The notes beneath the pieces are model-generated. The model was not told where the DNA came from and did not search any database. It worked only from the letters and a program-made list of their open reading frames with translations. Positions 1 to 64,000 of a stretch of 64,000 nt of DNA are shown in pieces. Each line of letters begins with the position of its first letter. Position 1 is the first letter of the stretch. The position numbers were made by a program, and so were the translations under genes. Source of the DNA: Sphingomonadaceae bacterium (GTDB lineage: Bacteria; Pseudomonadota; Alphaproteobacteria; Sphingomonadales; Sphingomonadaceae); NCBI GenBank assembly GCA_020630295.1, contig JAHDBR010000003.1, positions 1-64,000 on the forward strand. Reading direction: 5' to 3'.

Positions 1-66
1 GACGATTTAGGCCACCAGCGTTCTACAGGCAACATAAATCAAAATAACCTATTTGGCACTTTTATG

Positions 67-95
67 TTGACATCGTAACGCTCTTTGGTTAGAGA
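67..95 (+). promoter_or_regulatory. Candidate sigma-70-type promoter upstream of GTA cluster (TTGACA-N17-TAGAGA)
   Basis: TTGACA at 67-72, 17-nt spacer, TAGAGA at 90-95 (weak -10). Confidence 0.35.
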
Positions 96-122
96 AACGG
101 AACATCGCGATAAACCGATTCG

Positions 123-154
123 AAAGGCAGCCCTTCTCCGGACAGGCTGCCTTT
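123..154 (+). terminator. Terminator/attenuator-like hairpin just upstream of GTA terS
   Basis: 10-bp perfect stem AAAGGCAGCC(123-132)/GGCTGCCTTT(145-154); no long U-run after it. Confidence 0.5.
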
Positions 155-181
155 CTGCATTTCGTTAAGGACGATATTTAG

Positions 182-706
182 ATGACTGACACTGGTTGCG
201 GGAAAGATCCTGCAAAGCGCGGAAGGCGGATCAAACTCCGTACCGAGCTTACCGAAGGCGAGCCGGAGGCCGTGGACAAGCACTGGCGCGGTCTGTTTCT
301 CGATATTTTGGCTGAAACCTCGAACGTCAGCGAAGCTGCAAGGCGGACAATCATCAACCCTAGCCGCGCATATAAGAACCGCCGCGAAGATCCGGTCTTC
401 GCCGCACAGTGGCACGCGGCGTTGATGGAAGGATACGAACATCTGGAGATGGAGACACTGCAGCGGCTGCGCGCGGGTACTGCGGCGGACGGACCGAAAT
501 TTGATACGGCAAATGCGTTGCGCCTGCTGGCGATGCATAAAGAAACTGTCGCGAAAGAACGCGCCAAGCACTCCTCCCTTTCAGAAGCGGAGGTGCTGGC
601 GTCCATCAATGCCAAGATTGCCATCATCCGCGCTAGAGAAAACGCCGCCGCAAATGACAAACGCGCAGCCGCAAGCAATACCGCGCAAACTAGCGGCGTG
701 AACTGA
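182..706 (+). CDS. GTA/phage small terminase-like protein (gp1-like)
   Basis: Position directly upstream of large terminase; HTH-like 'TSNVSEAARRTIINPSRAYKNRREDPVFAAQW' typical of TerS. Confidence 0.7.
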   Translation: MTDTGCGKDPAKRGRRIKLRTELTEGEPEAVDKHWRGLFLDILAETSNVSEAARRTIINPSRAYKNRREDPVFAAQWHAALMEGYEHLEMETLQRLRAGTAADGPKFDTANALRLLAMHKETVAKERAKHSSLSEAEVLASINAKIAIIRARENAAANDKRAAASNTAQTSGVN

Positions 707-708
707 CA

Positions 709-2031
709 TTGCCGGACAATATCGCAGGCTGGTTCAGGCAGCTTGATCAAGACACTTTAAAGGCACTGGTGCGCTCACTCGGACCGCATGAACGCAACAA
801 CCTGCGCTACTTCTGGGACTTGTGGGCGCGCAGTGCACAGCTCCCGCCCGCAGGTGCGTGGCGTATCTGGCTGGTCTGCGCCGGCCGCGGTTTCGGCAAG
901 ACCCGCGCGGGGTCGGAATGGGTGCGCGGCATCGCGGCGCATAATCCGGCGGCGCATATCGCCCTGATCGGGGCATCATTGACAGAGGCGAGGTCGATTA
1001 TGGTGGAAGGAGAAAGCGGAGTGCTCGCAGTCTCCCCGCCCGACCATGCCCCCAAATATGAGGCATCCTTGCGCCGCCTGAAATGGCCGAACGGCGCGCA
1101 GGCGACACTCTATTCGGCAGCCGAGCCTGAAAGTTTGCGCGGACCGCAGCATAGTCACGCCTGGTGTGATGAGATCGCCAAATGGGATGCTTCAAAAGCG
1201 CTGTCGGCATGGGACAATCTGATGATGGGTTTACGGCTGGGAAACGATGCCAGAATTATGGCCACCACGACCCCGCGCGCAGTCCCGTTGATGCAAAGGC
1301 TGTTGAAAGAGGAAACCGGCGGCAATGTCAGCGTGACGCGCGGCTCAACCTATGACAACGCGGTCAATCTGCCCGAACATTTCATCACCGATATGCGGCG
1401 CAGCTACGGCGGATCATCGCTTGGCCGGCAGGAACTTGACGGAGAGATGCTGACCGAAATCGAAGGTGCATTGTGGTCCCGCACCATGCTGGAGCAATGC
1501 CGCGTGGATATGCCCGCCGCGCCTGCCATGCGGATCGTGATTGCAATTGATCCGCCGGTTTCCGCAGATGGTGACGAATGCGGTATCATTGTTGCCGCCC
1601 TGTGCGAGGATGGGAGCGGCGTGGTCCTGGCCGATTGCACATTATCGAAGGCAAGCCCCGAACGCTGGGCCCGTGCTGCGGCTGACGCGGCCGAGGCATG
1701 GTCGGCTGATCGTATCGTGGCAGAGGCCAATCAGGGCGGCGCAATGGTGGCGAGCGTATTGCGCGCCGCAAATGTTAATCTGCCGATCAAGCTGGTCCAT
1801 GCCAGCCGCGGTAAAGTCGCCCGCGCAGAACCTATCGCCGCACTCTACGAGGCGGGGCGCATCCATCATGCAGGCCAGTTTCCGGCACTGGAGGACCAGC
1901 TATGCGGCCTGCTTGTCGGCGGTACTTATGAAGGCCCCGGACGGAGTCCCGATCGCGCCGATGCGCTGGTTTGGGCGCTAACCGAACTTATGCTTGGCAA
2001 ACCTGCGCGTCCGCGCATTTCGCCGATCTGA
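709..2031 (+). CDS. GTA/phage large terminase (DNA packaging ATPase, gp2-like)
   Basis: Walker A-like CAGRGFGKTRAGSEW, 'LRGPQHSHAWCDEIAKW', nuclease-domain-like 'IAIDPPVSADGDECGIIVA'; TTG start. Confidence 0.92.
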   Translation: MPDNIAGWFRQLDQDTLKALVRSLGPHERNNLRYFWDLWARSAQLPPAGAWRIWLVCAGRGFGKTRAGSEWVRGIAAHNPAAHIALIGASLTEARSIMVEGESGVLAVSPPDHAPKYEASLRRLKWPNGAQATLYSAAEPESLRGPQHSHAWCDEIAKWDASKALSAWDNLMMGLRLGNDARIMATTTPRAVPLMQRLLKEETGGNVSVTRGSTYDNAVNLPEHFITDMRRSYGGSSLGRQELDGEMLTEIEGALWSRTMLEQCRVDMPAAPAMRIVIAIDPPVSADGDECGIIVAALCEDGSGVVLADCTLSKASPERWARAAADAAEAWSADRIVAEANQGGAMVASVLRAANVNLPIKLVHASRGKVARAEPIAALYEAGRIHHAGQFPALEDQLCGLLVGGTYEGPGRSPDRADALVWALTELMLGKPARPRISPI

Positions 2032-2071
2032 AATATCTGAATTTCCATCCAGAAATCTAAAGGGAAACTCT

Positions 2072-3229
2072 ATGTCGTTCCTTTCTAATATTGCCTCTGC
2101 CTTCAAAGGCGGGGGAGATAGCCGTGTGCCTCTCGCGCGCGGTTTTGTTTCTCCTTGGGCCGCTGCTTTTGATGGCGGCAGTCCGCGCGCGCCGTTTGAT
2201 TACGGCCGCGCAGTGAAATCCAGTTTCGTCCAGAACCCCGTCGCCCAGCGTGCCGTGCGTATTGTGGCAGAGGGTGTCGGCAGCGCACCGCTCTCGCCAT
2301 CAGACGCCGGTTTGACCGAATTGGTTGCAGCTTCCAGCGCTGGTCAGGCGCTGATCGAAACATTGGCGATGCACTTGCTCCTGCACGGCAATGGGTTCGT
2401 GCAAATCATGAAGGATGGTTCCGGCCAGGCGATTGAATTGTTTGCCTTGCGGCCCGAACGGGTTTCCGTTGTACCCGGCGCGGATGGCTGGCCCACTGCC
2501 TATAATTACAAACTCAGCGACCGGACACTGACCATACCGCTGGAAGACGAGGCCGGCTGGTCCAACATCATCCATCTTAAAAGCCTGCATCCGGGCGATG
2601 ATCACTACGGCGCGGGCAGCCTGTCCGCCGCCGAGCAGGCGGTAGCCATCCACAATGCGGCCAGTGACTGGAACAGATCGCTTCTGGACAATGCAGCTCG
2701 CCCGTCCGGCGCACTGGTCTACGGGTCCGAAGATGCGGCAGGTCTGACCGCAGAACAGTTTGACCGGCTCAAGTCGGAGCTCGCTTCCGCCTATTCCGGA
2801 CAGGCCAATGCGGGGCGGCCCATGCTGCTTGAGGGCGGACTGGACTGGAAAGCCATGTCCATGAGCCCGGCCGATATGGATTTCGCCACGCTAAAGGCGG
2901 CGGCTGCCCGCGATATTGCCCTGGCGTTTGGTGTGCCGCCAATGCTGCTCGGCCTACCAGGTGATAATAGCTACGCCAATTACAAAGAGGCGAACCGCGC
3001 CTTGTGGCGCCTCACATTGCTGCCTTTGGCGGGCAAAATATATGGCGGATTACAACAAGGCCTTAGCCCGTGGTTCGGCGAGGCAAAACTGTCCGTCGAT
3101 CTGGATCAGATTTCCGCCCTATCTGAAGACCGCGAACGCCTCTGGTCGCAAATTTCCGGCGCGGCGTTTTTGTCAGACACGGAAAAGCGCGAAATGCTTG
3201 GCTTGAATCCAGCAGGAGAAACGCAATGA
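2072..3229 (+). CDS. Phage/GTA portal protein (HK97 family, gp3-like)
   Basis: Portal-like sequence '...FGVPPMLLGLPGDNSYANYKEANRALWR'; internal ATG at 2072 (MSFLSNIASAF) preferred over ORF start 1994. Confidence 0.92.
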   Translation: MSFLSNIASAFKGGGDSRVPLARGFVSPWAAAFDGGSPRAPFDYGRAVKSSFVQNPVAQRAVRIVAEGVGSAPLSPSDAGLTELVAASSAGQALIETLAMHLLLHGNGFVQIMKDGSGQAIELFALRPERVSVVPGADGWPTAYNYKLSDRTLTIPLEDEAGWSNIIHLKSLHPGDDHYGAGSLSAAEQAVAIHNAASDWNRSLLDNAARPSGALVYGSEDAAGLTAEQFDRLKSELASAYSGQANAGRPMLLEGGLDWKAMSMSPADMDFATLKAAAARDIALAFGVPPMLLGLPGDNSYANYKEANRALWRLTLLPLAGKIYGGLQQGLSPWFGEAKLSVDLDQISALSEDRERLWSQISGAAFLSDTEKREMLGLNPAGETQ

Positions 3230-3534
3230 CACGCCGCACTATGCTCGCGGGCCTGATGTCACAGGCGAATGCAGAAGGAAGCGATCTGGTGACATTGCGC
3301 GCCATCGTTGAAGAAGCCAGCGAAGTGGGTGCGGACCGCGCCTTGCAGCGATTGGGCCTGCATGATGACAGTGCCGAAGATGATATTGATGAGCTTCGCG
3401 AGCTGTTGCAGGCGTGGCGCGATGCCAAGAAGAGCGCATCGAAAGCGGCCATTCAATGGATCGTCAGGGGGCTTCTGGCGCTGCTACTGATCGGCATTGC
3501 TGTGCGCATCGGACTGCCGGAGATGCTCCGTTGA
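3226..3534 (+). CDS. Small GTA-associated protein (gp3.5-like) with C-terminal TM segment
   Basis: Start/stop overlap with portal; located between portal and protease as in GTA clusters. Confidence 0.6.
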   Translation: MTRRTMLAGLMSQANAEGSDLVTLRAIVEEASEVGADRALQRLGLHDDSAEDDIDELRELLQAWRDAKKSASKAAIQWIVRGLLALLLIGIAVRIGLPEMLR

Positions 3535-3920
3535 GGTTCGCCGGATACGCCGCCCTGTTCGGCATTCCCGACGCCGCAAATGACACGATTGTTTCAGGCG
3601 CTTTTGCACGGACTTTGCGCCAGCGCAGGGACCCCATACCGCTATATTGGCAGCACCGCCCCGAACAGCGCATTGGCTGGGTCGAAACGGCCAGCGAGGA
3701 TCACCGCGGATTGCGCGTCGTGGCCCGGATCGACAATCCGGACAGCCGCGCCTGCGCGATGCTGGCCCGGCGCAGCGTGTGCGGCCTCAGCTTCGGATAT
3801 CGGGCGCGAAAGTTTCATCGACGCGATGGCGGGCGATCATTGGAGGATATCGATTTGTTCGAGATCAGTCTGGTCACCACACCGCTGCAACATGGCGCGC
3901 GTGTCCATTTGATCGAATAG
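3531..3920 (+). CDS. HK97 family prohead protease (gp4-like)
   Basis: 'RFAGYAALFGIPDAANDTIVSGAFARTL..PLYWQHRPEQRIGW...LSFGYRARKF...DLFEISLVTTP' typical; TTG start at 3531 overlapping previous stop. Confidence 0.9.
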   Translation: MRFAGYAALFGIPDAANDTIVSGAFARTLRQRRDPIPLYWQHRPEQRIGWVETASEDHRGLRVVARIDNPDSRACAMLARRSVCGLSFGYRARKFHRRDGGRSLEDIDLFEISLVTTPLQHGARVHLIE

Positions 3921-3961
3921 CGCAGGCGCCCGCGTCCGATAACGCCGCAGCCCCTTCATTC

Positions 3962-3986
3962 GCCGCCGTCACAGGCGGCTTTTTTG
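3962..3986 (+). terminator. Intrinsic terminator inside GTA cluster, between protease and capsid genes
   Basis: GCCGCC-GTCACA-GGCGGC (3962-3979) followed by TTTTTTG. Confidence 0.8.
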
Positions 3987-4036
3987 TGCCTTTTTCTAGT
4001 TAAACCACCCCCACCGCCCGAAAGGTAATATTCTCT

Positions 4037-5188
4037 ATGGATACCCCTACCAACAGCACCTCCCAAACTCCTTCCGACCAGCTTGAGGCGAGCTTCGACA
4101 TCGTCGCCCGCCAAGATAAAACCGAAGCCGCTGTCGCGACCCTGCGCACCGATGTTGATGAAGTGAAAGCCCGGATCGACAAAGTCGCGAAGGCGGCAGC
4201 GCGCCCTGCCCTGTCAGGCAACGGTGACAGTGCCGAAGTGAAAGGTTTTGTCGACGGCTATCTGCGCCGCGGCAGCGAGGCTGAAGTCAAATCAATCAGC
4301 GGTCAGACACCGTCCGATGGCGGCTATGCGGTCCCGCGTGAAATTGATGCGATGATTGCGCGTGAACTCACCGAAATCAGCCCGATCCGCGCAATCGCAC
4401 AAGTCGTCCAAACCGGCAGTGCGGGCTATCGCAAGCTCATCTCCACCGGCGGCACGGCAAGTGGTTGGGTCAGCGAAACAGCCGCGCGTCCGGAAACAGA
4501 CACGCCGCAATTTGCGGAAATCGCCCCGCCAACAGGCGAACTATACGCCAACCCTGCGGCCAGTCAGGCCATGCTGGATGATGCAGGCTTCGATCTGGAA
4601 AGCTGGCTCGCCAGCGAGATTGCGATGGAGTTTGCACGGGCAGAAGGTGCAGCCTTTGTCGGCGGGTCCGGTTCCGATCAACCCGAAGGCTTCCTGTCCG
4701 CACCGACCTCTACCGCAGAGGATGGCGTGCGCGCATTCGGGGCTTTGCAATATGTCGGCTCTGGCAATGCCACCGGCTTTGACACAGCACCCGACGCCCG
4801 GCTGATTGATCTGGTGCACACAATGAAGGCCGGCCACCGCCAAGGTGCCAGCTTCGTCATGAATTCGGCCACATTGGCAGAAGTCCGCAAGCTGAAAACC
4901 GCTGATGGCGCATTTTTGTGGCAGCCGGGCATGGTGGAAGGTCAGCCCGACCGCCTGCTTGGCTATCCCGTTGTCGAAGCGGAAGATATGCCGGATATTG
5001 CCAGCGGCACCTTCCCGATCGCATTCGGCAATTTCCGCCATGGCTATCTGATCGCAGAACGGTCAGCCACGCAGATCCTGCGCGATCCGTTCACCAATAA
5101 ACCGTTCGTGCATTTCTACGCGACCAAACGCGTCGGCGGCCAAGTGCTCGACAGCGCGGCGATCAAGCTTCTCAAAATCGAGGAGTAA
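4037..5188 (+). CDS. HK97-type major capsid protein (gp5-like)
   Basis: N-terminal coiled-coil delta domain then 'GGYAVPREIDAMIARELTEISPIRAIAQV...'; 383 aa. Confidence 0.93.
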   Translation: MDTPTNSTSQTPSDQLEASFDIVARQDKTEAAVATLRTDVDEVKARIDKVAKAAARPALSGNGDSAEVKGFVDGYLRRGSEAEVKSISGQTPSDGGYAVPREIDAMIARELTEISPIRAIAQVVQTGSAGYRKLISTGGTASGWVSETAARPETDTPQFAEIAPPTGELYANPAASQAMLDDAGFDLESWLASEIAMEFARAEGAAFVGGSGSDQPEGFLSAPTSTAEDGVRAFGALQYVGSGNATGFDTAPDARLIDLVHTMKAGHRQGASFVMNSATLAEVRKLKTADGAFLWQPGMVEGQPDRLLGYPVVEAEDMPDIASGTFPIAFGNFRHGYLIAERSATQILRDPFTNKPFVHFYATKRVGGQVLDSAAIKLLKIEE

Positions 5189-5193
5189 AGCTC

Positions 5194-5228
5194 CCGGCGG
5201 GGTCGAGTTACCCCTTCTCCCCCGCCGG
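5194..5228 (+). other. Stem-loop downstream of major capsid gene
   Basis: 9-bp perfect inverted repeat CCGGCGGGG(5194-5202)/CCCCGCCGG(5220-5228). Confidence 0.6.
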
Positions 5229-5233
5229 ATTCC

Positions 5234-5282
5234 GCACCCGCGCCGCCACGCGTTCCTCCCTCGCGGGGAGCGGCGCGGGTGC
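5234..5282 (+). terminator. Strong GC hairpin downstream of major capsid gene (terminator-like)
   Basis: 13-bp perfect stem GCACCCGCGCCGC(5234-5246)/GCGGCGCGGGTGC(5270-5282) then ACCCTTTT. Confidence 0.55.
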
Positions 5283-5310
5283 ACCCTTTTGAAACTTTCG
5301 GGAGATCGCC

Positions 5311-5856
5311 ATGAAACGCGCCATCATTACCCCCGCCGAGCTCGGCGGTGCCGCGCTGAGCGAGCTGAAGGAATGGCTCGCCATTTCTACACCGCACGAA
5401 GATAATGTACTTATCGCGATGCTGGGGGCCGCGCTCGATATGTGCGAATCCTTTACCGGCACCATGCCGCTTAGTGCGGTGTGCGAAGAGGTCTGGACCG
5501 CAACGAGCGAGTGGCAGACCCTTGGCGCACGCCCCGTGCAAGCGATTACAGGAATCTCCGGCATTCCTGCCGAAGGTCCGCAGTTCGCGCTGCCGCCAGA
5601 TGCATATGAAGTGGATCTGGATGCAGATGGATCGGGCCGTTTCAGAGTGCTCCGCCAAGGCAGCGCAGGCCGTGTCGCGGTGCACTTTATCGCTGGTTTA
5701 GCGCCAGGGTGGGGATCACTTCCCGACGGGCTTCGTCACGGCATTATCAGGTTCGCCGGCTTTCAATATCGAGACCGCGATACTGCCAATGCTGCCGCGC
5801 CGCCTGCGGCAGTGACTGCCCTTTGGAAACCGTGGCGCCGGATGCAGATCGCATGA
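5311..5856 (+). CDS. Phage/GTA head-tail connector (gp6-like)
   Basis: 'LKEWLAISTPHEDNVLIAMLGAALDMCESFTGTMP' typical of phage connector/phiE125 gp8-type proteins. Confidence 0.85.
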   Translation: MKRAIITPAELGGAALSELKEWLAISTPHEDNVLIAMLGAALDMCESFTGTMPLSAVCEEVWTATSEWQTLGARPVQAITGISGIPAEGPQFALPPDAYEVDLDADGSGRFRVLRQGSAGRVAVHFIAGLAPGWGSLPDGLRHGIIRFAGFQYRDRDTANAAAPPAAVTALWKPWRRMQIA

Positions 5857-6023
5857 TCAATGCGCAGGCAGCGGATAGCACGAACGCATTGGAGGCCCGT
5901 CTGATCCGCAGGGCGGAAGCTCTGGGCAAGGCAGAAGCTGAAAGCCAGCAACGGCAAACCAGCGATGCACCGTCCCGGTGGCGCGATGCCCGGCTGTTGT
6001 GGCCACTTTTTACCAAGGATTAG
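5853..6023 (+). CDS. Small ORF (56 aa) in the gp7 position of the GTA cluster; unknown function
   Basis: ATGA overlap with upstream stop; ends directly before next gene; no recognisable head-closure fold signature. Confidence 0.5.
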   Translation: MINAQAADSTNALEARLIRRAEALGKAEAESQQRQTSDAPSRWRDARLLWPLFTKD

Positions 6024-6026
6024 ATT

Positions 6027-6425
6027 ATGGAAACGCTGCTTCGCACAGCATTGCTCGACTGGCTGCGCAATGCGCCCGATCTCGCTGACAAGCTGAATGC
6101 TATGGAGGAAGAAAGCCCGGTTCGTGCAAGCGCGCCGTGGCTGGGCATCGCCACCAGCGCATCTGCAGATTGGAGCACAAAGGAACGCGCAGGGCGCGAG
6201 GTGCGTATCGCGGTGGAGCTGCAAACGCGCGGTGATGATTCTGCCGCAGATGCCGAATTGGTCTCCATGATTGAGCAGCGCATCCGGGCGCTGCCACGCC
6301 GCCACCCCAAGTTCCATATTATCACCACGCAATTCCTGCGCGCCCGCGCCCAGCGCCGCGCCCGCAACCAACGCTCGATCCTGATGGAATATCGGTTTCG
6401 CGCTCTCGAAACAGTAACGGAGTAA
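6027..6425 (+). CDS. DUF3168-like tail terminator (gp8-like)
   Basis: Length and sequence 'TLLRTALLDWLRNAPDLADKLNAMEEESPVRASAPWLGIATSASADWSTKERAGREVRIAVEL'; GTA gene order. Confidence 0.85.
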   Translation: METLLRTALLDWLRNAPDLADKLNAMEEESPVRASAPWLGIATSASADWSTKERAGREVRIAVELQTRGDDSAADAELVSMIEQRIRALPRRHPKFHIITTQFLRARAQRRARNQRSILMEYRFRALETVTE

Positions 6426-6431
6426 ATCCTT

Positions 6432-6839
6432 ATGACAGCTCAAAAAGGCTCGGCCTTTCTTCTGAAAATCGGCGACGGCGCACAGCCGCCCAGCTATGAG
6501 ACAGTGGCAGGTCTGCGAACCACCCAAATGTCTATCAATGGCGATACGGTCGTGGTCACACACAAGGAATCGGGCGGCTGGCGCGATCTTCTTTCCGGCG
6601 CTGGCACTCGCTCGGTTTCCGTCAGTGCCAGCGGCATTTTTCTGGGAAGCACGGCAGAAAACTTGATCCGATCCCACGCGCTGGCCGGTACTCTGGACGA
6701 ATATGAATTGTCGTTCGAAGACGGTGCCAAATTGCGCGGCCGCTTTCTTGTACAACGCCTGGATTATGCGGGCGATTTCAATGGCGAGCGCAATTACACC
6801 CTCCAATTGGAAAGTTCCGGCGCGGTGCTGCCTGCATGA
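6432..6839 (+). CDS. Phage/GTA major tail tube protein (gp9-like)
   Basis: 'QKGSAFLLKIGDGAQPPSYETVAGLRTTQMSINGDTVVVTHKESGGWRDLL' typical TP901-1-like/GTA tail protein. Confidence 0.9.
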   Translation: MTAQKGSAFLLKIGDGAQPPSYETVAGLRTTQMSINGDTVVVTHKESGGWRDLLSGAGTRSVSVSASGIFLGSTAENLIRSHALAGTLDEYELSFEDGAKLRGRFLVQRLDYAGDFNGERNYTLQLESSGAVLPA

Positions 6840-7150
6840 CCACCGCTCCAAACGCCTGCAGAGGCGAAAGCGGGCTGACAGTAAATGGCCGCCTTTATCT
6901 GTTGCGTCCCACATTCGCCTGTCTGGTTGCAGCAGAAGAGGAAATTGGCCCGCTTTTCGCGCTGGTCGAACGGGCCGGAGACGGTCAACTCAAAATTACC
7001 GAGCTGGCCGCGCTGTTCTGGCATTGCCTCGACAGTCGAGAAGGCCTGGACCGCAATGAGGTCGAAAATGCAGTTCTCGCGATTGGTTTGGCCGGGTGCG
7101 CGAAGCCGCTGCGCGCTTTGCTTGGTCAGATATTGCAGGGCGCTGGATGA
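6836..7150 (+). CDS. GTA family tail assembly protein (gp10-like)
   Basis: 'GESGLTVNGRLYLLRPTFACLVAAEEEIGPLFALVERAGDGQLKITELAALFWHCL'; ATGA overlap. Confidence 0.8.
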   Translation: MTTAPNACRGESGLTVNGRLYLLRPTFACLVAAEEEIGPLFALVERAGDGQLKITELAALFWHCLDSREGLDRNEVENAVLAIGLAGCAKPLRALLGQILQGAG

Positions 7151-7341
7151 AGAACCGGTTTGCCGGTCAGGCTACCAAACTCGCCGGAATTGCTGCGCGC
7201 CATTTGGGCTGGCGACCGGATGATTTCTGGAATGCCACGCCTGCCGATCTGATGCTGGCCCTGTGCCCACCCGATGAAGATGCCGCGATGCTGTCTCGCG
7301 ATGATTTGAACACCATGCTGGAGCGTGACCGAAATGGATGA
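7147..7341 (+). CDS. Phage tail assembly chaperone (rcc01693-family-like)
   Basis: 'GWRPDDFWNATPADLMLALCP' motif; ATGA overlap with upstream stop. Confidence 0.8.
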   Translation: MKNRFAGQATKLAGIAARHLGWRPDDFWNATPADLMLALCPPDEDAAMLSRDDLNTMLERDRNG

Positions 7342-7912
7342 CACAATTGACGAATTGCTGATCGACGTGCGCGCCAGCACGCAAGGCTTTGCCTCTGATA
7401 TCGCGACAATGCGGGGCAGTGTTGATCGCGATCTGCTGGGCGGATTTAGCAAAGCGGGCGATGTTCTTGAACGCGGATTGCTAAGCGCGATCCGGAAGGG
7501 CAGCTTCGGGTTTGAAGATCTGCAGCGGACCGCATCACAGGCGTTGAGCCAGATTGCATCGCAAGCGCTCCAGCTCGGGCTCGACAAGATATTTGGCAGC
7601 TCTGGTGCAGGCTCGGGAGGACTCGGCGATTTATTTGGCGGGCTGATCGGCTCGGTATTCGGATTGCCCGGGCGCGCCACTGGCGGACCGGTTTCGCCAG
7701 GCCGCGGATATTTGGTGGGCGAGCGCGGACCCGAACTGTTTGTCCCGACAAGTGCGGGCCGCGTTGAAACCATGTCGGCGGCTGGCGGCCCGCCGCGCGA
7801 TGTACGCGTAGCCATCCAGCTGAACCAACCGCGCGGAGCGTCGGCTCCCGCCGCTTTGCAACGCTCGTCCCGACAAGTCGCCAGCGCCGTCCGCCGTGCG
7901 CTCATCTCCTGA
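7325..7912 (+). CDS. Short tail tape measure protein (gp11-like)
   Basis: 'FEDLQRTASQALSQIASQALQLGLDKIFG...GRATGGPVSPGRGYLVGERGPELFVPTSAG' typical C-terminal tape-measure motif; 195 aa. Confidence 0.88.
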   Translation: MTEMDDTIDELLIDVRASTQGFASDIATMRGSVDRDLLGGFSKAGDVLERGLLSAIRKGSFGFEDLQRTASQALSQIASQALQLGLDKIFGSSGAGSGGLGDLFGGLIGSVFGLPGRATGGPVSPGRGYLVGERGPELFVPTSAGRVETMSAAGGPPRDVRVAIQLNQPRGASAPAALQRSSRQVASAVRRALIS

Positions 7913-7934
7913 ACCAACGTTAGGATAAAGCATC

Positions 7935-10256
7935 ATGGCATTCTGGCTCGCCCGCAAAAGAAACGGGCAAAATAGCGACTATATACAGCGTTTTGATCCG
8001 CGTTTCTGGACCGTAAATTTTCCGCGCCCGATGATGGCATCAGCTATCACCACGGCAGCAGACGAATTGCTGGTGACATGCGAGTTTTACCATGCGGGAG
8101 AGCTGGCCGGATTGATCTGGGATAGCGAGGACACGCTTGATCACCCGCTTCTTTCCTATGCAACCGACCGTGATTATTCGCACACGATACTTCGGTTTAA
8201 CTGGCGTTCAAACGGGCTCATCCCGCTGGACCAGCCCAATGGTCCGACTCTGACAATCGAAGGACGCGATGCTGCGGGCAATCCCCGCACATGGTATGTA
8301 CGCTTGTGGAACTATGCCGAGGGTTCACCAGAAAATGCCGCGATAACGTTGCCATTTTCGGAACTTGAAAGCGGCTATGGGCTGCCCGGCGAACCGATCT
8401 ATTCCGGTGACATCGACCGGATGTTTATTTCGCTCGTCCCGCCCGGCTATCAAGCAGGCAGCGTAACGCCATTTGCTGCAGTCAAGAACGCCGCCGTGAC
8501 AATTTCAAATGTGCATTGCGAGGGGCACCGCGCAATGTTGGACATTGGCGACATCATGTTGCCGGTTCACGGCGAACAAATGGCCACGGGCTATGATGAT
8601 GCGTATAACCAGACGCCGCAGCGCCTGCTGCGAAACATCCGCGGTTTAGGCTATCGCGGGCGCATTTTGCATTATGTCGGAATGAGCCATTTCTTCGCGC
8701 TGGAAGATAGCGGAGGGCGCAAGGTCGCAAGCGCGAATGGCAAGCTTTCTAAGGCTGCAAACCGCTGGCACCGGTCGTTCTTTGAAGCGTGTAGCGCGCA
8801 AAGATATGATGTCGTTTGCTCGCTCTCATACGAATTGCTGGCGGATCATTGCCCCGATCAATGGCAGCAGCGGGCCTATGACGGCGAAGCGGGGCGAACG
8901 GGCTGGGTCCCGCCCTCTGCGCTGTTATCGCCAGCGAACACCGCCGCGATGGGCTGGCTGCAATCGGTGGCGCAAAATTTTGTGTCATTACTCACCCGCG
9001 CGGGTTTGCCTGTGCTGTTTCAAATTGGCGAGCCATGGTGGTGGGTCACCACTGACGGCAAGCCGTGTCTGTATGACGCAGCCGCAATCGCAGCATTTGG
9101 AGGGGACCCGCCGGTAATTGCGAACATGCGGAGTTTGATGACGCCGGCACAAACAGATTTGCTCGATCAGGCAGGCAGCTTGCTCGCCGCGTCAACCGCA
9201 GATCTTGCACAAGCTGTCAAAGACGCGAGCAACGGCGAAGCTGAAATTCTGTTATTGGCATTTACTCCGACCATCCTTGATCCAGAAATGCCTGAGCTCA
9301 AGCGCGCCAATGTTCCAGTGGGATGGGCTTATCCTGCTTTCGACCGCCTGCAATTGGAGGATTACGATTGGCTGACGGAGGGCAATGATGCCCGCCGCCG
9401 TGCCGCCTATGCAGAATTTGATGCACGGCTCGGCTACCCGATTGAGACCCAGGATTACCTGTCTGGCTTCGTATTGCAGCCTGAAGATGCTGACACATAC
9501 TGGCCGCGCATAGACGCCGGTCTGGATGAAGCTGCGGCCCGCGACGTTAGCCAGCGATATGTCTGGGCGCTCCCGCAAATTACCCGCGATGGCTATACAC
9601 GCCTCGCCTTGAATGAGGAAAACCCCGTGCAAGCATTTGATGATGTTATCTACCCGCTCGCTTTGGGCCGGGATGCTGGGGTCAGCCCCGAATTTTCGAC
9701 CAATGTGGCGGTCACCTCATCGGGTCACGAACGCCGCAATTCATTGTGGTCAGACGCGCGTCTCAGGTTTGACGTGGGCCCTGGTTTGCGGTCCGAAAAC
9801 GAACTTGGAACTCTACTCGGCTTTTTCCGGGCTCGGCGCGGTGCTGCACGGGGATTTCGTTTGGAAGACCCATTTGATTTCAGTTCGAACGGAATGACCG
9901 GCACACCGGCTTCAGGCGATCAAAAACTTGGCCTTGGTGACGGTTTGAAGGCCAGTTTCCAACTGGTCAAAAATTACGGCGCCGGTGACGAACCGCAAAT
10001 CCGGCCAATCACGCGCCCGCGTCAAGATACCATCAGTATAAGTATCGACGGATTGGAAAACTTCGATTGGGAGCTGGGGCAAGGCGGCATTATCACCTTC
10101 CAAACCGCCCCGCCTGATGGCGCTGAAGTGACCGCCGGGTTCCTATTCGACGTACCTGTGCGTTTTGCCGAGGACCGCCTGGATATAACCGGAGCTGCTT
10201 TCACGGCGGGAGAGGCTCCGTCCGTTCCGCTGATCGAAATTCGTGAAGCGACATGA
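7935..10256 (+). CDS. Large fusion: long N-terminal region plus C-terminal DUF2460 distal-tail domain (gp12-like)
   Basis: C-terminal 'DVIYPLALGRDAGVSPEFSTNVAVTSSGHERRNSLWSDARLRFDVGPGLRSENELGTLLGFFRARRGAARGFRLEDPFD' is DUF2460-like; about 560 aa extra N-terminal. Confidence 0.85.
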   Translation: MAFWLARKRNGQNSDYIQRFDPRFWTVNFPRPMMASAITTAADELLVTCEFYHAGELAGLIWDSEDTLDHPLLSYATDRDYSHTILRFNWRSNGLIPLDQPNGPTLTIEGRDAAGNPRTWYVRLWNYAEGSPENAAITLPFSELESGYGLPGEPIYSGDIDRMFISLVPPGYQAGSVTPFAAVKNAAVTISNVHCEGHRAMLDIGDIMLPVHGEQMATGYDDAYNQTPQRLLRNIRGLGYRGRILHYVGMSHFFALEDSGGRKVASANGKLSKAANRWHRSFFEACSAQRYDVVCSLSYELLADHCPDQWQQRAYDGEAGRTGWVPPSALLSPANTAAMGWLQSVAQNFVSLLTRAGLPVLFQIGEPWWWVTTDGKPCLYDAAAIAAFGGDPPVIANMRSLMTPAQTDLLDQAGSLLAASTADLAQAVKDASNGEAEILLLAFTPTILDPEMPELKRANVPVGWAYPAFDRLQLEDYDWLTEGNDARRRAAYAEFDARLGYPIETQDYLSGFVLQPEDADTYWPRIDAGLDEAAARDVSQRYVWALPQITRDGYTRLALNEENPVQAFDDVIYPLALGRDAGVSPEFSTNVAVTSSGHERRNSLWSDARLRFDVGPGLRSENELGTLLGFFRARRGAARGFRLEDPFDFSSNGMTGTPASGDQKLGLGDGLKASFQLVKNYGAGDEPQIRPITRPRQDTISISIDGLENFDWELGQGGIITFQTAPPDGAEVTAGFLFDVPVRFAEDRLDITGAAFTAGEAPSVPLIEIREAT

Positions 10257-11068
10257 GCGTAGTTTTCTTCCGCAACGAGCTGGAAGGTGTTGCCAATTTC
10301 TGGCGTATTTTCCGGCGAGATGGCGCAGCGCTTGCCTTCACCAGTCACGATCGCGATCTGTGGTTTGACGGAATGCTGCACCGCGCCGCGCCAGGTATGG
10401 TGCCAAGCGCAATTCGCCGCACGGCAGACCTGTCTGCGGATAGCGCAGAGGTTGAAGGCGTGCTGTCACACGATGCCATCACTTCGCACGATCTTGCAGC
10501 CGGACGCTATGATGATGCGGCCATTATAATTGGCGCGGTGAACTGGGAAACGCTGGAGAGTGCTGCTCTCTATCACGGATCATTGGGCGGCATTGCCGAG
10601 GATGGTGAAAGCTTCCGGGCTGAATTAAGATCATCCAAGGCCCTGCTTGGCCACGACTACATCCCGCGCACCAGCCCGACTTGCAGAGCCAAATTCTGCG
10701 GTCCGGGATGCACTTTGGCCGCCGTCCGCTTCACTTTAGATGCCACCATTGTATCGTTCAACCTAGAGGAGAACGCTGTCACACTTGATGTTGGCAACCC
10801 GTCTGACTTTATATTTGGAAGACTGCGCTGGTTGAACGGACCGCAGACAGGCATCTCCTCGATCATTCTGGCGAACGGACCCGCAGGTCTCGTGCTCGAC
10901 ACGCCGCTGCCAGACACTGCCGTCATCGGGCAAACTGTCGAACTGCGCGAAGGATGCGACCGCAGACTGGCCACTTGCACCACACGGTTTGCCAATGCCG
11001 TCAATTTCCAAGGCGAACCGTTCTTGCCCGGAAACGATCTGCTGGCGCGGTATCCGGTGACTGCATAA
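10253..11068 (+). CDS. DUF2163 family tail hub protein (gp13-like)
   Basis: 'AFTSHDRDLWFDGMLHRAAPGM', 'YIPRTSPTCRAKFCGPGCTL', 'CDRRLATCTTRFANAVNFQGEPFLPGND'. Confidence 0.93.
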   Translation: MSVVFFRNELEGVANFWRIFRRDGAALAFTSHDRDLWFDGMLHRAAPGMVPSAIRRTADLSADSAEVEGVLSHDAITSHDLAAGRYDDAAIIIGAVNWETLESAALYHGSLGGIAEDGESFRAELRSSKALLGHDYIPRTSPTCRAKFCGPGCTLAAVRFTLDATIVSFNLEENAVTLDVGNPSDFIFGRLRWLNGPQTGISSIILANGPAGLVLDTPLPDTAVIGQTVELREGCDRRLATCTTRFANAVNFQGEPFLPGNDLLARYPVTA

Positions 11069-11478
11069 TGGCGGATGCCGCTGCCTTCGCGCTGGCAGCA
11101 GAACAGCTTGTCGGCACACGGTTCCGTTTGCGCGGAAGGCGGGCAGAAACCGGTATCGATTGCGTCGGACTGGTGCTTCTGGCCCTTAGAAATTCCGGCC
11201 GCACTGCACCGGATGTAACCGGTTACGGTCTGCGCAATCACGACTACTCTTTCCTGCCTGCCATTGCCGACGCCACAGGGTTTGAAACTGTCGATAGTAA
11301 AGTAGCCATTGGTGATGTTCTAGTCGTCACACCGGGGCCAGCGCAGCGGCACTTATTGATCGCATCGGCAAGGCATCACTTCATCCATGCACACGCAGGG
11401 ATTGGCAAAGTCGTGCGGATGCCTGGCCCGATTTCGTGGCCCATCACAAACATCTACCGCCTTAAACAGGGAACCTGA
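11068..11478 (+). CDS. NlpC/P60 family cell-wall peptidase (gp14-like)
   Basis: 'RLRGRRAETGIDCVGLVLLAL' Cys motif and 'HHFIHAHAGIGKV' His motif; ATG at 11068. Confidence 0.9.
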   Translation: MADAAAFALAAEQLVGTRFRLRGRRAETGIDCVGLVLLALRNSGRTAPDVTGYGLRNHDYSFLPAIADATGFETVDSKVAIGDVLVVTPGPAQRHLLIASARHHFIHAHAGIGKVVRMPGPISWPITNIYRLKQGT

Positions 11479-11481
11479 AAC

Positions 11482-13653
11482 ATGGCTACATTGATTCTCA
11501 GCGCTGTCGGCACTGCGATCGGCGGACCGATAGGCGGCGCGATTGGCGCCTTTGCGGGGCAACAAATCGATCAGGCTATCTTTGCAGGCGGCGGAACGCG
11601 AGAAGGGCCGAAGCTTAAAGATCTGTCTATCACAACATCGACGTATGGCGCGCCCATCTCGCAGCATTTCGGAAAGATGCGCGTCGGGGGAACAATCATC
11701 TGGGCGACCGATCTGGTCGAAAATTCTGAAAAGAGCGGCGGCGGCAAAGGTAGCCCGAGTACGCGAAACTATAGCTACACAACATCAATGGCAGTCGCAC
11801 TCGGCAGCCGTCCAATTGCCGGAATTGGCCGCATCTGGGCGGACGGCAATCTATTGCGCGGGGCTTCCGGTGATCTGAAATCGCCAGGGCAAATGCGCTT
11901 TTATTCTGGTTTCGGCGATCAACCGGTCGATCCGTTGCTTGCCGCGGCGATCGGCGCGCAATGTCCGGCCTATCGCGGATGTGCTTATGTGGTCTTTGAA
12001 GATCTCTCACTGGAGGATTTTGGCAACCGGATTCCTGCTCTTACGTTCGAGATATTGGATGATGCTTCATCAATCAGCCTCGCCGACATAGTGACCACAG
12101 CCAATCAGCCCATCACGGCGCAGGTTGCATTGCCTGAATTGAGCGGGGTCAGTTACGAAGGTGGATCGCTTGCCAACGTAATCGGAGCCATTGAGCAGCT
12201 ATATCCGATCTACACCAATTCCGGGGCAGAGACATTGTCGATTGCTTCGGGTCTAGAAACGGACTCGCCGGTAAAGACGCTTCCAACGCAGACTGCCACT
12301 TGGAAGGAACCTGATACCGGCTCGCCCGACGGATTGCTGTCAGAGCGGGATGGCGAGGCCAAGCGCGGCATTTCTGCGCTGAGATATTACGATACTGCCC
12401 GTGACTACCAGCCCGGGATCCAACGGACCGCCGGGCCTTTGGAACGCGGTGCGGAAACTGTGATCGAATTCCCCGGCTCACTAAGTTCTCAGGCCGCAAG
12501 CAGCTTAATTGATCGCGCTTCGCATACAGACAGGTGGGCCAAACAGACTATTCGGTACAGGCTCGCTGAGCTGGACCCTGCGTTAGTCCCTGGCTCTGTG
12601 GTCAACATACCGGACCGGACAGGCAATTGGCTGCTATCATCATGGGAATGGCGCGAAAGCGGGATCGAGCTGGAACTAAAGCGTCTGCCGCCCCGAATGC
12701 AGTCTCAATCTGCAGGCGATGCCGGCGCAATTCCCTTGCCCGCTGATCAGACCGTGCCCCCTACGCATATAAGGGGGTTTGAATTGCCATGGGACGGGTA
12801 TGGCGATCCCGCCCGTTCGAGTGTCTACGCGGCAGTATCAGCGCAAAATGACAGCTGGGCGGGCGCCGCGTTATTTGTCGGCACTGGCACTGCGCTTTCC
12901 GAAGTTGGAACGAGCGGCCGGGTTCAGTCCGTAATGGGAGTGACCGATACCGATCTGCCAGCTTCCCATGCGATTGTAATCGACCGCAGCGCCGCTGTGG
13001 AGGTTTCGCTAATTTCAGAGGATATGACGTTCAGCAACGCCACTCCAAGAGAGCTTGCCAATGGCAGCAACCGGTTGCTGCTGGGAGAAGAGATCGTACA
13101 ATTTTGCAATGCAGAAATGATCGCACCTTCCCGTTGGAAGCTATCCGGATTGTTGCGCGGTAGAGGGGGGACGGAACATATCGCCGCGTCGGGTACGGAA
13201 GCCGGGGCGCAGGTCACCCTGCTCGACGGAAATCTGATAGCATTGAAGCCGGAGGATGTTGCTAACCATACCGATATTTATGCAATAGGCCGCGGTGATT
13301 CAGATCCGGCCGCCTCGAAAATTGAAGCGCAAGGCAGAAGCAGCCAGCCACTTTCTCCGGTCCATCCCCGCAACACAATTTTGAGTAATGGCGATTTTCG
13401 ATTCTGCTGGACCAGGCGCGCCCGGGGGGCATGGGGCTGGCCGGACACGACTGACATACCGCTTAATGAAGAACGCGAACGCTACCGTGTTGGCGTGGGT
13501 GACGATGATGCAGAGGCCAGCTGGGAAGTAGAAATTCCGGAAATCCAGCTCACAGCCGCGCAACTCGCTGCGCACACTGGCAAACGAATCTGGGTCGTCC
13601 AGCTAGGCCGATTCGCGCAATCTGCGCGACTTGATTTGGGCATAGTCACGTAA
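11482..13653 (+). CDS. GTA/phage tail baseplate (megatron-like, gp15-like, short form)
   Basis: Gly-rich N-term, 'ISQHFGKMRVGGTIIWATDLVE' and 'GRIWADGNLLRGASGDLKSPGQMRFYSGFGDQPVDPLLAAAIG..CPAYRGCAYVVFEDLSLEDFGNRIPALTFEI' phage-tail_3-like. Confidence 0.9.
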   Translation: MATLILSAVGTAIGGPIGGAIGAFAGQQIDQAIFAGGGTREGPKLKDLSITTSTYGAPISQHFGKMRVGGTIIWATDLVENSEKSGGGKGSPSTRNYSYTTSMAVALGSRPIAGIGRIWADGNLLRGASGDLKSPGQMRFYSGFGDQPVDPLLAAAIGAQCPAYRGCAYVVFEDLSLEDFGNRIPALTFEILDDASSISLADIVTTANQPITAQVALPELSGVSYEGGSLANVIGAIEQLYPIYTNSGAETLSIASGLETDSPVKTLPTQTATWKEPDTGSPDGLLSERDGEAKRGISALRYYDTARDYQPGIQRTAGPLERGAETVIEFPGSLSSQAASSLIDRASHTDRWAKQTIRYRLAELDPALVPGSVVNIPDRTGNWLLSSWEWRESGIELELKRLPPRMQSQSAGDAGAIPLPADQTVPPTHIRGFELPWDGYGDPARSSVYAAVSAQNDSWAGAALFVGTGTALSEVGTSGRVQSVMGVTDTDLPASHAIVIDRSAAVEVSLISEDMTFSNATPRELANGSNRLLLGEEIVQFCNAEMIAPSRWKLSGLLRGRGGTEHIAASGTEAGAQVTLLDGNLIALKPEDVANHTDIYAIGRGDSDPAASKIEAQGRSSQPLSPVHPRNTILSNGDFRFCWTRRARGAWGWPDTTDIPLNEERERYRVGVGDDDAEASWEVEIPEIQLTAAQLAAHTGKRIWVVQLGRFAQSARLDLGIVT

Positions 13654-13687
13654 ACTGGCGGAGATTTTCGGGCTTACCCCAACTAAA

Positions 13688-14158
13688 TTGGAGAGAATTA
13701 TGACAACCCCCTTACCGTTCAGCGGTTCTTCGACACGCTTCAGCTTACCTTTCTTATTCGCCGGCCAGTCCCAGAAGGAGTTTTTCTTCAACGAATCAGT
13801 CGCCCGGATCGACATAATGGTCCAGGCGACTGTACTCGGAGAGACCGAGCAGGAACCCCAGAATCCGGCAGATGGAGACGCTTGGTTGATCGGAGAGAAT
13901 CCGATCGGCGACTGGTCGGAAAAAGCTGGACATATAGCGGGACGACAAGCGGGAGTGTGGCATTACTTCGAACCGCAAGAAGGGATGCAGATTTACGACA
14001 AAACAGCCCGACAAATCGTGTCGTTTAGAAATGGCTGGATCCGAATATTTGCGCCAGACATCCCTTCTAGCGGTGCCGTGCAGGATACCGAATTACGAAC
14101 CGCTTTTGCCCAATTGTTAGAAAGCCTTGCAGAGACAGGTATTTTTCCCGTAACATAA
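13688..14158 (+). CDS. DUF2793-like GTA/phage tail-associated protein
   Basis: 'LPFLFAGQSQKEFFFNESVARIDIMVQATVLGETEQEPQNPADGDAWLIGENPIGDWSEKAGHIAGRQAGVWHYFEPQEGMQIYD'. Confidence 0.85.
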   Translation: MERIMTTPLPFSGSSTRFSLPFLFAGQSQKEFFFNESVARIDIMVQATVLGETEQEPQNPADGDAWLIGENPIGDWSEKAGHIAGRQAGVWHYFEPQEGMQIYDKTARQIVSFRNGWIRIFAPDIPSSGAVQDTELRTAFAQLLESLAETGIFPVT

Positions 14159-14347
14159 TTGGAACAGTTTGACTGCAATGACGTTGAGGGCTCGATAAGG
14201 TAAGAATTATCAAGTTTTACGCGGCGGCAGCGCAAAGAGAGGCTTTCTTGCAACAGTTGCCTTGATTGATCGCTTGCCTCTCAGAGTAGGAAAAGTTAGA
14301 AAACCGCCACTTGGTGGCACAATTCTGCTAAAAAGGGGAAATATATA

Positions 14348-15475
14348 ATGCGGAAACTCGTCATAGGAATGGCGATGGCCTCTACGGCCCTTGCATCGCC
14401 TACCCTCGCCCGCGACGGCCAATGGTACGTCGAGGTCGGTGGTGGACCGATGATCGTTGAAGATCTGGATATTGATCTGGACAATGGAACTGACACTATC
14501 GGTGTTGATAACGACACTGGTTATGACTTCGGCGGTATCGTCGGTTATGACTTCGGTGCTTTCCGTCTGGAAACAGAAGTCAGCTACCGTGAAGCTGATA
14601 TCACAAACCTTTCGGTCGGTAATGCAGGTCTTCCTGGCATTGTTGCTCCGAACACAACTGGCGCTGGCTCTTTCCCAGCGCGAGGCGACATCAACGAACT
14701 CAGCTTCATGCTGAACGGTTTGTTCGATTTCGGTCCCGATGATGGCCTGCAAGGCTTCCTCGGCGGCGGTGTTGGTGTTGCGCGTACAGATTTGCACGCA
14801 AACGCTAACCCACGCACAACTGGTGCGTTCGATGATTCGGACAGCGGTTTCGCTTGGCAACTGCTTGCGGGCGTTCGCGCTCCATTGAGCGATAGCTGGG
14901 ATGTTGGTCTCCGGTACCGTATGTTTACTGCTGAAAACGTAAACATTGTGGATCGCTTTGGTCGTGAGCTTAGTTCAACTCCGCGTACGCACTCGCTGCT
15001 CGGTACGTTGACTTACAACTTCGGTGGTGAGGCTCCGCCTCCACCGCCACCACCGCCACCGCCACCGCCACCACCTCCACCACCGCCGCCACCTCCACCG
15101 CCGCCACCGGCACCGGAAGTAGTGTGTAACAAAGGACCGTACATCGTGTTCTTCGAGTGGGATCAGTCGGATATCACTCCTGAGGCTGCAACAATCCTGA
15201 ACAACGCTGCATCGCAATATGCGAACTGCGGTAGTGCTTCGGTAATGCTTGCTGGTCACGCTGATGCGTCTGGCGCCAAAACTTACAACGTCGGTCTTTC
15301 CGAACGTCGTAACGCTTCGGTGACAAACTATCTTGCGGGTCGTGGTGTCCCGACCGGTCGCATCACTAGTGAAGCGTTTGGTGAGACAGCACTTCGCGTA
15401 CCGACAGCTGACGGTGTTCGCGAACTGCAAAACCGTCGTGTTGAAGTTACTTATGGTCCGGGTTCGGGCATGTAA
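14348..15475 (+). CDS. OmpA family outer membrane protein with beta-barrel, poly-proline linker and peptidoglycan-binding domain
   Basis: Signal peptide; 25 consecutive Pro codons (15035-15109); C-terminal 'NVGLSERRNASVTNYLAGRGVPTGRITSEAFGE' OmpA motif. Confidence 0.95.
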   Translation: MRKLVIGMAMASTALASPTLARDGQWYVEVGGGPMIVEDLDIDLDNGTDTIGVDNDTGYDFGGIVGYDFGAFRLETEVSYREADITNLSVGNAGLPGIVAPNTTGAGSFPARGDINELSFMLNGLFDFGPDDGLQGFLGGGVGVARTDLHANANPRTTGAFDDSDSGFAWQLLAGVRAPLSDSWDVGLRYRMFTAENVNIVDRFGRELSSTPRTHSLLGTLTYNFGGEAPPPPPPPPPPPPPPPPPPPPPPPPPAPEVVCNKGPYIVFFEWDQSDITPEAATILNNAASQYANCGSASVMLAGHADASGAKTYNVGLSERRNASVTNYLAGRGVPTGRITSEAFGETALRVPTADGVRELQNRRVEVTYGPGSGM

Positions 15476-15500
15476 TTTCGCTAAGGCGATAAAAATCTTG

Positions 15501-15532
15501 AAAGGGGCTGGAGCGATCCGGCCCCTTTTTTG
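15501..15532 (+). terminator. Intrinsic terminator of ompA-like gene
   Basis: AAAGGGGC...GCCCCTTTTTTT hairpin. Confidence 0.85.
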
Positions 15533-15567
15533 TTATATCTTCAACGAGACACTGTTGGAGAAAAGTA

Positions 15568-16131
15568 ATGTCCGATTTGAGAAACCCATTGGCGTCCGCC
15601 CTCGCCCTTGCTTTGGTAGCTTGTGGCAATCCGGCTTCTGATACCGATGCACGCGCCGAATCACAGGAGCTAACGACCGCGCCTTCCTTAGCGGTTGCAT
15701 CCCTTACCTTGGCTAACGGTGCACCAGCAGGTGAAGTTCACCTCCTTCAAACCGGTGAAACCCTCTCACTAAAAGGTTCGATCTCAAACATTCCGCCCGG
15801 ACCACATGGGTTTCATTTGCACATGGTCGGTGACTGTACAGCGCCTGACTTCAAGTCAGCCGAAGGTCATTTGAACCCTTACAATGCGACACATGGCAAG
15901 GTATCCGAAGGCGGTAAGCATCTTGGCGACCTGGATAATTTACTCGTGGATGAAACTGGCCTAGCGCGCATCGATGTTACAATCGCGGGTACCGCAATGG
16001 AAAGCTTGCCTCACATCATGGACGCTGACGGAACCTCAGTGATGATCCACGCTGACGCGGACGACTACAAGTCCGATCCTGCAGGGGCAGCAGGTCCGAG
16101 AATCGCGTGCGGAGTACTCAACCCAGTCTGA
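15568..16131 (+). CDS. sodC: Cu/Zn superoxide dismutase-like lipoprotein
   Basis: 'GPHGFHLHMVGDCTAPDFKSAEGHLNPYNATHG', 'GKHLGDLDNL', lipobox-like LVACG. Confidence 0.9.
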   Translation: MSDLRNPLASALALALVACGNPASDTDARAESQELTTAPSLAVASLTLANGAPAGEVHLLQTGETLSLKGSISNIPPGPHGFHLHMVGDCTAPDFKSAEGHLNPYNATHGKVSEGGKHLGDLDNLLVDETGLARIDVTIAGTAMESLPHIMDADGTSVMIHADADDYKSDPAGAAGPRIACGVLNPV

Positions 16132-16158
16132 CTAGCTGGGTAGATCGTAATCTAACGG

Positions 16159-17724
16159 TCAGGCGATCACTTCCCCAGCAGCCCTAGCCCGTTCGATCAA
16201 AGTTTCTTCTGCCTCAGGCACGAGCCGATAAGCCGCAATCAGCAGGATCGTGCCGATCGGCGCGGCTACAAGAAGCGACATCACACCAGTCGACAGACTT
16301 TCCGTGACCGCTGATACCTGCCCGGCCAAGTAAGGTCCAAGCGCCAGCCCGACGAGAGTTGTCGACAAGAAGAAGGTAGCTGTCGCCGTCCCGCGCATTC
16401 TGGGGAGGACCAAATCCTGCGATGTTGCCGCTGCTGCGCCCAAAGCTGAACTGCCGAACAAGCTCAATACAAAGTTCAGAAAATAGAACAACGGCACGCT
16501 TTCCGTATTGAAAGCAACAATTAGCGGAATGATTGGTGCAAGCACTCCGAATAGCACCACCAGCAAACGACCAGACGGATTACGCTGACGCAGCCAATCT
16601 GCGATTCGCCCGCCCGCTATTACGCCAAGGAAACCGCCGAGAGCACCTGGCCCGCCAATCCACCAACCAACAATGCTGGGAGATTCGCCCAACACGCGGA
16701 TTGCATAAGGGGCAGCCCAAAAACTGATCGCATATGCCGAGAACGCCACCATACCGTACCCCAAAATGGTACAGAGAAATGCAGGTGAACCCCAAATGAG
16801 GGCAAAGGCAGGCGGATCGCGGCGCTTAAGTGATGTGGCCCACGAAAATACCGCATAGTATCCAATACCTACCGCCACCCACTGCGGCACATTACCGGTG
16901 AGAAGTATCAATCCGTAAGCTGCGAGGGCAATAATCCCAGCGCCAATGATGTTCTTCATCAGAGCGGCCTGTCCGTAGCGCGCAGCTTGGAACAATGTGA
17001 ACGGCGGAATTACCGCGAATAATTCATTCACAAAGCCCCGAAAAGGGTCACGCACGGGTTCGGAAATGATACCGTCAGACTGCCCTCGAATGGGCTCCTT
17101 CAGCGTAGCGACCAGTGCCGCCAAAAGTAATCCGGGCACACCAACGGCGATAAATGCTGCCTGCCATCCGGCGAGATCCAACGGACCTCCATCAGGATAT
17201 GCCGCGTTCCAGCGTTCCACGATCAGCCCGCCAATGAGGAGCGACACCCCGCCCCCGAGATACAAACCGGATGAGTAAATTGCGAGTGCGGTGGCACGCA
17301 TCCGCTTGGGAAACCAATCCGAGATAAGCGAATATGCGGCGGGGCTGGCTGTCGCCTCCCCAACACCGACCCCGATACGGGTGATGCTAAGTGTCGCGAA
17401 GCTTCGCGCGAAGCCCGAAAGCGCGGTCATCGCAGACCATAGCGCCAAGCCTATCGTCATTAGGCGGATCCGGTGCCAGCTATCGGCTAGTTTTCCTAAA
17501 GGAATACCGAAAAGCGCATAGAAGACCCCGAACGCGGTCCCGTACAGGAATCCTAAATCGTCATCGCCAATGTTCAAATCGGCTTTGATATCTTCAGCTA
17601 GGATCGACAGGATATTCCGGTCAACGAAGTTGAGTATATAGACCAAGACCAGAATGCTGAGGGCATACCAGCTATAAGCGGGAACCTTCTGCGCTTCTTG
17701 TTCGACTTCAGTCTGCCCGCTCAT
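16159..17724 (-). CDS. MFS transporter
   Basis: 'VDRNILSILAEDIKADLNIGDDDLGFLYGTAFGVFYALFGIPLGKLAD' and multiple TM segments. Confidence 0.9.
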   Translation of the reverse strand: MSGQTEVEQEAQKVPAYSWYALSILVLVYILNFVDRNILSILAEDIKADLNIGDDDLGFLYGTAFGVFYALFGIPLGKLADSWHRIRLMTIGLALWSAMTALSGFARSFATLSITRIGVGVGEATASPAAYSLISDWFPKRMRATALAIYSSGLYLGGGVSLLIGGLIVERWNAAYPDGGPLDLAGWQAAFIAVGVPGLLLAALVATLKEPIRGQSDGIISEPVRDPFRGFVNELFAVIPPFTLFQAARYGQAALMKNIIGAGIIALAAYGLILLTGNVPQWVAVGIGYYAVFSWATSLKRRDPPAFALIWGSPAFLCTILGYGMVAFSAYAISFWAAPYAIRVLGESPSIVGWWIGGPGALGGFLGVIAGGRIADWLRQRNPSGRLLVVLFGVLAPIIPLIVAFNTESVPLFYFLNFVLSLFGSSALGAAAATSQDLVLPRMRGTATATFFLSTTLVGLALGPYLAGQVSAVTESLSTGVMSLLVAAPIGTILLIAAYRLVPEAEETLIERARAAGEVIA

Positions 17725-18409
17725 ATGTTATCCCGTCCTCTAACCCAGCGTCCAAGAAGCCCTTCTGCCTTAAACGACAGCTGTCGCATACCCCGCATGC
17801 AATATCATTTGCACTCGGGTCATAGCATGACCAACTTAGCCCCGTATCCAGACCCAGCCTGTGCGCCTCGCTGGCAATATCCGCTTTGCTCATATGCTGA
17901 AGCGGCGCATGGATTACAAACGGCTCACCCTCCACGCCTGCCTTAGTTCCCAGCCGTGCAGTCTCGGTGAAACTTGCAATGAATTCTGGGCGGCAATCAG
18001 GATAGCCGGAGTAATCCAGCGCATTGACACCGATAAAGATGTCGTGTGACCCGGTCGCCTCTGCCCAAGCGGATGTCAGCGAAAGGAACACCAGATTGCG
18101 CGCCGGCACATAAGTAACCGGTATGTCGTCGCCCACGCCGGATTTAGGTACGTCGATATTGTCCGTTAGCGCGGAGCCGCCAAAGGCACGCAAATCAAGT
18201 GGCAGGATTTCATGGCGCACACAGCTGAGCGTCTCGGCAATTCGCTTCGCACTTTCGATTTCAATCCGGTGCCGCTGACCGTAGTCTATGGTTAGCGCGA
18301 AAAGCTGGAAGCCCTGCTCCCGGGCGATTGCAGCCGAAACCATCGAGTCAAGTCCACCGGAAAGTAAGACTACGGCAGACTTTTGAGAATTTTTGGACGT
18401 CCGATTCAT
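17708..18409 (-). CDS. queC: 7-cyano-7-deazaguanine synthase
   Basis: 'AVVLLSGGLDSMVSAAIAREQ', 'TYVPARNLVFLSLTSAWAE', C-terminal CxxCxxC Zn motif. Confidence 0.95.
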   Translation of the reverse strand: MNRTSKNSQKSAVVLLSGGLDSMVSAAIAREQGFQLFALTIDYGQRHRIEIESAKRIAETLSCVRHEILPLDLRAFGGSALTDNIDVPKSGVGDDIPVTYVPARNLVFLSLTSAWAEATGSHDIFIGVNALDYSGYPDCRPEFIASFTETARLGTKAGVEGEPFVIHAPLQHMSKADIASEAHRLGLDTGLSWSCYDPSANDIACGVCDSCRLRQKGFLDAGLEDGITYERAD

Positions 18410-18480
18410 ACGCTGCGGCTAGTCTGAATTTGATTGTGCTGCAATCCCGACACGGCGCAGCAACGCATTTTTGCGATCAG

Positions 18481-18933
18481 TCAGCAGGGGCCGACGCGGC
18501 GCGCTTCCGCCTTAAATTCGAACGGCACGGCGCCGGCAATTCCTTGCCCTTCTACTTGCACCAGCCCAGATGTTTCCTTGCGAATATTCGTCCGTCCATA
18601 ACCGTTATCACGGCACGTATATTGCACAGTCACTTGGCTAGGGGAATCTTCGACTACAAATCGATTACAGTTCGCGCTTTTATGACGGATTTGGATAAGC
18701 TCGCGCCCAGTCCGGACGCAGATCTTGGCCGGTTCCCCGCCGCTGCGGAAGCGCACTTCCCAAGATCCCTTGCTCAAACTGTCGAGCATCGCCAGCGAGG
18801 GCGCTTGAGCCGCGCTTGGCGTTACAAATGCTGCGGCCAATGCACACAGCGTGGCGGCTTTCAAACCGTACGCTGCGAGGTTTTGCCTCAATTTTGAATG
18901 AGCTGTTAGGGCCATAATTACGTTACATATCAC
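18481..18933 (-). CDS. Secreted hypothetical protein
   Basis: Signal peptide, Cys-containing small domain; intact ORF between queC and hslO. Confidence 0.6.
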   Translation of the reverse strand: MICNVIMALTAHSKLRQNLAAYGLKAATLCALAAAFVTPSAAQAPSLAMLDSLSKGSWEVRFRSGGEPAKICVRTGRELIQIRHKSANCNRFVVEDSPSQVTVQYTCRDNGYGRTNIRKETSGLVQVEGQGIAGAVPFEFKAEARRVGPC

Positions 18934-18954
18934 GCATTGGGCAATCGACCAAGT

Positions 18955-19848
18955 TCACGCATCGACTTCGAAAATTCGTGAGCAGAATGCGCAGTCAATC
19001 AAAATCATACCATTATCATCGCGCATCTCCAAACGTTCTGCTTCCGGGAATTTGGTCAGGACATCCGCATAGTGTTCGATTGAACACCGACACCCTTTTG
19101 TAATGGACGCACCGGGCTGCACACGGACCTCTTTTTCTTCGTGATATAATCGCCAGACAATGGCTTCGAGGGATAAAGTTTCGTCAAGCAGTTCCTCGTG
19201 ACGGACGCTGCCCGCCATAATTGAAACGTGCTCCCATTCCGGGTGATCCAGCCTCGCGTGGAGCCGTTCACGGCCGACTTCTCCGTCGGGCAGATGCTGG
19301 ACGAGAATACCCGCTGCAGCACATCCCTCAGCGCCCGAGCGTACTCCCACGCGGATCAATGTCGGGATTTGCTCCGACTGTACGAAGTAGCTCTCGCAAG
19401 CCGCAGAAAGCGTCTCACCTTCGAGCGGAACGATACCCTGATATCGCCCGTCAGCTTCTGGCTGATCAATCGTAATTGCCAAATAGCCTTTACCGAACAG
19501 TGCAAATAGCGAGGGGTTGGCGCCCACTTCAGCCAGCCTGTCTGCATCAAAATCGACATAACCGCGCAGCTGGCCATCCTTGAAATCGCAAACCAGCAGA
19601 TTCACCACGCCGCCTTCGGTTTGCGCTTGGATGGTTACCTGTCCGCCGGCCGATTTGAGGAGTCCGCCAATCAGCGATGTGACAACCAGCGCCTCTGCCA
19701 ACAGATGCGTTATTGCAGGCGGGTAAGCGTGCGCGGAGAGGATTTCATCGAGCACACCATCGAGCCGGACAGCGCGGCCGCGCGCGTTTCGATCAGGCAG
19801 GGTGAAGCCCAGCATTTGATCACTGAACGTTTCGGTTTGGTCGGTCAT
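18955..19848 (-). CDS. hslO: Hsp33 redox chaperone
   Basis: 'CRCSIEHYADVLTKFPEAE...DCAFCSRIFEVD' zinc-binding CxC/CxxC and Hsp33 fold sequence. Confidence 0.95.
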   Translation of the reverse strand: MTDQTETFSDQMLGFTLPDRNARGRAVRLDGVLDEILSAHAYPPAITHLLAEALVVTSLIGGLLKSAGGQVTIQAQTEGGVVNLLVCDFKDGQLRGYVDFDADRLAEVGANPSLFALFGKGYLAITIDQPEADGRYQGIVPLEGETLSAACESYFVQSEQIPTLIRVGVRSGAEGCAAAGILVQHLPDGEVGRERLHARLDHPEWEHVSIMAGSVRHEELLDETLSLEAIVWRLYHEEKEVRVQPGASITKGCRCSIEHYADVLTKFPEAERLEMRDDNGMILIDCAFCSRIFEVDA

Positions 19849-19893
19849 CCGCCGAATATGGGGATGCTGCCGCGGAAAACGAGTCTTACCGGA

Positions 19894-20829
19894 TCAGAGC
19901 TTACCCAGCGCCCACAGCAGGATCGACTTTTGGGCGTGTATCCGGTTCTCGGCTTCATCGAACACCACGGATTGCGGCCCCTCAAAGACAGCCTCGTTCA
20001 CCTCGTCCCCTACGTGCGCTGGCAGGCAATGCAGAAAGATGGCATCAGATTTGGCATGGGCCATCAGCGCTTCATTGACTTGAAAGGGTGCCATAGCGGC
20101 AAGCTTTTCTGCCGCATCATCTTGTCCCATCGAAATCCACGTATCGGTTACGATAACATCTGCATCGTTGGCTGCCGCCGCTGCATCTTGTGTCAGATCA
20201 ACACGCGCGCCGTTCTGCCTAGCCATTTCGACAAATTCAGCATCCGGACCATATCCCGCAGGCGTGGCAACGCGGACATTGAACTTCATTAATCCGGCGG
20301 CCTCCAGAATTGAATGAAGGACATTGTTGCCATCGCCCATCCATGCGACTTCTAATCCTGGCAAAGCCTTGCGGTGCTCGATCATTGTCAACAGGTCGGC
20401 GACTATCTGGCACGGATGCGAACGATCGGTCAGTCCGTTGATGACCGGCACTGTCGCGTGCCGGGCCATCTCTTCTATTTTGGCATGATCGTCCGTCCGT
20501 AGCATGATGGCATCGCACATACGGCTCAGCACACGCGCAGTATCTGCAATAGTCTCGCCGCGCCCCAGTTGGCTGGTACCGGCTTCCAGAATAAACGCGC
20601 TGCCCCCCAGCTGACGCATGGCAATATCAAAACTCACCCGGGTCCGTGTGGAGTTCTTTTCAAAGATCATCGCCAGAGTGTGGCCCTCAAGCGGGCGATC
20701 CTGATCCGCTTTACCTTTGGGCCAGCTATAGCGCGCTGCCTTACGGTCCTGCGCATCATTGATCATGGCCGCTATCGCATCACCGCCAGCGTCAGTCAGA
20801 TCAAGAAAATTACGAGTGTCCCGTGCCAT
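19894..20829 (-). CDS. argF: Ornithine carbamoyltransferase
   Basis: '[21 protein letters not shown]', '[11 protein letters not shown]'. Confidence 0.96.
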
Positions 20830-20831
20830 AA

Positions 20832-22022
20832 TCAGCTCGCTTGCGGGATTTCGTAATCTGCTGCACCCGCAGAAAGCTTCTCGAAGAACTCTTCGATTTC
20901 GGCATCCTCAATCACTAGCGGCGGCAATAGACGCAAAGTATTATCACCCGCTGCAACCATCAACAGCTGGTGATTATCGCGCAAGTGCACAAAGAACGGC
21001 CGGCTTTCGACCTTCATTTTGATGCCCAGCATCAGACCTTTGCCGCGAACCAGTTCAAACAAATCGGGATAATTTCCGATAAACTGTTCCAGGCGCGTCC
21101 GGATACGCTCTCCCTTATCGCGCACGCTGGCCAAAAACTCTTCATTCGCGACCGCATCCATAACTGCCTGACCCGCCGCCATCGCCAGGGGGTTTCCACC
21201 ATACGTCGAGCCATGGGTACCAAAGGTCATGCCGCGAGCAGCTTTCTCGGTTGCGAGACAGGCACCAAGCGGAAAGCCGCCGCCAATACCTTTGGCTGTC
21301 GCTACAATATCGGGGACAATGCCGTATTGTTCATAGGCATAAAGCGTTCCGGTCCGGGCTACGCCGCATTGAACCTCGTCCAGCGCCAGCATCAGATCAT
21401 GCTCGTCCGCAAGTTCGCGTAGTCCCTTCAAAAACGCATCTGATGCAGGGCGTATGCCGCCCTCGCCTTGGATCGGCTCCACCAGAAAACCGGCCGTGTT
21501 CGGGCCAATCAGCGCTTTGGCCGACTCAAGATCATCGAACTCTGCATATTTGAAGCCTTCCAGTAGCGGCTGAAAGCCATGGTGCATCTTGGTCTGGTTC
21601 GACGCGCTAATGGTGGCCATCGTACGGCCATGAAACGCCATCGAGAATGTTATCAGTTCGTTCTTATGCTCTGCACCCGCTGACTGATGATAGGCGCGCG
21701 CAGTCTTGATCGCGGTTTCGACAGCTTCCGCGCCTGAGTTTGTGAAAAATACAGTATCTGCAAATGTGTGGTCGACCAGCGATTGCGCCAGCTTCTCTCC
21801 CTGTGGACTTCCGTACAGGTTTGACACGTGCATCAGCGTCTCTGCCTGTTTCTGGATCGCGCCAATCAGTCCGGGATGCGAGTGACCGAGCAAATTCACG
21901 GCAATACCACTGGCAAAATCCAGATATCGCGTCCCGTTTTCATCGATAAGGTGGCAGTTTTCTCCGCGGACTGGACGGACACCGCAACGGGGGTAAACGG
22001 GCATTAGCGGGGTGATAGCCAT
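20832..22022 (-). CDS. argD: Acetylornithine/succinyldiaminopimelate aminotransferase
   Basis: Class III aminotransferase '[18 protein letters not shown]', '[16 protein letters not shown]', '[14 protein letters not shown]'; adjacent to argF. Confidence 0.95.
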
Positions 22023-22180
22023 GGGAACTGATCCTCAATTCAAAACAACGACCCGAAGGTCAAAATACGAATGGCGACCCCATAGGAGCCGCCACCCGAA
22101 ATATCTATTCAATTGAAACCGCTTTGGTCAATCACTTAACCCAATAAGCGGTGAGCAACTGCGCAGCAGGCAAATAGTGC

Positions 22181-22990
22181 TTACTCAGCGGGCACCAAAT
22201 TGACTGCGGAATGTTTGCCGCGGCGATCAACCTCAATATCGAACTGGAAACGTTCGCCTTCGTTGATTGCCTGCAGCCCGGAGCGCTCAACAGCGCTGAT
22301 ATGCACGAATGCGTCAGGCTGTCCGTCATCACGGACGAGGAAGCCGAAGCCCTTCATCGCGTTGAAGAATTTCACTGTGCCTGTGGCCTTTTCGCCAGTC
22401 AGCTCGCGCTGCGGAGGTCCGCCGCGATCACCGCCGCCTTCGCCGCCGCCGCTATCGGAAACAGGAATAACATCGCCAACGATCTGGATATCTTGTGCAG
22501 AAACTTTTCCGCCACGGTCGACCAGATTGAATTCGAGACCCTGCCCTTCAGCCAGACCTTGAAGGCCCGCGCGCTCAACCGCAGAAATGTGCACGAACAC
22601 ATCTTCGCCGCCAGCTTCCTGCTGAATAAAGCCGAAACCTTTTTGCGAGTTGAAGAACTTTACAACGCCCTTGCCGGTTCCAACGACTTGTGCGGGCATA
22701 CGGTTAAAACCGCCGCCACCGGCACCGCCGCCGCCACCACCGCCTTGGCCACCGCGGAAACCGCCGCCTCCGCCGCCCGGGCCGCGACCACCGCCGCCGC
22801 CGCCGCCGAAGCGATCACCGCCACCACCGAAACGGTCCCCACCGCCTCCGTAGCGGTCATTACCGCCGCCATAATTATCGCCGCCAAAACCGCCGCTTGG
22901 TCCGCCACCGCCGAAAGGATCGAAGCTATCTTCACCGAAACCGTCGCGCTTATCTCGGCCTCGGCCACGGCGCCCTTTATCATAACCCAT
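22181..22990 (-). CDS. Two-domain cold shock protein with Gly/Arg-rich N-terminal region
   Basis: Two CSDs ('[19 protein letters not shown]', '[20 protein letters not shown]') after a ~95-residue Gly-rich region. Confidence 0.93.
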
Positions 22991-23247
22991 AATCTAAATC
23001 GTACCTTCGCATTTCCGCCCCGTAATATAGTTCAGACAGCGGCACGGGCGAAAATGTGCCGGACATCGTAGAAAAAGGAATCAATTATCCCCCTCACAAT
23101 CCGTAACCATAGCGCACAACAGCGCAAGGCGCGAATAATTTAACTCTTCAGCCATTTCTAACGCAGTTTTGTGACATTTTCGCATAGGCACGCGCTTGCA
23201 GCAAACCCGCACCTACGCCAAAAGAACGCTTCAACATGGAGACAGAA

Positions 23248-23685
23248 ATGAGCGACTTCCGGACTTTATCCGCCAGCTGTATGGCCAGCCCGCAAATCGG
23301 ACTGACCGACATAGCAGACGCGAAGGCGCAAAACGTGTCGCTCATCATCAACAACCGCCCGGACGGCGAAGAGGCAGGCCAGATCACCGGCGCGCAAATC
23401 GAACAGGCGGCGCGCGATGCGGGTCTGGACTACCGTGCCATTCCGATTGGCTCTGCCGGTTTCGGTGAGGCGGACGTGCAAGCGATGGCGGACGCAATCA
23501 GAGATGCTTCCGGAAATGTGCTGGCCTATTGCCGCACCGGAACCCGCTCCACGCTTTTATGGTCGCTGGCTCAAGCTTACCAAGGCGGTGACCCCGAGGA
23601 GATTGCAGCCCATGCAAAGGCCGCTGGCTATGACGTAAGCCCCGTGCGCGCTGCGATGGATATGCTTGCTGCAAAGGCCGGCTGA
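23248..23685 (+). CDS. TIGR01244/DUF442-type phosphatase-like protein (Blh-like)
   Basis: 'LSASCMASPQIGLTDIADAKAQNVSLIINNRPDGEE', 'LAYCRTGTRSTLLW' Cys-x5-Arg-like loop. Confidence 0.85.
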   Translation: MSDFRTLSASCMASPQIGLTDIADAKAQNVSLIINNRPDGEEAGQITGAQIEQAARDAGLDYRAIPIGSAGFGEADVQAMADAIRDASGNVLAYCRTGTRSTLLWSLAQAYQGGDPEEIAAHAKAAGYDVSPVRAAMDMLAAKAG

Positions 23686-23687
23686 CC

Positions 23688-24110
23688 TTGGATGACTTGA
23701 TCCGCCAATTGCTGCAACTGGCAGCATCTTTAGCCGCCATTCTGGCGCTGGCGTGGCTGGCTGGGCGGCTCAGGCTGGGCGGTGACATCAGGATCAAGAA
23801 TGCAGACCATGCGCGCCGCTTGGCTGACGAAGTCCTCAGCGGTTTTGACCCGGTCGATATCGTGGTTGATCGCTCCGGATACGGCGCGCTGCTGCGCGAT
23901 GATAAGGGCCGTATTATGCTGCTGCGGCAGCACGGCGTTCATTTTGCGGGACGCGTGATGCATCAGCGTCCAGAGGCGCGGCTGGATCAAGGAAGTCTTA
24001 CGATCTACCCGGACGACAAACCCTTCGGACCGGTCACATTGAACCTTGGCAGCGAGGCCCAAATCTGGGCGGCCAGTTTCCGGCGGATGGAAAGGCAAGC
24101 CCATGCCTGA
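23688..24110 (+). CDS. Hypothetical protein with N-terminal TM segment
   Basis: Intact ORF (TTG start) between phosphatase-like gene and desaturase; overlapping next start. Confidence 0.6.
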   Translation: MDDLIRQLLQLAASLAAILALAWLAGRLRLGGDIRIKNADHARRLADEVLSGFDPVDIVVDRSGYGALLRDDKGRIMLLRQHGVHFAGRVMHQRPEARLDQGSLTIYPDDKPFGPVTLNLGSEAQIWAASFRRMERQAHA

Positions 24111-25035
24111 CTTTAACCCGGTCGATTATGCGGTTCCCGGCTTTGTCCTGTTAGTCATCATCGAGATGCTATGGGCGCGCAAACGCAAGCCTGAGGCTTA
24201 CGAACCACGCGACACTCTCACCTCCTTGGCGTTCGGTCTGGGAAGCACAGTCTCGGGCCTCATGTTCGGCATTGTGGCGTTCGTGATCTTTGCCGCGGCG
24301 TATGAATTCCGTATTTTCACTATCGGTTGGCAGTGGTGGGCATGGGCGGCGTGCTTTGTGCTGGATGACCTGGCATATTACTGGGTGCACCGCGCAGGCC
24401 ACCGCATCCGCTGGATGTGGGCGAGCCATGTCAATCACCACTCCAGCCAGCATTACAACCTCAGCACTGCATTGCGTCAGACATGGACCAGCGCATTCAC
24501 TTTCGGGGTGCTGTTCACCGTACCACTGGTGCTGCTGGGCTTTCATCCGGTCATGATTGCGGTGTGCGGCGGCTTCAACTTAATATACCAATTCTGGATC
24601 CACACCGAAGCGATCGACAAAATGCCCCGCTGGTTCGAGGCAGTGATGAATACCCCCAGCCATCACCGCGTCCACCATGCGACAAACCCGCTCTATCTGG
24701 ACCGGAACTATGCCGGCGTTTTTATCATTTGGGACCGGATGTTCGGCACATTCCAGCGCGAAGTTGATAGCGAGACTATCCGCTACGGCATTGTCCGCCA
24801 GCTGGGCAGTTTCAATTTGCTATGGGCCGTGTTTCACGAATGGATCGGCATTTTTCGCGATCTGTGGAGCGCACCGTGGCGGCACAAGCTGTCCTATCTG
24901 CTACGCGAGCCGGGCTGGAGCCACGATGGCAGCCGGATGACAAGCGACATGATCCGCAGCGATTGGCAGAAGCGGATGGCTGCACATCCAGTTGCAACAG
25001 AAAACCCGATTGCCGAACAGGATAAGTCCGCGTAA
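24103..25035 (+). CDS. Sterol desaturase/fatty acid hydroxylase family protein
   Basis: His boxes HRAGHR, HVNHHSSQHYN, HRVHHATNP. Confidence 0.95.
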   Translation: MPDFNPVDYAVPGFVLLVIIEMLWARKRKPEAYEPRDTLTSLAFGLGSTVSGLMFGIVAFVIFAAAYEFRIFTIGWQWWAWAACFVLDDLAYYWVHRAGHRIRWMWASHVNHHSSQHYNLSTALRQTWTSAFTFGVLFTVPLVLLGFHPVMIAVCGGFNLIYQFWIHTEAIDKMPRWFEAVMNTPSHHRVHHATNPLYLDRNYAGVFIIWDRMFGTFQREVDSETIRYGIVRQLGSFNLLWAVFHEWIGIFRDLWSAPWRHKLSYLLREPGWSHDGSRMTSDMIRSDWQKRMAAHPVATENPIAEQDKSA

Positions 25036-25056
25036 CCTTTCGCAAAAGGAGAGGTC

Positions 25057-26637
25057 ATGCAGGAATTTGACTATATCGTCATCGGCGGTGGTAGTGGCGG
25101 CAGCGCAGTTGCCGGACGTTTGGCAGTTGGCGGGAAGCATCGCGTATGTGTGCTGGAGGCTGGCGGACGCAACAATAATGTACTCGTCAAAACGCCCGGC
25201 TTTATGCCCTTCCTGTTGAAGAATACCAATTACAGATACGACACGGTCCCGCAAAAAGGTCTCAACGGACGAATAGGGTACCAGCCGCGCGGCAAAGGGC
25301 TTGGCGGGTCATCCGCAATTAACGCAATGGTCTACATTCGCGGCAATCGCTGGGATTATGACAATTGGGCCGCGATGGGCTGCGATGGCTGGGGGTATGA
25401 CGATGTCCTGCCCTACTTCAAGAAATCGGAAAGCAATGAACGCGGCGGAGACGATTTTCACGGGGGCGGCGGCCCGCTATTCGTATCCGATCAAACGGCG
25501 GTGAACCCCACCAGTCACGCTTTCGTCAGCAGCGCGGAATCGCTCCAGCTGCGCAATAATTCGGATTTTAACGGCGCGGCGCAAGAAGGCTTCGGCGTGT
25601 ATCAAGTGACCCAGCGCAAAGGCGAGCGCTGGTCCGCAGCGCGTGCATATATCGAACCGCTGCGTGGCAGCGACAATCTTGCAATCATGACCGGTACCTT
25701 GGTTGAAAAACTGGTGATCGAGAATGGCCGGGTCACAGGCGTTGCCATCCGGCGCGGACGCAAACGGGAGACGATTAAGGCCACAGCGGGAGTGATCCTG
25801 TCAGCAGGGGCTTTCAACAGTCCGCAAATTATGATGGCGTCCGGTATCGGACCAGCCGCGCATCTGCGTGATCATGGCATTGATGTCGTGCAAGACAAGC
25901 CTGCCGTTGGCAGCAATTTGCAAGATCACATCGATTACGTGTCCAGCTGGCAAACCGAATCCAAGGATCCGATCGGAGACAGTCTCGCCGGTACCGCACG
26001 GATGGCGAAAGCCATCATCGAGCACCGGCGTAAACGCACCGGCATCATGACCACCCCTTATGCTGAAGCGGGCGGTTTCTGGCAGGTTATGCCCGATGCA
26101 CCGGCACCCGACGTGCAATGGCATTTTGTACCGGCGATGCTGGAAGATCATGGCCGCGAGAAAGTGAAAGGGCACGGCTTTTCGCTCCATGCCTGCGTGC
26201 TTCGCCCGGAAAGCAGAGGCACCGTGCGGCTCAATTCCGCAGACACCAGAGACGCACCGCGGCTGGATCCCAATTTCCTTGATGACGAGCGCGATATTGC
26301 GGTGATGCGTGCGGGCGTGCGCTTGTCGCACCGTATTGCAGAGGCGTCACCGCTTGCGGACTACGCCCCGCAAGACCGGCATCCGGTTGATCTACAAGAC
26401 GATGCCGCGCTGGACGAAATGATCCGCAACCGCGCCGACACTGTGTACCACCCCGTGGGCACCTGCCGCATGGGATCGGACTCGGATAGCGTGGTCGATA
26501 CCAAGCTGAGGGTCCGCGGCGTGGACGGGCTCTGGATTGCAGATGCCAGTGTGATGCCGAAGATCGTCAGCGGCAATACCAACGCTCCCAGCATTATGAT
26601 TGGGGAGCGCTGCGCCGATTTCATCCTGAACGGCTAG
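25057..26637 (+). CDS. GMC family oxidoreductase (choline dehydrogenase-like)
   Basis: 'DYIVIGGGSGGSAVAGRLA' FAD motif; 'GLGGSSAINAMVYIRGNRWDYDNWA'; 'VYHPVGTCRMG...LWIADASVMP'. Confidence 0.95.
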   Translation: MQEFDYIVIGGGSGGSAVAGRLAVGGKHRVCVLEAGGRNNNVLVKTPGFMPFLLKNTNYRYDTVPQKGLNGRIGYQPRGKGLGGSSAINAMVYIRGNRWDYDNWAAMGCDGWGYDDVLPYFKKSESNERGGDDFHGGGGPLFVSDQTAVNPTSHAFVSSAESLQLRNNSDFNGAAQEGFGVYQVTQRKGERWSAARAYIEPLRGSDNLAIMTGTLVEKLVIENGRVTGVAIRRGRKRETIKATAGVILSAGAFNSPQIMMASGIGPAAHLRDHGIDVVQDKPAVGSNLQDHIDYVSSWQTESKDPIGDSLAGTARMAKAIIEHRRKRTGIMTTPYAEAGGFWQVMPDAPAPDVQWHFVPAMLEDHGREKVKGHGFSLHACVLRPESRGTVRLNSADTRDAPRLDPNFLDDERDIAVMRAGVRLSHRIAEASPLADYAPQDRHPVDLQDDAALDEMIRNRADTVYHPVGTCRMGSDSDSVVDTKLRVRGVDGLWIADASVMPKIVSGNTNAPSIMIGERCADFILNG

Positions 26638-26697
26638 TCTAATCGCGGGCGTAAACGCGCGGTCTCAAACACGCACGCGCAGCAAAACCTTACGAAC

Positions 26698-26727
26698 AAA
26701 AAAAGGCCGGAGCGCAATGCCCCGGCC
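26698..26727 (-). terminator. Intrinsic terminator of glnK-amtB operon
   Basis: On minus strand GGCCGG..CCGGCC stem followed by TTTTTTT. Confidence 0.85.
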
Positions 26728-26811
26728 ATATAAAGTGTTGTTCGCAGGAGGAACGTCGTGCGGCGGGAACGGGAGGGGAGAGGATCTCCCGGCCCCGCCG
26801 AACCTGGTGAA

Positions 26812-28595
<1,784 letters not shown>

Positions 28596-28673
28596 TTATC
28601 AATCGCTACAGGGATTCATTGCGCAATATGCTAATGCACTAGGCAGACTCTTCGCCTAATTATTAATCATTGA

Positions 28674-29375
28674 TTAAATATTAGGCAACTCTAGCGATGC
28701 GACGACAGGCAAATGGTCGGATGCCTGTGATGCGGTAGCGCTGTGATGCACGTGCTGTTCCACGCAGCCCCATTCATCGGAGGTCACGATACGGTCCAAT
28801 CGCGCAATTGGCTGGCGCGCGGGGAAACTGCGCCCCGTATCCAGAACGTGCCAGTTCTGGCGGAATTCCTGCATCGCGCCGCTGCGGTTTCCCCATTGGT
28901 TGAAATCACCCATCATCACTGTCGGACAAACAGGCGCGCACTGCTCCGCATGACCTAACACAGCCTTTATTTGGTCTCGGCGGCGCAGGCCGGACAGGTC
29001 CAAATGCATTCCAATGACGCGAATTCGGATGCCCGAAACCTCGATGTCGCCGCGCGCCGCGCCGCGTGGCTCCAGAGTCGGCAGGTCAAGCGGCTGCGCA
29101 TCAAGCACGCGATATTCCTTGCGCACCAGTAGCGCGTTTCCGTGCCAGCCAAGGCTGCGCGGGCGTTTGGCAATCTCTACCGGTTGCCAGGGAGAATCCT
29201 TGATTGCTGCGCGATCAATCACGCTGGCGCGCTCGCCAATGCGGAGATCAGCCTCTTGCAGCGCAATTACATCGGCATCGATCTCTCGCAAAACGCGCAT
29301 GATTCGGTCGGGGTCGCGGCGGCGGTCCGCACCCACGGCTTTATGAATATTGTAACTGGCGAATTTCAGGCGCAT
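28674..29375 (-). CDS. Endonuclease/exonuclease/phosphatase family protein
   Basis: 'LKFASYNIHKAVGADRRRDPDRIMRVLREIDADVIALQEAD', 'VMMGDFNQW', 'ASDHLPVVA'. Confidence 0.93.
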   Translation of the reverse strand: MRLKFASYNIHKAVGADRRRDPDRIMRVLREIDADVIALQEADLRIGERASVIDRAAIKDSPWQPVEIAKRPRSLGWHGNALLVRKEYRVLDAQPLDLPTLEPRGAARGDIEVSGIRIRVIGMHLDLSGLRRRDQIKAVLGHAEQCAPVCPTVMMGDFNQWGNRSGAMQEFRQNWHVLDTGRSFPARQPIARLDRIVTSDEWGCVEQHVHHSATASQASDHLPVVASLELPNI

Positions 29376-29383
29376 GGGGCCGG

Positions 29384-29950
29384 TCAGTCCTGCGGATCAC
29401 CGGCAATGTAACGGTCGGTTGGCCGCGCCGGCAGGCCGTCAATGCTTGCCAAGCGCATACCGTGCTTGGCCGCCCATTCGGAAGGATTGCTCTGCGCGTG
29501 CGCTTTTTTCAGCGTTTCGCGTTCCGCCTGCATTTCCATGAACGGCACACCCCAGCCGCAACTGGTCTGCACGCTTTCCACAGCGATATCGAATATCTGC
29601 CGCGTTCCCGGCAGCAGGGTGAAATTGGATGCCAGCTCTTCCCATTGCGGGTCCTGCGGTAAAACCGGCACGCCGGTGCCATAAATGCGCAGGATCAGCG
29701 CGGGCTGCGCAAAATTACAGAACATGATAGTGATCCGCCCGTCCGCCGCCAGATGGGCGTGCGTTTCGTTGCCGCTCCCGCCAAGATCAAGATAAGCGAC
29801 ACGGTCCGGTGCAAGAATGCGGAACGCATCATACCCTTTGGGGCTGAGATTGATCCGCGCATCGGCCGCTGCTGTGGCCACAAAGAACACGGGCTGAGCC
29901 GCGATCATCGCCGTATGTTTGTCATTCAGAGTTTCGAAGAATTCAGCCAT
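29384..29950 (-). CDS. Pyridoxamine 5'-phosphate oxidase family protein
   Basis: 'QPVFFVATAAADARINLSPKGYDAFRILAPDRVAYLDLGGSGNETHAHL'. Confidence 0.9.
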   Translation of the reverse strand: MAEFFETLNDKHTAMIAAQPVFFVATAAADARINLSPKGYDAFRILAPDRVAYLDLGGSGNETHAHLAADGRITIMFCNFAQPALILRIYGTGVPVLPQDPQWEELASNFTLLPGTRQIFDIAVESVQTSCGWGVPFMEMQAERETLKKAHAQSNPSEWAAKHGMRLASIDGLPARPTDRYIAGDPQD

Positions 29951-29981
29951 CAGATGACGCTAGGCCGCAGGATGCAGTTTG

Positions 29982-31517
29982 TCACCGCTCCTTAGTGGCC
30001 GAGAATTTCAGATCAGGGTTCTTTTCTTCCTGATACCCCACATCCCAAGGCGATTTTGCGAGGAACACCATATCGCCGTCCCGGTCTTTCGCCAGATTTG
30101 CGCGATTAAACTCTTCAAACTGGCCGAGCGGCTCATCCGGTCCGGTAACCCAGCGCGCAGTGGCAAATGGCGCCGCCTCCAAAGCTGCCTCGACCTTATA
30201 TTCGGCAGACAGTCGGGAGATCAGAACTTCCAGCTGCAATTGCCCGACGACGCCAACAATGTGCTGCGCGCCCAATTCGGGATAGAACACCTGGATCACG
30301 CCTTCTTCCGACAGATCGTCCAGCGCTTTGCGTAATTGCTTGGTCTTGGTCGGATCTTTCAATTGCACCCGCCGCAGAATCTCCGGCGCAAAGTTGGGCA
30401 GACCGGTAAAGCGCAGCTTATTGCTCTCGCTCAGCGTATCGCCCACGCGCAGCGTCCCGTGATTGGGAATGCCGATAATATCACCCGCTTCGGCCGTATC
30501 GGCAATTTCCCGGTCCTGCGCGAAAAACAGTATCGGGGAATGGATGGCAATCGGTTTACCCAGCCCGCTCGGCGTCAGCTTCATGCCGCGTTTAAACGTG
30601 CCCGAAACCTGCCGCATAAAGGCAATCCGGTCGCGGTGGTTCGGGTCCATATTGGCCTGAACTTTGAAAATGAACCCCGTCACCTCGTCATAGTCAGGCG
30701 TGATTTCGGCGTCGCCGGCTGGTTGCGGACGCGGGGGCGGCGCAAATTTCGCGATGGCTTCGATCAGTTCGGTCACACCGAAATTCTTCAGCGCGGATCC
30801 GAAATAGACCGGCGTCAGATCACCATTGCGATAAGCCTCCAGATCAAATTCCGGATAGCCGATTTGCGCCAGTTCCGCGTTCTCGGCGAAGCGTTCAGGC
30901 AACTCGAAGTCGGCATCACGGGTGCCAAGAAACTCTTTCGACGGGCCTTCGGGCCGCGCTACTGTGCCGCTTGCATAATCAAGAATGCCCTCAAATTCGC
31001 CGCCCATGCCAATGGGGAACATTTGCGGGCTGACATCCAGCGCCAGCATATCAGCAATTTCGTCCAGCAATTCAAAAACCGGGCGCCCTTCGCGGTCCAC
31101 TTTGTTGACGAAGGTGATAATCGGCACGCTGCGCAAACGGCAAACCTCGAACAGCTTGCGCGTTTGCGGTTCGATACCTTTCGCCGCATCGATCACCATG
31201 ATCGCCGAGTCGACTGCAGTTAGCGTGCGGTACGTGTCTTCCGAGAAATCCTCGTGACCTGGCGTATCGAGCAGGTTGAAGGTAATCCCGTCCCGCTCGA
31301 ACGTCATCACGCTGGACGTGACAGAGATGCCGCGCTGCTGCTCGATCTTCATCCAGTCTGACCGCGCCCGCCGCGCGGCCCCGCGCGCCTTTACCTCGCC
31401 CGCAAGATGGATCGCGCCGCCTTGCAGCAGCAGCTTCTCCGTCAGCGTGGTCTTACCCGCATCGGGGTGCGAAATAATCGCAAAGGTGCGTCTGTTCGAG
31501 GTGGTGTTGGACGCCAT
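29982..31517 (-). CDS. prfC: Peptide chain release factor 3
   Basis: 'RTFAIISHPDAGKTTLTEKLLLQGGAIHLAGEVKAR', 'SDWMKIEQQRGISVTSSVM'. Confidence 0.97.
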   Translation of the reverse strand: MASNTTSNRRTFAIISHPDAGKTTLTEKLLLQGGAIHLAGEVKARGAARRARSDWMKIEQQRGISVTSSVMTFERDGITFNLLDTPGHEDFSEDTYRTLTAVDSAIMVIDAAKGIEPQTRKLFEVCRLRSVPIITFVNKVDREGRPVFELLDEIADMLALDVSPQMFPIGMGGEFEGILDYASGTVARPEGPSKEFLGTRDADFELPERFAENAELAQIGYPEFDLEAYRNGDLTPVYFGSALKNFGVTELIEAIAKFAPPPRPQPAGDAEITPDYDEVTGFIFKVQANMDPNHRDRIAFMRQVSGTFKRGMKLTPSGLGKPIAIHSPILFFAQDREIADTAEAGDIIGIPNHGTLRVGDTLSESNKLRFTGLPNFAPEILRRVQLKDPTKTKQLRKALDDLSEEGVIQVFYPELGAQHIVGVVGQLQLEVLISRLSAEYKVEAALEAAPFATARWVTGPDEPLGQFEEFNRANLAKDRDGDMVFLAKSPWDVGYQEEKNPDLKFSATKER

Positions 31518-31519
31518 GC

Positions 31520-33922
31520 TTAGCCCCGAAGCTCCGCGCCAAGCTTAGCTGCCGCCGCAACCACCTTGTCTGAAATCGCTTTCAGGTCTTCATCCTTGTA
31601 GCTTTTTTCCGAAGGTTGCAGCGTGACTTCGATTGCAACGGACTTCTTGCCTTCGGGCACACCCTGGCCGGAAAACACATCGAATATGCGCGCATCGACG
31701 ATATTGGCCTTGTCCGCACCCTTGATCATTCGCTGAAGATCACCCGCCGGCAGGTTGCCCGGAACCAAGAATGCAAAATCACGCATGACCGACTGTAATG
31801 CAGGCGGTGCATAGGCTGTCCGCGCGAAGCTAGGCGCGCCCTTCTTGCCCGGAATCGCATCGAGGAAGATTTCAACGGCGACTACCGGAACTTCAATATC
31901 AAATGTGGCGAGCGTTTTGGGATGCAGCGCTCCGAAACGCGCGAGGACGTTTTTTGGGCCGAGCCGCAGCGTTGCCGATTGTCCGGGATGGAACTGCGGA
32001 CCGGCCTCGCCCATCACTTGCAGCTTTTCTGCCGGCGCGCCCGCTTCTGCAAGCAGCGCCATCGCTTCGGCCTTGGCATCAAACGCGTCAAACGCTTCTG
32101 CCTTACCCGATGCCCAGCCGCGTGCAGAACGCTCACCTGCCAAGACAACGCCCAAAGTCGGCTTCTCGTTGCTGGAGCCGTCAGCATTGCGGAAATATCG
32201 CCGACCGATCTCGAACAGGCGCAGCGAGGCTGCGCCGCGATCAACGTTGCGCTTCGCTGCAGCGAGAAGTCCCGGGATCATTGACGGGCGCATCGCCTTC
32301 ATGTCTTCGCTGATTGGATTGTCCAGCACCCACAGCTCCTGACCTTCAGCGGCGAAATGCTCCGCATCGGGTACCGGCAGGAATGACCAGGTTACGGCTT
32401 CATTGAGGCCGCGGCCCGCAGCCGCACGGCGCACACGGCGTTCCTGCTTTTGTTCGTGTGATGCGGTTGGCGCGGCAACCCCTTCCGCGCGGGGCAAAGC
32501 CACGCTGGCGACATCATCAATGCCGTAAATCCGCACGACTTCTTCAACCAGATCGGCGGGCCCTTCCACATCGTGGCGGCGCAGCGGAACGGTCACTGTC
32601 CATGCTGCACCTGTCATGTCGACAGAGAAACCAAGCGATTCCAAGATTCGCTGCTGCTCTGCTTCATCTACCGCCACACCGCCAAGTTTGGCCGTAAGTG
32701 CGGGGTCGAAAGTGATGGTTTTGGCCACGCCCGGAGGCGAACCGGCACGAACAACATCGGATGCAGCACCGCCCGCCAGTTCGACAATCAGGCCGGTCAG
32801 CAGGTCGAGCCCGTCGTCGAGAAACTCCGGATCAACGCCCCGTTCGAAGCGCGTACGCGCATCCGAGGCCAGACCTAATTTCCGTCCCGTCGCGCCAATA
32901 CGGTCGGGATTGAAATAGGCAATTTCCAAGAGAACATCGGTCGTGTCATCGCTGCAGCCTGAATTCTCGCCGCCCATTATGCCGGCAATATCATGCACGC
33001 CCTTATCGTCGGCGATAACGGTCATCGCGTCATCAAGAGTGTACGTCTTCTCATTCAGCGCGAGGACCTGCTCACCGTTTTTGGCCCTTCTCGCGACCAC
33101 TGGACCGGTGAGTTTGGCGAGGTCGTAGGCGTGTGCCGGGCGCCCAAATGCCAGCATCAGATAATTTGTCAGATCGACCAGCAAGGAGATCGGGCGCTGA
33201 CCTGCGCTCTGCAGTCGCTGCTGCAACCAATCCGGAGAGGGACCGTTTGTGACGCCGGTGATGACACGTCCATAAAAGGCAGGACAGCCGTCAGAATCAT
33301 CGCTGCGGATTTCCACCGGACAGCCGTCAGAGGCCTCAAATGCCGGAAACGCGATCGGTTTCAGCGTGCCCATGCCCGCAGCCGCAAGATCGCGCGCGAT
33401 GCCGTACACACCCATGCAATCGGGGCGGTTGGGCGTAATGGCCACATCGAAAACCGGGCTGGATCCATGATAATCGGCAAAGCTGTGCCCGACAGGGGCG
33501 TCATCGGGCAATTCGATAATACCGTCATGTTCATCGCCCAGTTCCAGCTCGCGCACGGAACACATCATGCCGTTGCTTTCGACACCGCGGATCGCGCTTT
33601 TGCGAAGCTCCATACCGTTGGACGGCACAACAGCGCCCGGCTGACCGAGCACGCCCAGCATACCAGCCCGTGCATTGGGCGCGCCGCACACCACCTGCAA
33701 CGGTTCGCCCGCGCCAGTGTCCACGCTCAGCACTTGCAATTTGTCTGCGTCCGGATGCTTCTCTGCCGAAAGAACCTTGGCCACGGTAAAGCCTGAGAGC
33801 CGCTCCGCAGGGTCTTCTATGCCTTCGACTTCCAGGCCGATACGATTCATCGCCGCAGCCAGATCGGCAACGCTGGCCTCTGTTTCCAGATGATCTTTGA
33901 GCCATGTCAGAGAAAACTTCAT
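31520..33922 (-). CDS. pheT: Phenylalanyl-tRNA synthetase beta subunit
   Basis: '[21 protein letters not shown]', '[29 protein letters not shown]'; next to pheS. Confidence 0.97.
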
Positions 33923-35019
33923 GCGCCTGCTCCTACACCGGCGGAAAGCGTGGGCTGATCATAAGGGCTGAACCCGTAATGCTGTAGCCAGCGAATATCG
34001 CCGTCAAAGAACGCCCGCAAATCATCCATGCCGTATTTCAGCATCGCGAGCCGGTCCACGCCGACACCGAATGCAAAGCCCTGCCATTCATCCGGATCAA
34101 GTCCGGCAAATTCGATAACGCGGCGATTGACCATGCCGCTACCGAGAAGCTCCATCCAGGCATGGCCGGGCGCATCACCCGACCCGCCCAACACACGCCG
34201 TCCCTTCACAACCTCAAAACCCACATCGACTTCGACGCTTGGTTCGGTGAACGGAAAATAGGACGGACGCAGTCGCAGCACGATGTCATCGCGCTCGAAG
34301 AACGCCTTGAGGAACGTCTCCAGCGTCCATTTCAGATGGCCTAGATGAATATCCTTGTCGATTACCAGACCTTCAACCTGATGGAACATAGGCGTATGCG
34401 TGGCATCGCTATCGCTGCGATAGACGCGGCCAGGCGCAATGATCCGCACCGGCGCACCCTCTTTCACCATTGTACGAATTTGCACTGGTGAAGTGTGAGT
34501 CCGCAGCAACATGGCGCGGTCTTCGGCATCGCGATCAGGAAAATAGAATGTGTCATGCATCGCACGGGCGGGATGATTCTCATCCATGTTGAGTGCGGTA
34601 AAATTGTGCCAGTCATCTTCGACTTCGGGACCGGTTTTTACCGCGAAACCCAGATCAGCGAAAATCTCCGCCAATTCATCCATCACCTGACTAACCGGGT
34701 GGACGCTGCCCTTGGCAGAAATCGGAGCGGGCAGGGAAAGATCGAGCGTTTCCGTGGCCAGCTTCCGGTCCAGCTCCGCATCATCCATCGCCTGTTTGCG
34801 CAGGGCAATGGCGTCGGCGACTTCAGACCGCGCTTGTTGGATGGCGGGAGCCTTCTCCTGCCGCTCTTCAGGCGTCATTTTGCCCAAAGTCTTCAGCAAT
34901 TGGCTGATCCAGCCTTGTTTGCCCAATGCCTCTACGCGCAGCGCCTCCAAAGCATCTGCGTCGGCTGCGCTTTCGATGGCGGAAAGCGTCTGTTCTTTGC
35001 GTGTGTTCAATTCAGTCAT
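33919..35019 (-). CDS. pheS: Phenylalanyl-tRNA synthetase alpha subunit
   Basis: '[26 protein letters not shown]', '[17 protein letters not shown]'. Confidence 0.97.
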
Positions 35020-35159
35020 GGCGAAGGCGCGCTAGCGCCTATTGCCGCGCAACGCAAAGCTGCATTTGCCGGTGAGCAGGCCTATTCGTCCTGATCGTCA
35101 AACTGACAACGCGCAGTATATCTGCATAACCGAACCAGCGCGGATGATGCCAAACACAG

Positions 35160-35196
35160 AAAAGGGCGCGGAAGGCCAAGCCCGCCGCGCCCTTTT
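35160..35196 (-). terminator. Intrinsic (bidirectional-looking) terminator downstream of rplT
   Basis: 12-bp perfect stem AAAAGGGCGCGG(35160-35171)/CCGCGCCCTTTT(35185-35196). Confidence 0.85.
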
Positions 35197-35220
35197 CAGA
35201 CCGGTTAATCCGGTAAAATC

Positions 35221-35580
35221 TTAAGCTGGAAGAGCTTTCTTCGCCTGTTCGATAATGGTCTTGAAAGCAGCGCCTTCATTCATCGCCAGATCGGCCATGA
35301 CTTTACGGTCCAATTCAATACCGGCGAGTTTAACGCCGTGCATGAACTGCGAATAGGTCAGACCTTCTGCGCGAACCGCAGCGTTGATACGCTGGATCCA
35401 CAGGGCGCGGAAATTGCGCTTCTTAACTTTACGGTCGCGATACGCATACTGGCCGGCTTTTTCGACGGCTTGGCGTGCGACGCGAATGGTGTTTTTACGG
35501 CGGCCGCGATAGCCCTTGGCTTGATCGAGTAACCGTTTGTGCTTCTGGCGTGTGGTCACGCCGCGTTTAATGCGAGGCAT
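35221..35580 (-). CDS. rplT: 50S ribosomal protein L20
   Basis: '[68 protein letters not shown]'. Confidence 0.98.
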
Positions 35581-35619
35581 ATCTCTTAACTCCTAAAAAG
35601 TGACTTGGTCTCTCGGCGC

Positions 35620-35823
35620 TCAATTGAGGCCGTAAGGAGCCCATTTCTTGATCGTCTTCGCATCAGCGTCAGAGATCACAGATGTGCCACGGTTCTGGCG
35701 GATATACTTTGCATTGTGATGCGTCAGGCGGTGGCGTTTGCCAGCAACACCGTGCTTCACTTTGCCGCTTGCGGTGATTTTGAAGCGTTTCTTCACACCG
35801 CTTTTGGTCTTCAGCTTGGGCAT
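35620..35823 (-). CDS. rpmI: 50S ribosomal protein L35
   Basis: '[47 protein letters not shown]'. Confidence 0.98.
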
Positions 35824-35988
35824 TTTCTTCTCCTAAAAGGATTTCGGTTCGGGACACGTACAACCAGCCCTGGCAGCCCTAACGGCCAGACCGGCAGATG
35901 AATCACGTGTCAGTGAAGTGCGGGCCATTACTGATGTGACTGCGAGAATGCAAGCGATTCCCTCGCCAATCATAAGGGCCGTAAAACA

Positions 35989-36022
35989 ATATTGGCGGAG
36001 TGCAGAAGCGCCCCGCCAATAT
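35989..36022 (-). terminator. Intrinsic terminator downstream of OMP gene
   Basis: 10-bp perfect stem ATATTGGCGG/CCGCCAATAT then TGTTTT on minus strand. Confidence 0.75.
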
Positions 36023-36043
36023 CAAATCAAACAAACGCGATTT

Positions 36044-36655
36044 TTAGAAACGCGCGCCCAATGCAACGCCGATATTCGCGCGTTGAAAATCGAACGTATA
36101 AATGTCGTAGCTTTCGCTAATGCCAACTTCGATGCGGCCATAGAAATTTTCGTTGAAGCTGTGATCATAACCCAGCGCAGCATTATATCCGCTGCCAGTT
36201 TCGCTCTCGTCGAAATTGATGATCTGCCCGTTGACGTTCACCGGGCCAACCACGTCGATGGTCTGCTGGCCATAGCCGACTTTTGCGTAAATCAGGCCAT
36301 CATCGCCAGCAATCAGACCGGCGTGCAGACCGACTGCCCAATAACCGCCGGAACTGACGCAGAAATCGCCGTCACAGCTTTCGATCGATGACACTTCATA
36401 ATTCGCATAAGGGCCGACCACGACGGCATCGCTCACTGCAAAATCATAACCGATTTCACCGCCGAATGCGATGCCGCTGCCCAGCTCGTAATTAATGTTC
36501 TGCGATTCCTGCGGGTCGTTAATACGCTCCCACATTACGCGGCCTTCAATACGGACGCCTTCTTTGTTGGCGCTGTCTGCTGGCGCGCTGTCTTGCGCCA
36601 TAACAGGTGCGGTCAAAAGCGTGGTTGCCGCCAGGCCGATAATCAACTTTTTCAT
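36044..36655 (-). CDS. Outer membrane beta-barrel protein
   Basis: Signal peptide, alternating beta-strand pattern, C-terminal '...NIGVALGARF' ending in Phe. Confidence 0.85.
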   Translation of the reverse strand: MKKLIIGLAATTLLTAPVMAQDSAPADSANKEGVRIEGRVMWERINDPQESQNINYELGSGIAFGGEIGYDFAVSDAVVVGPYANYEVSSIESCDGDFCVSSGGYWAVGLHAGLIAGDDGLIYAKVGYGQQTIDVVGPVNVNGQIINFDESETGSGYNAALGYDHSFNENFYGRIEVGISESYDIYTFDFQRANIGVALGARF

Positions 36656-36754
36656 ATGATCTCCGATAGTCTGTTCAAGAATTCCGGAAGGTCACATAGT
36701 TAAATCTAAAGCATTGTAAATAATACGAACACCGAATGTCGCTGACATACAATT

Positions 36755-37540
36755 TCAGCCCATTGCCTCCAGCACATCTTCCAGCCGCGCGGCGTCGCCT
36801 ATCGCCAAAGCCGTGCCGTCGCTTCCGGCATGAAGGGGTTCGCCGTTCCAGTCGCACATTGTACCGCCGGCGCCCTCTACAACGGGCACTAGAGCCGCAA
36901 AATCATGCAGCTTCAAACCGGCTTCGCAGACAATATCCACATGACCGGAAGCGACCAGGCCGTAATTATAGCAATCGCCGCCATAAATGATCTTTTTCTC
37001 AGCGACTGACTTGGCCAGCGACATGAAATGATCGGCTTGATGCTCGCTGAAATGGTGCGGACTGGTGGTGCCAAGAACCGCATCTGACAATTCGCGGCAC
37101 GGGCGGGAACGGATCGGGCTTGCGTTAAATGTTGTACCCTTTCCGACTGCCCCTACCCAGCGCTCAGCATTGATCGGCTGATCAATAATGCCGAGCACTG
37201 GCCAGCCGTCTTTAAGGAGCGCTATCAAGGTCCCGAATATCGGCCGACCAGCGATAAAGCTGGTGGTCCCGTCAATCGGGTCGAGAACCCATTGCCGCGC
37301 CGCGCCTTCATTGCGCGTGCCATATTCTTCACCGATAATTCCATCATCGGCGCGCTCGCTTTCCAAGATGGCCCGCATGGCCGCCTCCGCAGCCTGATCC
37401 GCCTCTGTCACGAAAGATCGGTCGCTTTTTTGCTCCTCGGAAAAACCGGTGCGGAACAAAGGTCTGATCGCGGCTCCGGCGGCATCTGCTAAACGATTGG
37501 CGAGGACGATATCGGCTGAGGTTGGCATGGCGGCGGTCAT
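36755..37540 (-). CDS. hisN: Inositol monophosphatase family, likely histidinol-phosphatase
   Basis: 'GIIGEEYGTRNEGAARQWVLDPIDGTTSFIAGRPIFGTLIAL', 'VVEGAGGTMCDWNGEPL'. Confidence 0.9.
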   Translation of the reverse strand: MTAAMPTSADIVLANRLADAAGAAIRPLFRTGFSEEQKSDRSFVTEADQAAEAAMRAILESERADDGIIGEEYGTRNEGAARQWVLDPIDGTTSFIAGRPIFGTLIALLKDGWPVLGIIDQPINAERWVGAVGKGTTFNASPIRSRPCRELSDAVLGTTSPHHFSEHQADHFMSLAKSVAEKKIIYGGDCYNYGLVASGHVDIVCEAGLKLHDFAALVPVVEGAGGTMCDWNGEPLHAGSDGTALAIGDAARLEDVLEAMG

Positions 37541-37743
37541 TTCACCGGAATGGCACGGTCGTCAAGCAGCGCCGCTAGGCAAAGCGCAAGATTCGATATT
37601 GTCTTGCGCAAATTCTGTGATGCAATACTGAGCAATGGCTAAGGCTCACATAGCAACAAAATTTCATCAAGGGCCTTGATCGTGATGACGTTTGATTTGT
37701 AACACGAAACATGGATTTCGGGCGCTAAGACCATAAAAGGGAC

Positions 37744-38736
37744 GTGAATTGCATCATGGGTGATGGGGAACCCAGCACGGCTAAAGCAAGGCTACAGCCT
37801 GAAACCGGCGCGACCAAAGACGGCGTGCCGCTATCCCTTAACCGTCCGCCTGCGCATGATTTAGAGCCTTGGCTGGCGCGGATCATGGTTGCGATTGCAC
37901 AAGCACCCGACGACTTCAGCGTAAGCGGCCTTCTCTGTAATGACGCGGGCTATGTACGGACCGCTATCGGCGTCGACTGGACCGTGGGCACTGCAGATGG
38001 CGAACTCCGCATTCGCGACGAAACCTTTTTATGCGGCCAGCATTCCAAAGCTATGCCTCTGGATTATGTCGGAGGGATCAAGGTCGCCGGCTTCATGCTA
38101 AAACCGGGCGCAATGCGCGCCTTGTGGGGCATTGATGACGGCCCGCTGATCGACCGGATCAAGCCCATTGAATATGTCGGCATCAATGATGCGGAACTCA
38201 CCGGACTTTACCAGCCGGGGATGAGTCCTGAAGATTGGTTGCTAGAGATTGAAAACTGGCTGCGGCATCATATTGCACAGAATGGCTGCCAGCCTCCCGA
38301 GCAACTTTCCCAGAAATTCGAGGCTGCGTCATTTGCCGACCCCAATCAATCGATCAACGATTTTGCGGACCGCAATGGTGTGACCGCGCGGACATTGCAG
38401 CGGATAATAAAGCGTGATTTCGGTTTAACCCCGAAACAGGTCATGCGCCGTGCCCGAACGCTGGATCTGGCCGCACGGCTATGCGGCGTTGCTGACGAGA
38501 ATGAGGAGGAAATCTATCTTCGCTTCTTCGACCAGTCGCATCAAATCCGCGAATTCACGACATTCTTTGACATGACGCCGCGGCAATTTGTGGCCGACCG
38601 GCAAGGCTTGCTGACCTTAAGTCTGGAAATTCGGCAAGCCCGCCGGCTGGAAGTTCTCAACCGGCTTGATCCCAATGCAGTCAGGCCTTGGATGTCCGAC
38701 CCGATATTACCCCCGGTCAGTCAAACAGCGAACTGA
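37744..38736 (+). CDS. AraC-type helix-turn-helix regulator
   Basis: C-terminal '[43 protein letters not shown]...[15 protein letters not shown]'; start could be ATG near 37756. Confidence 0.85.
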
Positions 38737-39652
38737 CCGAGCTTTCATCGGCAATCCGGCGCACAGCTTCGCCAATCAGCGGAGCAATTGTCAGAATGCG
38801 AATACGATCTGAATCCTTGGCGGCATCAGATGGCAGAATTGTATCGGAAATTACCAACTCCGTCAGAGCCGAATCGTTAACGCGTGCCACTGCGCCGCCG
38901 GACAAAACGCCATGGGTTATGTAAGCCGCCACGCTGTTTGCACCCGCATCAAGCAATGCCTGCGCCGCGTTGCAAAGGGTCCCGCCTGAATCGACAATGT
39001 CATCGATCAGAATGCAATGCCGCCCCTGAACTTCTCCGATGATGTTCATCACTTCAGACTCGCCCGGCCGGTCGCGCCGCTTATCAACGATTGCCAGCGG
39101 CGCATTGTCGAGCCGTTTGGCAAGGGCGCGGGCACGAACCACGCCGCCAACGTCAGGCGAAACAACCATCAGATCCTGATCACCGTAACGCGCCTGAATG
39201 TCCGCCGCCATTACAGGCGCGGCATAAAGATTGTCGGTCGGAATATCGAAGAAACCCTGAATCTGCCCGGCGTGCAGATCGACTGACAAGACGCGGTCAG
39301 CGCCGGCTTCGGTCATCAGATTGGCGACCAGCTTAGCCGAAATCGGGGTCCGCGGTCCCGGCTTCCGGTCTTGGCGAGCATATCCGAAATACGGGACAAC
39401 TGCGGTAATCCGCCGCGCAGATGCCCGCCGCAATGCGTCAATCCCGATCAACAATTCCATCAAATTGTCATTGGCCGGAAAGCTGGTCGATTGCAGGACA
39501 AACACATCTTCGCCGCGCACATTCTCGTGAATTTCGATGAAAATCTCTTCATCTGCAAAGCGGCGCACACTGGCATCACAAAGCGGGATTTCCAGATAAG
39601 CGGCAATCGCCCGGGCAAGCGGGAGATTGGAATTAGCAGCCATGATTTTCAT
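38717..39652 (-). CDS. prs: Ribose-phosphate pyrophosphokinase
   Basis: '[27 protein letters not shown]', '[21 protein letters not shown]'. Confidence 0.97.
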
Positions 39653-39815
39653 GCGATTGTTCCTTGGCAGCGCAGCGAATCGCGCCGTTGAGACTTAGCC
39701 GAGCAGACCGCCGATGCAACAGTAGCGGCGGCGGCTTTTCCCAAGTCTGTGAGTTCTCAGCCCTAACATGCCCTTGCCAGCAACGGTCGCCAGCAATGGC
39801 TGACTTATTCAAGCC

Positions 39816-40799
39816 TTAACGGTGCTCACCCTTGATCCAGCGCACAGTGCCGGAACTGGCGCGCATGACCACACTTTCAGTAGTCATCTTACCGCCGCGC
39901 AGACGCTTCACTCCGTCCAGCAGCGACCCGTCGGTCACGCCGGTTGCTGCAAATATACAGTCGCCTTTCGCCAAATCTTCCAATTTGTAGATCCGGTCGA
40001 GATCTTCGATGCCCCACTTACGGGCGCGGGCGCGTTCATCATCATTTCGGAACACAAGGCGGCCGTTGAACTGCCCGCCGACGCAGCGCAGGGCCGCCGC
40101 AGCAAGCACGCCTTCAGGAGCGCCGCCCTGCCCCATATACATATCGATGGTCGTATCTTCATCGGTGGTCGCAATGACACCGGCAACATCGCCATCGGGG
40201 ATTAGAAAGATGCCGCATCCGATTGCACGCAATTCTTCAATGATCGCCCCGTGGCGAGGGCGGTCCAGAACGCACACGATAATTTCTTCCGGCTTGACTC
40301 CCTTAGCGGCTGCCACAGCTTCGACATTTTCCGTCACGCTTTTATCGAGGCTGATAATGTCGGCCGGATAGCCCGGGCCAACGGCCAGTTTGTCCATATA
40401 TGTGTCTGGCGCGTTCAGCAGGTTGCCTTCTTCCGCAGCGGCCAAAACAGCCAAAGCATTCGGGCCGGCTTTTGCAGTGATCGTGGTGCCTTCCAGCGGG
40501 TCCAAGGCTATGTCGATTTTCGGGCCCTTACCCGGAGCACCGCCAACTTTCTCGCCGATATAGAGCATCGGTGCTTCGTCACGCTCGCCTTCACCGATGA
40601 CCACGGTGCCGTCCATATATAATTCGTCAAATGCCTCACGCATTGCTTCGACCGCAGCCGCATCAGCTGCTTTTTCATCGCCGCGCCCGATCAGTTTGGA
40701 AGCGGCAATCGCGGCTGCTTCCGTGACGCGGACCATCTCGAGAACCAGTACCCGGTCAAGGACATCGCTAGGTGAAGTTTTCGGCGTGTTCATGGTCAA
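39816..40799 (-). CDS. glpX: Class II fructose-1,6-bisphosphatase
   Basis: '[20 protein letters not shown]', '[21 protein letters not shown]'. Confidence 0.96.
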
Positions 40800-40854
40800 T
40801 TCAGTCCCTGTAGGCTGGTGAGTAAGTTGGATTTGGCCGACTTAGACAGGGAGC

Positions 40855-41427
40855 GTGAGATTGTCGAGAAGCCTCCCCGCCATTCCGCCCGTTTCACGCG
40901 CGCTTTTATTCGGATGGGCGGGCCTATGGCTTGGCACATCTCCGGCGCAGGCTGAAAGCCAGCCGCAAACCACGGCTGAGAATGTGATTGCCAGTGCCAA
41001 ACAGGCTTATGGCCCGCCGCCGCCAGAGCCGAAATGCGATCCGCAACAAGGCGACGAGATCGTTGTCTGTGCAGAGGAGCAAGAACAAAGCCAGTTTCGG
41101 GTCAAATCCAGCAGCGAACTGGACCCTACGGGCGAAGAAGCCATTGATGACGGGCTGCCCAGAGCTCCTGACGTAGCGGGGCCCGGCATTTTCACAGGTC
41201 CACCCACAATTGGCGGATTGTGCGTCCCCGGGCTCCAAAAATGTCCGCCGCCACCCGCTTTGCTCATCGATTTTTCCGAACTGCCCGAAGCACCACCGGG
41301 TTCAGATGCCGACAGGATTTCCAAGGGCCTGCCACCGCGCGGCAATGATACGGGCACATTCGTTTCGCAAGAAACGCCTGATGAAGCTGCCGACGAAGTT
41401 ACTGAAGGCGCTCCACCGAATCGCTAA
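40855..41427 (+). CDS. Secreted hypothetical protein
   Basis: Signal peptide-like N-term; 'PPPPEPKCDPQQGDEIVVCAEEQEQSQFRVKSSSELDP' motif; intact ORF. Confidence 0.65.
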   Translation: MRLSRSLPAIPPVSRALLFGWAGLWLGTSPAQAESQPQTTAENVIASAKQAYGPPPPEPKCDPQQGDEIVVCAEEQEQSQFRVKSSSELDPTGEEAIDDGLPRAPDVAGPGIFTGPPTIGGLCVPGLQKCPPPPALLIDFSELPEAPPGSDADRISKGLPPRGNDTGTFVSQETPDEAADEVTEGAPPNR

Positions 41428-42749
41428 TCAGACAAAATTTGCATGACCAGTGGCGGCGCAGTCAGGCTCGGCGAATCGGACAGCAGCTGAACCGCATGAT
41501 CCACACATCCTGCAGGGCCGTCATGCGTTACCATGGCGACAAACACCTCTCCGCCATCATTGGCGCGGCCTTCCTGAATCAGGCTCTCGATCGAAACGTT
41601 TGCATCGCGCATGGCGGCTGTAATCTCGGCTAGGACGCCCGGCTTGTCTGTCACGGTGAAGCGCAAATAGACCTGCCCCGTCCGCTTGCCCGCTTCTGCT
41701 GGCGCCATGGAGACCAGATCGCTGGCAGGCACAGAGAACGGCGCGCCCGTCTCTCCGCGTGCGATGTCAATCAGATCGGCGACCACTGCGCTGGCGGTAG
41801 GTCCATCACCGGCACCCGCTCCCTGAAACAACAGACGGCCTGAGAAATTGCCTTCCGCCACAATCGCGTTGGTGGGTCCGGTTACATGCGCGAGCGGATG
41901 GCCTTTCGGGACAAGGCATGGCTTCACCTGTTGCAGCAAAGCAGGGACACCTGCTTCATCACGCTCAACATCGGCCATTCCAATCAAGCGGATGACGTAA
42001 CCCAAGGCATCCGCCTGCGCGATATCGGCAGCGCGAATGGCTGAGATGCCCTCGCAACTGACGGCATCAAAATCCATACTGGCACCAAAGCTGACGGCGG
42101 CAAGGATTGCCAGCTTATGCGCTGCATCCACACCTTCAATGTCGAAGGTGGGATCTGCTTCTGCATAGCCCAGCGACTGCGCTTCTTTCAGCGTTTCTGC
42201 AAAACCGGCACCCGATGTCTCCATTTCCGACAATATGTAATTGGCGGTACCATTCAGAATGCCTAAAATGCTGGTGATCGCATTTGCCGCTGCGCCTTCG
42301 CGCAACCCCTTGATAACCGGGATGCCGCCCGCAACAGCTGCTTCGAATTTCAAAGCGACCTGCTGGGCCTCCGCGGCTTGCGCAAGGCTCAGCCCGTGAT
42401 GAGCAACCATCGCCTTGTTCGCCGTTACAAAGCCTTTGCCTGCGGCAATCGCATTTCGGGCGAGTGTTAAGGCGGGTCCGTCTGAACCGCCCACCAATTC
42501 TACCACCACATCGACATCGTCGCGCGCAGCCATTGCCGTCATATCGTCTTCCCACGCAAATCCGGAAAGATCCACGCCGCGGTCACGGTTGCGGTCACGC
42601 GCGCTGACCGCAGTAATCTGCAGAGGCCTGCCGGCGCGGGCAGAAATCAGCTCCGCATTGTCACGCAGCAGGCGTATAACGCCCACGCCCACTGTGCCGG
42701 CACCCGCCAGAGCAATACGCAAGGGTGCGTTGGCTGTTTCTGCTGTCAT
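41424..42749 (-). CDS. hom: Homoserine dehydrogenase with C-terminal ACT domain
   Basis: 'RIALAGAGTVGVGVIRLL', 'GILNGTANYILSEM', 'SLGYAEADPTFDIEGVDAAHKLAIL'. Confidence 0.97.
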   Translation of the reverse strand: MTAETANAPLRIALAGAGTVGVGVIRLLRDNAELISARAGRPLQITAVSARDRNRDRGVDLSGFAWEDDMTAMAARDDVDVVVELVGGSDGPALTLARNAIAAGKGFVTANKAMVAHHGLSLAQAAEAQQVALKFEAAVAGGIPVIKGLREGAAANAITSILGILNGTANYILSEMETSGAGFAETLKEAQSLGYAEADPTFDIEGVDAAHKLAILAAVSFGASMDFDAVSCEGISAIRAADIAQADALGYVIRLIGMADVERDEAGVPALLQQVKPCLVPKGHPLAHVTGPTNAIVAEGNFSGRLLFQGAGAGDGPTASAVVADLIDIARGETGAPFSVPASDLVSMAPAEAGKRTGQVYLRFTVTDKPGVLAEITAAMRDANVSIESLIQEGRANDGGEVFVAMVTHDGPAGCVDHAVQLLSDSPSLTAPPLVMQILSD

Positions 42750-42761
42750 AATACGTGCCGC

Positions 42762-43199
42762 CTATTTCTGCTCAGCGCCAAGCAACGCGTCACGCGCCGA
42801 TTGCGGTATTGGTAGGGATTTGCCCGTGTCCAAAGAAACGTGGACATTCACGAGTTCTATCTCGGCGCGCAAATCGTCGGATGCTCCTGCACCGGCTGAT
42901 CCGTCACCATTACGCCCGTGCAGCTCAATCCGGGTTGTCATGCTGCTATTGCCTATGCGTGAAGTCCAGGCGCGGCCTTCAATATATTCATGCGCACGAA
43001 TCGGCTTGCGAAACTGCACATTGGCGCTGGCGACATGGAATTCCAGCGCGTCCTTGCCGCTCAGGCGTAGCTCCCGCTCATGCCAATATTCGGTAATAAC
43101 CAAATCCGCATATTCGAGATAGCGCGCATTAAAGACAACGCCTTGCGGGTCTAGCTCGGCGTAGCGAACGCGAAAGATGTGGCGAAAGGGTTTTTCCAT
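42762..43199 (-). CDS. Acyl-CoA thioesterase (4HBT family)
   Basis: 'FRVRYAELDPQGVVFNARYLEYADLVITEYWHE'. Confidence 0.93.
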   Translation of the reverse strand: MEKPFRHIFRVRYAELDPQGVVFNARYLEYADLVITEYWHERELRLSGKDALEFHVASANVQFRKPIRAHEYIEGRAWTSRIGNSSMTTRIELHGRNGDGSAGAGASDDLRAEIELVNVHVSLDTGKSLPIPQSARDALLGAEQK

Positions 43200-43256
43200 G
43201 ACGGCGCTTTAAGCGCAGCAGGCCCTCCGGTGGAACCACTAATTCTTAGGGTCGCC

Positions 43257-44111
43257 TTAGCTGCGGTTGCGCTCGCATTGGCCCAATTCGGTCAGGATCA
43301 GCTTGTAATCGGTCTGTGCCTGCTGCCTTGCGGCGGAATCATCGCCCATCAGCGCCGACGACGGCAGCTGCTGCGGCAGGAAACAAGCAAGCCGGTACCA
43401 TGCCAGAGTGTTGCGCTCAGGCGGGCGGGCGGCTTGATCGACGATATCGGTCCATGAAACCCCCCAAACAGGTGTCTGACCGGGCCGGCGAATGACACTT
43501 AGAGAAACCGGACCGTCCGATTCGGTCGACGCAAATATCTGCGTTTCCGATTCGCCTGCCAGATTGCCCGAAATGGAGAACGCATCGCGAATTCCCGTAA
43601 TTGATGGTTGCGCGTCAGGCCTGACCAATTCTTGCAAAACATTGCGCAAACGGGATTCGCGATCCGCCGACCAGAGAATTTGCGAGCTGCGTGTCATCAG
43701 CTGCACCTCTCCCGGACGGCCCGGCACGGGCCGCGCAAAGACAATAACGTCCCGCTTCTTTAGCTTGGGTGCCTTCCCATTGGCGGCTAGCGGCACATCA
43801 ACCAAATAACGAAGCGATTCGCCCACCGGAACAGAGCCAGAAAGAAGGGCGGAAGTGCGGGCCTCTATATAGAGACGCGTATAGCCCGGCTGTACGCCGA
43901 CCGCACGTTCGGGCCTGAGTTCAGCCTGCTTGCGAATCTGTGCAGTCAGGATCAATTCGGCCCCGTCTGACAAGTCCATAAGGTCGACATAAGTCAGGTC
44001 CGGGCTGCTAGAAAAGTCCTGCGAAATTGCCGGGATAGCGGTGGCAAACAAGCCGATTGCACCGGCAATGCCGGTCAATCTTGTCAGAATATTTTTCCAG
44101 CCAAACAACAT
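43257..44111 (-). CDS. Hypothetical secreted/periplasmic protein
   Basis: Signal peptide; intact 284-aa ORF. Confidence 0.7.
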   Translation of the reverse strand: MLFGWKNILTRLTGIAGAIGLFATAIPAISQDFSSSPDLTYVDLMDLSDGAELILTAQIRKQAELRPERAVGVQPGYTRLYIEARTSALLSGSVPVGESLRYLVDVPLAANGKAPKLKKRDVIVFARPVPGRPGEVQLMTRSSQILWSADRESRLRNVLQELVRPDAQPSITGIRDAFSISGNLAGESETQIFASTESDGPVSLSVIRRPGQTPVWGVSWTDIVDQAARPPERNTLAWYRLACFLPQQLPSSALMGDDSAARQQAQTDYKLILTELGQCERNRS

Positions 44112-44240
44112 CTTATCTATTTCCGCCTGCGTTTGTGAACTTTTCGTGCGCCAGTTCGTTTCATACCAACGACTGTGAATCTCTCGTTAACCGATAAAGC
44201 GTTTGCGCGCTCTGCGCATCATAGCTAAAGGTTTGTGAAG

Positions 44241-44270
44241 GCCTAGGTAAAATATAACAATATCCTAGGC
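44241..44270. promoter_or_regulatory. Perfect inverted repeat GCCTAGG-N16-CCTAGGC around AT-rich TATAAC; operator/promoter candidate upstream of tonB
   Basis: GCCTAGG 44241-44247, CCTAGGC 44264-44270, TATAAC at 44253-44258. Confidence 0.5.
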
Positions 44271-44307
44271 ACGCCCTGACCGGGTTTGGAGAAGACCGGG
44301 GGCAACC

Positions 44308-44342
44308 GTCCACCAGCTTACTCTGGGTCAAGAAGGGTGGAC
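44308..44342 (+). other. Leader stem-loop 1 upstream of tonB
   Basis: GTCCACC(44308-44314)/GGTGGAC(44336-44342). Confidence 0.5.
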
Positions 44343-44390
44343 AAGCAGGATATTACTCTGGCAGTGCAAGCATTGCCTTTGGGATGAGTT

Positions 44391-44409
44391 GCCGGACATA
44401 ACGTCCGGC
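44391..44409 (+). other. Leader stem-loop 2 upstream of tonB
   Basis: GCCGGAC(44391-44397)/GTCCGGC(44403-44409). Confidence 0.5.
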
Positions 44410-44435
44410 TTAATACGATGGAGTGATGCGACTGA

Positions 44436-45128
44436 ATGGCTTACGCTGACCAGGAAATGAGCGGTAATAGAGTTATCGCCCTTATCATCGTGGCGCTGAT
44501 CCATGTCGCTGTTGGATACGTTCTCGTGACCGGACTTGCTTATGAAGCAGTCAAAAAAGCGGTCGATCGCGTGACAACAGTCGATATTGATGAGCCGGAA
44601 CCGGAGCCCGAGGAAGAACCCCCACCCCCGGAGGAAATTCCCGAGACAGCTCCGCCGCCTCCGGTAGCGCCACCGCCGCCAATTAACATTGCGCCGGCAC
44701 CACCGCCAATACAAACGCAGCCGACGATACCGCCGCCTGCGCCAGTTGCGGTGCGGGTACCGCCGCCGGCTCCGATTGCGCCGCCGGCTCCGCCGCCAGC
44801 GCCGCCGCCACCGCCACCTCCACCGGCATTTACGCCGAAGGATCCAACGCCGCGCGGTAATCCGGGCGGTTGGGCAAGTCCGCGTGATTATCCGTCACGT
44901 GCTCTTCGTGAAGAGCGTGAAGGTGTCACACGGTTCCGCGTGAACGTGGGTGCGAATGGCCGCGTAACCAGTTGTCAGATTACCGGCTCTAGCGGGCACT
45001 CTGATCTGGACGACACGACTTGTAAGCTCATCACCCGTCGTGGACGCTTCCGTCCCGCGACCGATGGCAGCAACAATGAGGTTGCGGGTACGTGGTCAAG
45101 CGCGGTTCGCTGGCAGATACCTGAATAA
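44436..45128 (+). CDS. tonB: TonB family energy transducer
   Basis: N-terminal TM, Pro/Glu-rich linker, C-terminal TonB domain 'YPSRALREEREGVTRFRVNVGANGRVTSCQITGSSGHSDLDDTTCKLI'. Confidence 0.95.
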   Translation: MAYADQEMSGNRVIALIIVALIHVAVGYVLVTGLAYEAVKKAVDRVTTVDIDEPEPEPEEEPPPPEEIPETAPPPPVAPPPPINIAPAPPPIQTQPTIPPPAPVAVRVPPPAPIAPPAPPPAPPPPPPPPAFTPKDPTPRGNPGGWASPRDYPSRALREEREGVTRFRVNVGANGRVTSCQITGSSGHSDLDDTTCKLITRRGRFRPATDGSNNEVAGTWSSAVRWQIPE

Positions 45129-45147
45129 TTGAATCGAATCATGGAAG

Positions 45148-45169
45148 GGCGGCCCAATCCGGGGCCGCC
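45148..45169 (+). other. Intercistronic hairpin tonB|exbB
   Basis: GGCGGCCC/GGGCCGCC 8-bp stem. Confidence 0.6.
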
Positions 45170-45219
45170 ACTCCAAACCCAATTTTTAAATTACGCTTCT
45201 TTCTGAGAGGAAACTCGCA

Positions 45220-45993
45220 ATGATTATCGAACTTCTAGCCGCTGGCGGCGAAAACGAAATTAAGAACCAGTTCGGCTTCTGGGAAGCCATGAACCAAGGC
45301 GGTGTTATCGCTTGGTCGATCTTTGCCGTACTCGTCATCATGTCGATCGGTTCTTTCTACATCCTGATTACCAAACTTCTCGAACAGCAGAAGATTTTCA
45401 ACCAGTACAAGGACGTGCGTTCGGGCTTCTGGCGCGCCAACTCGCTCCGTGAAGGCGCGAACAAGCTGGAGAAGAACAGCGCATGGCGTCAACTTGTTGA
45501 CGATGCTCTGAAAGCTGAAGACGAGCATGGAAAGATGACTGACCAGCTTGAAGCGCATGACTGGATGCACGGTTCGCTGGCGCGTTCTGAGTCAGCCATC
45601 AACGCGAAACTGGCTGGCGGCCTGCCATTCCTGGCATCGGTTGGTGCAACTGCACCATTCGTTGGTCTGCTCGGTACGGTTATCGGTATTTACCGCGCTC
45701 TGATCAACATCGGCCTCGCCGGTTCGGCTTCGATCGACAAGGTTGCCGGCCCCGTTGGTGAAGCTCTGATCATGACTGCGATTGGTCTTCTTGTGGCGGT
45801 TCCTGCCGTGCTTGCTTATAACTGGCTGTCAGCGCGTAATAAGCGTCTGGCCGGCATGCTCAGCGGCTTCTCGACCGACTTGCTTGCTAACCTCAACTCA
45901 GGTGGTTCTGTGAAGCCTGCCGTTGCACCTGCCAAAGCGCCGGCGGCGAAAGCTCCTGCTAAGCCAGCTCCTGCAGCTAAGCCGAAAGCCTGA
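45220..45993 (+). CDS. exbB: MotA/TolQ/ExbB proton channel protein
   Basis: 'GGLPFLASVGATAPFVGLLGTVIGIYRALINIG...VGEALIMTAIGLLVAVPAVLAYN'; Ala/Pro/Lys tail. Confidence 0.96.
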   Translation: MIIELLAAGGENEIKNQFGFWEAMNQGGVIAWSIFAVLVIMSIGSFYILITKLLEQQKIFNQYKDVRSGFWRANSLREGANKLEKNSAWRQLVDDALKAEDEHGKMTDQLEAHDWMHGSLARSESAINAKLAGGLPFLASVGATAPFVGLLGTVIGIYRALINIGLAGSASIDKVAGPVGEALIMTAIGLLVAVPAVLAYNWLSARNKRLAGMLSGFSTDLLANLNSGGSVKPAVAPAKAPAAKAPAKPAPAAKPKA

Positions 45994-46002
45994 TCGGGAT
46001 TA

Positions 46003-46032
46003 TTGAGGGCCGGTCTTCCGGCCGGTCCTCAA
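46003..46032 (+). other. Intercistronic hairpin exbB|exbD
   Basis: TTGAGG/CCTCAA outer and GCCGG/CCGGC inner stems. Confidence 0.6.
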
Positions 46033-46072
46033 CCGACCCCGAACGTAAGTTAACTCAGGATAGGAATTAGCG

Positions 46073-46606
46073 ATGGCTATTTCGATGGGCAGTGACGGCG
46101 AAGAGAAGCCGATGTCAGACATTAACACGACGCCCCTGGTGGACGTTATGTTGGTTCTGTTGATCATCTTCCTTATCGCCGTTCCAGTTGCAATCCAGAC
46201 GATCGACAAGCTCGAGATTCCGATTATGGAAACTATCGAGTCGAAAGATAAGGTTGAGAACCTGCTTTTGACTGTGAGCACGACCGATGCGGCTGGCCGC
46301 AGTGCCGGTGAACCCGGTTTCGAAGGCGCATTCCGCGAAGGCGAATGCCGGATTTACTTCAACAACACGACGCCGGTCGATTCTCAGGAATTGTATGACC
46401 AAGCGTTTGAACGTCTGGACAATATTGTTCAGGCAGCAGGCGGACCAGAGGCGATCATGCAAGATCCCGAACTGATCCCACAAGTGCACATTCGCGGTGA
46501 CGTGAACGCACCATGGCGCTGTGTTGCTGGTACGATCTATAATGTTCAAGCTGCCGGTTACCCAACCGTTGGCTTCATCTCCAACCCAGTCGACCCGAAC
46601 GGTTGA
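46073..46606 (+). CDS. exbD: ExbD/TolR biopolymer transporter, copy 1
   Basis: 'MSDINTTPLVDVMLVLLIIFLIAVPVAIQT'. Confidence 0.95.
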   Translation: MAISMGSDGEEKPMSDINTTPLVDVMLVLLIIFLIAVPVAIQTIDKLEIPIMETIESKDKVENLLLTVSTTDAAGRSAGEPGFEGAFREGECRIYFNNTTPVDSQELYDQAFERLDNIVQAAGGPEAIMQDPELIPQVHIRGDVNAPWRCVAGTIYNVQAAGYPTVGFISNPVDPNG

Positions 46607-46642
46607 TTGGCGCGGACTGAAAGAATTTAGGAGAAAACCACA

Positions 46643-47092
46643 ATGGCAATGTCAGGCGGCAGCGACGATGGCGAGCCGATGATGGAAATGAACACGACGC
46701 CGCTTATCGACGTCATGCTCGTTCTCCTCATTATGTTCATCATTACAATTCCGGTAGCGACGCACTCGGTAGATATTGATCTGCCGCAGCCGAACCCGAA
46801 CCCTCCACCTGAAGATCAGATCGACCCTATCAAGAACAAAATTGTTCTGACACAGACCGATCAGATCCTCTGGAACGGCGACACAATCGGTCAGGACGAG
46901 TTGGTCCGGAATTTACAGATCACCAAGACGATCGATCCGGAACCTGAACTTCAGTTCGAACCGGAGCCTTCGGCTAGCTATGACGTTTCGGCCCGTGTGC
47001 TGAACATCATCAAAAGCTCTGGTGTAACCAAATTCGGATTTGTCGGGAATGAAAAGTACCGGACCTTTACGAAGGAAGCGGGCGCGCAGTAA
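46643..47092 (+). CDS. exbD: ExbD/TolR biopolymer transporter, copy 2
   Basis: 'MEMNTTPLIDVMLVLLIMFIITIPVATHSVDIDLP'. Confidence 0.95.
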   Translation: MAMSGGSDDGEPMMEMNTTPLIDVMLVLLIMFIITIPVATHSVDIDLPQPNPNPPPEDQIDPIKNKIVLTQTDQILWNGDTIGQDELVRNLQITKTIDPEPELQFEPEPSASYDVSARVLNIIKSSGVTKFGFVGNEKYRTFTKEAGAQ

Positions 47093-47119
47093 GCTGCGTT
47101 TCGTTTGAATCGAAATTGA

Positions 47120-47147
47120 GGGGGCGGAGCAATCCGTCCCCTTTTTT
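47120..47147 (+). terminator. Intrinsic terminator after exbD copy 2
   Basis: GGGGGCGGA-GCAA-TCCGTCCCC followed by TTTTTT. Confidence 0.85.
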
Positions 47148-47320
47148 GTTGCCCGCAGCGGGCGGAAAAGACCTAACATGACTGCAGCGCAGTGCGTTTA
47201 GTCTTGGGTTTGAAGCCGCCATTACGGGCCGGATTCTGGCTGCTCGCAATGCGTCAAACTTGAGCCTGATTTGCTATCCATCCAAATTATGTTATGTTAT
47301 TACATGAAGAGGAGGAAGTT

Positions 47321-47764
47321 ATGGCATTTGCACCCCCCGCTCATGAGAGCTCACCCATGGGAGATCTCAACACGACACCGCTGATTGATGTGATGCTGGT
47401 TTTGTTGGTGATGTTCATCATCACAATCCCGGTGGCCTCCCATACGGTCGACATTGACCTGCCTGTCAGTTGCCAGCCGGAATGCCCGGAGCCGCTGACC
47501 CCTGATCCGGTTAAGAACAAGATCGTAATCGATGCTAACGACAATCTCCTGTGGAACGGCACGCCTGTGTCGGAAGGCCAAATCGCGGCGCTTCTGATCG
47601 AAACAACGCGGTTCGAAGTCGAACCTGAATTGCAATTCGAACCCTCCGCGCTGGCAAGCTATGCTCTGGCGGCCCGCACGCTCAAGACAATCAAGGCCTC
47701 GCAAGTAACCAAGTTCGGATTTGTAGGAAACGAGAAACACCGCAAGTTTGATCGCGGTGTCTAA
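47321..47764 (+). CDS. exbD: ExbD/TolR biopolymer transporter, copy 3
   Basis: 'MGDLNTTPLIDVMLVLLVMFIITIPVASHTVDIDLP'; ATG 47321 with GGAGG just upstream. Confidence 0.93.
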   Translation: MAFAPPAHESSPMGDLNTTPLIDVMLVLLVMFIITIPVASHTVDIDLPVSCQPECPEPLTPDPVKNKIVIDANDNLLWNGTPVSEGQIAALLIETTRFEVEPELQFEPSALASYALAARTLKTIKASQVTKFGFVGNEKHRKFDRGV

Positions 47765-48386
47765 AGCTAACCGGCAAAGGCGGGACGCTCAGCGCCAGCG
47801 CCTCGCCTTCACGCCTCCCAAACTGATCCACAAGCCATCCTACGCGCCGGTGGCTGCGATATGGATGGTGATTGCGGCACTAAGTTTGCTCACTTACCGG
47901 CCACCGACACACGCGATTATGATAGACCTGCCGATACCATCGGGTGTCACAGATCCGAGCCCAGTGTTATCGCCTGTCCGCAACCTGGTCAGCGTCTCGC
48001 CAGCAGGGCAAATCACTTGGAATGGCACCAGGGTCACCGATGTCGAACTGCTTCGCAACGCCGAAGTCGCGCTCTCGCAAACAGTGGAACCCATCCTTGT
48101 TTTCCAACCAGACGGTGGCGCGGCTTATCTTGACGCTGTCAATGCGCTCGCGATTCTTCATCTATCAGGTGCCACAAGCCATTCTTTTTGCTTCGGCGGC
48201 ATCAGCGAACACCGTAGATTTGACAGTCCGGCTTACGTGATGGCTTTCCCAGTACTGCTGTCGACTCCTGTACCAGAACCTCCTCTGACGGGTTCAGACG
48301 AGAGCATGTCATTGGCAGATTTTGGGCCCTACCTAACCCAAGAAGAATGCGAAGGTACTGCCCCGCCACCACCGCCGCCGCGCTAA
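47748..48386 (+). CDS. Divergent ExbD-like paralog lacking the conserved TM aspartate
   Basis: 'APVAAIWMVIAALSLLTYRPPTHAIMIDLP' aligns ungapped to ExbD 'TPLIDVMLVLLVMFIITIPVASHTVDIDLP'; shared 'WNGT', 'EP.L.F.P', 'EHRRFD' downstream. Confidence 0.75.
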   Translation: MIAVSKANRQRRDAQRQRLAFTPPKLIHKPSYAPVAAIWMVIAALSLLTYRPPTHAIMIDLPIPSGVTDPSPVLSPVRNLVSVSPAGQITWNGTRVTDVELLRNAEVALSQTVEPILVFQPDGGAAYLDAVNALAILHLSGATSHSFCFGGISEHRRFDSPAYVMAFPVLLSTPVPEPPLTGSDESMSLADFGPYLTQEECEGTAPPPPPPR

Positions 48387-48387
48387 G

Positions 48388-50868
48388 CTATTCACCATCC
48401 AGCGGTCCGATACGCATTGCAGCATCGGCAAGGCTCTCCGCCTCCAGCAGCAATTCGTCATCAATCGCGCCTTGCGGCACATTCTCGCGCCCGATCATGA
48501 CCATTACCGGAACGGCCAGCGGGCTCACCCTGTCCAGCTCCACATGCACCAGTTGTTCGGCAGAGTTTTCCAGCAGATCGGCCAGCCGTCCGACATCGGT
48601 CATCCTCGCGCGGGCATCGGCCCATGCAGCTTCAAGCAGCACATGATCCGGTTCGTGTTTGCGCAACACATCGTAAATCAGGTCAGTCGAGAAAGTGACT
48701 TGTTTACCCGTTTTGCGTTTGCCCGGATGCTGGCGTTCGACAAGTCCAGAGATAACCGCAACCTCGCGGAATGCGCGGCGCAGCAGGTGCGAATCCTGCA
48801 CCCAATCGATAAACTCCTCAGTCAGTATGTCCGGTGACAGCAGCGGCGCAGGGTCCGTTACCGGCTTGAGGCCCCATACGCCAAGCGAGTAATCATTGGC
48901 CACAAAACCGGCTGGCTGGAGCCCGCGATCTTGCATCCGGCGAGTGATCAACATTCCCAGAGACTGGTTCGCATTCCACCCTTCAAAGGTGTAATATACG
49001 GTATAATGCCGCTTTGCATGGGGGAAGCTTTCCGCCAGCAATTGCCCCGGTGCGGGCAGGACAGACCGGTAATCCTGCATCTCCAGCCATTCGCGCACAT
49101 CGTCGGGGAACCGCGCCCACCCCGCGCGGTCATCCAGCAATCGCCGCACCCTGTCTGCCAGATGGGTCGTCAACGGCATTCGTGCGCCGCCGTAAGACGG
49201 TATCATCGCCGATTTGGCCGAGGCGCGGACAATCACATCCATGTCCTTCACGCTCTCCACTTCCAGACTGGTACCGGCAAAGGCGAAGGTATCGCCCGGT
49301 GACAAGGCCGCAGCAAAGCGTTCTTCCACTCGCCCAAGTGACCGGCCATTCTTGAACCGCACGGTCAGCATTTCACCATCCATGATGATGCCTGCATTTA
49401 ACCGGTGCCGCGCCGCATGGTCGGGATGGGTTAGCCGCCAGGTGCCATCTTTCAGCCGGACAATCCGTTTGAATTTGTCATAGGCGCGCAGCGCATATCC
49501 GCCATTGGCCACGAAGCCGAGAACGCGCTGCCAGTCATCAGGCGTCACCCACGCATAGGACAGACTGCTGCGCACCTCCGCCAGCAGATCGTCTTCATGG
49601 AACGGGCCGGCACAGGCGCAGGCGGTGACGTGCTGCGCCAATACGTCCAGCCCGCCATCGCGGAAGTCCTCGCCATCGCGCTGCCCCTCCTCCACGGCAT
49701 CCAACGCGGCGGCGGCTTCCAGAAACTCGAAACGGTTCCCCGGCACCAGCAGCGCACGGCTGCGTTGATCAAGACGGTGATTGGCCCGTCCGATGCGCTG
49801 CAACAGGCGGGACGAACCCTTGGGCGCACCCATTTGCACCACGCAGTCAATATCGCCCCAATCCACACCCAGATCGAGGCTGGCCGTGGCGACCAATGCG
49901 CGCAATTCTCCCCGCGCCATAGCGCCTTCGACCTTGCGCCGCGCTTCCCGGCTGAGCGATCCGTGGTGGATGCCGATGGGCAGTTGATCCTCGTTGACCT
50001 CCCACAGATTCTGGAAGATGAACTCCGCCAGAAAGCGCGTATTGGTGAAGATCAGCGTAGTGCGGTTGGCCTTGATCTGATCGTATAGCTGGGGAATAGC
50101 CCAAGTCGCGGCGTGCCCGCCCCAAGGCACACGCTCGCCATCGGGTAGCAGGATATCGAGATCGGGCTTCGCCCCGTCCTCTCCGATAACCAGTTCGATC
50201 TGGTCCAGATCGCCCCAAGGCGCCAACCATTCACGAAACGCCTCCGGCTCCGCCACGGTGGCCGACAGGGCAGCACGCTGCATGTCCGGCGCAATGGCTT
50301 GCAAACGGGACATGGCAAGCGCCAGCAGATCACCGCGTTTGCCCGTGGCAAAGGCATGGACTTCATCCACGACGATCCGCTTTAAGCCGCGGAACAGTTC
50401 AAAACTGTCGGGATAGGACAAAAGCAGGGACAGCGACTCAGGCGTTGTCAGCAGGATATGCGGCGGTTTGGTTCGCTGGCGCCTCTTACGGTCGGATGGC
50501 GTATCACCGCTGCGCGTTTCGATGCGCAGAGGCAGGCCCATCTCCTCCACCGGCGTAATCAGATTGCGCTGAACATCATGCGCGAGAGCTTTGAGCGGAG
50601 AGACGTAGAGCGTGTGCAAGCCGTCATGCGGCTGGTCGCCATCCAGCCGCGACGGGCAGAAATCCGCCAATGTGGGCAGGAAGCCCGCCAGCGTTTTACC
50701 CGCGCCGGTATCTGCCACCAGCATGGCGTGTTTGCCCGAACGGGCGGCGGCATACATATCGCGCTGATGCGAGCGGATTTGCCAGCCCCGTGTAGCGAAC
50801 CATTGCCCGATTTCATCGGGTACTGTGTTCTTCCGGGAAGGCGCCGCCTGATCGTGTGTTTGGCTCAT
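48388..50868 (-). CDS. Ligase-associated DNA damage response DEXH-box helicase (Lhr-like)
   Basis: 'LVADTGAGKTLAGFLPTLADF', 'DEVHAFA', 'IGIHHGSLSREARRKVEGAMARGELRALVATASLDLGVDWGDIDCVVQMGAPKGSSRLLQRIGRANH'. Confidence 0.93.
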   Translation of the reverse strand: MSQTHDQAAPSRKNTVPDEIGQWFATRGWQIRSHQRDMYAAARSGKHAMLVADTGAGKTLAGFLPTLADFCPSRLDGDQPHDGLHTLYVSPLKALAHDVQRNLITPVEEMGLPLRIETRSGDTPSDRKRRQRTKPPHILLTTPESLSLLLSYPDSFELFRGLKRIVVDEVHAFATGKRGDLLALAMSRLQAIAPDMQRAALSATVAEPEAFREWLAPWGDLDQIELVIGEDGAKPDLDILLPDGERVPWGGHAATWAIPQLYDQIKANRTTLIFTNTRFLAEFIFQNLWEVNEDQLPIGIHHGSLSREARRKVEGAMARGELRALVATASLDLGVDWGDIDCVVQMGAPKGSSRLLQRIGRANHRLDQRSRALLVPGNRFEFLEAAAALDAVEEGQRDGEDFRDGGLDVLAQHVTACACAGPFHEDDLLAEVRSSLSYAWVTPDDWQRVLGFVANGGYALRAYDKFKRIVRLKDGTWRLTHPDHAARHRLNAGIIMDGEMLTVRFKNGRSLGRVEERFAAALSPGDTFAFAGTSLEVESVKDMDVIVRASAKSAMIPSYGGARMPLTTHLADRVRRLLDDRAGWARFPDDVREWLEMQDYRSVLPAPGQLLAESFPHAKRHYTVYYTFEGWNANQSLGMLITRRMQDRGLQPAGFVANDYSLGVWGLKPVTDPAPLLSPDILTEEFIDWVQDSHLLRRAFREVAVISGLVERQHPGKRKTGKQVTFSTDLIYDVLRKHEPDHVLLEAAWADARARMTDVGRLADLLENSAEQLVHVELDRVSPLAVPVMVMIGRENVPQGAIDDELLLEAESLADAAMRIGPLDGE

Positions 50869-51089
50869 TTAACGGCGCACTTTTCTGAACAGATGGCGAG
50901 ACATGGACCACATGGACCACCCTCTAGAACAAAAAAGAACACCCATCGGTTCCCCGCCGCATCAAGCGGCCAAGAACACGTCAGGCAAAAGGGCGGGCAC
51001 AGCATCCGCGCATGAAAGCAGACACACGCAAAGTAGGACAGGACCATGACTGGCCCATTACTCGCTTAAAGGCCGGTAGGCCGCCCGAT

Positions 51090-51890
51090 TTATTCGGTAT
51101 CAGCGACAGATGCGGACAATTGCTGAAGCGTTCCCTCATCATATCCCGTCGCGGATGCGACCTTTGCGCGTTCCGCGGCAGTCAATTCTGCAAAGCTGCG
51201 CGCTGGCGGCAAATCGGCGGTCGCTTCGATCAATCGCGCTTCCATATTTGCGAAAACGCCCATCATATCCGGTAACGCCTCCATACTGGCCGACATCATT
51301 CGCGGATCGGTCGCCATAGTGAAGGATTTGCGGGCGAAAGCAGCCCCGCTATCGGTCGAGAAGAACGCATCGATATCATTCAGTTCGGCGTCTGTGAAAC
51401 TGATCGCATACATTTCCGCCATGACCCGCCGCATAGTCGGCTCCATCGCGGTCATCATTTCGCCCATCATCTCCGGAAGCAGTTCAGCCTCGCGCTGCTT
51501 GCGCTGGGCCCGTACCGGATCAAACATATCCGCGATTTCCGCGATCTCACCTTCGCTCAGCGTCATTTCGTCGGCACTGACCCCGAGCTTGCCAGCAACA
51601 AAGGTTGCCGTATCTTCGGGAGAATCTTCGATTTCCATGGTCAGCAAACTGCCCAGAAGGCCGTCAAACATACCGTCCATCATTTCCTGCATGGATCCTT
51701 CGGGGATCACTTTTGCAACGATAGTTTGCGCCTGCGGCAACCGCGCCTGCTGCTCTGCCGTGAGCGGTTCGGCCGCGAACATTTCTGTCAGCGCAGCCAT
51801 CGTTTCTGCGTCAGGCTGGTCTTGTGCGGCCAGTGGCTGGCCGATCAACGCCAGAGAAGCTCCGAGGGTCAAACAGGTTTTACGAAACAT
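51090..51890 (-). CDS. Secreted DUF2059-like protein
   Basis: Signal peptide; 'MRRVMAEMYAISFTDAELNDIDAFFSTDSGAAFARKSFTM'. Confidence 0.8.
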   Translation of the reverse strand: MFRKTCLTLGASLALIGQPLAAQDQPDAETMAALTEMFAAEPLTAEQQARLPQAQTIVAKVIPEGSMQEMMDGMFDGLLGSLLTMEIEDSPEDTATFVAGKLGVSADEMTLSEGEIAEIADMFDPVRAQRKQREAELLPEMMGEMMTAMEPTMRRVMAEMYAISFTDAELNDIDAFFSTDSGAAFARKSFTMATDPRMMSASMEALPDMMGVFANMEARLIEATADLPPARSFAELTAAERAKVASATGYDEGTLQQLSASVADTE

Positions 51891-51944
51891 TATGTGCTCC
51901 TTTGAGAAATAGATGTCATTTCGGTGCGGTGAGTCGATGCCGCT

Positions 51945-53348
51945 TTAGTGAGCTGCATTCTCGCCGCGTTCCAGCCCGGATAGAGCCAATTGTTCGTCAA
52001 TCTGGGCCATCAGCCGCTCAAGGCCGGCCTCGGTTTCGCTTTCCGCACGGGCGACCAGCACATCCTGCGTGTTGGATGCGCGCAGCAGCCACCACCCGTC
52101 ATCAGTGGTGACACGCACTCCGTCAGTGCCATCCACTTGGGCAGGTGATTTGGCCAATCGGTCCTTCACTTCATCAATTGCTGCGAATTTGCGGCTCTCA
52201 TCAACTTGAAAACGCATTTCCGGCGTGTTGATCATGGCTGGCATTGCCGAGCGCAAATCCGTCACCGATTTGCCCAGATTTGCCGCCGACGTGATCAGGC
52301 GAACGCCAGCATAGAGCGCGTCGTCAAATCCGTAATATTCATCGGCAAAAAACACGTGGCCGCTCATCTCGCCCGCCAATGGGGAGCCTGTTTCCTTCAT
52401 TTTGGACTTTATCAGGCTGTGTCCGGTCTTCCACATAACCGGCTTGCCGCCGTGGCTCGCGACATGGTCGAACAGCGCACGGCTGGCTTTCACATCGGCG
52501 ATAATCGTTGAATTAGGTAGTCTTCCGAGGAGGTCCTCGGCGTAAATCATGAGTAATTGATCCCCCCATATGACACGGCCTTCGCCGTCAATGGCGCCGA
52601 TCCGGTCGCCATCGCCGTCGAAAGCCACTCCAAAGTCGAGGTTCTTGGCCGCGACGAGCGCGCGCAGGTCCTCCAGATTGGCCTCAACAGTGGGATCAGG
52701 ATGATGATTAGGAAAATTACCGTCGACTTCAGTGAACAGCAGATGATGCTCCCCCGGAAGGCGTGCGGCGAGCATTTCAAGGGCCGGACCGGCTGCGCCG
52801 TTTCCGGCATCCCAACCGACTTTGAGATCGGCGAGGCGGCCCGTGTCGATGCCGCTCAGCGGAGCGAGCAGCCGTTCGACATACTCCTCCAGAATGTCCC
52901 GGCTGGAAGCGGTGCCGACACCATCATCCCAATCGCCCTCAGCCGCCATCCGGCCCAGCGTCTGGATGTCCGCCCCGAAAAACGGACGCCCCTGAAATAC
53001 CATTTTGAAGCCGTTATAATTGGCGGGATTGTGGCTGCCAGTTATCTGAATGCCGCCGTCTATATCTTCGGTTGAAGCTGCCGCGTAATATAGCATCGGG
53101 GTCGCGCCCATGCCGATAGAAACAACATCGCAGCCGCTGGCATTAAGCCCTTCGATCAGGGCGTGTTCCAGCATCGGGGAACTGGTCCGCCCGTCATAAC
53201 CAACTGCGACTTTGGATCCGCCCGCACGTTTCAGCAGCGTCGCAAAGCCGCGCCCGATGGCGCGCGCATCATCCGGCCCCAATGTCTCTCCGATAATTCC
53301 GCGAATGTCATATTCACGCAGGACGGTGGGGTCGAAATCATGGCTCAT
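51945..53348 (-). CDS. Phosphomannomutase/phosphoglucomutase
   Basis: 'FDPTVLREYDIRGIIGETL', 'GIQITGSHNPANYNGFK', 'VAFDGDGDRIGAIDGEG'. Confidence 0.96.
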   Translation of the reverse strand: MSHDFDPTVLREYDIRGIIGETLGPDDARAIGRGFATLLKRAGGSKVAVGYDGRTSSPMLEHALIEGLNASGCDVVSIGMGATPMLYYAAASTEDIDGGIQITGSHNPANYNGFKMVFQGRPFFGADIQTLGRMAAEGDWDDGVGTASSRDILEEYVERLLAPLSGIDTGRLADLKVGWDAGNGAAGPALEMLAARLPGEHHLLFTEVDGNFPNHHPDPTVEANLEDLRALVAAKNLDFGVAFDGDGDRIGAIDGEGRVIWGDQLLMIYAEDLLGRLPNSTIIADVKASRALFDHVASHGGKPVMWKTGHSLIKSKMKETGSPLAGEMSGHVFFADEYYGFDDALYAGVRLITSAANLGKSVTDLRSAMPAMINTPEMRFQVDESRKFAAIDEVKDRLAKSPAQVDGTDGVRVTTDDGWWLLRASNTQDVLVARAESETEAGLERLMAQIDEQLALSGLERGENAAH

Positions 53349-53668
53349 TACGGGTCTCTATTCTCGTTCTTGTCTTGCCCTGCCGCAGGGTACGGCAGTT
53401 CGTTAATCAGCAGATCCCGCGCGGCATTCGCCTCGTGGACCTGCGCATTTGTGCCGCCGCGATCGGGGTGAACCATCGTGATCAGCTGCTTATGCGCTTT
53501 CAATACATCCTCACGTGTTGCGTTTTCACGAACGCCGAGAAGTTTTCTTGCCTTGAACAAGGCCTGTGAGCGGGTACTTTTCGTTTGCGCAAGTTGCCAT
53601 GGCCATTTTCCGAAGATCAGACGGCAGGCCGCACAGGCCAGAACAGCGAAGAAAAGTAGCTTGGCCAT
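53348..53668 (-). CDS. Small membrane-anchored J-domain protein
   Basis: 'ARKLLGVRENATREDVLKAHKQLITMVHPDRGGTNAQVHEANAARDLL' with HPD motif. Confidence 0.92.
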   Translation of the reverse strand: MAKLLFFAVLACAACRLIFGKWPWQLAQTKSTRSQALFKARKLLGVRENATREDVLKAHKQLITMVHPDRGGTNAQVHEANAARDLLINELPYPAAGQDKNENRDP

Positions 53669-53672
53669 ACCG

Positions 53673-54485
53673 TCAGCTCAGCTCAAGCTGCGGTTCTGGC
53701 GCATCAACTTGCGGCAGATGAAGATTGGCCAGCAAAGTGCGCATTTCCTGACGCGCCACCAAATGGCTGGTGCCCAGCTCACCCAGATGCCCTTTATCCA
53801 GCAAGGTAAAGCCGGAGGGAAACAATTCGCGGTAAATTACGCGTTCCGACAGGCCTTTGGCGACGCGGAACCCAGCGCGTTTGGACAGTTCGTTCAGCGC
53901 TTTCTCGATCCGCTGCATATTGCGCGCTTCGGTATGGCCGCCGCGATTGCGAACCACCACCCAGTCGATTTCCTTACGCCGCTGGATCGCGCGGGTCTTG
54001 CGCGTTTCCCAGATCAGTTCTGCGTAGAATGACAGGCGTCGCACCTTGAACGTTTCTGCATCCACTTGCCCGATCAGGTCAAAATCAACGAAACTGTCAT
54101 TCATCGGCGTGACCAGAGTGTCGGATTCTGTCGCCACATGACGTGCAAAATCATCATCTCGGCCCGGCGTATCGAAGATCAGGAAATCCATCCCTTCGCC
54201 CAGCTCTGCCGCCATAGCGTCAAGCTCGGCCACGCTGTCACCGCGAAACACGTCGCAGCGGGCAGTGGGCAGATCAATGCCGCGCCGTTCCTGAGTCTCG
54301 GCACGGTTTTCGAAATAGCGATGCATGGTGCGTTGCCGCGGATCGAGATCAATCGCCGCCACCTTCGCCCCGCGATAGGCCAGCGCCACAGCGACATGAA
54401 CCGCAGTGGTCGATTTGCCGGTGCCGCCCTTCTCATTGGCAAATGTAATTCTGTGGGGGCCGGTATGAGAAGCGGGTTGGGACAA
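53673..54485 (-). CDS. mipZ: Division plane positioning ATPase MipZ
   Basis: '[51 protein letters not shown]'; likely TTG start at 54485 with AGGA 8 nt upstream. Confidence 0.92.
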
Positions 54486-54570
54486 ATCGCAATTCCTGCA
54501 TAAGAGTTGTTTTGGCCCCGCCGCAGCGGCTAGAGCCAATGATGATAGTTCTACCGGAGGGCCCGCAGGC

Positions 54571-55431
54571 GTGCAAACAATCACTCGATTGGATATGTTG
54601 AGAAAATCGGTCGCGCAACTGCGCGAAGGCGGCAAGACCATCGCCTTGGTCCCGACCATGGGTGCGCTGCATGAAGGGCATCTGACACTTGTGCGCGAAG
54701 CCGCAAAACGCGCCGATCACGTTGCTGTATCGATTTTCGTGAACCCAACCCAGTTCGGCCCGAACGAGGATCTGGACGCCTATCCGCGCCAATTGGCTGA
54801 AGATTCCGCTATGCTGGAAAAGGAAGGAACCGCGATATTGTGGGCTCCTGAAGTCGGTGAAATGTATCCCGACGGCTTCGCCAGCTCGATCGCTGTCAGC
54901 GGCGTAAGCAGCGGTTTTTGCGGCGCAGACCGGCCCGGCCATTTTGACGGCGTGGCGACGGTCGTGTGCAAACTGTTCAATCAGGTCCGCCCTGACATTG
55001 CCTGTTTCGGAGAGAAAGACTGGCAGCAACTCGCCGTGATCCGCACTATGGCCCGCGATCTCGATCTGGTGCGGCCCTTTGCGAATGGTATTATCGGCAT
55101 TCCGACCGTGCGCGAGGCAGACGGGCTCGCGATGAGCAGCCGCAACCGGTATCTGGATGCAAAGAACCGCGCGGCCGCCGCAACGCTGCCACGTGAAATG
55201 CGCGAGGCAATCGCGCGGATAGAAGACGGGCAGCACGTTGGCCGCACGCTTGCCGCGCTCGAAGACGCCTTGCTCGGCGCGGGCTTCAGTTCGGTGGATT
55301 ACGCCGATCTTGCAGATGCGCAGAGCCTGCAATTGCTCGACCAACTGGGTGAGCGCCCCGCCCGATTGCTGGTTGCAGCACGGATCGGGGGCACACGGTT
55401 GATTGACAATATGGCCGTTGGCGGGAGCTAA
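54571..55431 (+). CDS. panC: Pantoate--beta-alanine ligase
   Basis: '[19 protein letters not shown]', '[21 protein letters not shown]', '[13 protein letters not shown]'. Confidence 0.97.
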
Positions 55432-55449
55432 CGCCCCCGTTAACCAAGC

Positions 55450-57432
55450 TTAATCGGCTTTCTTCGGGCCGCCCTTGCGGTGCTTGAACTTGGCCTTTCC
55501 GCCAAACGGTTTACCGCCGGGTTTTCCGCCACCGGGCTTGCCGCTGGCTTTGGCAGCGCCGCGTTCAACGCGGGGTCCGCGCTGTTTCACAGGTTTGCGG
55601 CCTTCGCGGGCCGGGCCGCCATCGCCGCTGCGGTCCCATTTTCCAGCGCGCACTTTGCCGCCATCGGAACCTGCACCGCCATCACCTTGCGGCGCGAAGT
55701 CCTTGCGCGCAGGCCGGTCAGACCGGCCCGGGCGATCATCGCGTCCACCACGGTCATGGCGCGGTTTTTTGCCGAATGGCTTCCCGCCGCCTGGCTTGCG
55801 GTTCTGGCGCGCTTCCATACGCGGCCCGTCGGCAGACCGTTCGATAAATACCGGACGGTCCTGATCTTCCGAAGCAGCGGTGCGCTGAATCGCATCCTCC
55901 ACCTTGGCGGCAAGGTTACTTGGGATCTGGAAATATGTTTCCTCACCAGAAATGCGGATTGCGCCGATCTCGTTGCGGGTCACATGACCGCGGCGGCAAA
56001 TCAGCGGCAATATCCAGCGCGGATCGGCATTGTGCCGGCGGCCAATATCCATTTTGAACCAAGCGACATCTTCAAAGCCGGGGCGGTGCCGCTCCTTCTG
56101 CGCAGCCTTGCGCGCTTCCGGCGTATTATCCATCAGCTCTTCCGGGCTCGGCATTTTGGCGCGGTGCGCCTGCACCAGCATGGCGGCAATATCTTCGGGC
56201 GACTTTTCGGCAATCAGCCGTGTCGCAAGCTCGCGATCTTCTTCCTCGACTTCAACCGGCGCAAGTAGCGTTTCCAGCAAGCGCTCACGGTCCTGCTTGC
56301 GAATATCTTTCGGTGATGGCGGATCGCCCCATTGCGCCTGAATCTTCGCTCCGCGGAGCATCGATTCGACACGGCGGCGGCGCGGAAACGGAACCAGAAT
56401 GACCGCAGTACCCTTCTTGCCCGCACGTCCTGTACGTCCGGAACGGTGCTGCAATGCTTCCGCATCGCGCGGAACTTCTACGTGCACAACCAGGCTGAGC
56501 GAGGGCAAATCGATCCCGCGCGCCGCCACATCGGTTGCAACGCAGACACGGGCGCGCCGGTCACGCAGCGCTTGCATCGCCTGATTACGCTCGGACTGGG
56601 AGTGTTCGCCTGACAGGGCGACCACGGCAAAGCCGCGCTCCTGCAATGTGGCGTGCAAACGCCGCACTGCGTCGCGTGTGGCACAAAATAGAATCGCCGT
56701 TTCGGCTTCATAAAAACGCAGCAGATTGACCACTGCATTCTCTGTTTCGGAAGGAGAGATCGTCACCGCATGGTAGGAAATATCACCGTGCCCGCGATCA
56801 TTGCCGACTGTGGAAATGCGCAGGGCATTATCCTGATACCGCTTCGCCAGCGCCACGATTGGCTTCGGCATGGTTGCGGAAAACAGCAAAGTGCGGCGGC
56901 CATCTGGCGTGGCATCCAGAATTTCTTCCAGATCTTCACGGAAGCCCATATCGAGCATTTCGTCCGCCTCATCCAGCACTGCAACGCGCAGCGCCGACAG
57001 GTCGAGCGCGCCGCGTTCAAGGTGATCGCGCAAACGGCCCGGTGTCCCGACCACGATCTGCGCACCGCCGCGTAGCGAACGGCGTTCTTTGGACGCATCC
57101 ATGCCGCCCACACAGGTCGCAATCCGCGCACCTGCCGAACGGTACAGCCATGCCAGCTCGCGGCTGACCTGAAGCGCCAGTTCACGTGTCGGTGCGATGA
57201 CCAAAGCAAGCGGGGCAATGCCGTAAGGCACCTGCCCGTCTTCCGGCAGCATTTGTTCAGCCATGGCGAGGCCGAAGGCCACGGTTTTACCCGAGCCGGT
57301 TTGCGCGGACACGATCAGATCGCGGCCAGCCGCCTCAGGCTCGATGACTGCGGTTTGGACGTCGGTCAGCTTTTCATAGCCGCGTTCAGTCAGTGCTTCG
57401 CCAAGGATTGGCGGCAATTCGGAAAAATTCAT
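55450..57432 (-). CDS. DEAD-box RNA helicase with long basic Gly/Lys/Arg-rich C-terminal tail
   Basis: 'VSAQTGSGKTVAFGLAMAEQ', 'VLDEADEMLDMGF', 'ATDVAARGIDLPSLSLVVH'; ATG 57432 preferred. Confidence 0.95.
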   Translation of the reverse strand: MNFSELPPILGEALTERGYEKLTDVQTAVIEPEAAGRDLIVSAQTGSGKTVAFGLAMAEQMLPEDGQVPYGIAPLALVIAPTRELALQVSRELAWLYRSAGARIATCVGGMDASKERRSLRGGAQIVVGTPGRLRDHLERGALDLSALRVAVLDEADEMLDMGFREDLEEILDATPDGRRTLLFSATMPKPIVALAKRYQDNALRISTVGNDRGHGDISYHAVTISPSETENAVVNLLRFYEAETAILFCATRDAVRRLHATLQERGFAVVALSGEHSQSERNQAMQALRDRRARVCVATDVAARGIDLPSLSLVVHVEVPRDAEALQHRSGRTGRAGKKGTAVILVPFPRRRRVESMLRGAKIQAQWGDPPSPKDIRKQDRERLLETLLAPVEVEEEDRELATRLIAEKSPEDIAAMLVQAHRAKMPSPEELMDNTPEARKAAQKERHRPGFEDVAWFKMDIGRRHNADPRWILPLICRRGHVTRNEIGAIRISGEETYFQIPSNLAAKVEDAIQRTAASEDQDRPVFIERSADGPRMEARQNRKPGGGKPFGKKPRHDRGGRDDRPGRSDRPARKDFAPQGDGGAGSDGGKVRAGKWDRSGDGGPAREGRKPVKQRGPRVERGAAKASGKPGGGKPGGKPFGGKAKFKHRKGGPKKAD

Positions 57433-57592
57433 GGAGCTCACAATGTCTAAAATTACCGGGTGTAAGAGTCGCCGGGTTGCCTGATATGACATTGGGAGAC
57501 ACTATTTCGCCGCACCTCGCGGCCTAATGCTGAGCCTCCTACACACAATTGGTGCGCTTGGCTTGTTCTTTTTTGTGCAGGTGCGAAGAGAC

Positions 57593-57666
57593 TGGAGCGG
57601 GTAAGGGGAATCGAACCCCTCTAGCTAGCTTGGAAGGCTAGAGCATTACCACTATGCTATACCCGC
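57593..57666 (-). tRNA. tRNA-Gly (anticodon TCC), CCA encoded
   Basis: Minus strand GCGGGTATAGCATAGTGGTAATGCTCTAGCCTTCCAAGCTAGCTAGAGGGGTTCGATTCCCCTTACCCGCTCCA; cloverleaf pairs, TTCGATTC T-loop. Confidence 0.97.
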
Positions 57667-57863
57667 CCGCTCAGGATTGCGCGCTTGCCACCATCGGGGC
57701 GGGTTCGTCAACAACCTGATTGCAGAATCCTGATCTTGAAGGCACGAAAAAATGTCCTGACAGCCCTGCCATGCGGCCCGATAGCAAATCTGGCCTTGCC
57801 TTGCCGCCGGTTTCGGCTAGCCAGCGCAGCATAATCCTCCCTATTTCGCAGGAAATGACGCCA

Positions 57864-58775
57864 ATGCGCAGCCTGACACATCTTGAACGGCTCGAAGCCG
57901 AAAGTATCCATATCATGCGCGAGGTTGCCGCAGAGGCCACCAAGCCGGTTATGCTCTATTCCGTGGGCAAGGACAGTGCAGTTATGCTGCATCTGGCGAA
58001 GAAGGCGTTCTATCCTTCGCCTCCTCCCTTCCCGCTAATGCACGTCGATACCACTTGGAAATTCCAGGATATGTACGCACTTCGCGAGAAAGCCGCGCAG
58101 GATGCAGGCATGGAATTGCTGGTGTGGCAAAATCCGGAAGCGCAGGAACGCGGTATCAATCCGTTCGATCACGGCCCACTGCATACCGATATGTGGAAGA
58201 CGCAGGGGCTGAAGCAGGCGCTGGACCATCACGGTTTCGATGCGGCCTTTGGCGGCGCACGGCGTGATGAAGAGAAAAGCCGTGCCAAGGAACGCATTTT
58301 CAGCTTCCGCACGGCCAATCACGGGTGGGACCCGAAGAAGCAGCGGCCGGAGCTGTGGAACCTCTACAATGCGAAAAAGGCGAAGGGCGAAAGCATCCGC
58401 GTATTTCCGCTGAGCAACTGGACCGAGCTGGATATCTGGCAATATATCATGGCCGAAAATATCGAGATTGTTCCGCTGTATTTCGCGGCAAAGCGTCCAA
58501 CCTTTGAATATGAGGGCGGTTTGTTCATGGCAGACGATCTGGAACGGTTGGAAAAGGTGATGGGCCACCGCCCCGAAATTACCGAGCGGTCCGTGCGCTT
58601 CCGCACGTTGGGCTGTTTCCCGCTGACAGGCGCCGTTGAAAGCGAGGCATCTACCTTAGCAGAAGTGGTGCAGGAAATGTTGCTAACGACCACCAGTGAA
58701 AGGCAAGGCCGCGTCATCGATCAGGACGAAGGCGGTGCCGGGATGGAGAAGAAGAAGCAGGAGGGCTATTTCTGA
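57864..58775 (+). CDS. cysD: Sulfate adenylyltransferase subunit 2
   Basis: '[51 protein letters not shown]'; start inside longer ORF. Confidence 0.97.
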
Positions 58776-60685
58776 TGACCTCTCCTACATATGAAACAGA
58801 CGCGCTGATTGCCGAGGATATCGACGCATATCTTGACCAGCATCAGAATAAGTCACTGCTACGCTTTATTACCTGCGGCAGCGTGGATGATGGCAAGAGC
58901 ACGCTGATCGGGCGGCTTCTATACGATTCAAAAATGATCTTCGAAGATCAGCTGGCTGCACTGGAATCGGACAGTAAGCGGGTGGGCACGCAAGGTCAGG
59001 AAATCGACTTTGCATTGCTGGTAGACGGGCTGGCCGCAGAGCGCGAACAAGGCATCACCATTGATGTCGCTTACCGGTTCTTCGCCACCGAGAAGCGCAA
59101 GTTCATTGTCGCGGATACGCCGGGTCACGAACAGTATACGCGCAATATGGTCACCGGTGCTTCGACAGCTGATCTGGCGGTCATTCTGGTCGATGCGCGC
59201 AAGGGCGTGCTGGTCCAGACGCGCCGCCATTCCTATCTCGCGCATTTGCTGGGCATCAAACATCTGGTGCTGGCAGTGAACAAGATGGATCTGGCCGATT
59301 ACAGTCAGGAAACCTTCGATCAGATCGTGGCCGAATATTCCGCTTTTGCCGAAGAGATCGGGATTGAGGAATTTACCGCCATTCCGATTTCCGGCTTTAA
59401 AGGCGACAACATTACAGCCGCCCCATCGGAAAATACGCCATGGTATTCCGGCCCTTCGCTGATCGATCATCTCGAAACAGTCGAAATTGCCAATGTCGCG
59501 GCGCAGGAGAAGCCGTTCCGGATGCCCGTGCAATGGGTCAACCGGCCCAATCTCGATTTTCGCGGGTTCTCCGGCCTGATTGGCAGCGGAACTGTCAAAC
59601 CGGGCGATGTGGTTCGCGTTGTCCCGTCGGGCAAGACAAGTTCGGTCAAAAGCATCGTCACATTTGACGGCGAGCTGGACGAAGGGGTTGCAGGCCAATC
59701 GGTTACGCTGACGCTGGAGGACGAGATTGATTGCAGCCGCGGCGATGTCATCAGTGCCGCCGAAAATCCGCCCGAGGCCAGCGACCAGTTCGAAGCGACC
59801 ATCGTTTGGATGGACGAGGAGGCGCTGAAGCCGGGCCGCGGTTATTGGCTCAAACTGGCCAGCCAAATGGTCACCGCGACCATTCAGGAACCGAAATACG
59901 AAATCAACGTCAACACGATGCAGCATCTGGCGGCAAAAACGCTCGAGCTGAATTCCATCGGCGTGGCAGAAATCCATACTGAACGGCCGATCACATTCGA
60001 ACCCTATACAGATAGCCGTGCGCTCGGCGGGTTCATTCTGGTGGACAAAATTACCAATGCCACGGTCGGTGCAGGAATGCTGCATTTCAGCCTGCGCCGC
60101 GCGCAAAATGTGCATTGGCAGGCCACCACCATCACCCGCGATGATCACGCCAATCTGAAGAACCAGAAACCGCGTGTACTATGGTTCACCGGCCTTTCCG
60201 GTTCGGGCAAGTCGACTATCGCCAATGCGGTGGAGCAGCGGCTTAATCTGATGAACCGCCACACGTTCCTGCTGGACGGGGACAATGTGCGCCACGGATT
60301 GAACAAGGATCTGGGCTTTACCGAAGCGGACCGGATCGAGAATATTCGCCGCGTCGGCGAAGTTGCCAAATTGATGACCGATGCCGGACTGATTGTGCTG
60401 ACTGCCTTCATCAGCCCGTTCCGTGCAGAGCGCGATCTGGTCCGTTCGATGACGGACGAGTGCGAGTTTATTGAAATCTTCGTTGATACGCCGCTGGAAG
60501 TTGCCGAGCAGCGCGATGTCAAAGGGCTGTATAAGAAAGCGCGCAGCGGAGAGCTGAAGAACTTCACCGGTATCGACAGCCCGTATGAGGCGCCCGAGCA
60601 GCCGGAAATCCGCGTAAATACGGTTGAAATGACCGTCGAAGAAGCCGCCGATCATATCATCAATGCAATCATGCCGCTGAAGTGA
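58775..60685 (+). CDS. cysN/cysC: Bifunctional sulfate adenylyltransferase subunit 1/adenylylsulfate kinase
   Basis: GTPase '[23 protein letters not shown]' plus APS kinase '[22 protein letters not shown]'. Confidence 0.97.
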
Positions 60686-60694
60686 GCCGATAAG

Positions 60695-61471
60695 ATGGAC
60701 GGACCCCACATCGCCCCGCAGGAAATGGATGACGCGCAGCTCGCTGCCTATCTGGCCGAGATTGCTGGCAAGATCCTGTTGCAAGTGCGCGCCAGCGAAG
60801 TGTTCGAGGGCAAGGCGCTCGGCAAGGCGGGCGACCAGACAGCGAACCAGTTTCTGGTGCACGCGCTACAGACCTTGCGTGCCGATGACGGCTTGCTGTC
60901 CGAAGAAAGCAAGGACACCGAAGCCCGGCTGTCGAAATCGCGCGTCTGGATTGTCGATCCGGTGGACGGCACCCGCGAATATGGCGAGGCCCGCTCAGAC
61001 TGGGCGGTTCATGTCGGTTTGGCGATTGATGGTACCGCAGTAACCGGCGCAATTGCGCAGCCTGGCCTGAGAGGCGGCATGGTGCTGCGCAGTGACCGCC
61101 CCGCCCCGACAAAATCATATGAAGGCGCACCGCGTCTGGTCGTCAGCCGGACGCGTCCGGCCAAAGAAGCAGTCGCCGTGTCAGATGCTATTGGCGGCGA
61201 ACTTGTGCCCATGGGCTCGGCCGGTGCAAAAGCGATGGCCGTGGTTCGCGGCGAGGCTGAGATCTATCTGCATTCCGGCGGCCAGTATGAATGGGACAGC
61301 TGCGCCCCTGTTGCAGTCGCTAAAGCGCACGGCCTTCATTGTTCGCGGATCGACGGGTCTGCGCTGAAGTATAATCAGGCGGACACATATTTGCCCGATC
61401 TTTTGATTTGCCAGCCAGAATATGCGGAGCAGGTTCTCAAACTGGTCGCGGACGGTGCCGGAACGCAATAG
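60695..61471 (+). CDS. cysQ: 3'(2'),5'-bisphosphate nucleotidase
   Basis: 'LLSEESKDTEARLSKSRVWIVDPVDGTREYGEARSDWAVHVGLAI'; downstream of cysDNC. Confidence 0.93.
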   Translation: MDGPHIAPQEMDDAQLAAYLAEIAGKILLQVRASEVFEGKALGKAGDQTANQFLVHALQTLRADDGLLSEESKDTEARLSKSRVWIVDPVDGTREYGEARSDWAVHVGLAIDGTAVTGAIAQPGLRGGMVLRSDRPAPTKSYEGAPRLVVSRTRPAKEAVAVSDAIGGELVPMGSAGAKAMAVVRGEAEIYLHSGGQYEWDSCAPVAVAKAHGLHCSRIDGSALKYNQADTYLPDLLICQPEYAEQVLKLVADGAGTQ

Positions 61472-61510
61472 CGAGGCCGGCAAGGCCGCTGGTGCAGTGA
61501 GCCCTGCGGT

Positions 61511-62146
61511 TTAATCTTCCGCAGTTACCTGTTCGATCAAGGTCGGGCGCTCTGCCTCCGCCTGCTGTTTGGCGACTTCTTCCGACACGGCGATATCGAT
61601 CATGACGCGGCGGTTAAACGCGCGATTTTCCTCATTAGACGTGCCGTCAGCATTAGCATTGGGCTTCGCTGGATTCTGTTCCCCTAGTGCAACCACGGTC
61701 AACCGGTCTTCGGCAACGCCATTATCGACCAGCCATTCCTTCACCGCGTTTGCGCGCGTTTCGGAAGATCGGAGATTGGCCTGATCATTCCCGCCGGAAT
61801 CGGTGTGACCACTGATCACCACCGGACCGCCTTCACCCATTTGTCGCGACTCCAGCACCGCAGCCAATTCGGCAAGCGCGGTTTCGGTCAAATCGGAACC
61901 GCCATCATCGAACGAAATTCGCGCTGACAATGGCTCCATCGCGGGGAGCTCTACCTCTATATTAGCATCTTCGCGGATGATTGACGCTGTTTGCGTGGGT
62001 TCAGTCGCGGGCTCTTCGGTGGCCTCATCTTCGGGAACCGGATCAGGATCGTTCTGATATTTGCAGGCACCGAGCACCAGCGTGCAACCGAGAACGGATG
62101 TAAGGGTAACTGCCCGGCGGATTGTCATAGCTTTCCTCATACTCAT
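61511..62146 (-). CDS. OmpA family lipoprotein
   Basis: Lipobox-like LVLGAC; 'VVISGHTDSGGNDQANLRSSETRANAVKEWLVDNGVAEDRLTVVALGEQNP'. Confidence 0.92.
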   Translation of the reverse strand: MSMRKAMTIRRAVTLTSVLGCTLVLGACKYQNDPDPVPEDEATEEPATEPTQTASIIREDANIEVELPAMEPLSARISFDDGGSDLTETALAELAAVLESRQMGEGGPVVISGHTDSGGNDQANLRSSETRANAVKEWLVDNGVAEDRLTVVALGEQNPAKPNANADGTSNEENRAFNRRVMIDIAVSEEVAKQQAEAERPTLIEQVTAED

Positions 62147-64000
62147 GCTGTTTGCGGCTTTCCGCCGCTTTTGGCCGCTTTCTTTGCGGCCACTTCTTCT
62201 GCAGTCTTTGTGCGCGGCGGGGTGAATGAAATTACCGTGTCGCCAGGCCGCGGATCAGGCCGCACCACATGGGTGAAGAACCGCATCCGCCCGCTCTCGC
62301 GCAAAATCAGCAGCATATGCGCCGATTCGGGCAGCTTCGCCTGCGCATCCTCGAAATCGAATTCTTCGGACAGAGTTGTCTTGCGGAATATCCATCCCTG
62401 CTGCTGCCGTTCGATAACATCGGACACGCCAAAGCCGGATTCAAACAAAGCCCGTCCGCGGATCGATGGCGGCAGCGCGTGTTTGTCAGTTTCATTGGTC
62501 GATTGACCCAGCTGATACACCGAATCCCGGCCAATCTCATGCGCGAATTCGTTGCACACCAGCGCGTTATAGGCTTCGTTGCCGGTCGCCGCGACCAGCA
62601 CTTGATACGGTGTAAGGTCGAGATTGTGCTCGGTCGCCTCGTTCAGAATTTCACCATGGTAAAATGGCAGCCCGCGTTTGCGCGCCTCGCTGAGCGCCTG
62701 CCAACTCGGATCGACAATCATTACGCCTGTACCCAACGCCTTCATTTCTTCTGCAAGTGCAATGGACCAAGGCGTACTGCCGACGATCAGCAGACCAGGG
62801 CGCGTATCGCCCTTCACTTTCAGCAACCGCGCCGCAATATCGATGGTGAAACCGTGGGCAAAGACTGTCACTACGACCACCGCGAAGCTCAAACCGATCA
62901 GCAAATTTCCATCCGCATAGCCGAGTTCGTTGAGCCGCAGCGCGAACAGGCCGGAAATGGCGACCAGCACGATTCCGCGCGGGGCGATCCATGCGAGAAA
63001 CAACCGCTCGTTCCATGGAACCTTGCTGAACAGCAAACTGATCAGGATCGTCGCGGGTCGAACAACAAACAGCAACGCCAGCAGGAATAGCAGGAATGAC
63101 ATTCCGGTTCCGGTACGCGGATCGAGATAGCGCAGATCGTCAACCGTGAGTGAAGCCGACAGGAGGATAAAGATTCCCGAGACAAGCAGCACGGCAATGT
63201 TTTGCTTAAACGGGTGAATACTGCGCAGGCTGGAAACGTGCATATTCGCCAGCGCCACGCCCATTACGGTTACGGCAAGAAGGCCAGCTTCGTGTTCGAT
63301 CTGGTTACACAGGACGAACACGCCGATGACCGATGTAAGCAGCACGGGCACTTTGAGATATTCGGGTATCGCCCCGCGCGGGAATGCCCAAGCGATCGCT
63401 TTGGCCGCGGCATAGCCGATCAGACCTGACAGAATGACCGCGATAATCATTGGCGGCACAACTTCCCACAAAGTGGCTTCGGGCCGCTCTGCGACTATGC
63501 GGAAATATTCATAGGCGATCACGGCACATAGTGCGCCAGTGGGATCGTTTACGATGGCTTCCCATTTCAAGATCGAGGCAGGCCGCGTCTGGACAGAGCT
63601 TTGGCGCAAAAGAGGGATCACAACGGTGGGGCCGGTCACCACCAGAATACCGCCGAACAACACCGCCACAGGCCATGCGAGATTGGCAATTTCATGCGCC
63701 GCGAAGGCGCCCAATGCCCAGCCGATAACCACACCGATTGTCGCCAACCGCCAGACAGCATCACCCGAATGGCGGAGCTCACGGTAGTCGAGGCTAAGCC
63801 CGCCTTCAAACAAGATCAGGGCAACGCCAATTGCCACCATCGGCTCCAGCAAGTCGCCAAAGGCGTGTTGCGGATCAAAAATGCCGAAGACAGGACCAGC
63901 CAGGAATCCGGCGGCGAGCATCAGAACAATGGCGGGCCAGCCCGTGCGCCACGCGACCCATTGGGCACCAATGCCCAAAACGCCAACCAGCGCGATTACA
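62143..64000 (-). CDS. Cation:proton antiporter with TrkA-N-like domain (5' end beyond window)
   Basis: 'GPTVVIPLLRQSSVQTRPASILKWEAIVNDPTGALCAV', C-terminal nucleotide-binding-like domain; frame stays open to right edge. Confidence 0.9.
   Translation of the reverse strand, partial: VIALVGVLGIGAQWVAWRTGWPAIVLMLAAGFLAGPVFGIFDPQHAFGDLLEPMVAIGVALILFEGGLSLDYRELRHSGDAVWRLATIGVVIGWALGAFAAHEIANLAWPVAVLFGGILVVTGPTVVIPLLRQSSVQTRPASILKWEAIVNDPTGALCAVIAYEYFRIVAERPEATLWEVVPPMIIAVILSGLIGYAAAKAIAWAFPRGAIPEYLKVPVLLTSVIGVFVLCNQIEHEAGLLAVTVMGVALANMHVSSLRSIHPFKQNIAVLLVSGIFILLSASLTVDDLRYLDPRTGTGMSFLLFLLALLFVVRPATILISLLFSKVPWNERLFLAWIAPRGIVLVAISGLFALRLNELGYADGNLLIGLSFAVVVVTVFAHGFTIDIAARLLKVKGDTRPGLLIVGSTPWSIALAEEMKALGTGVMIVDPSWQALSEARKRGLPFYHGEILNEATEHNLDLTPYQVLVAATGNEAYNALVCNEFAHEIGRDSVYQLGQSTNETDKHALPPSIRGRALFESGFGVSDVIERQQQGWIFRKTTLSEEFDFEDAQAKLPESAHMLLILRESGRMRFFTHVVRPDPRPGDTVISFTPPRTKTAEEVAAKKAAKSGGKPQTA

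Follow-up and report, generated by a model that had tools for sequence, protein, structure and literature searches.

Does the head-tail gene cluster at the start of this contig belong to a gene transfer system of the GTA type or to a prophage, and, if it is a GTA, how far does it resemble those already known? We analysed a window of 64,000 nucleotides (bases 1-64000 of contig C18) from a Pontixanthobacter (Sphingomonadales) genome of 2.44 Mb in 88 contigs that is 99.85% complete. The original prediction described contiguous, co-directional genes in the RcGTA-like order from TerS to a megatron-like protein, and this layout was confirmed at 182-14158, where eighteen co-directional genes, all of them open, lead from TerS to the megatron and a DUF2793 protein. 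HMM matches confirmed TerL, portal, DUF6127, prohead protease, HK97 capsid, adaptor and terminator, and further 3' the tail tube, GTA-gp10, TAC, distal tail, hub, NlpC peptidase, megatron and DUF2793. The predicted ATGA-type start/stop overlaps were found at five junctions (g3/g3.5, g6/g7, g9/g10, g10/g10.1 and g12/g13). The coding density of the cluster is 98.7%, and its GC content of 58.5%, against 57.2% in the remaining window, lies inside the range of other stretches of the same length. The genes are as follows.

182-706, + strand: g1, small terminase (TerS); phrog_4044 TerS E 1e-8, position
709-2031, + strand: g2, large terminase (TerL); PF03237 and PF17289, tree
1994-3229, + strand: g3, portal, whose real start may be further in; PF04860 E 7e-73
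3226-3534, + strand: g3.5, DUF6127 protein; PF19622 E 5e-30
3456-3920, + strand: g4, prohead protease; TIGR01543 / PF04586
4037-5188, + strand: g5, HK97-fold major capsid protein; PF05065 E 1e-90, TIGR01554
5311-5856, + strand: g6, head-tail adaptor; phrog_442 E 1e-15
5853-6023, + strand: g7 locus, short head-completion protein of ~56 aa; reading frame, ATGA overlap with g6
6027-6425, + strand: g8, tail terminator; PF11367 E 3e-7
6432-6839, + strand: g9, tail tube (major tail) protein; PF06199 E 1e-42
6836-7150, + strand: g10, GTA-gp10 tail protein; PF11836 E 2e-18
7147-7341, + strand: g10.1, tail assembly chaperone (TAC); PF09550 E 2e-13, end from the ORF list
7325-7912, + strand: g11, short tape measure protein, 195 aa; phrog_30701 and phrog_8892 tape measure
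7935-10256, + strand: g12, hybrid distal tail protein, 773 aa; Pfam, PDB profile matches, AF2, Foldseek
10253-11068, + strand: g13, baseplate hub; TIGR02218 E 5e-52, PF09931 and PF09356
11068-11478, + strand: g14, NlpC/P60-type tail peptidase; PF00877 E 2e-5, phrog_329
11482-13653, + strand: g15, short megatron without the peripheral TIM region, 723 aa; profile alignment, AF2/Foldseek
13688-14158, + strand: DUF2793 protein, probable tail-fibre-related accessory; PF10983 E 4e-22, phage fibre PHROGs

Only its position and length link the g7 locus to the short gene that PMC9765227 describes in place of g7; a longer g7 with its start at 5709 was dropped in favour of the short ATG start overlapping g6. 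Terminase_3, tried as the family of TerL, had 0 matches in the genome, and TerL is of the Terminase_6N/6C type.

The absence of integrase, replication and lysis genes claimed in the original prediction was borne out in 182-16131 and in ten further flanking genes, and the two tyrosine integrases of the whole genome are both on other contigs (C68 and C22). Within the contig, the integrase, repressor, replication and lysis genes of an intact temperate prophage are missing at the cluster; since the window starts at contig base 1, an integrase 5' of the cluster could not appear in it. The claim that core genes flank the cluster held on the 3' side, where an OmpA-like outer membrane protein and SodC are followed by MFS, queC, hsp33 and argF-type genes, but not on the 5' side, where the contig end leaves only 181 bp visible. 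A genus mate carries ordinary genes 5' of the cluster, of FA-hydroxylase, Crp-like and DedA/VTT type.

Those 181 bp contain a conserved block and a hairpin, with the following parts.

45-121, + strand: predicted GTA promoter and leader; ungapped spacing identical in 51 distinct loci
45-56, + strand: TAACC..TTTGG element; leader alignment
67-72, + strand: -35 TTGACA; leader alignment
73-89, + strand: conserved 17-nt spacer; leader alignment
90-95, + strand: -10-like TAGAGA; leader alignment
100-112, + strand: conserved GAACATCGCGATA; leader alignment
117-121, + strand: GANTC (GATTC); leader alignment
122-155, + strand: intrinsic-terminator-like hairpin between leader and g1, stem GAAAGGCAGCC/GGCTGCCTTTC, 11 bp; stem-loop and T run

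Upstream of g1, the 51 loci have TTGACATcGTnACGCTcTTTGGtTAga...AACATCGCGATA..cGAnTC in common, with an AACC..TTTGG element 5' of the block, and many leader columns stand at 2 bits. The loci were gathered by a pattern taken from the motif core, so that conservation of the core is partly a matter of row selection; the flanking elements, GANTC and the hairpin lie outside the pattern and are free of that effect. The predicted -10 is weak, and conservation in the -35/-10 spacer roughly equals that of the -35 hexamer. GANTC occurred in 43 of the 51 loci, N being T, G or A, where shuffling led us to expect 0.076 per locus. A GC-rich hairpin with a T run was present in 32/51 loci as compared with 53/510 mononucleotide shuffles and was not found in the other 19 of the 51; its sequence varies between species and its position is kept. 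The core motif was found exactly once in each of the five genus genomes with a full cluster, and it was missing from the two genus genomes with decayed clusters and from one 77%-complete genome. No CtrA box (TTAA-N7-TTAA) was seen by eye upstream of g1 in window positions 1-181. We infer from this pattern of conservation that the block is a promoter, and the conserved GANTC points to a possible input from CcrM/GcrA, through replication or methylation. A promoter/leader of this kind was not found described in the open-access literature searched, which leaves most subscription journals outside, and its novelty is provisional.

Searches for a GafA-like activator and for CtrA, which the original prediction had proposed, were both positive: the genome has a CtrA gene (match over the cut-off) and, on contig C88, a gene for DUF6456, the annotation given to gafA in PMC9765227. 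The DUF6456 gene is divergent from an HTH repressor-like gene, which we call RogA-like from its HTH class, its size and its divergent position beside DUF6456; in Caulobacter, gafYZ is repressed by RogA, an HTH/S24-like protein (PMC9632790). The pair stands beside secF in genus mates; in G039, G014 and G058 the terminase comes right after it, and in G012 one gene lies between. A Bac_DnaA_C search of the genome returned no GafY-like DnaA_C protein beyond DnaA. DUF6456 was rejected as a strict GTA marker, the correlation being loose: it is carried by relatives lacking an intact g12 too, and is absent from g12-bearing G049 and G059. In Caulobacter, GafZ binds between -35 and -10, and polymerase then reads past a terminator (PMC11150451). 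By analogy, the promoter/leader, the hairpin and the RogA-like/DUF6456 pair together suggest GafZ-type anti-termination at the leader hairpin. The hairpin might instead be the terminator of the upstream gene and the conserved block an ordinary promoter, with no anti-termination at all. The gene 5' of the cluster is off the contig in the window, and GafZ anti-termination has been demonstrated in Caulobacter only, and we consider this reading possible, though less probable than not; the conserved promoter lies 5' of the hairpin, which places the hairpin inside the transcribed leader, and at L039 the upstream gene reads away from g1 and the hairpin is nonetheless present.

The original prediction of an RcGTA-like tail with a megatron-like protein held for gene presence and collinearity, but not for the domain content of g12 and g15, which differs from that of RcGTA. 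The RcGTA megatron (1304 aa) comprises iris, adhesin-like, peripheral, central and fibre-binding domains (PMC7296036). In a profile alignment, g15 residues 1-196 aligned with residues 1-207 of RcGTA Rcc01698, and 200-711 aligned with 767-1289; because the alignment skips Rcc01698 between 207 and 767, the region of the peripheral domain (230-744) is absent from g15. The AF2 model of g15 matched 8gtc_M and 6tba_8A in Foldseek.

The g12 protein is larger than its RcGTA counterpart, a distal tail protein of ~210 aa (length from 6tba_6B). Pfam assigns its residues 17-205 to NCTSP_N (PF23844, E 2e-91), 210-554 to a TIM barrel (TIM-barrel_NCTSP, PF23845, E 4e-168) and 569-770 to the DUF2460 distal tail domain. 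A profile built from 20 orthologues and run against the PDB matched N4 gp64 over the barrel (9lc0_M, E 3e-76, identity 30%), N4 gp65 over residues 8-90 (9lc0_I, E 4e-27) and RcGTA Rcc01695 over the C-terminus (6tba_6B, E 1e-73). The AF2 model (pLDDT 85) had N4 tail chains as its best Foldseek matches, followed by the R4C distal tail protein and then by TIM-barrel glycoside hydrolases such as GH31 enzymes and PgaB. The RcGTA megatron was not among the matches listed from the best 50, which, given that its chain 6tba_8A has only 439 resolved residues, speaks neither for nor against a resemblance. In phage N4, the gp64/gp65 pair forms a non-contractile, receptor-binding tail sheath (PMC12633501, PMC12892993). 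Both domains of an N4-type sheath, NCTSP_N and TIM-barrel_NCTSP, are thus present in g12, but not as separate sheath protein(s). Two motifs, GEPWWW just past a barrel strand and EDY, do not vary among the aligned g12 orthologues. Both are seen again in N4 gp64 and, as far as a simple pattern scan caught them, in phage and prophage copies that stand alone; this invariance and recurrence suggest a putative active or binding site. Only 1 of 50,697 phage records covered the g12 fusion to 80%, namely a short contig from the gut on which a piece of g15 is found as well. The original prediction had missed the fusion of an N4-sheath-like part to g12 alongside a TIM-less megatron, as well as the conserved promoter/terminator leader.

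We then compared the two barrels across genomes. GTA_TIM (PF13547) was found in 31/291 genomes of the class and in 0/151 of the order. TIM-barrel_NCTSP (PF23845) was found in 79/151 order genomes and in 5/291 class genomes, four of which, the window's genome included, belong to the window's family. These data show that one barrel is missing and that the tail tip has a different barrel at another place. An exchange of domains between g12 and g15 was not found described in the open-access papers searched, which cover few subscription journals, and its novelty is therefore provisional. In an unrooted g15 tree, a starred branch (96/95) separates the Sphingomonadales GTAs from the rest. This split is compatible with either direction of change, and the TIM-less short megatron may be ancestral in GTAs, with GTA_TIM gained later in other alphaproteobacterial orders. 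Short megatrons in NCTSP prophages and in phage S20 favour that history, to which we give a minority share of belief; the unrooted tree provides no polarity, and GTA_TIM megatrons also occur in prophages and Rhodobacter phages (PMC8601537).

A second history, in which g12 took over the peripheral TIM domain from an ancestral megatron of the same cluster, appears unlikely. Across the order, loss in g15 goes with gain in g12, as relocation would have it, but hhalign detected no homology of the g12 barrel with GTA_TIM or the megatron insert (probability ~1%), and the Foldseek comparison and the gp64 identity given above favour N4 gp64, the RcGTA TIM region being unresolved in 6tba_8A. In three prophages of the class (L066-L068), a free DUF2460 gene is followed by the N4-like module, which shares one open frame with the hub, and the megatrons are again short; this makes acquisition from a phage the simpler account. 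These prophages were rejected as the source of the tail module, since the g15 tree groups them with genes of other orders, and no direct donor is claimed. Given two barrels without detectable homology, we report a replacement, with relocation not proven and the direction unset.

Conservation of the cluster was examined in named relatives, where its gene order repeats across the family far beyond chance. Fifty-eight relatives with full flanks were chosen by their g12 match, so the set is biased towards intact clusters; all 12 core genes were full-length ORFs in 49 of them. DUF2793 was kept in 58/58, the OMP neighbour in 46/58 and the SodC neighbour in 37/58. The selection that had been suggested was borne out by median dN/dS values of 0.11-0.33 over the head-tail genes (close pairs; Nei-Gojobori), and purifying selection acts on this gene set. 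Decay, which the original prediction would have counted against it if found in most relatives, was seen in two genus mates that are without large parts of the cluster (G003 and G004; L037 and L038), and disrupted copies are present in some relatives; most relatives are intact. The proposed TerL and capsid phylogenies gave a divided answer. Both place the window inside a family clade with support of 100/100. In the best TerL tree the GTAs form one side with support of 81/18, and the capsid tree has two enterobacterial phage rows within its Sphingomonadales group, so that a deep separation of GTAs from phages is not proven. Two 'phage' records that are nearest in sequence and group with GTA TerL are bacterial GTA clusters misfiled as phages. 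Despite the decay in these relatives and the poorly supported TerL split, we regard a defective prophage or tailocin-like remnant, a structural module left behind and decaying, as very improbable, given core genes open in most relatives, dN/dS far below 1, 3' neighbours shared family-wide, promoter columns at 2 bits in many positions, and a capsid and terminase that disfavour a tailocin.

Collinearity with RcGTA, the lack of integrase, replication and lysis genes and family-wide conservation with the same 3' neighbours argue for a GTA-type element over a prophage, as originally proposed, and the dN/dS values agree. The cluster combines collinear head-tail homologues, vertical inheritance at a conserved site and intact genes, and no integrase, replication or lysis module accompanies it on the visible contig. 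It departs from the multidomain megatron with a GTA_TIM peripheral domain; since GTA_TIM is absent from the whole sampled order and is not a criterion in the surveys of Sphingomonadales GTAs that we consulted, we treat this as an order-level variant that is still a GTA. With its host in Sphingomonadales, the element falls outside Rhodogtaviriformidae, which is restricted to Rhodobacterales hosts (PMC9662315). RcGTA-like clusters of Sphingomonadales have already been published (PMC6821227, PMC7360931, PMC9765227, PMC9836097), so the GTA itself is not new. The statement that it is poorly characterised in this lineage stands for experiment, as experimental work on any Sphingomonadales RcGTA-like cluster was not found in the literature searched, but not for surveys, which have covered such clusters repeatedly. 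Taken as a whole, the locus is best explained as a vertically inherited, probably functional Sphingomonadales-type RcGTA-like GTA, to which the tail-tip and control proposals below are added. These results indicate that the element is real, intact and of an already-known kind, and that its new points, provisionally, are an order-specific tail tip and the promoter/leader.

For the order as a whole, we tentatively propose that the N4 sheath module takes over the surface-polysaccharide role of the absent megatron domain and that expression depends on Q-like, CcrM-gated anti-termination. Host DNA would be packaged headful into particles. Six g12 subunits joining the tail tube to the baseplate would project N4-like TIM modules, which may bind or cut surface polysaccharide, and the megatron iris and NlpC peptidase would then open a path to the periplasm, as in RcGTA. 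On the control side, the RogA-like repressor would hold the DUF6456 (GafZ) protein off. Once made, GafZ would load onto the conserved -35/-10 spacer and take RNA polymerase past the leader terminator, allowing transcription of the entire operon, with a putative CcrM/GcrA input through GANTC. GTAs are among the few plausible dedicated gene-exchange devices, and mechanistic work on them has been done mostly in Rhodobacterales and Caulobacter. A different tail tip and a single stereotyped promoter across the order offer a direct route to finding producers through the promoter; the hybrid tip allows host range and entry through a module shared with lytic phages to be tested, and a promoter with GANTC and a leader terminator makes the coupling of GTA and cell cycle approachable by simple reporters.

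Compared with known systems, the cluster is of the same kind as the published Sphingomonadales RcGTA-like GTAs (PMC6821227, PMC9765227, PMC7360931) and shares their short g7 replacement, whereas the g12/g15 domain exchange and the promoter/leader were not found described in searchable papers. It shares with RcGTA the gene order, HK97 head genes, tail tube, short tape measure, hub and NlpC peptidase, the N- and C-terminal parts of the megatron (g15 against Rcc01698, E 5e-116) and the C-terminal domain of g12; unlike RcGTA, it has an extra 560-residue N4-sheath-like N-terminus on g12 and a short g7, and its g15 is without RcGTA residues ~208-766, the peripheral domain included. With the control of CcGTA in Caulobacter, it has in common a RogA-like HTH gene divergent from a DUF6456 (GafZ/GafA C-terminal) gene, a conserved -35 to -10 interval and a terminator in the early transcribed region. 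In contrast to this genome, where a GafY-like gene was not found, Caulobacter needs GafY and GafZ jointly; the -35/-10 sequences differ, the terminator-like hairpin of the window precedes g1 whereas the terminator of CcGTA follows it, and certain other genomes of Sphingomonadales have the regulator pair in cis to the cluster. With the sheath of Escherichia phage N4 (gp64/gp65; PDB 9lc0, 9yf4, 9yf5), g12 shares a barrel resembling gp64 and the GEPWWW/EDYDW motifs; N4 builds a free-standing two-subunit sheath round a podovirus tail, whereas g12 of the window is one chain fused to a siphovirus-type distal tail protein.

The predicted GTA promoter 5' of g1, the TerS gene, was found to carry a repeated element:
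45-56 of the window, TAACC..TTTGG, 5' of the -35
84-92 of the window, TTTGGTTAG, within the spacer
The upstream copy forms a palindrome in some relatives, TAACC-N5-GGTTA, which resembles an operator and is regarded here as a putative one. Two Pontixanthobacter genomes, G003 (locus L037) and G004 (L038), have lost most of the GTA and likewise the promoter motif, and retain g15 (the short megatron) or the 3' part, together with the DUF2793, OMP and SodC genes.

We also located a RogA-like HTH gene with a divergent DUF6456 (GafZ) gene:
4276-4848 and 4908-5417 of L077 (G000:C88:14000-26000), the regulator pair, also found at L197-L200
This pair is not linked to the GTA in Pontixanthobacter; in other Sphingomonadales genomes the terminase lies directly 3' of it.

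Three prophages encode an N4-like sheath module and hub in one open frame of 919-1078 codons, preceded by a free DUF2460 gene:
L066, 10242-13884
L067, 8215-11720
L068, 2189-5601
A 5.4-kb human-gut contig recorded as 'Bacteriophage sp.' (MT840053, L168) carries the fused g12, the hybrid distal tail gene, with a piece of g15, and is a fragment of a Sphingomonadales-type GTA. Two further phage-database entries, MW091529 (L158/L173) and MW462191 (L159), are in fact GTA clusters from bacteria: genes for efflux, fimbriae and penicillin-binding protein lie beside them, and both the TerL and capsid trees placed them among GTAs.
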